Part shown: one piece after another, positions 1-33,988 of the stretch
How positions within the stretch are numbered: the first letter of the stretch is position 1
How the letters are laid out: each line of letters begins with the position of its first letter
Assembly (NCBI GenBank): GCA_001464065.1
Contig: LNDN01000168.1
Span: forward strand, 1 to 33,988
Direction: 5' to 3'
Length of the DNA stretch: 33,988 nucleotides
DNA from: Acidobacteria bacterium Ga0077522
GTDB taxonomy: Bacteria; Acidobacteriota; Vicinamibacteria; Vicinamibacterales; Vicinamibacteraceae
Translations under genes and position numbers: made by a program
Notes under the pieces: model-generated
Database searches by the model: none
What the model was told of the DNA's origin: nothing
The model's input: only the letters and a program-made list of their open reading frames with translations

Positions 1-734
1 AGATCGTCCTCGTGGATCGCGCCCCACTCGACGAGCGGCTTGAAGTGCAGGATCTGGTCCCAGTAGTCGGTGCCGTAGAGGATGACCTTGAGTTCCTTCG
101 ACAGCTTCTGGGTCTGCACCAGGGTGAGCAGTTCGAAGACCTCGTCGAGGGTGCCGAAGCCTCCGGGGAACACCACCAGCGCCTTGGCCAGGTAGGCGAA
201 CCAGAACTTCCGCATGAAGAAGTAGTGGAACTCGAAGTGCAGGCGATCGCTGACGAACGGATTGGGCCCCTGCTCGAAGGGCAGCTTGATGTTGAGCCCG
301 ATGCTCTTGCCGCCCGCTTCGTGGGCGCCGCGATTGGCCGCTTCCATGATGCCGGGACCGCCGCCCGAGCACACCACGAAGCGATGCATGTCGGTGTCGA
401 GTTCGGCGGTCCACTCGGTCAGCATGCGGGCCAGCGTGCGGGCATCCTCGTAGTACCTGGCCCATTCGAGCGCCTTCTCGGCCCGCTTGATCTCGGCCTT
501 CGTCGCCCGCAGCTTGGTCGTCGAGCTGCCACGGACCTTGAGCAGCTGCAGCTGACGCCTCGCCTCGGCCCGACTCCGCACGCGCGCCGACCCGAAGAAC
601 ACGACCGTGTCCTTGATGCTTTCCTCGGTGAACCGCCGGTGGGGCTCGAGGTACTCCGACAGGATGCGCAGCGGCCGGGCATCGTCGCTGGCGAGGAAGT
701 CGGGGTTGAGGTACGCGAGAGGCTGGCTGCTCAT
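1..734 (-). CDS. LOG family protein (TIGR00730-like), 3' end beyond window
   Basis: The first 244 codons of a Rossmann-fold LOG family protein; the C-terminus lies left of the window. The family signatures are visible: GGGPGIMEAANRGA at about residues 124-137 and PGGFGTLDE at about residues 190-198, the pair that forms the nucleotide-binding active site. Known members (LOG/YgdH/PpnN) hydrolyse nucleoside 5'-monophosphates to a base and ribose 5-phosphate; older annotations call them lysine decarboxylases, which is not supported biochemically. A basic extension of about 110 residues precedes the core, as in the longer bacterial subfamily. The ATG overlaps the stop of the upstream M20 gene (ATGA), so it is probably translated from the aspartate-pathway operon. 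Its role there is unknown; the old lysine-decarboxylase name makes the link to lysine genes tempting but unproven. Confidence 0.9.
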   Translation of the reverse strand, partial: MSSQPLAYLNPDFLASDDARPLRILSEYLEPHRRFTEESIKDTVVFFGSARVRSRAEARRQLQLLKVRGSSTTKLRATKAEIKRAEKALEWARYYEDARTLARMLTEWTAELDTDMHRFVVCSGGGPGIMEAANRGAHEAGGKSIGLNIKLPFEQGPNPFVSDRLHFEFHYFFMRKFWFAYLAKALVVFPGGFGTLDEVFELLTLVQTQKLSKELKVILYGTDYWDQILHFKPLVEWGAIHEDD

Positions 735-1743
735 TGGATCGATGGTAGGCCCTGCGGCCGCGCCAGCAGCGTCCTGGCGATGTGCTGGTAGTCCTCGACC
801 GCCCGGTGCAGGTCGGCGATGGCCACCGACTCGTGGTCGGTGTGGGCGACGTGAATCGACCCCGGGCCGTACATCAGCCTGGTGCCCCAGGCGTTGAGCA
901 GGGGCGCGTCGGTCGTGTACCCCACTACTTCCCTGTCGAAGCCGTCGAGGGTGGCCATGTGCAGGCACGGCACGTGGTAGACGTACTCGACGTCGACGAG
1001 CGCGCGCACCGGCTCGAGGGCGGCGAGCACGTCCTCGTACGGCGTGACGATGCGGAACAGCAGGTCGGCCGACGCCGCGGGTGGCACCACGTTGGGGGCG
1101 AGGCCGCCGCTGATGGCCCCGATGTTCACCTGGGTCGGTCCCAGCACGGTATCGATCGGCAACGACATCCGCCGCACCTGCTCGAGGGCATCGAGCAGCT
1201 TCTCGATCGCGGACTCGCCGAGATGCGGGTACCCCGAATGCGCGGCGCGGCCGCTGGCGTGCAGCTTCACCCGCACCACACCCCGATGGCCCAGCGCGAG
1301 CTTGCCCTCGGTCGGCTCGCCGTTGACGAGGCAGCGGGTCGCGCCCGTCGATAGCTGGTCGGCGATCATCGCGCCATCGCTGCCGCGCTCCTCGCCGACG
1401 AGGAACAGCAGGCCGACGCGTCGCTCCCCGGCGGCGCGCAGCGCCTCGACGGCCGCCAGCTGGCTCACGAGGATGCCCTTGGCGTCGCAGCTGCCACGCC
1501 CGTGGATGGATGCGCCGTCGACCCGGCTCGGCGAGAACGGCGGCACGCAGTCCATGTGGGTCGAGAGGACCACCTCCGGCACGCCATCGGTGGCCAGCAG
1601 GTTGACGCGGCCGTCGGTCACGGTCTGGCGCGTGACGACGTAGCCGCGGCGCTCCAGTTCCTCGCCGACCATGGCGCACACCACGGCCTCCTGCCCCGTG
1701 GTGCTCTCGACGTCCACCAGGCGGCGGGTCAGCGCGACGACGT

Positions 1744-1756
<13 letters not shown>
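731..1756 (-). CDS. dapE: M20 family deacylase, probable succinyl-diaminopimelate desuccinylase
   Basis: 341-residue zinc-dependent M20 amidohydrolase. Metal and catalytic motifs are present: STHMDC (His67, Asp69), GRGSCDAKG (bridging Asp91), GEERGS (Glu122/Glu123, general base) and NGEPTE (about 146-150). The family contains DapE, ArgE and carboxypeptidases, which sequence alone does not separate well. I infer DapE, which hydrolyses N-succinyl-LL-2,6-diaminopimelate, because the gene directly follows dapD, the succinyltransferase of the same branch, and no arginine genes are present. The start ATG overlaps the end of dapD by 13 bp and the stop overlaps the LOG gene start by 4 bp. It is somewhat short for DapE (usually about 375), so ArgE/LysK-like deacylase remains possible. 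Confidence 0.85.
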
Positions 1757-2591
<835 letters not shown>

Positions 2592-2595
<4 letters not shown>

Positions 2596-3500
2596 GCGGA
2601 CGCGGTCTCCGCCAGCAGTCCCAGCTCGAGGGCGATGCGGCGCAGGCTCTGAAGGGTGCCGCTCGTCGGGGCGACCAGCGGCAGGCGATAGACGGGCTCG
2701 AGCAATCCGGCCAGCGCCATGACGGCCTTGACGGGGCCGGGGTTGGATTCGAGGAAGTTGGCCTGCAGCAGCGGCAGCAGCCGCTCGTGGATCAGCCGGG
2801 CCGCGGCGAAATCCCCGCGCTCGCAGGCCTCGACCATGCGCGCCATGTCGGCCGGCACCTCGTTGCCGGCCACCGAGATGACGCCCTCGCCGCCGAGCGC
2901 CATCATCGGCAGCGTCAGCGTGTCGTCGCCCGACAGCACGAGGAACTCCGCCGGCACGCGACGCCGCACGTCGGCCATCTGGAACACGTTGCCCGACGCC
3001 TCCTTGATGCCGATGATCTGCGGCACCTGCGCCAGCCGCTCGGTGGTCGCCGGCTCGATGTTGCTGCCGGTGCGACCGGGCACGTTGTACAGCATGATCG
3101 GCAGGTTGGTGTTGGCGGCAATCGACGCGTAGTGCTGGAAGATGCCCTCCTGCGTCGGCTTGCTGTAGTACGGCGACACCGAGAGGATGCCGGTGGCGCC
3201 GGCATCGGCCGCCGCGTGGGCCCCCTCGATCACCTCCGCCGTGTTGTAGCCACCGGCACCCGCGAGCACGGGCACCACGCCCTTGACCTCGTCCACGACC
3301 AGCTCGATGACCAGCCGCTTCTCGGCCGGCGAGAGCGTCGGCGCCTCGCCCGTGGTGCCGACCGGCACGAGGAAATGCATGCCGGCCTCGACCTGCCGGC
3401 GGGCCAGGCGACGCACCGCCGCCTCGTCGACGCGGCCGTTCGCAGTGAAGGGCGTGACGAGGGCGGTGCCACAGCCGGTGAAGGGGCGTCGTGAGGTCAT
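2592..3500 (-). CDS. dapA: 4-hydroxy-tetrahydrodipicolinate synthase
   Basis: 302-residue class I aldolase-type TIM barrel condensing pyruvate with aspartate semialdehyde. Key residues are visible: Thr49-Thr50 in PVGTTGEAPTL, Tyr138 in MLYNVPGRTG and the Schiff-base Lys166 in IIGIKEASGN. I chose the ATG at 3500 because the open frame upstream only translates a heptameric tandem repeat into a Ser-Arg-Phe-Pro string. There is no Shine-Dalgarno sequence; instead TATCCT lies 7 nt before the ATG, suggesting an extra leaderless promoter inside the operon. It is separated from dapB by about 105 bp holding a hairpin and the repeat, the only real gap in the operon, and its stop overlaps dapD by 4 bp. 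Confidence 0.96.
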
Positions 3501-3507
3501 GGGGTCA

Positions 3508-3513
3508 AGGATA
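3508..3513 (-). promoter_or_regulatory. Candidate -10 element for dapA (TATCCT)
   Basis: TATCCT ends exactly 7 nt upstream of the dapA ATG with no Shine-Dalgarno between them, the arrangement of a leaderless promoter. No convincing -35 is present because the upstream DNA is the heptamer repeat. If used, it would uncouple dapA, dapD, dapE and the LOG gene from the attenuator ahead of asd. Confidence 0.35.
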
Positions 3514-3514
3514 C

Positions 3515-3560
3515 CGGGAGTCGGGAATCGGGAGTCGGGAACCGGGAACCGGGAACCGGG
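3515..3560. repeat. Heptameric tandem repeat CGGGA(A/G)(T/C)
   Basis: Six and a half copies of a 7-bp unit (CGGGAGT, CGGGAAT, CGGGAGT, then three CGGGAAC and a partial) in the dapB-dapA spacer. The same unit occurs in the opposite orientation at 27374-27401. It is an intergenic low-complexity array; function is unknown. Confidence 0.9.
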
Positions 3561-3573
3561 CAATTGGGGGTAG

Positions 3574-3594
3574 GGCCCGCTCTCCGAGCGGGCC
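3574..3594 (-). other. Intra-operon hairpin after dapB
   Basis: Perfect 8-bp stem GGCCCGCT/AGCGGGCC with a 5-nt loop, 12 bp downstream of the dapB stop. In the direction of transcription no T-run follows (CTACCCCC), so it is not a canonical intrinsic terminator. It may mark a processing site or partial attenuation between dapB and dapA. Confidence 0.5.
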
Positions 3595-3605
3595 GTCACC
3601 GTGCT

Positions 3606-4301
3606 TCAGGGCGACGGCACCATCCCCAGCACGTCGCGCATCGAGTACCACCCCGTGCGCCCGTGCACCCACCGCGCCGCGCGCAGGGCGCCGTGGGCGA
3701 AGGTCGCACGATCGCGGACGGTGTGGGTCAGGGTGACCGTCTCGGCCGGGCCATCGAATCCGGCGCTGTGGGTGCCGGGGATGTGCCCGGCGCGGGTCGA
3801 CGACACATCGACGTGCCGGGTCAGCCCCGCCTCGCGCATCGCCTCGAGCAACAGCAGGGCCGTGCCCGACGGCGCATCGCGCTTCTTCGAGTGGTGAGCC
3901 TCATGCAGGAAGGTCTCGTAGTCGTCGAGCCCCTCGACGGCCGCGCTCACCACCCGCACAGCCGCCTCCAGCAGGTACGCACCCACCGAGAAGTTCGAGG
4001 CGACGACGGCGCCGGCCCCGTGGCGGGCGATGAGCGCCCTCGCCTCGGGCTCGAACGCCGCCCACCCGGTGCTGCCGAGAACCAGCGTCGGTGCGATCGT
4101 GCACAGACGATCGAGGCTCGCCTGCAGCGCGTCTCCCGTCGCGAAGTCGATGACGACGTCGGCGCCGGCCTGGGCCGCCGCGTCCCACTCCTCGGCCGTG
4201 CTGCGACTCGAGATCACCCCGACGACCTCCACGCCATGGTCGGCGGCGTGCAGCCCGACCAGGCGGCCCATGCGGCCATGCCCGAACAGCACCGCACGCA
4301 T
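3606..4301 (-). CDS. dapB: 4-hydroxy-tetrahydrodipicolinate reductase
   Basis: 231-residue NAD(P)H-dependent reductase producing tetrahydrodipicolinate. The N-terminal dinucleotide motif GHGRMGRLV (about 7-15) and the diagnostic active-site segment EAHHSKKRDAPSGTA (His136/His137, Lys140) are intact. It is shorter than the E. coli enzyme (273), mainly in the nucleotide domain, as in other compact DapB proteins. The ATG at 4301 is chosen because it overlaps the lysC stop by one base (TGATG); a longer open frame upstream is Arg/Ala-rich shadow translation of lysC. A hairpin and repeat follow its stop. Confidence 0.95.
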   Translation of the reverse strand: MRAVLFGHGRMGRLVGLHAADHGVEVVGVISSRSTAEEWDAAAQAGADVVIDFATGDALQASLDRLCTIAPTLVLGSTGWAAFEPEARALIARHGAGAVVASNFSVGAYLLEAAVRVVSAAVEGLDDYETFLHEAHHSKKRDAPSGTALLLLEAMREAGLTRHVDVSSTRAGHIPGTHSAGFDGPAETVTLTHTVRDRATFAHGALRAARWVHGRTGWYSMRDVLGMVPSP

Positions 4302-5686
4302 CAGGCGCCGACTCCGGCCGGTTCGGCCTCGAGACAGAAGCGCTCGTGGACGCGCGCCATCGCCGCCTGCAGATGCGCCTGCGGCAACACCACGGTGAGG
4401 TTCCGGCGGGCGCCGGCCTGCGACACCATCCGCAGCGGGAACTCGTCGAGGGCGCCGAGCACGCGGGCGGCGAGCCCGGGCTCGAGCCGCAGGCGCTCGC
4501 CCACCGCGCACAGCAGCGCCATCTCGGTCTCGACGCCGACCTCGGCGAACGCCGACAGGTCGCGCACGATGTCGTCGATGGCCCGCCGATCCTCGATGGT
4601 GATCGAGACGCTGACCTCCGACGTCGTGATGACGTCCACGGAGGTCCGGTAGCGCTCGAACACCTCGAACACGCGACGCATGAACCCGTAGGCCGCCAGC
4701 ATCATCGTCGAGCGGATGTCGATGACGGTGATGTCGCGCTTGCAGGCGAGGCCCGTCAGCGGCGCCTCGGGAAGCGGCGGCGCGGCGGTGATCGTCGTGC
4801 CGGGCACCTCGGGCCGATGCGAGTTGAGAATCTTGACCGGGATGCCGTCGGCCACCGCCGGGGCGATGGTGCTCGGGTGCAGGACCTTGGCCCCGAAGTA
4901 GGCCAGTTCGGACGCCTCGGCGAACGACAGCGACGGCAGCGGGCGGGCGCCGTGCACCACCCGCGGGTCGGCCGTGAGCATGCCGTCGACGTCGGTCCAG
5001 ATCTGGATCTCCGCGGCGCGCAGGCCAGCACCGAACAACGAGGCCGAGTAGTCGGATCCGCCGCGCCCGAGCGTGGTCGTGACGCCACTCGCGGTGGCGC
5101 CGATGAAGCCGCCGAGTACGACCACCGTGCCGGCCGTGACCAGCGGACGGACCCGTTCGTGCAGCCGCGCTGCCGTCGACGCCAGGTCGGGCTGCGCCAG
5201 CCCGTGATCGGCACTCGTGACGAGCACCTCACGCGCATCCACGCAGCGCGCCGGGGTGCCGAGTGCCGTCAGGGCGGCCGCGACGAGGTGTGAACTCGCC
5301 AGTTCCCCCATCGCGACGACCGCGTCGCGTGACCGCGGCGACACCTCGCGCAGGACGGCCATCGCGTGCAGCAGGGCGGCCGTCTCGCGCCACTGTCGCT
5401 CGAGCAGGTCGATGACCTCGTCGCGCTCCACACTGGGACCGAGCAGGGCCTCGGCCGCGACGCGATGCCGATCGCGCATCACGGTGACCTTCTGCGAGGC
5501 CAGGTCCGCATCGCCGCGCTCGACCGCCGCCACGGCGTCGAGCAGTTGATCCGTGATCCCCGACATGGCGGAAACCACCACCACGGGCACGCCGCTGATG
5601 CCCTGCTCGCGCGCGACGATGCGGGCGAGGCGCCGGATGGCGTCGGGATCCTTGACCGAGGTGCCGCCGAACTTCATCACGACCAT
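4301..5686 (-). CDS. lysC: Aspartate kinase
   Basis: Monofunctional aspartokinase of 461 residues, the first committed step of the aspartate family. The N-terminal MKFGGTSV nucleotide motif, the aspartate/ATP-site segment GRGGSDYSAS and a C-terminal pair of ACT domains (for example the stretch with TSEVSVSIT) are present, so feedback inhibition by lysine and/or threonine is expected from the family; which effector cannot be read from the sequence. Three starts are possible: GTG 5695, ATG 5692 and ATG 5686. I prefer 5686 because GAGG lies 8 nt upstream and the kinase core begins immediately. The asd stop is about 10 bp upstream and the dapB start overlaps the stop. Confidence 0.95.
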   Translation of the reverse strand: MVVMKFGGTSVKDPDAIRRLARIVAREQGISGVPVVVVSAMSGITDQLLDAVAAVERGDADLASQKVTVMRDRHRVAAEALLGPSVERDEVIDLLERQWRETAALLHAMAVLREVSPRSRDAVVAMGELASSHLVAAALTALGTPARCVDAREVLVTSADHGLAQPDLASTAARLHERVRPLVTAGTVVVLGGFIGATASGVTTTLGRGGSDYSASLFGAGLRAAEIQIWTDVDGMLTADPRVVHGARPLPSLSFAEASELAYFGAKVLHPSTIAPAVADGIPVKILNSHRPEVPGTTITAAPPLPEAPLTGLACKRDITVIDIRSTMMLAAYGFMRRVFEVFERYRTSVDVITTSEVSVSITIEDRRAIDDIVRDLSAFAEVGVETEMALLCAVGERLRLEPGLAARVLGALDEFPLRMVSQAGARRNLTVVLPQAHLQAAMARVHERFCLEAEPAGVGA

Positions 5687-5696
5687 GGCCATCACC

Positions 5697-6743
5697 TCAG
5701 AGCAGGCCTTGCGCCTGCATCAGCTCGGCGTTCAGCAGCGCGGCGCCGGCCGCGCCACGGACGGTGTTGTGCCCGAGCGCGACGAACTTGTGCTGCAGCA
5801 CCGGGCAGGGACGCAGACGGCCGAGGAACACCGCCATGCCGTTGTCGCGCTCGACGTCGAGTCGTGGCTGGGGACGATTCTCGGCCTCGAGATAGACGAG
5901 CGGACGGGCCGGCGCGAACGGCAGGCCGAGGTCCTGGGGCAGGCCGCGGAAGGCGTCGAACGCGGCGCGGATGTCGGCCGCGTCGACCGTGCGGTCGAAG
6001 TCCACCGAGATCATCTCCGAGTGGCCGTCGATGACCGGCACGCGGGTGGTGTGCGCGCTGACGATCACCGGGTGGGGCTCGACGTGATCGGCGGCGAGAC
6101 GACCGAGGATCTTCTGCGGCTCGATCTCGAGCTTCTCCTCTTCGCCGCCGATGAACGGCACGATGTTGCCCAGGATGTCGAGCGAGGGCACGCCGGGATA
6201 CCCGGCGCCGGAAACGGCCTGCAGCGTCACGACGTTGCACTTCGTCAGGCCGAAGGCCCGCAACGGCGCCAGCGCCATGGCGAGGAACATCGTCGAGCAG
6301 TTCGAGTTGGTGACGATGCCGCCTTTCCAGCCGTAGGCGGCGTGCTGCTGCTGGAGCAGCTGCAGGTGATCCGGGTTGATCTCGGGGATGAGCAGCGGCA
6401 CCAGCGGATCCATCCGGTGGTTGCGCGCGTTGCTCACCACCAGGTGTCCGGCTTCGGCGAAGGCCCGCTCGAGGTCGCCGGCGACATTGGCGTCGAGGGC
6501 GGAGAACACCAGCTTCGGGCCGACCCCGGGCACGGGGGTCTGCACGACGCGCGCCGCTGCGGCCTCGGGCATCGGCGTCGACAACTTCCAGTTCGCCGCG
6601 TCCGCATACGTGCGGCCCGCGGAACGCTCGCTGCCCGCGAGCCAGGTGGCATCGAACCAGGGGTGGTTGGCGAGCAACCGCACGAACTGCTGGCCCACCG
6701 TGCCGGTGGCGCCGAGCACGCCCACTTCTACTCGAGACGACAT
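5697..6743 (-). CDS. asd: Aspartate-semialdehyde dehydrogenase, archaeal/fungal type
   Basis: 348 residues reducing aspartyl-4-phosphate to aspartate semialdehyde. N-terminal GATGTVGQQF binds NADP; the catalytic cysteine is Cys149 in TNSNCSTM; the later segment SGAGYPGVPSLDILGNIVPF with a following Glu-rich EEEKLE stretch is typical of the archaeal/fungal class (TIGR00978) rather than the E. coli class. The ATG at 6743 has a GAGGA ribosome-binding site 6 nt upstream. The open frame continues upstream through the terminator to 6971, but that extension is leader DNA. It is the first structural gene of the operon and sits directly behind the attenuator hairpin at 6774-6806. Confidence 0.94.
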   Translation of the reverse strand: MSSRVEVGVLGATGTVGQQFVRLLANHPWFDATWLAGSERSAGRTYADAANWKLSTPMPEAAAARVVQTPVPGVGPKLVFSALDANVAGDLERAFAEAGHLVVSNARNHRMDPLVPLLIPEINPDHLQLLQQQHAAYGWKGGIVTNSNCSTMFLAMALAPLRAFGLTKCNVVTLQAVSGAGYPGVPSLDILGNIVPFIGGEEEKLEIEPQKILGRLAADHVEPHPVIVSAHTTRVPVIDGHSEMISVDFDRTVDAADIRAAFDAFRGLPQDLGLPFAPARPLVYLEAENRPQPRLDVERDNGMAVFLGRLRPCPVLQHKFVALGHNTVRGAAGAALLNAELMQAQGLL

Positions 6744-6773
6744 CGAATCCTCGTTTCGTCCGCCCTGCACGAC

Positions 6774-6806
6774 AAAACCCGCCTGCGCGGGTCGCGCGGC
6801 GGGTTT
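6774..6806 (-). terminator. Attenuator terminator hairpin in front of asd
   Basis: Outer 9-bp stem (6775-6783 with 6798-6806, AAACCCGCC/GGCGGGTTT), a single unpaired base, then an inner 5-bp stem GCGCG/CGCGC (6785-6789 with 6793-6797) closing a 3-nt loop. On the minus strand it ends in TTTTGTCGT. It lies between a 28-codon Thr/Ile-rich leader ORF and asd. The inner-stem strand 6785-6792 is also exactly complementary (8 nt) to leader segment 6868-6875, a possible antiterminator pairing. Confidence 0.8.
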
Positions 6807-6847
6807 CTTGTGGTGCACGTACGCTGGTGAAGAGTGAGCTGTTGTGC

Positions 6848-6934
6848 TCAGGACGCGTACACGAGCCACCCGCGCGCGGAGTCGAGCTCCCGCTTTCGAG
6901 TGGTCACGGTAATGATGATGGTGCTGCGCGTCAC
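6848..6934 (-). CDS. Thr/Ile-rich leader peptide of the asd-lysC-dap operon (thrL-like)
   Basis: Short ORF of 28 codons (GTG start, TGA stop) ending 41 bp before the attenuator hairpin. Residues 2-12 read TRSTIIITVTT: four Thr, three consecutive Ile and one Val near the start, comparable with the E. coli thr leader peptide, where stalling at Thr/Ile codons controls termination. Thr and Ile are end products of the aspartate pathway made from the asd product, so the content matches the operon. A -10-like TACTCT ends 7 nt before the GTG and there is no Shine-Dalgarno, so the peptide would be translated from a leaderless transcript. A second frame over the same DNA reads HHHH, but it has only a TTG start that coincides with the -35. 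No homolog search was possible. Confidence 0.7.
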   Translation of the reverse strand: MTRSTIIITVTTRKRELDSARGWLVYAS

Positions 6935-6941
6935 GGCCAAC

Positions 6942-6971
6942 AGAGTAGACCCCCGCCGAGGTGTCTGGCAA
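6942..6971 (-). promoter_or_regulatory. Promoter of the leader peptide/asd operon
   Basis: -35 TTGCCA (6966-6971, five of six to TTGACA), an 18-nt spacer and -10 TACTCT (6942-6947). Predicted transcription would start at or next to the leader GTG at 6934, seven bases downstream. It is divergent from the SRPBCC gene, whose ATG is only 64 bp away. Confidence 0.6.
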
Positions 6972-6985
6972 GAGTGGGCGCGTGT

Positions 6986-6991
6986 CATACT
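6986..6991 (+). promoter_or_regulatory. Candidate -10 element of the SRPBCC gene (CATACT)
   Basis: CATACT (four of six to TATAAT) ends 6 nt before the ATG at 6998; no Shine-Dalgarno is visible. Its -35 region would overlap the -35 of the divergent asd leader promoter. The -35 itself is poor, so this is weak. Confidence 0.3.
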
Positions 6992-6997
6992 CCGCAC

Positions 6998-7483
6998 ATG
7001 TGGCGCAGCGCGCCCTCGGATCCCGCCTCCTTCGACTGCGTCGTGGAGATCTCGGCCCCGCCCGAGACGGTCTTCGAGGCCTTCTTCACCCGTGACGTGC
7101 TGCAGGCCTGGTGGGAGGCCGCGACGTCCATCACCACGCCGCGTCCCCTCGGCGTCTACGCGGTGGAATGGCCGAGGTCGACCATGGAGGACCCGCTGCT
7201 GGGCCCCCTGGGCGGCGCGTTCTACGGCCTGGTCATCGACGTCCGGCCTGGCCGCGAGTTCTTCCTGGCCGACGCGTACTGGATGCCCCCCGAGGGCGAC
7301 CCGATCGGCCCGATGGCCCTGCAGGTCACCTGTGACCCCACGCCCACCGGCACGCGCCTGCGCTTCCAGCAGAGCGGTTGCGACGACAGCCCCCGGTGGC
7401 GGCGGTTCTACCGCGTCCTCGGTGCCCAATGGGTCGAGGCTCTCGGCCGCCTGAAGACGCAGCTGGAGTCCGCGTCGACCTGA
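6998..7483 (+). CDS. SRPBCC/AHSA1-like domain protein
   Basis: 161-residue single-domain protein with the START/Bet v1-like (AHSA1/SRPBCC) pattern: an early VVEISAPPETVFEAFFT segment (strand plus helix), an AWWEA motif and a long C-terminal amphipathic helix (RFYRVLGAQWVEALGRLKTQL). Such proteins fold around a hydrophobic cavity; ligands differ and none can be named here. No catalytic residues are identifiable. The ATG at 6998 is chosen because homologous-looking sequence starts shortly after it and a -10-like element precedes it; longer upstream starts would read through the divergent asd promoter. It is monocistronic, and its stop codon lies inside the first copy of a 20-bp palindrome. Confidence 0.85.
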   Translation: MWRSAPSDPASFDCVVEISAPPETVFEAFFTRDVLQAWWEAATSITTPRPLGVYAVEWPRSTMEDPLLGPLGGAFYGLVIDVRPGREFFLADAYWMPPEGDPIGPMALQVTCDPTPTGTRLRFQQSGCDDSPRWRRFYRVLGAQWVEALGRLKTQLESAST

Positions 7484-7492
7484 AGGTCGACG
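7473..7492. repeat. 20-bp palindromic repeat, copy 1
   Basis: CGTCGACCTGAAGGTCGACG: 9-bp arms CGTCGACCT/AGGTCGACG around two bases. It contains the TGA stop of the SRPBCC gene. Identical cores occur at 7540-7559 (opposite orientation) and 11454-11473. Confidence 0.85.
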
Positions 7493-7534
7493 CCTACGCC
7501 TTCGACGCCTGCCGTGCCTTCACGTTCGATACAC

Positions 7535-7562
7535 GTAGCCGTCGACCTTCAGGTCGACGGTC
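7535..7562. repeat. Palindromic repeat, copy 2 (28-bp version)
   Basis: The same 20-bp core in inverted orientation relative to copy 1, extended so that 28 bp are identical (reverse complement) to 11451-11478. With copy 1 it brackets a 47-bp spacer between two convergent genes and could act as a bidirectional hairpin. Confidence 0.85.
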
Positions 7563-7578
7563 GGCGTCAGGGCGTCGA

Positions 7579-8997
7579 TCAGCCGACGCGGCGGATGCGC
7601 AGGAAGTTGGCGTCGATGCGCGTCAGGTCGGCGTTGATGCTGACGAAGACGATCGGCTCGCCCGCGCGCAGCACGCCCTGCTCCACGAGGTGCCGCTCGA
7701 CCTCGATGCCGTTGTGGTTGTCGATCAGCGCCGTGTCGATGGCGATGGGCTCGATGCCGCGATGCAGCATCAGGCGGCGCGCCACCCGCTCGTCCGACGT
7801 CACGGCGTAGATCGGTATCGACGGGCGCAGCGCCGACAGCACGCGCGCCGTCTTGCCCTCGCGGGTCACGGCGACGATGGCCTCGGCGTTGCCCGCATGG
7901 GCGAGCGTCACCGCCGCCTCGCACAGCGCGCGATTGTGCGGCACGCCCAGCACGCCGGCATTGAAGGTGGCCCGCGGCCGCGGGTTCAGACTCTCGGCGT
8001 CACGGATGACGGCATCGAGCAGCTTGACCGCCGCCACCGGATACTGCCCGCTCGCGGTCTCGCCGGACAGCATCACGGCATCGACCGAGTCGTCGGCGGC
8101 GTTGGCGGCGTCGCTGACCTCGGCACGGGTCGGCCGCGGGTTGGTGCGCATCGACTCCAGCACCTGGGTGGCGACGATCACCGGGATGCCGGCGCGCTGC
8201 GCCAGCTGGGTGATCACCTTCTGGGCGCGGGGCACGCTGTGCAGCGGCACCTCGTTGCCGAGATCACCGCGCGCCACCATCACGCCGTCGCAGGCACCGA
8301 GCAGCGACTCGAGGTTGACCACCGCCTGCGGACGCTCGATCTTGGCGATGAGGCTCGTCGACTCGGCGCCAGCCGCACGCAGCGCGGCGCGCGTCCGATG
8401 CAGGTCGTCGACCGTCTGCACGAAGCTGAGCGCCACCATGTCGACGCCGATCGAGGCCCCGAACTGGAGGTCGACGATGTCCTTGTCGGTGAGAGCCGAG
8501 GCCGGCAGCTCGACGTCGGGCGCGTTGATGCCCTTGTGCTGGGCCAGTGTCCCGCCGACCAGCACGGTCGTCTCGATGGTCGTCCCATCGGTGCCCTCGA
8601 CGCGCAGTTCCAGGGCACCGTCATCCAGCAGCAGGCGCATGCCGGGGCCGACGGACTTCGCCAGGCCGGCAAACGTCGTGTAGACGTGCCCCTCGACCCC
8701 TTCTTCGTCGCCCGTCGTGATGCGCAGGCGGGAGCCGGCCGGCAGCGGGATGGGCACGCCGCCGACCAGGCGGCCGGTGCGAATCTTGGGCCCGCTCAAG
8801 TCCTGCAGGATCGCCACCTGGCGGCACGCGGCGGCGGCCGCGTCGCGCACCAGCCGCAGCGATTCGGCGTGTTGCTCGTGGCTGCCGTGCGAGAAATTCA
8901 GGCGGAAGATGTCGACCCCGGCAGCGATCAGGGCAGGAACGCCCTCGGGCGTGGCGCTCGACGGACCGAGCGTGGCGATGATGCGGGTCTGGCGCAT
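7579..8997 (-). CDS. pyk: Pyruvate kinase
   Basis: 472-residue glycolytic enzyme converting phosphoenolpyruvate and ADP to pyruvate and ATP. The protein starts TRIIATLGPSS, followed by RLNFSHGSHEQH, the B-domain, the catalytic IAKIERPQAV lysine segment, MVARGDLGNEVP and the ATQVLESM region, then a C-terminal allosteric domain from about residue 350. All core motifs are intact and the length is typical. It is convergent with the SRPBCC gene and divergent from the amidase gene; a -10-like TAGACT (9021-9026, minus) overlaps the amidase candidate -10 on the other strand. No operon partner is evident. Confidence 0.96.
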   Translation of the reverse strand: MRQTRIIATLGPSSATPEGVPALIAAGVDIFRLNFSHGSHEQHAESLRLVRDAAAAACRQVAILQDLSGPKIRTGRLVGGVPIPLPAGSRLRITTGDEEGVEGHVYTTFAGLAKSVGPGMRLLLDDGALELRVEGTDGTTIETTVLVGGTLAQHKGINAPDVELPASALTDKDIVDLQFGASIGVDMVALSFVQTVDDLHRTRAALRAAGAESTSLIAKIERPQAVVNLESLLGACDGVMVARGDLGNEVPLHSVPRAQKVITQLAQRAGIPVIVATQVLESMRTNPRPTRAEVSDAANAADDSVDAVMLSGETASGQYPVAAVKLLDAVIRDAESLNPRPRATFNAGVLGVPHNRALCEAAVTLAHAGNAEAIVAVTREGKTARVLSALRPSIPIYAVTSDERVARRLMLHRGIEPIAIDTALIDNHNGIEVERHLVEQGVLRAGEPIVFVSINADLTRIDANFLRIRRVG

Positions 8998-9049
8998 AGG
9001 GCGAAGGGGACCTCAAGGGCAGTCTACCTTCATGCGATGCTGTCCACAC

Positions 9050-10387
9050 ATGTCGCTTCGTGACACCGCCCGTGACCTGCGCGCCGGCACCGTGCGCGCC
9101 CGTGACCTGGTCGAGGAGGCGATCGCCTGCATCGACCGCTGGCAGCCGGCCACCAACGCCTTCATCGAGGTCGACGTCGCCGAGGCCCGCTACATGGCCG
9201 ATGTCGCCGACAACGAACGGCGCCGGGGCATCGACCGGGGCCTGCTGCACGGCGTGCCGGTGTCGCTCAAGGACCTGCTCGACCAACAGGGCCATGTCAC
9301 CACCGCCGGATCACGGTCGATGACGACCGTGGCGGCCGCAGACGCCCCGGCCGTCGCCCACCTGCGGGCCCACGGCGCGGTGTTCCTCGGCCGCACCAAC
9401 ATGCACGAGTTCGCGATGGGCACGACCAGCGAGGACTCCGGCTTCGGCCCGGTCCGCCATCACCGCGATCCCGGACATTCGGCGGGTGGGTCCAGCGGCG
9501 GGTCGGCGGTGGCCGTGGCCACGGGCATGAGCCATGTGTCGATTGGCTCCGACACGGGCGGCTCGGTGCGCATCCCCTCGGCCGCCTGCGGCCTGGTCGG
9601 ACTCAAGCCGGCCTGGGGCGAGGTGTCACTGACCGGCGTCGTGCCGCTCAGCCCCACCGTGGACTGCGTCGGGCCGCTCGCGCGAGGCGTGGAAGACGCC
9701 TGGTATACGCTGCAGGCCCTGCGCAGCGACAGCGCCCTGCCGCCCTGCCCTGCGGCGCGTCCGCTGCGTGGGTTGCGCATCGGCGTGCTGCGTGACTTCG
9801 GCTGGCGGGCCGTGATGCCCGATATCGGCGCCTGCGTCGCCGACCGGCTCGACGCCCTCGCTGCCGGCGGTGCCTCCCTGCAGGACATGCCGCTGGTCAC
9901 GGCCCCGCTCGTCATCCCGGCGTACGGCACCCTCGTGATCCGCGAGGCCCTCGACTTTCACGCGCCTCGCCTGTCGGCGCACGCCGATCGCTACACGCCG
10001 GCCGTCCGCGGACGCCTGCAGACCGCCGCGCGCCCCTCCGACGACGACTACGCCCGCGCGCACGAGGCCCGCGTGTCGATCGAGGCCGATGTCGCCGGGT
10101 TGCTCACAGCGGTCGACGTCCTGGCGCTGCCCGGGCTCGCCATCACGCCGCCGCCGCTCGGGCAGACCCATGTGATGTGGCCGCACGGCGAGGAACTCAC
10201 GCGGATGGCCATGCTCCGCCTCACCCAGCCCTTCAACCTCTCGCGGCATCCGGCCATCGTCCTGCCCGTCGGCACGACTGCCGAGGGCTGGTCGATCAGC
10301 CTGCAGCTGGTGGGGCGCGACACGCCCTCGCTGGTGGCGGTGGCGCTGGGCATCGAAGCGGCGCTGGGGGGCGCGACGTTCGGGTGA
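9050..10387 (+). CDS. Amidase signature family protein (GatA-like)
   Basis: 445-residue amidase with a complete Ser-cisSer-Lys triad: Lys74 in VSLKDLLD, Ser148 in GHSAGGSSGGSA and Ser172 in GSDTGGSVRIPSA, with spacings close to those of GatA. It is shorter than GatA (about 485) and no gatB or gatC is adjacent, so a stand-alone amidase acting on small amides is more likely than the Glu-tRNA amidotransferase subunit; substrate unknown. I chose ATG 9050; an in-frame ATG at 9032 would add six residues. A candidate -10 (TACCTT, 9025-9030) overlaps the divergent pyk promoter. The stop is followed 15 bp later by the next gene on the same strand. Confidence 0.88.
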   Translation: MSLRDTARDLRAGTVRARDLVEEAIACIDRWQPATNAFIEVDVAEARYMADVADNERRRGIDRGLLHGVPVSLKDLLDQQGHVTTAGSRSMTTVAAADAPAVAHLRAHGAVFLGRTNMHEFAMGTTSEDSGFGPVRHHRDPGHSAGGSSGGSAVAVATGMSHVSIGSDTGGSVRIPSAACGLVGLKPAWGEVSLTGVVPLSPTVDCVGPLARGVEDAWYTLQALRSDSALPPCPAARPLRGLRIGVLRDFGWRAVMPDIGACVADRLDALAAGGASLQDMPLVTAPLVIPAYGTLVIREALDFHAPRLSAHADRYTPAVRGRLQTAARPSDDDYARAHEARVSIEADVAGLLTAVDVLALPGLAITPPPLGQTHVMWPHGEELTRMAMLRLTQPFNLSRHPAIVLPVGTTAEGWSISLQLVGRDTPSLVAVALGIEAALGGATFG

Positions 10388-10390
10388 TGC

Positions 10391-10396
10391 TAGTCT
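10391..10396 (+). promoter_or_regulatory. Candidate -10 element (TAGTCT) of the hydrolase gene
   Basis: TAGTCT ends 6 nt before the ATG at 10403 and begins 3 bp after the amidase stop. No Shine-Dalgarno and no recognisable -35; consistent with leaderless initiation but weak alone. Confidence 0.3.
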
Positions 10397-10402
10397 GGTC
10401 GG

Positions 10403-11437
10403 ATGTTCCGCTGGGCCTTCCATCGCTGGGAGGAAGCCATTCACAACCGCAGCACCGACCGGCTGGTCCGGGAGTTCGACTGGGGCCTCGAGTGGCTCCA
10501 CGACCTGCCGCACACGCCGGATGCGCCTGACACCGACCACCCGGTCGCGTCGCCAGCGGCCACCCTGCAGGCCTACGCGGCCTGGGCCGTCGATCACAGC
10601 GACCAGTTCTTCGCAAGCACCGACGCCCCCGGCTACGACCTCGATCGGCACGGACACCTGCGGTTCCCGAGCGAGATCGTCACGCCGCACGCCGAGAACA
10701 ACATCGTGCATGCGCGGCTCTATCGCGCCCGGGAAGACCGCGGCCGCGCCGTGGTCGTGCTCCCCCAGTGGAACTCGGATGCCGACGGCCATGTGGGCCT
10801 CTGCAAGCTCTTCAACCGGGTCGGCCTGACGGCGCTGCGGCTCAGCAAGCCCTACCACGACTGGCGCAAGCCTCCCGAGCTGCTGCGCGCCGACTACATC
10901 GTGAGCAGCAACGTCGGGCGGACGCTGCAGGTGTGCCGGCAGGCGGTGCTCGACGCGCGCCGGGCCGTAGGATTCCTGCACGCCCAGGGGTACTCGTCGA
11001 TCGGCATCTGCGGCACGAGCCTCGGGTCGTGCCTCTCGATGCTGACGGCCGCCCACGAGCCGCGGATCAAGGCGGCGGCGCTGAACCACATCTCGCCCTA
11101 CTTCGCCGACGTCGTGTGGGAAGGGCTCTCGACGCGTCACGTGCGCCAGGGCCTGGACGGGCACGTGGACGTGGACACGCTGCGGCGCATCTGGGCGCCG
11201 ATCAGCCCGCAGCCGTACCTCGACCGCGTCCGTCACCTGCGAACCCTGCTCGTGTACGCGCAGTACGACCTGACGTTCCCCCTGCGGCTGTCGAAGTCGT
11301 TCGTGCAGGAGTTTCGTGATCGCGGCATCCCGCACCAGCTCGCCGTGCTGCCGTGCGGCCACTACAGCACCGGCAAGGCGCCCTTCAAGTTCCTCGACGG
11401 CTACTGGCTGACGAAGTTCCTGGCCCGCGCGTTGTAG
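10403..11437 (+). CDS. Alpha/beta hydrolase, ABHD18-like
   Basis: 344-residue alpha/beta-hydrolase fold protein. The nucleophile elbow is GTSLGS with Ser206; Asp289 in YAQYDLTFP and His320 in PCGHYSTG complete a plausible catalytic triad at the expected spacing. A long N-terminal region (about 110 residues) rich in Trp and His precedes the core, and the segment VVVLPQWNSDADGH looks like the oxyanion-hole strand. The overall pattern resembles the ABHD18/DUF2048 family, whose substrates are poorly known. No signal peptide, so probably cytoplasmic. It follows the amidase by 15 bp on the same strand and may be co-transcribed or have its own leaderless promoter. Its end is followed by copy 3 of the palindromic repeat. 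Confidence 0.85.
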   Translation: MFRWAFHRWEEAIHNRSTDRLVREFDWGLEWLHDLPHTPDAPDTDHPVASPAATLQAYAAWAVDHSDQFFASTDAPGYDLDRHGHLRFPSEIVTPHAENNIVHARLYRAREDRGRAVVVLPQWNSDADGHVGLCKLFNRVGLTALRLSKPYHDWRKPPELLRADYIVSSNVGRTLQVCRQAVLDARRAVGFLHAQGYSSIGICGTSLGSCLSMLTAAHEPRIKAAALNHISPYFADVVWEGLSTRHVRQGLDGHVDVDTLRRIWAPISPQPYLDRVRHLRTLLVYAQYDLTFPLRLSKSFVQEFRDRGIPHQLAVLPCGHYSTGKAPFKFLDGYWLTKFLARAL

Positions 11438-11450
11438 GGAGGGCCGTCGT

Positions 11451-11478
11451 GACCGTCGACCTGAAGGTCGACGGCTAC
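11451..11478. repeat. Palindromic repeat, copy 3 (28-bp version)
   Basis: Contains the 20-bp core at 11454-11473 and is identical over 28 bp to the reverse complement of 7535-7562. It lies between the 3' ends of two convergent genes; its last bases overlap the TAG stop of the 67-residue membrane protein. Confidence 0.85.
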
Positions 11479-11678
11479 AGGTAGTCGAGCAGGCCGCGCA
11501 CCGCGTTCGCCAGCACGCCGGCCAGGGCCGTCATCAGCGGAGACACGTCGCCCCGGGCCACGGCGTCGGCCACCGTCACCGGTTCGGTGAGCAGCAGCCA
11601 CAGCGTGGCGACAGCGAGCGTCGTCGCAATGGCGAGCACGACGCCCGCGAGGCTGAGCGTGGTCCTCGCGAGACTCAT
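11475..11678 (-). CDS. Small single-pass membrane protein, unknown function
   Basis: 67 residues with one hydrophobic segment at about residues 8-30 (LSLAGVVLAIATTLAVATLW) and an amphipathic C-terminal half. A clear ribosome-binding site GGAAGGA lies about 8 nt before the ATG, which supports a real gene. I do not recognise a family. The stop codon is embedded in the edge of the palindromic repeat. It lies about 100 bp downstream of the M16 peptidase operon on the same strand and could be read from it. Confidence 0.65.
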   Translation of the reverse strand: MSLARTTLSLAGVVLAIATTLAVATLWLLLTEPVTVADAVARGDVSPLMTALAGVLANAVRGLLDYL

Positions 11679-11711
11679 CGGGGCAATCCTTCCACGACGA
11701 GGGGTGAGACG

Positions 11712-11731
11712 AAGCCCGGCCGGGCCGGGTT
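11712..11731 (-). terminator. Weak terminator-like hairpin after the M16 operon
   Basis: AAGCCCGG/CCGGGTT pairing (seven pairs with one bulged G, 5-nt loop), about 47 bp past the stop of the inactive M16 gene. The T-run on the minus strand is poor (TTCGTCT), so it may only partly stop transcription. Confidence 0.3.
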
Positions 11732-11777
11732 CATTCCGTATCCGTCATGGTACCGCCATCCGCGGGCGGGGCGGGGG

Positions 11778-13145
11778 TCAGACGCCAGCCAGCACGTCGT
11801 CCGCCAGTCGATGCTCGGGCGCGCCGAGGCCGACCGCCCCGAGGCCCTTCAGCGACGTGGCGGGCTCACCGACGATGACGGCCTGCATCGCGTCGCCCGT
11901 CAGCCAGCGTTGCGCCAGCGCGGTGACGTCGTCGGCCGTCACGGCCGAGACGCGCTCCGAGAAGCGGTCGAAGGTGTCGGCCGGCAGCTCGTACAACGCC
12001 AGCTGGGCCGCGGCGCGCGAGACCTGTTCGACGGTTTCGAAGCCGCGCGCATAGCCGCGCGTCAGGGCATCCCGCGCGCTCGACAGTTCCTCGTCCGTGA
12101 CCGGACGGCTGCTGCCGAGGGCATCGAGTTCCACCAGGACGTCGTGCAGCGATTCGGCCGTGGCATCGGACTGGATGCTGGCCTGGACCGAGAACGGCCC
12201 CGCCTGACGCAGGAACTGGAACGAGGATCGCGCGCCGTAGGTGACGCCCTTCTCCTCGCGCAGCTTCATGTTGATGCGGCTGACGAACGCACCGCCGAGC
12301 AGCATGTTGGTGACGACGGCGGTGTGGTACTCGGGCGTGCGCCGTGGCAGCGCCACGCGCCCGAGCCGCAACTCCGACTGCGCGGCGCCCTCGCGGGGCA
12401 CGAACAGCAGCCGGCTGCCCTCCGTGGACGACGGGATCGCCGGATCGGCATGGGCGACTCGCGTCTCGTCCGAGAGATGCCGACGCACGAGGCGCACGGC
12501 CTCGCCGTGCGAGATGTCGCCGACGATGATCAGGGTGGCCGGCGTGGTCGCGAGACGCTGATGGAAGCCGCGCACCTCGTCCACCGTGAAGCGCTGCAGC
12601 GACGCCTCCGTGCCGATGCCGGCGCGCCCGTAGGGATGGACACCGTACAGGCGCCGCATGAACAGCAGGTCGGCCAGGGCGGACGCCGAGTGACGCAGCT
12701 GGCGCAGGCGGTTCAACCGCAGGCCCTGCACCCGCGCCATGTCGGAGGCATCGAGTCGCGGACGCTCCGCCATGTCCATGAACAGCTCGATGGCGCGCTC
12801 GCGGTGGGCCGAGAGCGCCAACATCGACAGGACGGTGGCGTCGTGGCCGATGTCGGTGTCGAGTTGCCCGCCGATGCCGGCCAGCGCTTCGTGCAACTCC
12901 GTCATCGTCAGCGACGCGGTGCCCTCGTCGAGCAGATCGGCCGTGAGGGCCGCCAGGCCAGGCGCGGCATCGGTGTCGGCCGACGTCCCCGCGTGCCACA
13001 GCCACAGCAACGACACGAGCGGCAGTTCGTTGCGCTCGACGGTCACCAGGCGCACGCCGGGCGCGAGCTGACTTTCGGCGAGATCGGGAAACCGGATGCC
13101 CGGAGGGGGGTCGGGGATGGGCAGCGTGCGGCGGTCGACGCTCAT
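11778..13145 (-). CDS. M16 family peptidase, non-catalytic partner subunit
   Basis: 455-residue M16B-type protein lacking the zinc site. Where active members have HxxEH, this protein reads GLAALTADLLDEGT, with Ala66, Ala69 and Asp70 in place of His, Glu and His. It keeps the Arg/Tyr-type substrate-binding region KGVTYGARSSFQF. In two-subunit M16B peptidases one protein carries the zinc and the other supplies the R/Y half of the chamber; this is the second type. The ATG at 13145 overlaps the stop of the catalytic subunit (ATGA), so both are made from one message in a fixed ratio. No signal peptide is visible despite a Pro-rich N-terminus, so the location is probably cytoplasmic. Confidence 0.92.
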   Translation of the reverse strand: MSVDRRTLPIPDPPPGIRFPDLAESQLAPGVRLVTVERNELPLVSLLWLWHAGTSADTDAAPGLAALTADLLDEGTASLTMTELHEALAGIGGQLDTDIGHDATVLSMLALSAHRERAIELFMDMAERPRLDASDMARVQGLRLNRLRQLRHSASALADLLFMRRLYGVHPYGRAGIGTEASLQRFTVDEVRGFHQRLATTPATLIIVGDISHGEAVRLVRRHLSDETRVAHADPAIPSSTEGSRLLFVPREGAAQSELRLGRVALPRRTPEYHTAVVTNMLLGGAFVSRINMKLREEKGVTYGARSSFQFLRQAGPFSVQASIQSDATAESLHDVLVELDALGSSRPVTDEELSSARDALTRGYARGFETVEQVSRAAAQLALYELPADTFDRFSERVSAVTADDVTALAQRWLTGDAMQAVIVGEPATSLKGLGAVGLGAPEHRLADDVLAGV

Positions 13146-14419
13146 GCCACCACCGCCGGGGTCGCATCCGACAGGCCGAGGGCGAGTTGCCCGGTCGGCA
13201 CCACGCCGAGCGCGACGAAGGGCTTCGACAACCACGTCGACGCCGCCTGTTGCAGGGCGGCGGGCGTGGCGCGGCCGTAGCGCGCGAGGTCGTCGGCCAC
13301 GAAGCCGGGGTCGTCCCGGTAGATGTTGTAGGCGTTCAGCTGGTCGGACTTTCCGGAGAAGCCGCCGATGGTCTGCAGGCGGTAGATGAAGTGCGCCTCG
13401 GCCTGCACCTGGCTGCGACGCAGTTCGTCCTCCCCCACCGGTGTCTGCCGGATCTCGGCAAGGCTGGCGTGGATGGCCTCGGCGAGACGATCGAGCGTGA
13501 CGCCGGGCGCGGCGGTGGCCACGACCTGGAACATGCCGCAGAGCTCGCGCGACGACTGCACCGCGGTCACCTCGGTCGCGATCTGCTGATCGACGACGAG
13601 GGCGCGGTAGAGGCGGCTGGTCTTGCCGCCGCCGAGGGCGTCCGCGAGCAGATCGAGTTCGGCGTCGCCGTGATTGAACAGCGCCGGCGAGTGCCAGGCG
13701 AGGTAGACACGCGGGAGTTCGACGCGATCCTCGAGGCTCAGGCGCACGTCACCGGCGAGCGTCGGCACGCCGGCCGGCACCGGCGGAGTGTCCGGACCAG
13801 GCGCGATGTCGCCGAAGTACTGCTCGGCGAGGGCGAAGGCGCGATCCGCGGTGATGGCGCCGGCGAGCACCAGCGACGCGTTGCGGGGATGGTAGTAGGT
13901 CCGGAAGAAGCCGTGCACGTCGTCGAGGCCAATCGTCGGCCAGCTGTACGGATGCTCGTGGTCGTAGAGGGCGTCGGCCACGGCGATGCCCGCCAGACCG
14001 TACGGACGATTCTCGTAGTTCTGCCGGCGCTCGTTCAGCACGACATCGCGCTGGTTGTCGAACTTGGCCTGCGTCAGCGCTGGCAGCAGGTGTCCCATCC
14101 GATCGGACTCGAGCCACAGGGCGAGATCGAGCGCCCCGGTGGGCACGACTTCCCAGTAGCTGGTGCGATCGGCACTCGTCGATCCATTGAGCGAGGCACC
14201 GGCGCGCTGCAGCGGCGCGAAGAACCCGTGGTCGTGGTGGGCCGATCCCTCGAACATCAGGTGCTCGAACAGGTGCGCGAACCCCGTGCGGCCGCGCCGC
14301 TCGTTCTTGGAGCCGACGTGATACCAGACGTTGACGGCCACGATCGGCAGATCGTGGTCCTCGTGGACGATCACGTCGAGGCCATTGGCCAGCGTGCGGC
14401 GCGTGAAGGGAATGTGCAT
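13142..14419 (-). CDS. M16 family zinc metallopeptidase, catalytic subunit
   Basis: 425-residue M16B peptidase with an intact inverted zinc motif: His49, Glu52 and His53 in HLFEH, and Glu130 in NERRQNYENRPYG, giving the family spacing HxxEHx76E. The C-terminal half is the second M16 domain. It degrades small proteins or peptides inside a two-domain chamber completed by the downstream inactive subunit. The protein begins MHIPFTRRTLANGL without a signal peptide. The ATG immediately follows the TAG of the DUF3347 gene, and the 3' end overlaps the partner gene. Confidence 0.94.
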   Translation of the reverse strand: MHIPFTRRTLANGLDVIVHEDHDLPIVAVNVWYHVGSKNERRGRTGFAHLFEHLMFEGSAHHDHGFFAPLQRAGASLNGSTSADRTSYWEVVPTGALDLALWLESDRMGHLLPALTQAKFDNQRDVVLNERRQNYENRPYGLAGIAVADALYDHEHPYSWPTIGLDDVHGFFRTYYHPRNASLVLAGAITADRAFALAEQYFGDIAPGPDTPPVPAGVPTLAGDVRLSLEDRVELPRVYLAWHSPALFNHGDAELDLLADALGGGKTSRLYRALVVDQQIATEVTAVQSSRELCGMFQVVATAAPGVTLDRLAEAIHASLAEIRQTPVGEDELRRSQVQAEAHFIYRLQTIGGFSGKSDQLNAYNIYRDDPGFVADDLARYGRATPAALQQAASTWLSKPFVALGVVPTGQLALGLSDATPAVVA

Positions 14420-14908
14420 CTAGAGCTTGCGGGTGCTGCTGCCGCAGGTGGACATGGCCTTGCCGTAGTAGGGATTGGCGATGGCGCCATCGGCCTGCAC
14501 CCACGACTTGTTGACCATCGGACAGAACGCGATGATCTTGCCGGCGACCGGCTGCTTCGTCTTGTCGGCGTAGGCGATGAGCTCGGCACTCAGATCGCCG
14601 AAGGCGGCGCGTGCGGCCTCCATGGTCTTCGCGCCGGCCGTCTTCGCGGCGGCCCCAGCGAGGCTCGCCCCGTCGGCGCCGAGCGCGCCGGCACTCTTCT
14701 GCAGCTGCGCGGCAGCCGCGGCCACCGGGCCGAGGTCGTCGTTCACCAGGGCCGTCTGGATCGCCAGGTACGGCCCGACCACGTCCGCGACGAAGTCGCC
14801 GGCGATCGCTACGGCGGCGGTCGGGTGACCAGATGGGGAGGGGCGTCCTTCCGAGATCGTCACGGACGTCAGGACGAGGGTCGAGATGACAAGCGCGCGG
14901 TTCAGCAT
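14420..14908 (-). CDS. Exported DUF3347 protein (possible metal binding)
   Basis: 162 residues with an N-terminal signal peptide (MLNRALVISTLVLTSVTISEG) and a DUF3347-type domain. The C-terminal signature FCPMVNKSWVQ ... NPYYGKAMSTCG is typical of DUF3347, a domain also found fused to CusB-like efflux adaptors; its paired Cys and Met residues suggest copper or other soft-metal binding, which is inference. The mature protein would be periplasmic. An AGAGGA ribosome-binding site lies about 8 nt before the ATG. It sits 16 bp after mrp and directly before the M16 pair, but no metal-efflux genes are near, so the functional link to its neighbours is unclear. Confidence 0.82.
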   Translation of the reverse strand: MLNRALVISTLVLTSVTISEGRPSPSGHPTAAVAIAGDFVADVVGPYLAIQTALVNDDLGPVAAAAAQLQKSAGALGADGASLAGAAAKTAGAKTMEAARAAFGDLSAELIAYADKTKQPVAGKIIAFCPMVNKSWVQADGAIANPYYGKAMSTCGSSTRKL

Positions 14909-14924
14909 GATCGATTCCTCTGGG

Positions 14925-16004
14925 CTAGGACACGGGGGTGAGCGGAATGGTCTTGAAGGCCTGGATCGACACCTGCGCCGCGACCTGCTCGGCCACCGTG
15001 TTGATGGCCCTGGCCACCACGTGCTCCGGCGCGCTCAGGACGATCGGCATGCCGATGTCGCCGCCGGCACGCACGGGCTCGGCGATGGGCACCGCGCCGA
15101 GGAACGGCACGGTCATCTCGTCGGCCAGTCGCTGCCCGCCGCCCCGCCCGAACAGGTCGGTCTCGTGGCTGCACGACGGGCAGGCGAAGTAGCTCATGTT
15201 CTCGACCAGCCCGAGCACCGGGATGTTGAGCTTGCGGTACATGTTGATGGCACGGCGTGAGTCGGCCACCGACACGGACTGCGGCGTCGTCACCACCACC
15301 GCGCCCGTCACCGCCGTGTGCTGGCTGAGACTCAGCGCGACGTCGCCCGTGCCCGGGGGCATGTCGACGATCAGGTAGTCCAGCGCCGGCCAGGCCACGT
15401 CCTGCAGGAACTGCCGCAGGATGCCGTGCAACATCGGGCCGCGCCAGATCACCGGGTCCGAGTCGCCGGCGAGGAAGCCCATCGAGACCGTCCACAGGCC
15501 GTGCTTCTCGATCGGCACGATCTTCTGGCCGTCGGTCTCGAGCGCCGCCTGCACCCCGAGCATCATCGGCACGTTCGGCCCGTAGATGTCGGCGTCGAGC
15601 AGACCGACCCGGCTGCCGCGCTGCGCCAGGGCCAAGGCCAGGTTGACGGCCATCGTGGTCTTGCCGACGCCGCCCTTGCCTGCCCCCACCGCGATGATGT
15701 TCTTGACGCCCGGCAGGGCCTGACGCTGCCCGAGCACGGCGCCGCTGCTGCGGACGCTGGACGTCATCTCGATGTCGACGCTGGTCACGCCCGCCAGCGC
15801 CGCCACGGCATCGTGGGCCTGCTGCTTCAGCAGGTCCTTGACCGGGCAGGCCGGCGTCGTGAGCTCGATGGCGAACGCCACCCGGCCGTCGTCACCGACG
15901 ACGACGTGCTTCACGAAATCGAGCGCCACGATGTCGCGACGCAGGTCGGGGTCCTGCACCACGCGAAGCGCGTCGAGGACCTGGGCAACGGAAGGAAGGG
16001 TCAC
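14925..16004 (-). CDS. mrp: Mrp/ApbC-type Fe-S cluster carrier ATPase
   Basis: 359 residues. An N-terminal MIP18/DUF59 domain (1 to about 85) is followed by a deviant Walker A P-loop GKGGVGKTT (109-117), the LLDADIYGPN and VDMPPGTGD motifs, and the CxxC pair Cys275/Cys278 that holds a transferable [4Fe-4S] cluster between two subunits. It delivers clusters to apoproteins in the cytoplasm. The start is GTG at 16004; no Shine-Dalgarno precedes it and TAGAAT lies 6 nt upstream, consistent with a leaderless transcript. It heads the operon with the DUF3347 and M16 genes. Confidence 0.95.
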   Translation of the reverse strand: MTLPSVAQVLDALRVVQDPDLRRDIVALDFVKHVVVGDDGRVAFAIELTTPACPVKDLLKQQAHDAVAALAGVTSVDIEMTSSVRSSGAVLGQRQALPGVKNIIAVGAGKGGVGKTTMAVNLALALAQRGSRVGLLDADIYGPNVPMMLGVQAALETDGQKIVPIEKHGLWTVSMGFLAGDSDPVIWRGPMLHGILRQFLQDVAWPALDYLIVDMPPGTGDVALSLSQHTAVTGAVVVTTPQSVSVADSRRAINMYRKLNIPVLGLVENMSYFACPSCSHETDLFGRGGGQRLADEMTVPFLGAVPIAEPVRAGGDIGMPIVLSAPEHVVARAINTVAEQVAAQVSIQAFKTIPLTPVS

Positions 16005-16010
16005 GGATCG

Positions 16011-16016
16011 ATTCTA
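16011..16016 (-). promoter_or_regulatory. Candidate -10 element (TAGAAT) of mrp
   Basis: TAGAAT (five of six to TATAAT) ends 6 nt before the GTG start of mrp. No clear -35 is visible. Placement suggests a leaderless message. Confidence 0.45.
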
Positions 16017-16086
16017 CTGGCCTTCGGCCTCGAGCCTTGGCCCCTGGGACCTGGGGGTACGCCTCGGGCCCTGGAGCGGCCCTGCC

Positions 16087-16129
16087 CAAAAGACGCGGGG
16101 CGCGACCGGATGGCCCCGGACGCGCCCCG
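16087..16129 (-). terminator. Intrinsic terminator downstream of the DUF4870 gene
   Basis: 9-bp perfect stem CGGGGCGCG/CGCGCCCCG (16096-16104 with 16121-16129) whose loop contains a second CCGG/CCGG pairing; on the minus strand it is followed by CGTCTTTTGGG. It lies about 50 bp past the DUF4870 stop and separates that gene from mrp. Confidence 0.75.
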
Positions 16130-16177
16130 TACGATGTCCATGCCCCGGATGCCCGACGGCCCCGGGGACTGCCTGGC

Positions 16178-16534
16178 CTAGAGGTTGGCGGCCTGGCTCT
16201 CGGCGATGTCGCCGATCACGGGCAGCTTCCACCATTCACCCTTGAAGGCCTTGAGCAGCGCAATCAGCCAGACCACGAACATGCCGATGCCGACGAGCGG
16301 CCAGAGCAGCAGGGTGGCCCACCCGAGCACCGGAATCATCCCGAAGATGCTGAGGCCGAAGAAAATCACAATCCAGGCCACGAGCAGGCCGAGCGACTGC
16401 ACGGCGTGGAACTTGACGAGCTTGCTGCCCTTCTCGATCACGAGGAAGACGATGGCGATGATCGGGATGTAGGCGAGGGCGGCCGCGACGTTCGCGTCAA
16501 GACCCGTGGACGACTTCTCTGCAACGGTATTCAT
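16178..16534 (-). CDS. DUF4870/Tic20-like membrane protein
   Basis: 118 residues with three hydrophobic segments (about 19-36, 49-69 and 72-97) and the family features FLVIEKGSKLVKFHAVQSL between helices one and two. DUF4870 proteins are small inner-membrane proteins of unknown role. A strong ribosome-binding site AAGGAG lies 8 nt before the ATG at 16534. It stands alone between a terminator and a gap of about 110 bp in which I see no other feature. Confidence 0.88.
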   Translation of the reverse strand: MNTVAEKSSTGLDANVAAALAYIPIIAIVFLVIEKGSKLVKFHAVQSLGLLVAWIVIFFGLSIFGMIPVLGWATLLLWPLVGIGMFVVWLIALLKAFKGEWWKLPVIGDIAESQAANL

Positions 16535-16648
16535 TCGCGCTCCTTCTTCCCATCAACGTGTTCGCGGGAGGGGACGAACAGCGGCCACCGGCGCTGACGG
16601 TGCACCCGTCGGGCACTGGCGAGACGGCGAACACGGGAGACGTGGGCA

Positions 16649-17047
16649 TCATACCCCCGAACGGTCGGGCTGATGGCGCTCGAACATGCGCTTGCCGGCC
16701 TCCTGCAGGAGCACCCAGAACGCATACGCCGACAGGGCGGTGCCGAAGGGAATCACGAAGATGTTGACGATCGCGAGCACCAGAGCCACCGGACGCGCCC
16801 ACGGCTGGTGCTGCGGCAGCGCCCACCCGACCCCGAGCAGCACGCCGCCCCACACCAGGGCGAGCGCCGCGCACGCGAAGAAGATCGCGGCGGCGAGGCT
16901 CGCCGCCACTTCCGGCCCCGCGCGCACGGTGAGACTCACCGCGCCGATGCCCAGCAGCATCAGCGACAGCGCCGCGAGCGACGCCAGCCACCCGGCGACG
17001 ACATAGAGTCGGCCGAGCAACTGGATGTGAAGGAGGATCCGGGTCAC
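16649..17047 (-). CDS. Polytopic membrane protein, unknown
   Basis: 132 residues with about four membrane segments (around 13-39, 49-77, 83-100 and 103-113), ending in a basic tail (KRMFERHQPDRS). I do not recognise a family. The GTG start at 17047 overlaps the stop of the upstream DnaJ-like gene by 4 bp (GTGA), so the two are translationally coupled; a longer frame upstream is Arg/Ala-rich shadow. The coupling suggests that the zinc-finger protein and this membrane protein act together, perhaps at the membrane, but no function can be given. Confidence 0.72.
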   Translation of the reverse strand: MTRILLHIQLLGRLYVVAGWLASLAALSLMLLGIGAVSLTVRAGPEVAASLAAAIFFACAALALVWGGVLLGVGWALPQHQPWARPVALVLAIVNIFVIPFGTALSAYAFWVLLQEAGKRMFERHQPDRSGV

Positions 17048-17595
17048 CTGACGGTGAGCCGCACGTCGAGGCGCACCAGCGGCCCGTACGGGAGCGCGAG
17101 CCGGTACCGCAGCGCCGTCCCGCCTGGCGTGTTGGCAGGCACGCGCACGACCACGTACCGGGTGGCCAGCGCCGTCCCGGCCCCCGCGCAGGCCTCGCAG
17201 GGCTCGCCCCACACTTCGCCGCGGCCTCCGCAGGGGTCACACAGGGCCGGCAGGTGCACGCAGAGCGGCACCCGCGCACTGCGGCGTGCTTCGAGGGGCG
17301 TCAGGGCGACGTCTACCACCAGGCGGACCGACGGCGCGTCGGCCTCCGCGAAGTCGCGACGCGCGTGATCGATGGCCTGCTGCCCCGAGGGGAAATCCAG
17401 CGCGACCTCGTCGCACAAGGCACGGTCCATCCGGCGCTCCGGCTCGAGCGCGCGCACGAGGTGCAGCCCCGGCGTCGGCGTCCGAGGCGTGGCGACGGGC
17501 ATCGCATGCGCGACGAGGGCCCACGCGGGGACGGCGCGTGCCGGCCCGCGTCGAGCGGCGCCAGAGACCTCGGCGATACGGTAGTAGTCGTGCAT
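17044..17595 (-). CDS. DnaJ-like protein with degenerate J domain and zinc finger
   Basis: 183 residues. The N-terminus MHDYYRIAEVSGAA resembles the first helix of a J domain (DYYxxLGVxxxA). At the position where the HPD loop should come (His30) the sequence is His-Ala-Met, so it should not stimulate a DnaK ATPase. Residues 119-126 (CDPCGGRG) and 133-140 (CEACAGAG) form two CxxCxGxG motifs, half the number in DnaJ, followed by a beta-rich tail (VVVRVPANTPGGTALRY) like a DnaJ C-terminal substrate-binding domain. I chose ATG 17595, which fits the J-domain start; ATG 17619 would add eight residues. Coupled to the membrane protein downstream. Confidence 0.72.
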   Translation of the reverse strand: MHDYYRIAEVSGAARRGPARAVPAWALVAHAMPVATPRTPTPGLHLVRALEPERRMDRALCDEVALDFPSGQQAIDHARRDFAEADAPSVRLVVDVALTPLEARRSARVPLCVHLPALCDPCGGRGEVWGEPCEACAGAGTALATRYVVVRVPANTPGGTALRYRLALPYGPLVRLDVRLTVR

Positions 17596-17696
17596 GACCT
17601 GCGGGGTGCCGTGCGGCACTGCGTAGTGTGGGGAGCGCCTCTGCCGCTTGTCAAGGCGCGAGCCGTGCTGCCGATATCCCCGTTGAGGAGCGACGC

Positions 17697-17903
17697 GTGG
17701 CAGACCGACAGGAGTGCCCGATGTGTGGAGACTCGATGCGGCTCGAACCCGTCGAACAGATCAGCCGAATCGCCGGGACGCTGCAGAACTCCACCCGTCA
17801 CGTGCTCGAATGGCGCTGTCCCGACTGCGACTACTTCGAGGAAGTCGATGGCCAGATCGAGGGGCTGCCGCAGGAACTGGAGTCGTGGCTGAAGAAGAAG
17901 TGA
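17697..17903 (+). CDS. Small zinc-ribbon protein
   Basis: 68 residues with two CxxC knuckles, Cys7/Cys10 (CPMCG) and Cys41/Cys44 (CPDCDYFEE), spaced as in a zinc ribbon, ending in a charged tail (LESWLKKK). The GTG at 17697 is preferred because GAGGAG lies 6 nt upstream. No catalytic part; a nucleic-acid or protein adaptor role is possible but unknown. It is divergent from the DnaJ-like gene (about 100 bp apart) and convergent with addA, with only 6 bp between the two stop codons. Confidence 0.8.
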   Translation: MADRQECPMCGDSMRLEPVEQISRIAGTLQNSTRHVLEWRCPDCDYFEEVDGQIEGLPQELESWLKKK

Positions 17904-17918
17904 CGCGTGCTACGCGTC
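17902..17918. terminator. Compact hairpin between two convergent stop codons
   Basis: GACGCGT/ACGCGTC, a perfect 7-bp stem with a 3-nt loop, spanning the TGA of the zinc-ribbon gene and the TAG of addA. There is no T-run, but the placement suggests a shared bidirectional end. Confidence 0.4.
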
Positions 17919-20900
17919 GAAGGGCAACCGACCGGTCACGAGCGCCCGCGGCGGCTCGGGTCGCCGCGCATGGACCAGCTGGCCGGCCACAGGTGTGCCG
18001 GGCAACATCTGCCTGACGGCGTCGACGTACAGGGCGAGTTGCCGCCGATGCGACGGCTGCGGGCGGCCGGTCTTGAACTCCAGCACCAGCATGCGGTCGC
18101 CGTCCGGCACCAGGCAATCGATGATGCCGCGGACCAGGCGCACGCGACCCGCCTCGTCGTGTCGAAACACGACAGGCACCTCGAACCGCGCCAGCGGTGA
18201 CGCCAGCACGCGACGCAGGACCTCGTCCCGCCACACTTCCCGCACCAGCACCACGACGTCGTCGGCAAACGCCGCACCGTCGCCGACCACGAGCCGCTCG
18301 TCCGGATCGAGATCGCCGAGGATCCGGGCCCGCAGCGTCGCATCCGCCTCGTCGGCCACGGCGCGCGCCAGCAGGCGATGCACGGCACGCCCGGTGACGA
18401 GATCGACGTCCAGCACGGGACGGTCGCGCGACATCGACAGCCCCGCCGCCGGACCGGATGCCAGATCGGTCACGCGCCCACGTGGCATGCGCGCCTGCGT
18501 GGCGAGCGGCCGCAGCGACAGCGGGACGACGTCGCTGACGGCTACGGCCGCCTCGGTGGCCGCCGGTGCGTCCACGTCGGCGCCTGGCGGGCACACGCGG
18601 AAGCGGTGGACGTGGGCACCGCCCGTCCACGTGACCTCGCCAGGGCCAGCCAGCGCGGCATGCATCGCCTCGATCATCGTCGGCGGGCAGACGCTGGCGA
18701 GGCTGCCCGGCCCCGCCACGATCCGCCCCTGCCGCTGCGCCGCCGCACTCAGATAGAGGCGCTCGCGGGCGCGGGTCACGGCCACGTACGTCAGGCGCTT
18801 GCTCTCCTCGCGGTCGCGCACCTGCTCGGCTTCGGTCGCGCCCGGCTCATAGCGCGCCACGCCGACGATGGGCTCGTCGCCGCTGTCGCCGGCCACCACC
18901 CGCAACGGTGGCGGCACGCCACCCGTGCCGCGGGTGATGTTGACGAGAAAGACGGTCGGAAACTCGAGCCCCTTGGACGCATGCACCGTCATCAGGTTGA
19001 CGGCATCGGCGGCATCCACCGCGGCGTTGGATTCATCACCGGCCGACACGCGGTCGATGTGCCCGGCGATGCGCGCCATGGTGGCGTAACCACGGTTCTG
19101 GATGCGGCGCGCCAGGCCGCGGAACTTCTTGACGTTCTCGCGCGCCTGCTGCTGCCGATGGCCACGCAGCGTGGCGGCGTACGCCGACGCCTCGATCACG
19201 TGGTCGACGACGTCGGCCGGTGGCAACCGATCGACCATCGCCAGCCAGCCTGGCCAGGCGGCGTGCAGTCGCGCCAGCGCCTCGACGTCGTCGGCCGGCA
19301 GCGTGCCGGCGGCGAGCGTGTGCCCGGACAGCCCGGTCGCCAGGTCAGGCGCGAGGCGGCGCAGCGTGTCGTCGGAGATGCCGACGAAGCCCGATCGCAG
19401 GAACGCGGCCGCCCGCAGATCGGACTCCGGCGCGGCCAGCACACGGACGAGGGCGACGAGATCCTTGATCTCGTCCGAGTCGTAGAAGCCGAGGCCCTTG
19501 TAGACGTAGCTCGGGATGTCGCGTGCAGAGAGCGCCCGTTCGAACTCGCGATGGCTCTCGCGCGACCGGAAGAGGACGGCGATGTCACCCGGGCGTGCGC
19601 GCCGCGGCGTGTCGCCGCCGCGGTCGGTCACCAGGCCCTCATCGAGGAGCCGCACGATCTCGGTGGCCACGCCGGCCGCACATGCCTCGACGTCCTCGCC
19701 GACGACGAGGCCGAGGCGTGGCTCGGGTTCGCGCCCGGTCTCGTGCCCGGTGGGCAAGGGGAAGCGATCGTCTGGGCCGTAGCGGAAGGCCACCGCCGGC
19801 GGGGCGCCGGCCTGCACCATGCCGGCGGCGATGTCGTTGGAGAACGCCAGCAGGTCGGGGTGCGATCGGAAGCTCTGCGAGATCGCCTGACGCACCGGCC
19901 CCTCGCCGCCCATCTGCTGCACGAACGCCACCGCCTCGTCGAGCAGGCCGACGTCGGCGTCGCGAAAGCGATAGATCGACTGCTTGCGATCGCCGACGAG
20001 GAACAGCGACGGTGGCAGCGGGCCCTCGTGCCCGAGCCCGAGCCCCTCCCCCCAGGACTGGACGAGTGACGCGACGAGCTGCCACTGCAGGCGACTGGTG
20101 TCCTGGAACTCGTCCACCAGCACGTGCTGGAAGCGCGCCTCGAGTCGGAAGCGACTCCGCGAGAACTCGTCCATCTGCCCGAGCAACAACACGGCGCGGG
20201 CCAGCACCTCCGAGAAGTCGAGCGCATCATGCAGCACCAGCGTCTGGAGGTATCGACGATGGGCGAGACGAAAGACGCGTCGGATGCCGCGGGCCAGCAG
20301 CACGTTGAGCGACGCCTCGAAACCGCGACGCGCCGCGATCACCGCATCGGCCACCACCGGCAGGCCGGCGCGATGGGCATCGAAGGCGGCCGCCGTGGCG
20401 AAGCTGGCCTTGACGGCCACGGGCTTCTTGCGTGGCGTCCCCTCGCGCGTGAGCACCCAGCGGGCCAGACCATCGAGCGCCGCACGGACCTCGGCCGGAC
20501 TCATCGGCACGGCGTCGGCATCGGCGATCAGTCTCGTCAGATCGAGCGCGACCAGGCTCCAGAGCGGCGCGTCCGGCGGCGCCGTCGCCATCCACGCCGA
20601 CACGCCGCCGGGCAGGCCGTCGAGGTGCTGGCGCAGGTCCTGGCGGGCACGGGTGGCGGCCGCGGCCTCCGATCGCACCTGGCGCACCTGGCGGCCGAGA
20701 TACCGTCGCAGTGCCGCCGGGGCCACGAAGCGACGTTCGAGCAGCACGCGCAGGCCTTCGGCCAGGCGCGGCAGCGTCATCTGCGCCAGCACGAGGCGAA
20801 TGCCCTCGTCGAAGGGGGCCCGATCGCGACACTCGCGCAGCGTGCGGTCGAGCGACATCTCCACCAGCCGCGCGACCTCGGTCTCGTCGGCCAGCGTGAA

Positions 20901-21257
20901 GCCGGGGTCGAGCCCGGCCTCGAGCGGGAACTCGCGCAACAGCGAGAAGCAGAACGCATCGATCGTCGAGACGGCGATCTCGTTGGCGCGGTCGCGCAAC
21001 GACTGCCACACGCCCGGGTGCCTGGCCTGCAGGTCCGTCACGATGCGGTCGCGCATCTCGGCGGCCGCCTTGCGCGTGAAGGTGATGGCCAGGACGTGCC
21101 GGGGATCGACGCCGGCGGCCAGCAGCGCCAGATAGCGATCGACCAGGACGCGGGTCTTGCCCGTGCCGGCAGACGCCTCGAGCACGACGTGGTGACGCGG
21201 GTCGGTCGCGTACGTGCGCGCCGACTGGTCGACCGGCACCAGCGGTGTCTCACTCAT
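17910..21257 (-). CDS. addA: AddA-like UvrD/Rep helicase-nuclease
   Basis: 1115-residue superfamily 1A helicase with a C-terminal nuclease. Walker A is ASAGTGKT (28-35), followed by the ITFTRKAAAEM motif Ia region; motif II is LVDEFQDTSRLQW; later helicase motifs include VGDRKQSIYRFRDAD, LMTVHASKGLEFP and TYVAVTRARERLYL. The C-terminal PD-(D/E)XK nuclease carries GIIDCLVPDGD and VLEFKTG with a following Q-x3-Y. This is the AddA subunit of AddAB, which processes double-strand ends for RecA loading. The start ATG 21257 overlaps the addB stop by 8 bp; the longer frame upstream is addB shadow. Confidence 0.9.
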   Translation of the reverse strand: MSETPLVPVDQSARTYATDPRHHVVLEASAGTGKTRVLVDRYLALLAAGVDPRHVLAITFTRKAAAEMRDRIVTDLQARHPGVWQSLRDRANEIAVSTIDAFCFSLLREFPLEAGLDPGFTLADETEVARLVEMSLDRTLRECRDRAPFDEGIRLVLAQMTLPRLAEGLRVLLERRFVAPAALRRYLGRQVRQVRSEAAAATRARQDLRQHLDGLPGGVSAWMATAPPDAPLWSLVALDLTRLIADADAVPMSPAEVRAALDGLARWVLTREGTPRKKPVAVKASFATAAAFDAHRAGLPVVADAVIAARRGFEASLNVLLARGIRRVFRLAHRRYLQTLVLHDALDFSEVLARAVLLLGQMDEFSRSRFRLEARFQHVLVDEFQDTSRLQWQLVASLVQSWGEGLGLGHEGPLPPSLFLVGDRKQSIYRFRDADVGLLDEAVAFVQQMGGEGPVRQAISQSFRSHPDLLAFSNDIAAGMVQAGAPPAVAFRYGPDDRFPLPTGHETGREPEPRLGLVVGEDVEACAAGVATEIVRLLDEGLVTDRGGDTPRRARPGDIAVLFRSRESHREFERALSARDIPSYVYKGLGFYDSDEIKDLVALVRVLAAPESDLRAAAFLRSGFVGISDDTLRRLAPDLATGLSGHTLAAGTLPADDVEALARLHAAWPGWLAMVDRLPPADVVDHVIEASAYAATLRGHRQQQARENVKKFRGLARRIQNRGYATMARIAGHIDRVSAGDESNAAVDAADAVNLMTVHASKGLEFPTVFLVNITRGTGGVPPPLRVVAGDSGDEPIVGVARYEPGATEAEQVRDREESKRLTYVAVTRARERLYLSAAAQRQGRIVAGPGSLASVCPPTMIEAMHAALAGPGEVTWTGGAHVHRFRVCPPGADVDAPAATEAAVAVSDVVPLSLRPLATQARMPRGRVTDLASGPAAGLSMSRDRPVLDVDLVTGRAVHRLLARAVADEADATLRARILGDLDPDERLVVGDGAAFADDVVVLVREVWRDEVLRRVLASPLARFEVPVVFRHDEAGRVRLVRGIIDCLVPDGDRMLVLEFKTGRPQPSHRRQLALYVDAVRQMLPGTPVAGQLVHARRPEPPRALVTGRLPFDA

Positions 21258-24200
21258 CGCCGACGTAGTCCTTCCGGCAGACACTGGCGTAGTCGCAGAA
21301 CTGGCAGCGGAACGGATTGTGTGGCGCGACGGGAAAGGCGCCCGACTCGATGCGATCGACCGCCGCGGTGAAGTCGAGGGCGTGCTGGTCGGCCCCTTTC
21401 GCGTCGCTGACGGCCTGCACCCACGGGACGTCCTCGCGGAAGGCGACAAAACCGCTCGGCGCGATGCCGACGTCGCGACCCGACGCCCGCTCCTGCTGCA
21501 CGACGGCGTGGGCATAGACGCCGGGCTGGAGCGCCTGCGACGGTCGACGTCCCGTCTTGTAGTCCACCACACGGATGCGGCCGTCGGTGGTCCAGTCGAC
21601 GCGGTCGATGCGCCCTCGCAGGTGGACGGTGCGCGTGCCCTCGGCGGCCGGCAGCGTGACGTGCTGATCGATCGGATGCTCGAGTGTGCGGCGGGCGACG
21701 TCCCCGAACAGTTCGACCTCCACCCGCAACATCTTCTCGAGTACGCCCGTGGCCACGGCCGATCCGAACAGCCGCACCCGCTCGATGGCGCGATCGGCCG
21801 GCGGCAGGGCCCGCAACGCGCGTTCGGCGACCTCGGCGAACACGGCGCGCGCCTCCGGAAGGTCGGCGGGCCGCACGCCCACGTGGCCCAGGCGTCGCCA
21901 CTGCACGAAGCAGTCGTGCAGCACGTCGTGCAGCAGCAGTCCCGCGTCCCGTGCCGGCAACCCCGGCTCGTCGTCGGCCTCCTCCTTGAGCCCCAGCACG
22001 CGTCCGGCGAAGTACTGGAACGGGCAGTGAAGATAGGTCTCGACGGCCGTCACGCTGTAGCGGTCACCGGCGACCGGACTCGTCTGCCCGGCGGTAGCCC
22101 GGGCCGGCCGGGCGAGCCGCCACGCGGCCCAGTCGCGGGCGCCGGCGTCGAGCACCGTGGCCGAGGGGATGGCCGGCGTCGCCAGCAGCGCGTCCTCGCG
22201 AGTGACGGCCAGGTGTCGTTCCTCTGCGGGCACCGGGACGAGACCGTCGGCACCGAACACCAGGAGTTCGTCGAGCAACGACGAGGGCCGGACCACGGCA
22301 TCCTGATCGAGTTCGGGCACGGAGACGCCGACGGCGACGGCCGGCAGCGCGAGGAGATCGGCGAATCGCGCGCGCAGGGCGCCGGTGCGCGTGCGTTCCT
22401 CCGCCCACCCCAGGCGTTCGAGCATGAAGGCGGGATAGAAGATTTCGCGCGCCGACGGCTCGGGCCACTCGCCTTCCAGCAGACCGACGATGCGCAGGTG
22501 ATCGAAGAGGCCGTAGGGCGCCGCATCGGCGTCCACCAGGTGCACGCCGTCCTCGTTGCGCGGCAGAGCGAACGTGCGTTCCTCGATCCAGCGTCTGACG
22601 AGGATGCAGGTATCGCGCGCGGGCACCGGTGTCGGGTCGTGCGTGGCCAGCGCCTGCTCGAGGTGCGCCAGCAGCAGGTCGACGGCCGCGCGCGTACGGC
22701 GGGTGCGGCTGGCCTCGGGCTCGTCGTCGGCCGGCAGGCGCTCGCAGGCGTGCCAGGCGGTGTGCAGGGCCCGGACGTGCTCGGCTCCGGCGGCCGGTCC
22801 CTGCAGCGGCGCCAGATGCGCGAGCCATGGACGAATGGCGTCGGCGACGGCGCGCGCCGCCTGCTCCTGCCGCCACTCCTCGGCGTACCGACTGTGGCCC
22901 GCCGTGCCTTCCTGTGGCGGCGCCGACGCCGGCGCGGTACGCAACTGGTCGAGATGATCGAGGGTGCCGAGATAACGCTGCCGGGCCAGCCACACGTCGA
23001 AGGCGGCGATGTCGCGTGGCCCAATCGGCGTGCCATCGTCGCGCCGCACGAGCACGTGTGGCGATCGCAGCACCGTGACGAGCGCCGCACGCGTGAATCC
23101 CGACAACGCGGCGTCCATGAGCAGGTCGAGTCCCGCAGCCCAGGGCTCGGCGGCCAGCGGCAGCGTGCCGGACGACTGGTACGGGATGCCTGCCGCGCCG
23201 AGCAGGAACTGCGCCGCGTAGAGATACGGCAGCGGGCGACGATAGACGAGGGCCGATGACGACGCGTCGGCGGGCTGCAGGGCCTTGAGCCGGCGCGCGT
23301 AGGCCAGCACTTCCTCGTCGCGATCGCGACAGCCGATCCATCGACGTTCAGTGGAGCCGACCTCCAGCCGCGTCTCTGCCGGCCGCTGCCGCAGCACACG
23401 CACGTCGATCGTGTCGGGCCAGATCCGACGGAGGCGCGCGAAGAGACCGTCGGCAACCCGGCGCGTCGCCACGACGTCGAGGCGGGTCAGGCCGGGCGCG
23501 TGCGCGAGCAGGTGGAGGTCGACGGGCCAGAGCCCGTTGGCGTCGGCGTGATGGTCGGCGACGGTGACGATCACGTGCGAGGGGCACCAGGCCCGCGCCG
23601 ACTGTCGCAGCGCCGCCCGCAGCGCGCGCTCGTCGAGCCCCTCGAGCGCGTCGACGCGCGCCTCGAATCGTCGGTACGCCTCCTGCAGGAATCGCGTCTG
23701 CAGCAGCAGTCGCTCCGCCCCGCGATCGGTGGATGCCTCGGCGGACAACCGGGCCGCGGCCTCGTCGAGCCAGGCTGAGGCGTCGTGCCCGAGACGACCG
23801 ATCTGATCGTGGAACCGCAGCATCTCGGCCACGAGCCCCGGCCTCAGCAGGAAGGGCGGTCGGTGGATGCGAGAGGCCTGTCGCGCGCTCGCCCCCATCA
23901 GCACTTCGCGTGTGAGCGGGGCCAGACGAGGCGCCTCGAGACGCGCGCCGAGATGCCACGCGTCGTACAGCTGGTCGCGGGTCAGCGATCGCGGCATCGC
24001 CAGTGTGCCGCGCGTGCCATCGGCGACGCGATGCCCAAGCGCCTCCTGCAACGCCCGGGGCGCCACCCACTGCTCGGCGAGCACACGTTGCTCGAGCGTT
24101 CGCTGCCACTGCTCGGCCGCCGCGCGGCTCGGCACGACGATGGACGGCGGGTCGATCGCGCCAGGACCAGACGAGGAGCCCTCGCCGATCCGCGCCTCGA

Positions 24201-24282
24201 CCGCGGGCAGGCAGAGCAGCACGAGGGCCCGCTGCCAGGCATCGACGTCGTCGGCCTGGATCAGGCGGATCACGGGAGGCAT
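21250..24282 (-). CDS. addB: AddB-like PD-(D/E)XK nuclease subunit
   Basis: 1010 residues. The C-terminal region contains a RecB-type nuclease: RGRIDRVDW, then VVDYKTG with a downstream Q/Y helix. Cysteines in CPFQYFAGRVLGLK and CQFCDYASVCRKD are arranged like the four ligands of the AddB iron-sulfur cluster that clamps the nuclease domain. The N-terminal part is a degenerate helicase-like fold without a Walker A motif. Adjacency to addA with an 8-bp overlap supports an AddAB complex. I start at ATG 24282 (MPPVIRLIQAD), 2 bp after the stop of the upstream gene in its shifted frame; the same reading frame stays open to 25857 and could be mis-annotated as one 1400+ residue protein. Confidence 0.87.
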   Translation of the reverse strand: MPPVIRLIQADDVDAWQRALVLLCLPAVEARIGEGSSSGPGAIDPPSIVVPSRAAAEQWQRTLEQRVLAEQWVAPRALQEALGHRVADGTRGTLAMPRSLTRDQLYDAWHLGARLEAPRLAPLTREVLMGASARQASRIHRPPFLLRPGLVAEMLRFHDQIGRLGHDASAWLDEAAARLSAEASTDRGAERLLLQTRFLQEAYRRFEARVDALEGLDERALRAALRQSARAWCPSHVIVTVADHHADANGLWPVDLHLLAHAPGLTRLDVVATRRVADGLFARLRRIWPDTIDVRVLRQRPAETRLEVGSTERRWIGCRDRDEEVLAYARRLKALQPADASSSALVYRRPLPYLYAAQFLLGAAGIPYQSSGTLPLAAEPWAAGLDLLMDAALSGFTRAALVTVLRSPHVLVRRDDGTPIGPRDIAAFDVWLARQRYLGTLDHLDQLRTAPASAPPQEGTAGHSRYAEEWRQEQAARAVADAIRPWLAHLAPLQGPAAGAEHVRALHTAWHACERLPADDEPEASRTRRTRAAVDLLLAHLEQALATHDPTPVPARDTCILVRRWIEERTFALPRNEDGVHLVDADAAPYGLFDHLRIVGLLEGEWPEPSAREIFYPAFMLERLGWAEERTRTGALRARFADLLALPAVAVGVSVPELDQDAVVRPSSLLDELLVFGADGLVPVPAEERHLAVTREDALLATPAIPSATVLDAGARDWAAWRLARPARATAGQTSPVAGDRYSVTAVETYLHCPFQYFAGRVLGLKEEADDEPGLPARDAGLLLHDVLHDCFVQWRRLGHVGVRPADLPEARAVFAEVAERALRALPPADRAIERVRLFGSAVATGVLEKMLRVEVELFGDVARRTLEHPIDQHVTLPAAEGTRTVHLRGRIDRVDWTTDGRIRVVDYKTGRRPSQALQPGVYAHAVVQQERASGRDVGIAPSGFVAFREDVPWVQAVSDAKGADQHALDFTAAVDRIESGAFPVAPHNPFRCQFCDYASVCRKDYVGDE

Positions 24283-24284
24283 CG

Positions 24285-25716
24285 TCAGGAACCCGTGCTC
24301 CCGGGCAGCGACGGGGGCCGCAGCAGCGCCGGCACATCGGTGCGCAGTTGCTGCAACAGCATCAGCGCCCCGGCGGCAGCGGCGGAGGCATCCCAGGCCT
24401 GCTGCAGATCGCCGCTGCGGACCGCGGCCCGGCGCGTCAGCACGGCACGCGTGGCGAGTTGCTGGGCCGAGAGCCACAGCTGCTGCGTCGCGCGAGCCTC
24501 CTCGGGCACGCTCCGCGTGGCATCCGCACGCGCCTCGCCCAGCAGCCGCTCCGCGCGTGCGAGCACGTCGGGGTCCGGACCGCTGAGTGCCTTGATCTCC
24601 TCGAGGGCCTGCGACAGGGCCGCGGTGGGCGAGAGAAACGGCGTCACGGTCGTCGCATAGGCGTCGAGCGCGGGGCGACGCTCGTGCCATCGCTCGAGCA
24701 GCAGACGCTGTCGTCGAGAGCGACGCGACGTCGGCCGGGCGCTGGCTCCTGAGTCGCGCGTCGCGCGCGAGCACGTCCTCACGCACCTGCATCAATCCGC
24801 GCACATCCGCCCGTGCGAGCAGCCGGCTCGTCTTCTCCAGCATCCAGGCGCGCAGTCGCTCATACCGACGGGTGACGCTGGCCTCGTCCCTGATCTGACG
24901 ACGAATCTGGCGGCCGGTGGTGCGCGCCCAGCGGCGATCCACGGCGGGCGCGGAGGCGAGCAGCGCCTCGGCAGACTGGAGCAGTTGCAGACGCTCGGTG
25001 GCATCGGTGACGCGCGGCGCCAGGCCGAGCGCCTGCGTGATCATGTCCTGCAGCGTCGGGGGCGGCAGCAGCGACGCGGGTGCCGGTGCGGTCGGCGCGG
25101 CCGGCGCCGTCGTCAGGGCCAGCGAGAAGGCCTGCTGGCCGGCAGCGGCACGCATGCCGTTCAGGAGATCGTCGACGACCGAAAGCGTCTGGGCGACATC
25201 GGCGGCGCGATGGCCGTGATGGGCGGCGGGCCACTGCGCCAAGCGGAGGCGAGCGGCTTCGAGGCGGCGGATGCGCTCCAGGGCGTCAGGGATGAGGGCG
25301 ACGTCGCGGAGTGTGGCGGCGACCTCCTCGGTGAACGCTGCGTAGGCCCGCGCGCCGCCCGCGGCCTCGAACTGCGTCCGACGCACCGCCTCGCGATAGG
25401 CGTCGGTCCGGGCCCAGTCGACACTGCTGGCGGCCAGCGTGATCGTGCGGGCGTGTGCCACACCTCCCGCATCCGGCACACCGAGCGGCACCTGCAGCAC
25501 CACGACGTCGTCCACGCGCGTGAACTCGCCGAGCGTGCTGACGATCTGCCCGTCGAGGAGGAAGACGCGAAACCAGGGATCGCGCGAGACGGCGTCCGCG
25601 GCGCTGGTCGCTGGCGCCGGCTGCGCGGCGGCCCCGACGGGGACGCCCGCACTGATCAGCGCGCACAGGACCAGGGAGAGCACAATCCTCCGATCATGGC
25701 CGCTTCCGCCGCCCAT
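24285..25716 (-). pseudogene. Exported protein of unknown function, interrupted by a +1 frameshift
   Basis: The first part (ATG 25716) has a signal peptide: a basic HDRR region, a VLSLVLCALISAG core and an AAAQ cleavage region, then a protein-like sequence to about QRPADVAS. Near 24705-24735 the sensible frame changes by +1 to one reading RRQRLLLERWHERRPALD and ending at TGA 24285. Beyond this point the original frame becomes an Arg/Ala-rich string typical of out-of-frame GC-rich DNA and runs on into addB. The combined product would be about 477 residues, alpha-helical and periplasmic; I recognise no family. A sequencing error, a true inactivating indel or a programmed shift would all look like this. 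GTG 25683 is an alternative start with GGAGG nearby but lacks the basic n-region. Confidence 0.65.
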
Positions 25717-25815
25717 GTCGAGGGCGGGCGGGCAGCGCCCATGAGCTGACGGAGGGTCGACGAGACCCTCGCGACGGGCCTGGCACGGACCTGCTCGCCA
25801 CGCGCGTCCACAGGG

Positions 25816-25846
25816 CCTGTGGAAAACCTGCGGACGATCGGTGGAT
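25816..25846. other. Pair of DnaA-box-like nonamers
   Basis: TGTGGAAAA (25816-25824) and GGTGGATAA (25838-25846) each match the DnaA box TTATCCACA, read on the minus strand, at eight of nine positions and lie in the same orientation 13 bp apart. A partial third (GTCCACA) lies at 25804-25810. They sit in the 328-bp gap between the divergent exported-protein gene and the small ORF before asparaginase. No AT-rich unwinding tract or dnaA/dnaN gene is seen, so an origin cannot be claimed. Confidence 0.4.
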
Positions 25847-25947
25847 AACGTGTGCATTCACATCCTCGTCCGTTCGCAAGTGGCTGCATCCATGACGTTT
25901 CGCCACCCACCGGTGGCATGTGCACACGCTTTCGTGGTGCTCTTCGC

Positions 25948-25975
25948 TTGCGTGGATCTGGCAGTTCCTTACAAT
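25948..25975 (+). promoter_or_regulatory. Candidate promoter for the asparaginase unit
   Basis: TTGCGT (25948-25953), a 16-nt spacer and TACAAT (25970-25975, five of six to TATAAT). The -10 is good and the -35 is weak. Transcription would begin near 25982, about 60 nt before the small ORF. Confidence 0.5.
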
Positions 25976-26044
25976 GACCGTCGCTTCGGGATTGTCCGGG
26001 GCGGCCCTCCAGATCCAGTCACCGTCATCAGCGTGGGACGTCGC

Positions 26045-26254
26045 GTGCAACGAATCGAGCAACTGATCAACGGTCGTCTGTACTACATCGAGTTGTCGCA
26101 GGTGCAGCGGGATCGCTGGCGTGCGCACGTCGTGACGGCGCAGGGCGCCCCCACGGCCCTGATGCCCTTCTATGACGACACGGCCGACGCCGCCGCGGAG
26201 CGGTTGTCGGAGTGGCTGTCCCGCCTGCATCGGCCGAGTCCGGCCCATGCGTAA
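26045..26254 (+). CDS. Small protein of unknown function upstream of asparaginase
   Basis: 69 residues from GTG 26045 (GTG 26033 would give 73). The sequence RIEQLINGRLYYIELSQVQ looks like a beta-hairpin, followed by DRWRAHVV and a C-terminal helix (AAAERLSEWLSRLH). I do not recognise a family. No signal peptide in this form. Longer starts at 25841 or 25892 would run through the DnaA-like boxes and the promoter, and the added residues look non-coding. The TAA stop overlaps the asparaginase ATG by 8 bp, implying translational coupling. Confidence 0.6.
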   Translation: MQRIEQLINGRLYYIELSQVQRDRWRAHVVTAQGAPTALMPFYDDTADAAAERLSEWLSRLHRPSPAHA

Positions 26255-27368
26255 GCGATCGATTGCCCTGATGCTGTGCCTGCTGGCGGGCGCGGCGTCG
26301 GTCGTCCACGGCCAGGCGGCGACGATGGCGCCGCCTGTGTCGGCGTCGGCGCAGGCCACGGCTCAGGCGCCGGCCCTGCCGCGGGTGCGACTGGTGGCCA
26401 CCGGCGGCACCATCAGCAACCGTCGCGGCGGACGTCTCACCGCCGACGAGATCGTCGCCTCCGTGCCAGCGCTGGCCGAGGTCGCCGACGTCGAGGCCGA
26501 GCAGTTCGCCAATGTCGCCAGCTCGCAGCTGACGCTCGAGCAGTGGCTGGACATCGCCCGTCGGATCGAGCAGCTGTTCCGCGAGGACCCGCAGTTGGCC
26601 GGCGTCGTCGTCACCAGCGGCACGGACACGCTGGAGGAACTCGCCTACTTCCTGCACCTGACGGTGCGCGACCGGCGACCGGTGGTGGTCACGGGATCGA
26701 TGCGCAACCCGAGCCAGGTGGGCTACGAAGGCCAGGCGAACCTGCTGGCATCCGTGAGGGTGGCCGCCGATGCCGGAGCCGCGGGCCGCGGCGTGCTCGT
26801 CGTGCTCAACGACGAGATCAATGGTGCGCGGGACGTCACCAAGACCGACGCACTGCGCCTGCACACCTTCGCGTCACGGACCTTCGGCGCGCTCGGCGTG
26901 GTCGACACCGATCGGGTCGTCTTTCGTCGCACGGCCGAGGGACGACACACGACGGCGTCGGAGTTCGACGTCGCCGCCATCACGGCGTTGCCACGCGTCG
27001 ATGTCTTCATGGTCTATCAGGGGGCGCCAGGCGACCTGCTGAAGGCCGCCATCGACTTCGGCGCGAAGGGACTGGTCATCGCCACGGCCGGCGCCGGCGC
27101 CACGTCGGGGACACAGGGCGAGGGCTTTGCCTATGCGCGAGAGAAGGGCGTGCCGGTCGTCGCCACCACGCGCACCGGCAGCGGTCGCATCGCTGGACCA
27201 CGGCGCCCCGCGGGGCCTGGTGCCGCCGCGCCCCAGGACCCGCCCGGCATGGCGCCACGCATCGCCGCCGGCGACCTCTCGGCCGTCAAGGCCCGCATCC
27301 TCCTGATGCTCGCGCTGACGAAGACCAGCGATTCAGCCGACCTGCAGCGGATGTTCTCGGAGTACTGA
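26247..27368 (+). CDS. Secreted type II L-asparaginase
   Basis: 373 residues with a signal peptide (MRKRSIALMLCLLAGAASVVHGQ), so probably periplasmic. It hydrolyses asparagine to aspartate and ammonia. Both catalytic threonine sites are present: Thr55 in ATGGTISN and Thr126-Asp127 in SGTDTLEE; the later NDEINGARDVTKTDA segment carries the catalytic lysine region. Between RTGSGRI and AAGDLSAVKARILL there is an unusual Pro/Ala-rich insert of about 20 residues, where family members normally have a short loop. The ATG overlaps the preceding small ORF. After its stop comes a heptameric repeat. Confidence 0.93.
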   Translation: MRKRSIALMLCLLAGAASVVHGQAATMAPPVSASAQATAQAPALPRVRLVATGGTISNRRGGRLTADEIVASVPALAEVADVEAEQFANVASSQLTLEQWLDIARRIEQLFREDPQLAGVVVTSGTDTLEELAYFLHLTVRDRRPVVVTGSMRNPSQVGYEGQANLLASVRVAADAGAAGRGVLVVLNDEINGARDVTKTDALRLHTFASRTFGALGVVDTDRVVFRRTAEGRHTTASEFDVAAITALPRVDVFMVYQGAPGDLLKAAIDFGAKGLVIATAGAGATSGTQGEGFAYAREKGVPVVATTRTGSGRIAGPRRPAGPGAAAPQDPPGMAPRIAAGDLSAVKARILLMLALTKTSDSADLQRMFSEY

Positions 27369-27373
27369 CGCCC

Positions 27374-27401
27374 GGTTTCCGGTTCCCGGTTCCCGTTTCC
27401 C
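27374..27401. repeat. Heptameric repeat, inverted copy of the dapB-dapA array
   Basis: Four to five units GGTTTCC, GGTTCCC, GGTTCCC, GTTTCCC, GGGTCCT, the reverse complement of the CGGGAAC unit at 3515-3560. It fills the space between the convergent asparaginase and DUF6069-like genes. Confidence 0.8.
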
Positions 27402-27406
27402 GGGTC

Positions 27407-27868
27407 CTAGCGCCGCTTCACGCCGACCAGCACCACGAGGGGCACCACGATCGCCGCCATCAGGCCGGCGATCAGGTGCATCGGAATCGTCAGCTCGGGA
27501 AACCCCGGCGGCACGGGGTTGCCATCGGGCATGACCGGCGTCATGGGCGCCACGCACGACGCCGCCGCCGTGATCAGGCACCCGATGACGTAGAGCGGCG
27601 TCGCGATGACGAGGCCTCGCGAGAGGAGCAGGTACACCCCTGCCGCGAGCAGCACCGACAGCACCGTCGCCACCACCACCGAGGTGGGATCGATCAGCGG
27701 CGGCACCGGGTACCCCGTCAGGCCCGGATAGGCGTCACGCCAGGCGAGGTTGGCGGCCGCGGCTCCCGCCGCGGCCAGCGTCCCCCCGATGACATACCGC
27801 CAGGCCGGCGATGCGGCGGCACGCGTCAGCGGCGTGCCGTCCGCAAGGCTCGAGGGCTGCTCCGTCAC
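27407..27868 (-). CDS. DUF6069-like four-helix membrane protein
   Basis: 153 residues with four predicted membrane segments (about 24-42, 61-85, 88-108 and 126-149) and a short Gly/Pro-rich loop after the third. The pattern resembles the DUF6069 family of small integral membrane proteins, function unknown; the family call is tentative. The GTG start overlaps the TGA of the large upstream repeat protein by 4 bp (GTGA), so it is probably co-expressed with it. Confidence 0.72.
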   Translation of the reverse strand: MTEQPSSLADGTPLTRAAASPAWRYVIGGTLAAAGAAAANLAWRDAYPGLTGYPVPPLIDPTSVVVATVLSVLLAAGVYLLLSRGLVIATPLYVIGCLITAAASCVAPMTPVMPDGNPVPPGFPELTIPMHLIAGLMAAIVVPLVVLVGVKRR

Positions 27869-30800
27869 GGAAGCGGAGTGCCCAGCGCGTTGGTGCCGAC
27901 CTGGAACGTCACGCCATTGACGTTGCGATACATGGCGCGCTCGACGACCAGGGGCAGCGTCGCCGACTCCGACTCGATCAGCACGCCCGCCTGCGCATCG
28001 GTCGGCAGGCCGGCGGCCGTCAGCAGGTCACCCAGGAAGTACGTCGTGCGCGACTGCGCCGCAACCGAGACGCCCGGGATCACCGCCGTCTGTCCGTTGG
28101 GCAGCAGCAAGCGGATGCTGATCGTCCCCGCCGTCGTCCCGGTGTTGGCCACGAGGATGTAGGTGTTCCAGCCAAGCGGTCCGCCGTTCTCGCCCTCGGC
28201 CACGACCCAGCGGCCCGCCGTGCGCGTCGAGCCCGGCGAGTTGTGCGCCTCGTACCAGGTGCTGGAGCTGCCCGGCCACCACATCGCGCGCTCGACGATG
28301 AGTGGCACGCCGTTGAGCGACCGGATGCGGACGGAGACGTCGGTGTTGCCCGTCCGGAACGGGAAGACGCCCGGCGTGATCTCCTCCTCGTCCACCCAGA
28401 TGTTGAAGCGCGAGTTCGCGTTCACCGTGTACTGCTTGGTGTAGATCGTGCCCGAGTTGCCGACGATGAAGTCGGCCTGCACCAGCGCGGCATTGCCGGT
28501 GGTGTTGCCGATGAGGACGAACTCGTCGAAGAACTCGCCGGCATTGCCTTCAGCCAGCAGCCATTCGGTGGCCGGCTCGGTCACGCCGGCACTCTCGTGC
28601 CCGGCCTTGAAGAGCGGGCTCGAGCCGCGATACATCGCGCGCTCCGCGATGATGTTGGCGCCGGCCGTCACCGTGAATTCAGCCGAGAGTTCTGCCGAGG
28701 CGAGCGGCGTCGCGCCGTTGATCGACTCCACGTTGGCCCAGATGTTGAAGCGACTGTTGGCCGGCAACGTGTACGACTTGGTGAACACCGCGCCGGTGCC
28801 CAGCAGGTAACGGGCCTCCACGGTGACGAGGGCGTTGGACGGATTCTGCAGCAGGTAGAACAGGTTGAACCCGCCAATCGTCGCACCCTCGGCGAAGTAC
28901 CACTTGCGCGAGGCACTCACCACGCCGGTCTCGGCGTGGCCGGCGTACGTGCCCTTGTCCCACGTCATCGTGCGGTCGACCCCGACCGGGCCACTTGCCT
29001 TGACGGTCGTGGAGAACTCGTACGAGACGTCCGGCCCGTTCTCGGCGATGCCCGGCTGCTGGTCGAGCAGCACCGTGGTCCGCTCGTAGGGCTGCAGCGT
29101 GAACGGCGTCACCGGCACGGCAATCCCGGACGGCAGCTGGTAGGAGATCTCGCCCGTCACCACCGCATTGCTCGGGTTGGCGATGGCGAGGCGCGTGTCG
29201 AAGTCCAGGCCGGCCGTCTTGGTCGCGCCCTCGGCGAAGTAGCGCGTGAAGGCGCCGAGCACCGGGTTGCCGTCACCGGCGCCGGTGCGTTCCTCGTCGT
29301 TGGTGAAGCCATCGCCATCCGGATCGGCGAAGGGCGAACCGGCGTTGGTGCAGGGGTCGAGACCGAACTGGGTCGCGAACCCTCCGTAGCCGGGCAGCGT
29401 GGCCTCGATGAAGTCGCACTCACCGTTGCCGAAGAGGCCGGTGCCGATGAAGGCGTCGACCATGAAGTTGGTGTCGCCGGCAACCAGCGTGGTGAAGCCG
29501 GACTGGAACGCCGCGGCCCGCCCGGTGCCGATGATCTCGGGGTTCTCGGTGTCGAAGCCGGTCCCCCCGGTCGCCTGCGCGCCGCCAGGGCCGACACTGA
29601 TCCGCAGCGGTGTGCCGAACACGCCGCCCGGCGCGGATGGCGGTCCGAGAATCTGGCGCGCGAACACGTCGGCGGCGCCGTTGGTGTCGCCGGTGACCAG
29701 ATCGGTCGCATACGAACGGTACGCCAGGAAGCGCCCGAAGATGCTGAGGGTCGGGTCGTAGGAGCCCTGCGCACTGCCCGTCCCTTCGGTCGGGCCGTTG
29801 AGCGGTCCGCGGACGTTCGAGCCGTCGACGCGGACGGTGTAGACGTCAGAAGCCGCCGACGCCTCGCTGGTGAGAATCGAACTCGAGAGCAGGTAGGTGA
29901 CGAACACGCCGTCGGCGCTGATGAAGGCGTCACGCGCCTCGATGCTGGCCGGCTGCGCGTCCACGTTCGTGCTGACCCGCGTCGTGGTGCCCGCCAGGAT
30001 GTTGCGCACGAAGACGTCCGTGCGCCCGTTGCCATCGCCGGCGACCAGATTGGGCGAGGCCGAGACGAACGACACCAGGTTGCCATTGCCCGAGATCGTC
30101 GCCGCACCCGAAGGTGCCGCGCCGACGGTGGTGCCGCGGCTGATCAGCAGGTTGGTCTCGGTCAGGCGGTCGAAGCGGTACACGTCAGGCTGGCCGTTGG
30201 TATCGGCCGCGTCGAACGCGGCCGACGTGACGTAGACGACGTAGCGGCCGCTGGCGCTGATGCGGGGCTGGGCCCCGGCCGAGGCACTGCCGCCGGGCGT
30301 GGCCGCGCTGACGGTCTGCGTCGTCCGGTTGAAGCGGTCGTACAGGAACGTCGCGCCGCGGTTGTAGGCCACGAAGCGACCGTCGTGACTGATCGTCACC
30401 CAGTCGGCGTCGAACGCCTCGAAGCCCGAGGGCGTCGGCACGCGCTCGGTGGCCCCCGTCGTGCGGTTGCGCACGAACACGTCGGTGCGGGCATTGTTGT
30501 CGCCCGAGACCAGGTTGGTGCCCGACGACAGGAAGGCGACGATGGTGCCGTCATAGCTGGGGGCCGGACGCAGGCTCAGCCCCGAGTAGGACTCGAGCAG
30601 GCCGGGACCGGGCACGGTCAGGCGCGACAGCGCGGTGCCGTCGAACGAGAACACATCGGTGTCGCCGTTGAGATCACCGACGACGAGGTTCGGATCGTCG
30701 GAGGAGAAGACCACACGGCCGGTGTCGGCGACGTCGGCGTTGGCCGAATCACCCAGCGGCGACGCGATGCCCGCGCTGACCCGCGAGAGGCCCGTGATCG

Positions 30801-31929
30801 CCACTGGCGCCGCGGCACGCGACACGGTGGCGCGGAACACGTCGAAGTAGGCGTCGAACGGGCCATCCAGGTCGGCGGCCTGTGACGTGAACACCACAAA
30901 CTCGCCGTTCGAGCTGATCGAGGCGTCGATGCTGTTGCCATTGCCGCCGGATCCCGACGCGGCGCGGGAGACGAGCACCGTGCTCCCCGCCGACAGATCG
31001 CGGAGGTACACGTCGGTGATGCCGTTGAGGTCGGCCGCGACCGCCGCACCAGCCGTCTCGAAGGCCACGAGGAGCCCGTCGGCGCTGAGCGACGGACGCG
31101 TCGAGGCCGAGGCGAGCTGCGCGCCCGTGGCCGAGAGGCTGACGCGGACGGTGGTCGGGGCGCCGCCCGTGGCGCCCTGCCGCAGATAGATGTCGGGAAC
31201 GCCGTTGGTGTCGGCCCCGACGAGGGACACCGGGGTGGCAAAGGCCACGGTGCCGTCGTTGGCCACGCTGGGGCGCACGTCCGAGGTGGCGAGCGTGCCG
31301 CTGGCGCCCGTGGCCCGGGACACGAGGAACGTGTTGCCGTTGACCACGTCGCGCAGCGCCACATAGGTCCCGACACCGATCGAGCCCTGGAGGTTGGTCG
31401 CCTGGGTCAGGAACGCGACGAACTGGCCGTTGGGGCTGACGGTGGCCGAGAAGCTCGCGCCGTTGGCCTCGGCCTCGGCCGAGGACACCGAGAGACGGGT
31501 CACCGTGTTCGACAGGCGATCGAGCAGGAAGACGTCACTGGTGCCGTTGGCGTCGCCGGCCACCAGGTTGCTGGCGCAGGAGTCGAAGGCGATGAAGCGC
31601 CCGTCGGCCGAGACCGAGGGACGCTGGGACGTGCAGTTGGTCTGTGCGCCGGCCAGCCCGCTGATGCGGGTGGTCGCGCCGCCCGCGAGGACGAAGATGT
31701 CGCCCACCGAGTTGGTGTCGCCGGCCACCAGGGTGGCAAGGGGACTCTCGAAGGCGACGACGGTACCGTCACCGCTGACCGAGGGCCGCGGCAGGTACCG
31801 CCCCCCGATGGGCTGCGATCCCGACGCGGCGATGCTGACCCGCTCGGTTGTCTGGCCCAGTGCGGGCACCCCGGTCATCGTCAGCGCGACCATGACCATG
31901 CCGCCCCATGCTGCTTGCCTGCTCTGCAT
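27865..31929 (-). CDS. Large secreted repeat protein: PD40-like propeller plus DUF5719-like modules
   Basis: 1354 residues. A signal peptide (1 to about 26, ending PALGQ) is followed to about residue 835 by around 13 repeats of the type LVAGDTNGxxDVFxxD alternating with SADGRFVAFxS, as in TolB/PD40 beta-propellers; each repeat carries a DxNGxxD loop that could bind calcium. At about 870 a thrombospondin-type-3-like DPDGDGFTNDEE loop follows. The C-terminus has four modules of about 115 residues (near 895, 1010, 1123 and 1240), each opening with an aromatic-AEG motif (YFAEGAT, WLLAEGN, WVVAEGE) and closing with VERAM-like sequence, resembling DUF5719. No cell-wall anchor or sorting signal is obvious. 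ATG 31929 has GGGGAGG 4 nt upstream; the open frame beyond it is antisense to the GGDEF-like gene. A surface or extracellular binding role is inferred. Confidence 0.88.
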   Translation of the reverse strand: MQSRQAAWGGMVMVALTMTGVPALGQTTERVSIAASGSQPIGGRYLPRPSVSGDGTVVAFESPLATLVAGDTNSVGDIFVLAGGATTRISGLAGAQTNCTSQRPSVSADGRFIAFDSCASNLVAGDANGTSDVFLLDRLSNTVTRLSVSSAEAEANGASFSATVSPNGQFVAFLTQATNLQGSIGVGTYVALRDVVNGNTFLVSRATGASGTLATSDVRPSVANDGTVAFATPVSLVGADTNGVPDIYLRQGATGGAPTTVRVSLSATGAQLASASTRPSLSADGLLVAFETAGAAVAADLNGITDVYLRDLSAGSTVLVSRAASGSGGNGNSIDASISSNGEFVVFTSQAADLDGPFDAYFDVFRATVSRAAAPVAITGLSRVSAGIASPLGDSANADVADTGRVVFSSDDPNLVVGDLNGDTDVFSFDGTALSRLTVPGPGLLESYSGLSLRPAPSYDGTIVAFLSSGTNLVSGDNNARTDVFVRNRTTGATERVPTPSGFEAFDADWVTISHDGRFVAYNRGATFLYDRFNRTTQTVSAATPGGSASAGAQPRISASGRYVVYVTSAAFDAADTNGQPDVYRFDRLTETNLLISRGTTVGAAPSGAATISGNGNLVSFVSASPNLVAGDGNGRTDVFVRNILAGTTTRVSTNVDAQPASIEARDAFISADGVFVTYLLSSSILTSEASAASDVYTVRVDGSNVRGPLNGPTEGTGSAQGSYDPTLSIFGRFLAYRSYATDLVTGDTNGAADVFARQILGPPSAPGGVFGTPLRISVGPGGAQATGGTGFDTENPEIIGTGRAAAFQSGFTTLVAGDTNFMVDAFIGTGLFGNGECDFIEATLPGYGGFATQFGLDPCTNAGSPFADPDGDGFTNDEERTGAGDGNPVLGAFTRYFAEGATKTAGLDFDTRLAIANPSNAVVTGEISYQLPSGIAVPVTPFTLQPYERTTVLLDQQPGIAENGPDVSYEFSTTVKASGPVGVDRTMTWDKGTYAGHAETGVVSASRKWYFAEGATIGGFNLFYLLQNPSNALVTVEARYLLGTGAVFTKSYTLPANSRFNIWANVESINGATPLASAELSAEFTVTAGANIIAERAMYRGSSPLFKAGHESAGVTEPATEWLLAEGNAGEFFDEFVLIGNTTGNAALVQADFIVGNSGTIYTKQYTVNANSRFNIWVDEEEITPGVFPFRTGNTDVSVRIRSLNGVPLIVERAMWWPGSSSTWYEAHNSPGSTRTAGRWVVAEGENGGPLGWNTYILVANTGTTAGTISIRLLLPNGQTAVIPGVSVAAQSRTTYFLGDLLTAAGLPTDAQAGVLIESESATLPLVVERAMYRNVNGVTFQVGTNALGTPLP

Positions 31930-31956
31930 GCTGCCTCCCCCCAGGAGTCGCCCGAA

Positions 31957-31997
31957 GGCACACTCCGGCTGTTGTGCCGTGTCTCGGCGCGGCCGAG
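31957..31997 (-). promoter_or_regulatory. Two hairpins in the 5' region of the large repeat protein
   Basis: Stem GGCACA/TGTGCC (31957-31962 with 31973-31978, 10-nt loop) and stem CTCGGC/GCCGAG (31983-31988 with 31992-31997, 3-nt loop), about 28-68 nt before the ATG. They could be a structured 5' leader. I could not match them to a known riboswitch class. Confidence 0.35.
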
Positions 31998-32097
31998 TCA
32001 CTTGCAATCCGCGGGCCGCTGGCTGCCCTGTTGGGGCCTGCGGGCCTCCGGCTTCACGGCGGACGCCCGTGCGCCGATTCCCTGAAGGGACCCCACG

Positions 32098-33189
32098 ATG
32101 CCCAGTCGGCCCATCACGCTCGAGCTCGGACACACCGCCGCGACCGGCACCGCCGCGGGCACGCGTGCGGCCCTCGTGGGTGTGGTCGAGGACCTGGTCG
32201 CCCTGTTGGAGGCGCAGTTCCCGAGCGGACCCGAGTTCCCTGCCGAGGCCCTGCGGACCCGCTTGCGGCAATCGCGGGACCGGCTGCGGGCGAGTGAGCA
32301 CGCCGACGATCTGTCCGGGGCCGGGTTGCGGCTGATCGGCGATGCGTCGCAGGCCTATGCGCGGCTGTCGGGGCACACGTCGGCGCGCGAGGCAGAATTC
32401 ACCGGCATCATCCGCCTGCTCCGCGAGCTCGTGGACGGCCTGCGCGGCGATGCGGTGGCGTTTCGCGACGATTTGATGCGGAGCAGCGCGCGGGTCGCCG
32501 ACCTGACCCAGATCGAGGACATCCGCACCCTGCGTCGGGAGTTGAACCGCGAGGTCGACCAGTTGCGGCAGTGCGTGCACCAGGGCGAACGGCGGGAGTC
32601 GTCGCGCCTCGCCTCGGTCGCCGGCGAACTCACGAAGGTCGACGCCGCCATCAGGCCGCCGGCCGAGGCGCGCGACCCGGCGGGCGGACTGCTGGGCCGG
32701 CCGCTGCTGCTCGGCGCCGTCGCGGGGGCCCCTCATGGCGCGGCATCCGTGGTCATCTGCCGGATCGACGAGCCGCAGGCCATCCTCGACGGGCATGGGG
32801 CTCCGGTGCTGAAGCGCGTCGTGGTCGCGCTGGCGCAACTGCTGAAAGGCACGTTCGGCAACGAGACCAGAGTGTACCGGAGCAGTGCACACTGTGTCGC
32901 AATGTTCCTGCCGGGGGCCGTCCCGCGACACGTGGCTCAGCAGTTGCGGAAGGTCCAGGCGCGGGTGGCGCCCGAGTACGAGTACGTGACGGGCGGGGTG
33001 ACGCGACGGGTGGTCTTCACCTTCAGCAGCGTCATCACGCACAGCCCGGGCAAGACGGAGCGGGATGGCGCCGACGCCCTCGCCCGCGCCGAGGCCCGCG
33101 CCGAGTCGGCCGAGGGGGTCTCGCAGCTGCACTCGGAGTCGAGCGGCGGGATCGGCCGACTGGTCGACTGGCTTTCGTCGCCGGGGTAG
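32098..33189 (+). CDS. Protein with a degenerate GGDEF-like domain
   Basis: 363 residues. The N-terminal 130 residues are helical; about 130-190 is a probable coiled coil (ADLTQIEDIRTLRRELNREV). From about 193 the pattern is that of a GGDEF domain: DPAGGLLGR for the DxLTGLxNR entry, then VVICRIDEPQAILDGHG, and MFLPGA near the end. The active-site GGDEF itself is replaced by Ser-Ser-Ala-His-Cys (262-266), so diguanylate cyclase activity is not expected; it may bind nucleotide or act as a scaffold. AAGGGA lies about 9 nt before the ATG. It is divergent from the large secreted repeat protein with a 168-bp shared upstream region, which hints at related regulation. Confidence 0.7.
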   Translation: MPSRPITLELGHTAATGTAAGTRAALVGVVEDLVALLEAQFPSGPEFPAEALRTRLRQSRDRLRASEHADDLSGAGLRLIGDASQAYARLSGHTSAREAEFTGIIRLLRELVDGLRGDAVAFRDDLMRSSARVADLTQIEDIRTLRRELNREVDQLRQCVHQGERRESSRLASVAGELTKVDAAIRPPAEARDPAGGLLGRPLLLGAVAGAPHGAASVVICRIDEPQAILDGHGAPVLKRVVVALAQLLKGTFGNETRVYRSSAHCVAMFLPGAVPRHVAQQLRKVQARVAPEYEYVTGGVTRRVVFTFSSVITHSPGKTERDGADALARAEARAESAEGVSQLHSESSGGIGRLVDWLSSPG

Positions 33190-33191
33190 GC

Positions 33192-33197
33192 TATACT
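33192..33197 (+). promoter_or_regulatory. Candidate -10 element of tRNA-Ala (TATACT)
   Basis: TATACT (five of six to TATAAT), 15 nt before the tRNA and 3 nt after the stop of the GGDEF-like gene. The -35 would lie within that gene and is not clear. Confidence 0.5.
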
Positions 33198-33212
33198 CCG
33201 TTGTCTTTGCGT

Positions 33213-33288
33213 GGGCCTGTAGCGCAGCTGGGAGCGCGCCTGAATGGCATTCAGGAGGTCACCGGTTCGATCCCGGTCAGGTCCACCA
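33213..33288 (+). tRNA. tRNA-Ala (anticodon GGC), CCA encoded
   Basis: 76 nt folding into a complete cloverleaf: acceptor GGGCCTG/CAGGTCC, D-stem GCGC/GCGC, anticodon stem CCTGA/TCAGG around loop ATGGCAT (anticodon GGC, reading GCC), and T-stem ACCGG/CCGGT with loop TTCGATC. The third acceptor pair is G:U, the G3:U70 identity element of alanine tRNAs. The 3' CCA is encoded. Its 3' half is overlapped on the other strand by the end of a serine recombinase gene, so it is a likely integration site. Confidence 0.97.
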
Positions 33289-33988
33289 TCCTTTCATTTC
33301 CCCCCTCAATCGGCTGCAAGTAGTTGAACGCCCGTGTAGTTACGGCGGTTCCAACGAAGTCGCGGCCGTCGAACGTCATTCCCTCGGGAAAGAACAGCTG
33401 TTGGAACCGCTGGCGTTGCGCCAGTGAGGCCTGTAGCCACAGGTCTGCGGCGCGCGGCAGCACCCGCTCGGCAAACGCCAGGATGCCCTCGACGTCGAGC
33501 TCTTCAATCTCCGTGGCATGCCTGTCGATGCGGAGCAGCGTGAGCTCCTCGCGCAGCTTCTCCGCGTGCCGGTCGTAGACGTCGATATCGATCGAGCGCT
33601 CGAACAGGAACGCCTCGTCCAGACGGTCGAGCTTCTTCTGAATGGCTTCGGCCTGGCGTGCGGCGCGCGCAAGGTCGGCACGGGCAGACTCCTTGCGGGC
33701 GTTCCAGATCTGGAGGACCGATTCCTTCAGCAGCCGCATGTAGCCGGCAGTCGGCTGCAGTCGGGCCAGCTCCTTCTCGAACAACGTCTCGAGCCTGGCC
33801 TTGGTCACGTTGACGCCGCGGCAGCCGGGACGGCAGTGGTAGTAGGCGTAGTAGCGGCTTCGGCCCTTCGACCAGCTGCCGGTGAGGCCGCGCCCGCAGG
33901 ACTCGCACCGCACGAAGCCACGCAGGGGGAAATCAGGGTGGCCCTGTAGCTGTGGCGCCAGACTCGGCGTGCGGCCCGACAGCACGGC
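33251..33988 (-). CDS. Large serine recombinase, C-terminal part; N-terminus beyond window
   Basis: The last 245 residues of a site-specific recombinase. Visible parts are the recombinase zinc beta-ribbon (GFVRCESCGRGLTG followed by YYAYYHCRPGC, four Cys ligands) and a long coiled-coil region (about ARLETLFEKEL to ERSIDIDVYDRHAEKLREEL). The catalytic serine domain must lie right of the window. The frame runs 38 bp into the tRNA-Ala gene on the opposite strand: the final residues MVDLTGIEPVTS are antisense tRNA sequence. This is typical of an integrase whose attachment site is the tRNA 3' end, so the element should extend rightwards. Confidence 0.9.
   Translation of the reverse strand, partial: AVLSGRTPSLAPQLQGHPDFPLRGFVRCESCGRGLTGSWSKGRSRYYAYYHCRPGCRGVNVTKARLETLFEKELARLQPTAGYMRLLKESVLQIWNARKESARADLARAARQAEAIQKKLDRLDEAFLFERSIDIDVYDRHAEKLREELTLLRIDRHATEIEELDVEGILAFAERVLPRAADLWLQASLAQRQRFQQLFFPEGMTFDGRDFVGTAVTTRAFNYLQPIEGGNERMVDLTGIEPVTS

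Follow-up and report, generated by a model that had tools for sequence, protein, structure and literature searches.

A probable ribosome-mediated transcription attenuator with threonine and lysine control codons upstream of an asd-lysC-dap operon

The asd-lysC-dap operon on the minus strand of the window (the whole stretch of 33,988 nucleotides analysed here) is very probably controlled by a ribosome-mediated transcription attenuator, which we regard as the best explanation of the region preceding asd. There is good support for attenuation through a translated leader. The ORF, the terminator, the alternative pairing and their conservation are read from sequence, and the codon-dependent switch is a prediction of RNA folding. 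We infer that there is a promoter, that the leader is translated, that the genes are transcribed together and that the system responds to amino acids. In the proposed mechanism, RNA polymerase would start just upstream of the GTG of a short leader ORF, which is probably translated from leaderless or nearly leaderless RNA. When charged tRNAs are plentiful, the ribosome would reach the stop codon and region 2 of the leader would be covered or paired with region 1; with region 2 unavailable, the terminator (region 3 with region 4) would form and transcription would end before asd. When Thr-tRNA or Lys-tRNA is short, the ribosome would pause at Thr11–Lys14 and mask region 1; region 2 would then pair with region 3, and the operon would be transcribed.

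The gene order on the minus strand is asd-lysC-dapB-dapA-dapD-dapE. The gene for aspartate-semialdehyde dehydrogenase, asd (5697–6743, NCBIfam TIGR00978, above cut-off), starts at 6743 and is preceded by GAGGA. The aspartokinase gene lysC (4301–5695) scores barely above the cut-off of the lysine-sensitive aspartokinase 3 model (NF006570, 455.1 versus 455 bits). dapA (2592–3512, TIGR00674) and dapD (1744–2595, NF008808) match above cut-off. The dapB reading frame (3606–4511), with the true start inside it, reaches 117.1 bits with TIGR00036, below the cut-off of 122, and the dapE-like deacylase (731–1756) reaches 124.7 bits with TIGR01910, below the cut-off of 217.6. A divergent ORF on the plus strand (6998–7480; no NCBIfam match) adjoins the asd promoter.

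The putative promoter comprises a -35 element, TTGCCA (6966–6971), and a -10 element, TACTCT (6942–6947, 7 nt before the GTG), both read directly on the minus strand and separated by 18 nt. The leader ORF (VTRSTIIITVTTRKRELDSARGWLVYAS, 6848–6934, minus strand) has 28 codons, runs from GTG to TGA and has orthologues in relatives. Codons 2–12 encode the Thr/Ile-rich run TRSTIIITVTT (6899–6931). A count of 8 Thr plus Ile in 11 residues is unusual: among the window's 261 short ORFs the leader ORF alone reaches it, and shuffling the window with a Markov model gave a single such ORF out of 28,707. Region 1 (CCACTCGAAAGCGGGAG, 6887–6903) is able to pair with region 2 (CCGCGCGCGGGTGGCT, 6864–6879), the 5′ strand of the antiterminator, and this 1:2 hairpin is present in the MFE fold. 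Region 2b (GTGTACGCG, 6854–6862) can extend the antiterminator via 6810–6824 (73% complementary, and seen in folds). The terminator (6806–6775, minus strand) is formed by region 3 (GAAACCCGCCGCGCG, 6793–6807) as the 5′ strand and region 4 (CGCGCAGGCGGGTT, 6776–6789) as the 3′ strand, with the T run read directly at 6774–6777. Its outer stem has 9 bp (6806–6798 with 6783–6775) and its inner stem 5 bp (6797–6793 with 6789–6785); one A is bulged, and TTTTG stands after the hairpin. The promoter motifs, the ORF with its run, the hairpin, TTTTG and asd with GAGGA all lie where the first-pass annotation had placed them. That annotation had also proposed a possible antiterminator between 6785–6792 and 6868–6875. 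The complementarity is exact, but 6785–6792 is the terminator loop plus the inner 3′ strand. A better antiterminator pairs the leader (6879–6864) with the terminator 5′ strand (6807–6793) at -22.5 kcal/mol, with p 0.010 for the duplex against 200 shuffles. A generic promoter scanner called no promoter within 5500–9500, and the one terminator called by a generic scanner was the same hairpin on the plus strand, with none on the minus strand.

Three further genus genomes could be read, and all of them keep the ORF and the terminator; in a fifth genus genome (G002) the sequence stops within the leader, and its fragments were left out. TTGCCA with 18-nt spacing recurs in two of the three, and the third has TTGCAA. 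The ATG of the leaders in G001 and G003 is located further downstream of the -10 element. The run contains 8, 9, 8, and 8 Thr/Ile residues in the four genus genomes (window included), and the codons after it differ by two synonymous changes only.

The codon dependence is a prediction from folds in which the RNA was masked as far as 13 nt beyond each A-site codon. For a transcript that stops at the base of the stem, stalls at Thr11, Thr12, Arg13, Lys14, and Arg15 (6890–6904, minus strand) in the window gave an antiterminator probability (P) of 0.74–0.82. Across the four genus genomes, stalls at these predicted switch codons (numbered one lower in G003) gave pairing of region 3 with region 2 at P 0.74–0.84, with 0.80–0.84 for the stall at Lys. 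P was ≤0.03 in these genomes for stalls at codons 1–7 or at codon 17 and beyond, for a ribosome that had reached the stop codon and for RNA free of ribosomes; stalls at codons 8–10 and 16 were intermediate (0.04–0.72). A 3-nt change in the position of the ribosome edge displaces the range of switch codons by one codon. When 2–4 nt of the T run are added, P for the five switch codons is 0.21–0.84 in the four genomes. For the window's own genome, it is 0.21–0.67 at this length and 0.01–0.29 with the full tail, where the terminator wins. Stalls at Ile6–8 in the window's genome gave P ≤0.10 at equilibrium; in G004, the stall at Ile8 gave 0.68 at the stem base, 0.14 two nucleotides further and 0.06 four nucleotides further. 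As stalls at Thr and Lys switch the RNA and stalls at Ile hardly do, Thr and Lys are the predicted signals and Ile a weak one; for the window's genome, the model thus predicts a response to Thr plus Lys, not to Thr/Ile. The first-pass annotation had described a Thr/Ile-responsive attenuator. Attenuation and Thr survive this analysis; Ile becomes a weak signal, because stalls at Ile6–8 hardly switch the RNA. A device responding to Thr and Ile only, with the Lys codon incidental, would resemble E. coli thrL, a Thr/Ile leader, and would fit the 8–9 Thr/Ile codons kept in residues 2–12 of the four genomes despite changes between Thr and Ile. We nevertheless consider it unlikely, given that the stall at Lys14 switches the window RNA at equilibrium and that the Ile8 effect in G004 fades as the RNA lengthens.

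Conservation was followed across the class. The codes f1, f2 and so on denote families in the genome sample; f1–f13 are taken to make up the order (Vicinamibacterales), and f17 lies outside it. Asd was detected (E ≤ 1e-50) in 123 of 193 class genomes, and the upstream DNA of 108 asd loci was read. Of these loci, 77 belong to f1–f13, 76 of them assessable (L028 is masked by N); L098 was left out, the Asd motif not having been found. A short ORF behind a -10 box, with a terminator before asd, is present at 66 of the 76 assessable loci (65 genomes). The leader was not found at the other ten (four in f2, four in f13, one each in f3 and f6), and none was seen before asd in 10 loci of f16 and f19. 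G120 (L131) has a checked asd-lysC-dapA-dapD-dapE operon with a terminator before asd; the leader ORF was not found there, and TATAAT lies directly before the terminator. In f14/f15, asd directly follows lysC, as seen in four completely read operons and by eye in the others. A set of 80 loci, 79 of which were scanned (one was too short), showed a strong terminator with a short ORF only in L188, L197, and L200, which correspond to order members already counted. The scan misses weaker terminators, as in L193, L196, and L201, members with a leader, and the absence of the leader elsewhere is therefore not proven. Of the 66 leaders, 38 have exactly TATACT as their -10 box, and in 44 the start codon, assigned by hand in 12 of the 66, lies 9–11 nt behind the box. 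With the start codon so close behind the -10 box, the leader RNA is probably leaderless or nearly so, and the same would probably apply to the window transcript, judging from its sequence.

The pairing potential between leader and terminator extends beyond the genus. The duplex of the ORF with the terminator 5′ arm was scored for each leader against 200 dinucleotide shuffles; these z and p statistics, which include two mis-parsed terminators (L076 and L093, corrected for the swap, 1:2 and folding analyses), give a mean z of -1.62 and p ≤0.05 in 29 of 66 leaders, where about 3 would be expected. Significant duplexes are found in the window's genus (4/4), f1g2 (2/2), f2 (4/4), f10 (3/3), f12 (4/7), and f3 (9/23); none reached significance in f13 (0/17), f8 (0/2), and f11 (0/1). 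The terminator arm varies between families, and the leader varies along with it. Native leader–arm pairs have a mean of -19.2 kcal/mol versus -16.3 (sd 0.35) for randomly re-paired ones, and no permutation out of 5000 equalled the native pairing. When each of 11 families was represented by a single leader, none of 2000 draws gave swapped pairs that matched the native ones. The first-pass annotation had looked to an alignment of relatives, and there the leader is indeed conserved, with leader and terminator arms co-varying. A 1:2 protector hairpin has p ≤0.05 in 14 of the 66 leaders, including 8 of the 23 from f3 and 0 of 4 in the window's genus. As long as region 4 has yet to be transcribed, the P of the antiterminator exceeds 0.5 in 55 of the 66 leaders; with region 4 present, the equilibrium P does so in only 10. 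Equilibrium thus favours the completed terminator in most families, and the switch there would rest on co-transcriptional timing, that is, be kinetic.

The terminator is the most uniform element across the leader loci, and several genomes have no leader. A constitutive partial terminator without regulation would account for both, yet neither the covariation of leader and arm nor a codon content matched to the operon (see below) is expected of it, and we regard this explanation as hardly credible. In consensus folds made with RNAalifold, two-sided base changes were seen at no pair of the f3 alignment and at only three of the f13 alignment, all within the terminator. A single RNA consensus fails because of alternative helices and indels, and the per-sequence duplex and swap tests were therefore used. 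The family alignments gave no consensus aptamer either. This bears on a structured RNA element or riboswitch, in which the ORF would be a by-product of conserved pairing. Lysine riboswitches do hold the same position in f17, but the leader region has no Rfam family at the gathering score, and a relaxed Rfam scan returned seven sub-threshold matches, none of them an amino-acid leader or a lysine riboswitch (one, a xanthine riboswitch, scored 16 versus 36 bits). The ORF shows synonymous changes and Thr/Ile swaps, and its start codon stands mostly at a fixed distance from the -10 box. A structured RNA is extremely unlikely on these grounds, and a translated leader is preferred.

The codons of the leader follow the content of the operon, where a checked dap operon is one with dapA near asd on the same strand. 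Lys is present in 62 of the 66 leaders (Lys-Arg in 61), in all 32 on checked dap operons and in none of the four on met operons (three of f10, one of f4). Met makes up 1.5% of leader residues on dap operons versus 14.9% on met operons (p 0.00025). Among the leader residues across the order, Thr is frequent and Ile makes up about 3%. The sequences thus point to Lys, not Ile, as the conserved control codon among relatives; the signal first proposed, Thr/Ile, was too narrow, and the near constancy of Lys adds to the case against an incidental Lys codon. The Lys codon nearest to region 2 on its 5′ side stands a median of 11 nt away (7–19 nt in 50 of 62), so that a ribosome stalled there would just leave region 2 free. 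Order-wide, codon content would tune the device to the product, with Lys (often with Thr) on dap operons and Met on met operons. The met operons read asd-lysC-hom-metY-metX in two genomes, asd-lysC-metY-metX in G083 and asd-lysC-hom-metX in G093; the lysC of G096 was matched in part only, and dapA, dapD, and dapE were not found near asd in any of the four. Their leaders, such as MARPTDSTPAAAMRMMAMRMTGIGG, are Met-rich in three and less so in G083 (2 Met). No Lys-type leader was found within up to 1.5 kb before the distant dapA homologues of f10/f4 (5 loci). G098 (L126) and G074 (L176) have the leader and dap genes, and lysC was not found between asd and dapA.

Arg accounts for 18% of the residues in the 66 leaders, and CGA/CGG codons often flank the Lys codon (R-K-R). 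The enrichment possibly reflects pausing, pairing or another signal. Motifs of the type TRKR-VTRVGGVVLER recur in f3 and, with the strong enrichment in Arg, would suit a nascent-chain arrest peptide, in which R-K-R...V-G-G stalls the ribosome on binding of a metabolite and not through codon hunger. However, f10 has Met codons in place of the Lys-Arg motif with the architecture kept, and the f12 peptides differ yet are Lys-rich. VGG is encoded where the pairing strand lies, and its conservation can be explained at the RNA level. An arrest peptide is accordingly very unlikely, and codon-dependent attenuation remains the preferred reading.

In f14/f15, the operon is hom-thrC-lysC-asd with an ornithine cyclodeaminase-like gene between thrC and lysC (four read whole); in L134, this gene (TIGR00300) spans 2328–3587. 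A separate leader, for example MTQTRGTTATMMTPTVVMSITTTATPMRARHCRMM, is located upstream of hom (L139, L138, L135, and others). In 13 of the 14 loci that could be read, the terminator arm CCATCATCC is a possible pairing partner for the end of this leader (such as GGATGATGTAG). These hom leaders contain Thr and Met, and their terminator and antiterminator arms are nearly invariant. Mean Thr is 21% in 12 hom-thrC leaders versus 13% in dap leaders, and mean Lys is 0.8% versus 8.6%; the starts of all 12 were picked by eye, G160 (ambiguous start) and G180 (without the motif) are not counted, and G175 and G178 are not Thr-rich. At gathering score, Rfam gave no amino-acid regulatory family in seven Thr-type loci. 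The separate dapA of f15 (3 loci) showed no Lys-type leader in the upstream DNA, of which up to 1.5 kb was covered. On the Asd tree, where genomes without a checked operon were labelled ‘dap’ by assumption, one change suffices for the met group (4 rows) and one for the thr group (8 rows); the match of codons to operon therefore represents two evolutionary events, not sixteen.

We lean slightly towards a single history for these devices, in which one ancestral attenuator was re-coded in place as operons were rewired, with Lys/Thr codons for lysine synthesis on asd-lysC operons, Met codons for asd-lysC-hom-metYX and a separate Thr-rich device on hom-thrC-lysC-asd. The leader of the window's genus would then be a two-input sensor (shortage of Thr or of Lys), an RNA counterpart of the concerted feedback on aspartokinase, at the position that a lysine riboswitch holds in f17. 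If so, it would be a natural experiment in which the control codons of an orthologous switch were replaced in step with the operon product, and a riboswitch and a leader peptide at one position before the same genes would make a clean case.

Among the closest known systems is the thr operon leader of Enterobacteria (thrL, RF00506), which likewise has a short Thr/Ile-rich ORF, a terminator, alternative pairing and an operon of the aspartate family. The present leader differs in its operon (asd-lysC-dap, not thrABC), its conserved Lys codon, its start right behind the -10 box and its phylum. The Rfam threonine-leader model, named in the first-pass annotation as a search to make, has no match in the window; across 119 class genomes, none matches above cut-off, and G109 has two matches below it. 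The trp, his, leu, ilv, and phe attenuators share the logic of 1:2, 2:3, and 3:4 pairing with control codons matching the operon product; to our knowledge, none of these leader peptides uses Lys or Met control codons. Mycobacteria have leaderless polycysteine leader ORFs with control codons, which are similar in that the present leader, too, is probably leaderless or nearly so, and differ in amino acid (Cys), genes and phylum.

The lysine riboswitch (L-box, RF00168) has no match in the window's own genome. It was found in 2 of 149 sampled class genomes, both of f17 and directly before asd, in a search with stricter filters that may lose weak matches; a sample of the phylum gave matches in 31 of 297 genomes, with 30 above cut-off. 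In G023 (f17), the genes after the riboswitch include asd, lysC, dapA, and dapD. The leader would sense tRNA charging, whereas the riboswitch senses the metabolite. In the accessible part of a survey of Actinobacteria, no conserved RNA elements are reported there before Thr, Lys, and Met operons, and Lys and Met operons are described as being under riboswitches in other species (PMC1262725). The available portions of PMC1262725, PMC2965389, PMC4833913, and PMC1183508 do not describe the element, and no published description of an asd-lysC-dap leader element was found in a search that left out most subscription literature. The class of mechanism is old; what was not found in print is its use of Lys and Met codons, its occurrence in this phylum, a start that is nearly leaderless and the change of codons along with operon content.

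No second leader before hom was seen by eye at six loci of the window's family. A terminator-like block (CCAGTACGCACGTCCCTCC...GGACGACTCGCACCCGTCCGGCCCCTTTTT), which does not occur in the 330 nt covered upstream of hom in G004, is conserved upstream of hom in L158 (G000), L162 (G001), and L160 (G003), and CATTCGATAACATCATTCTATTTCC is conserved upstream of this block.
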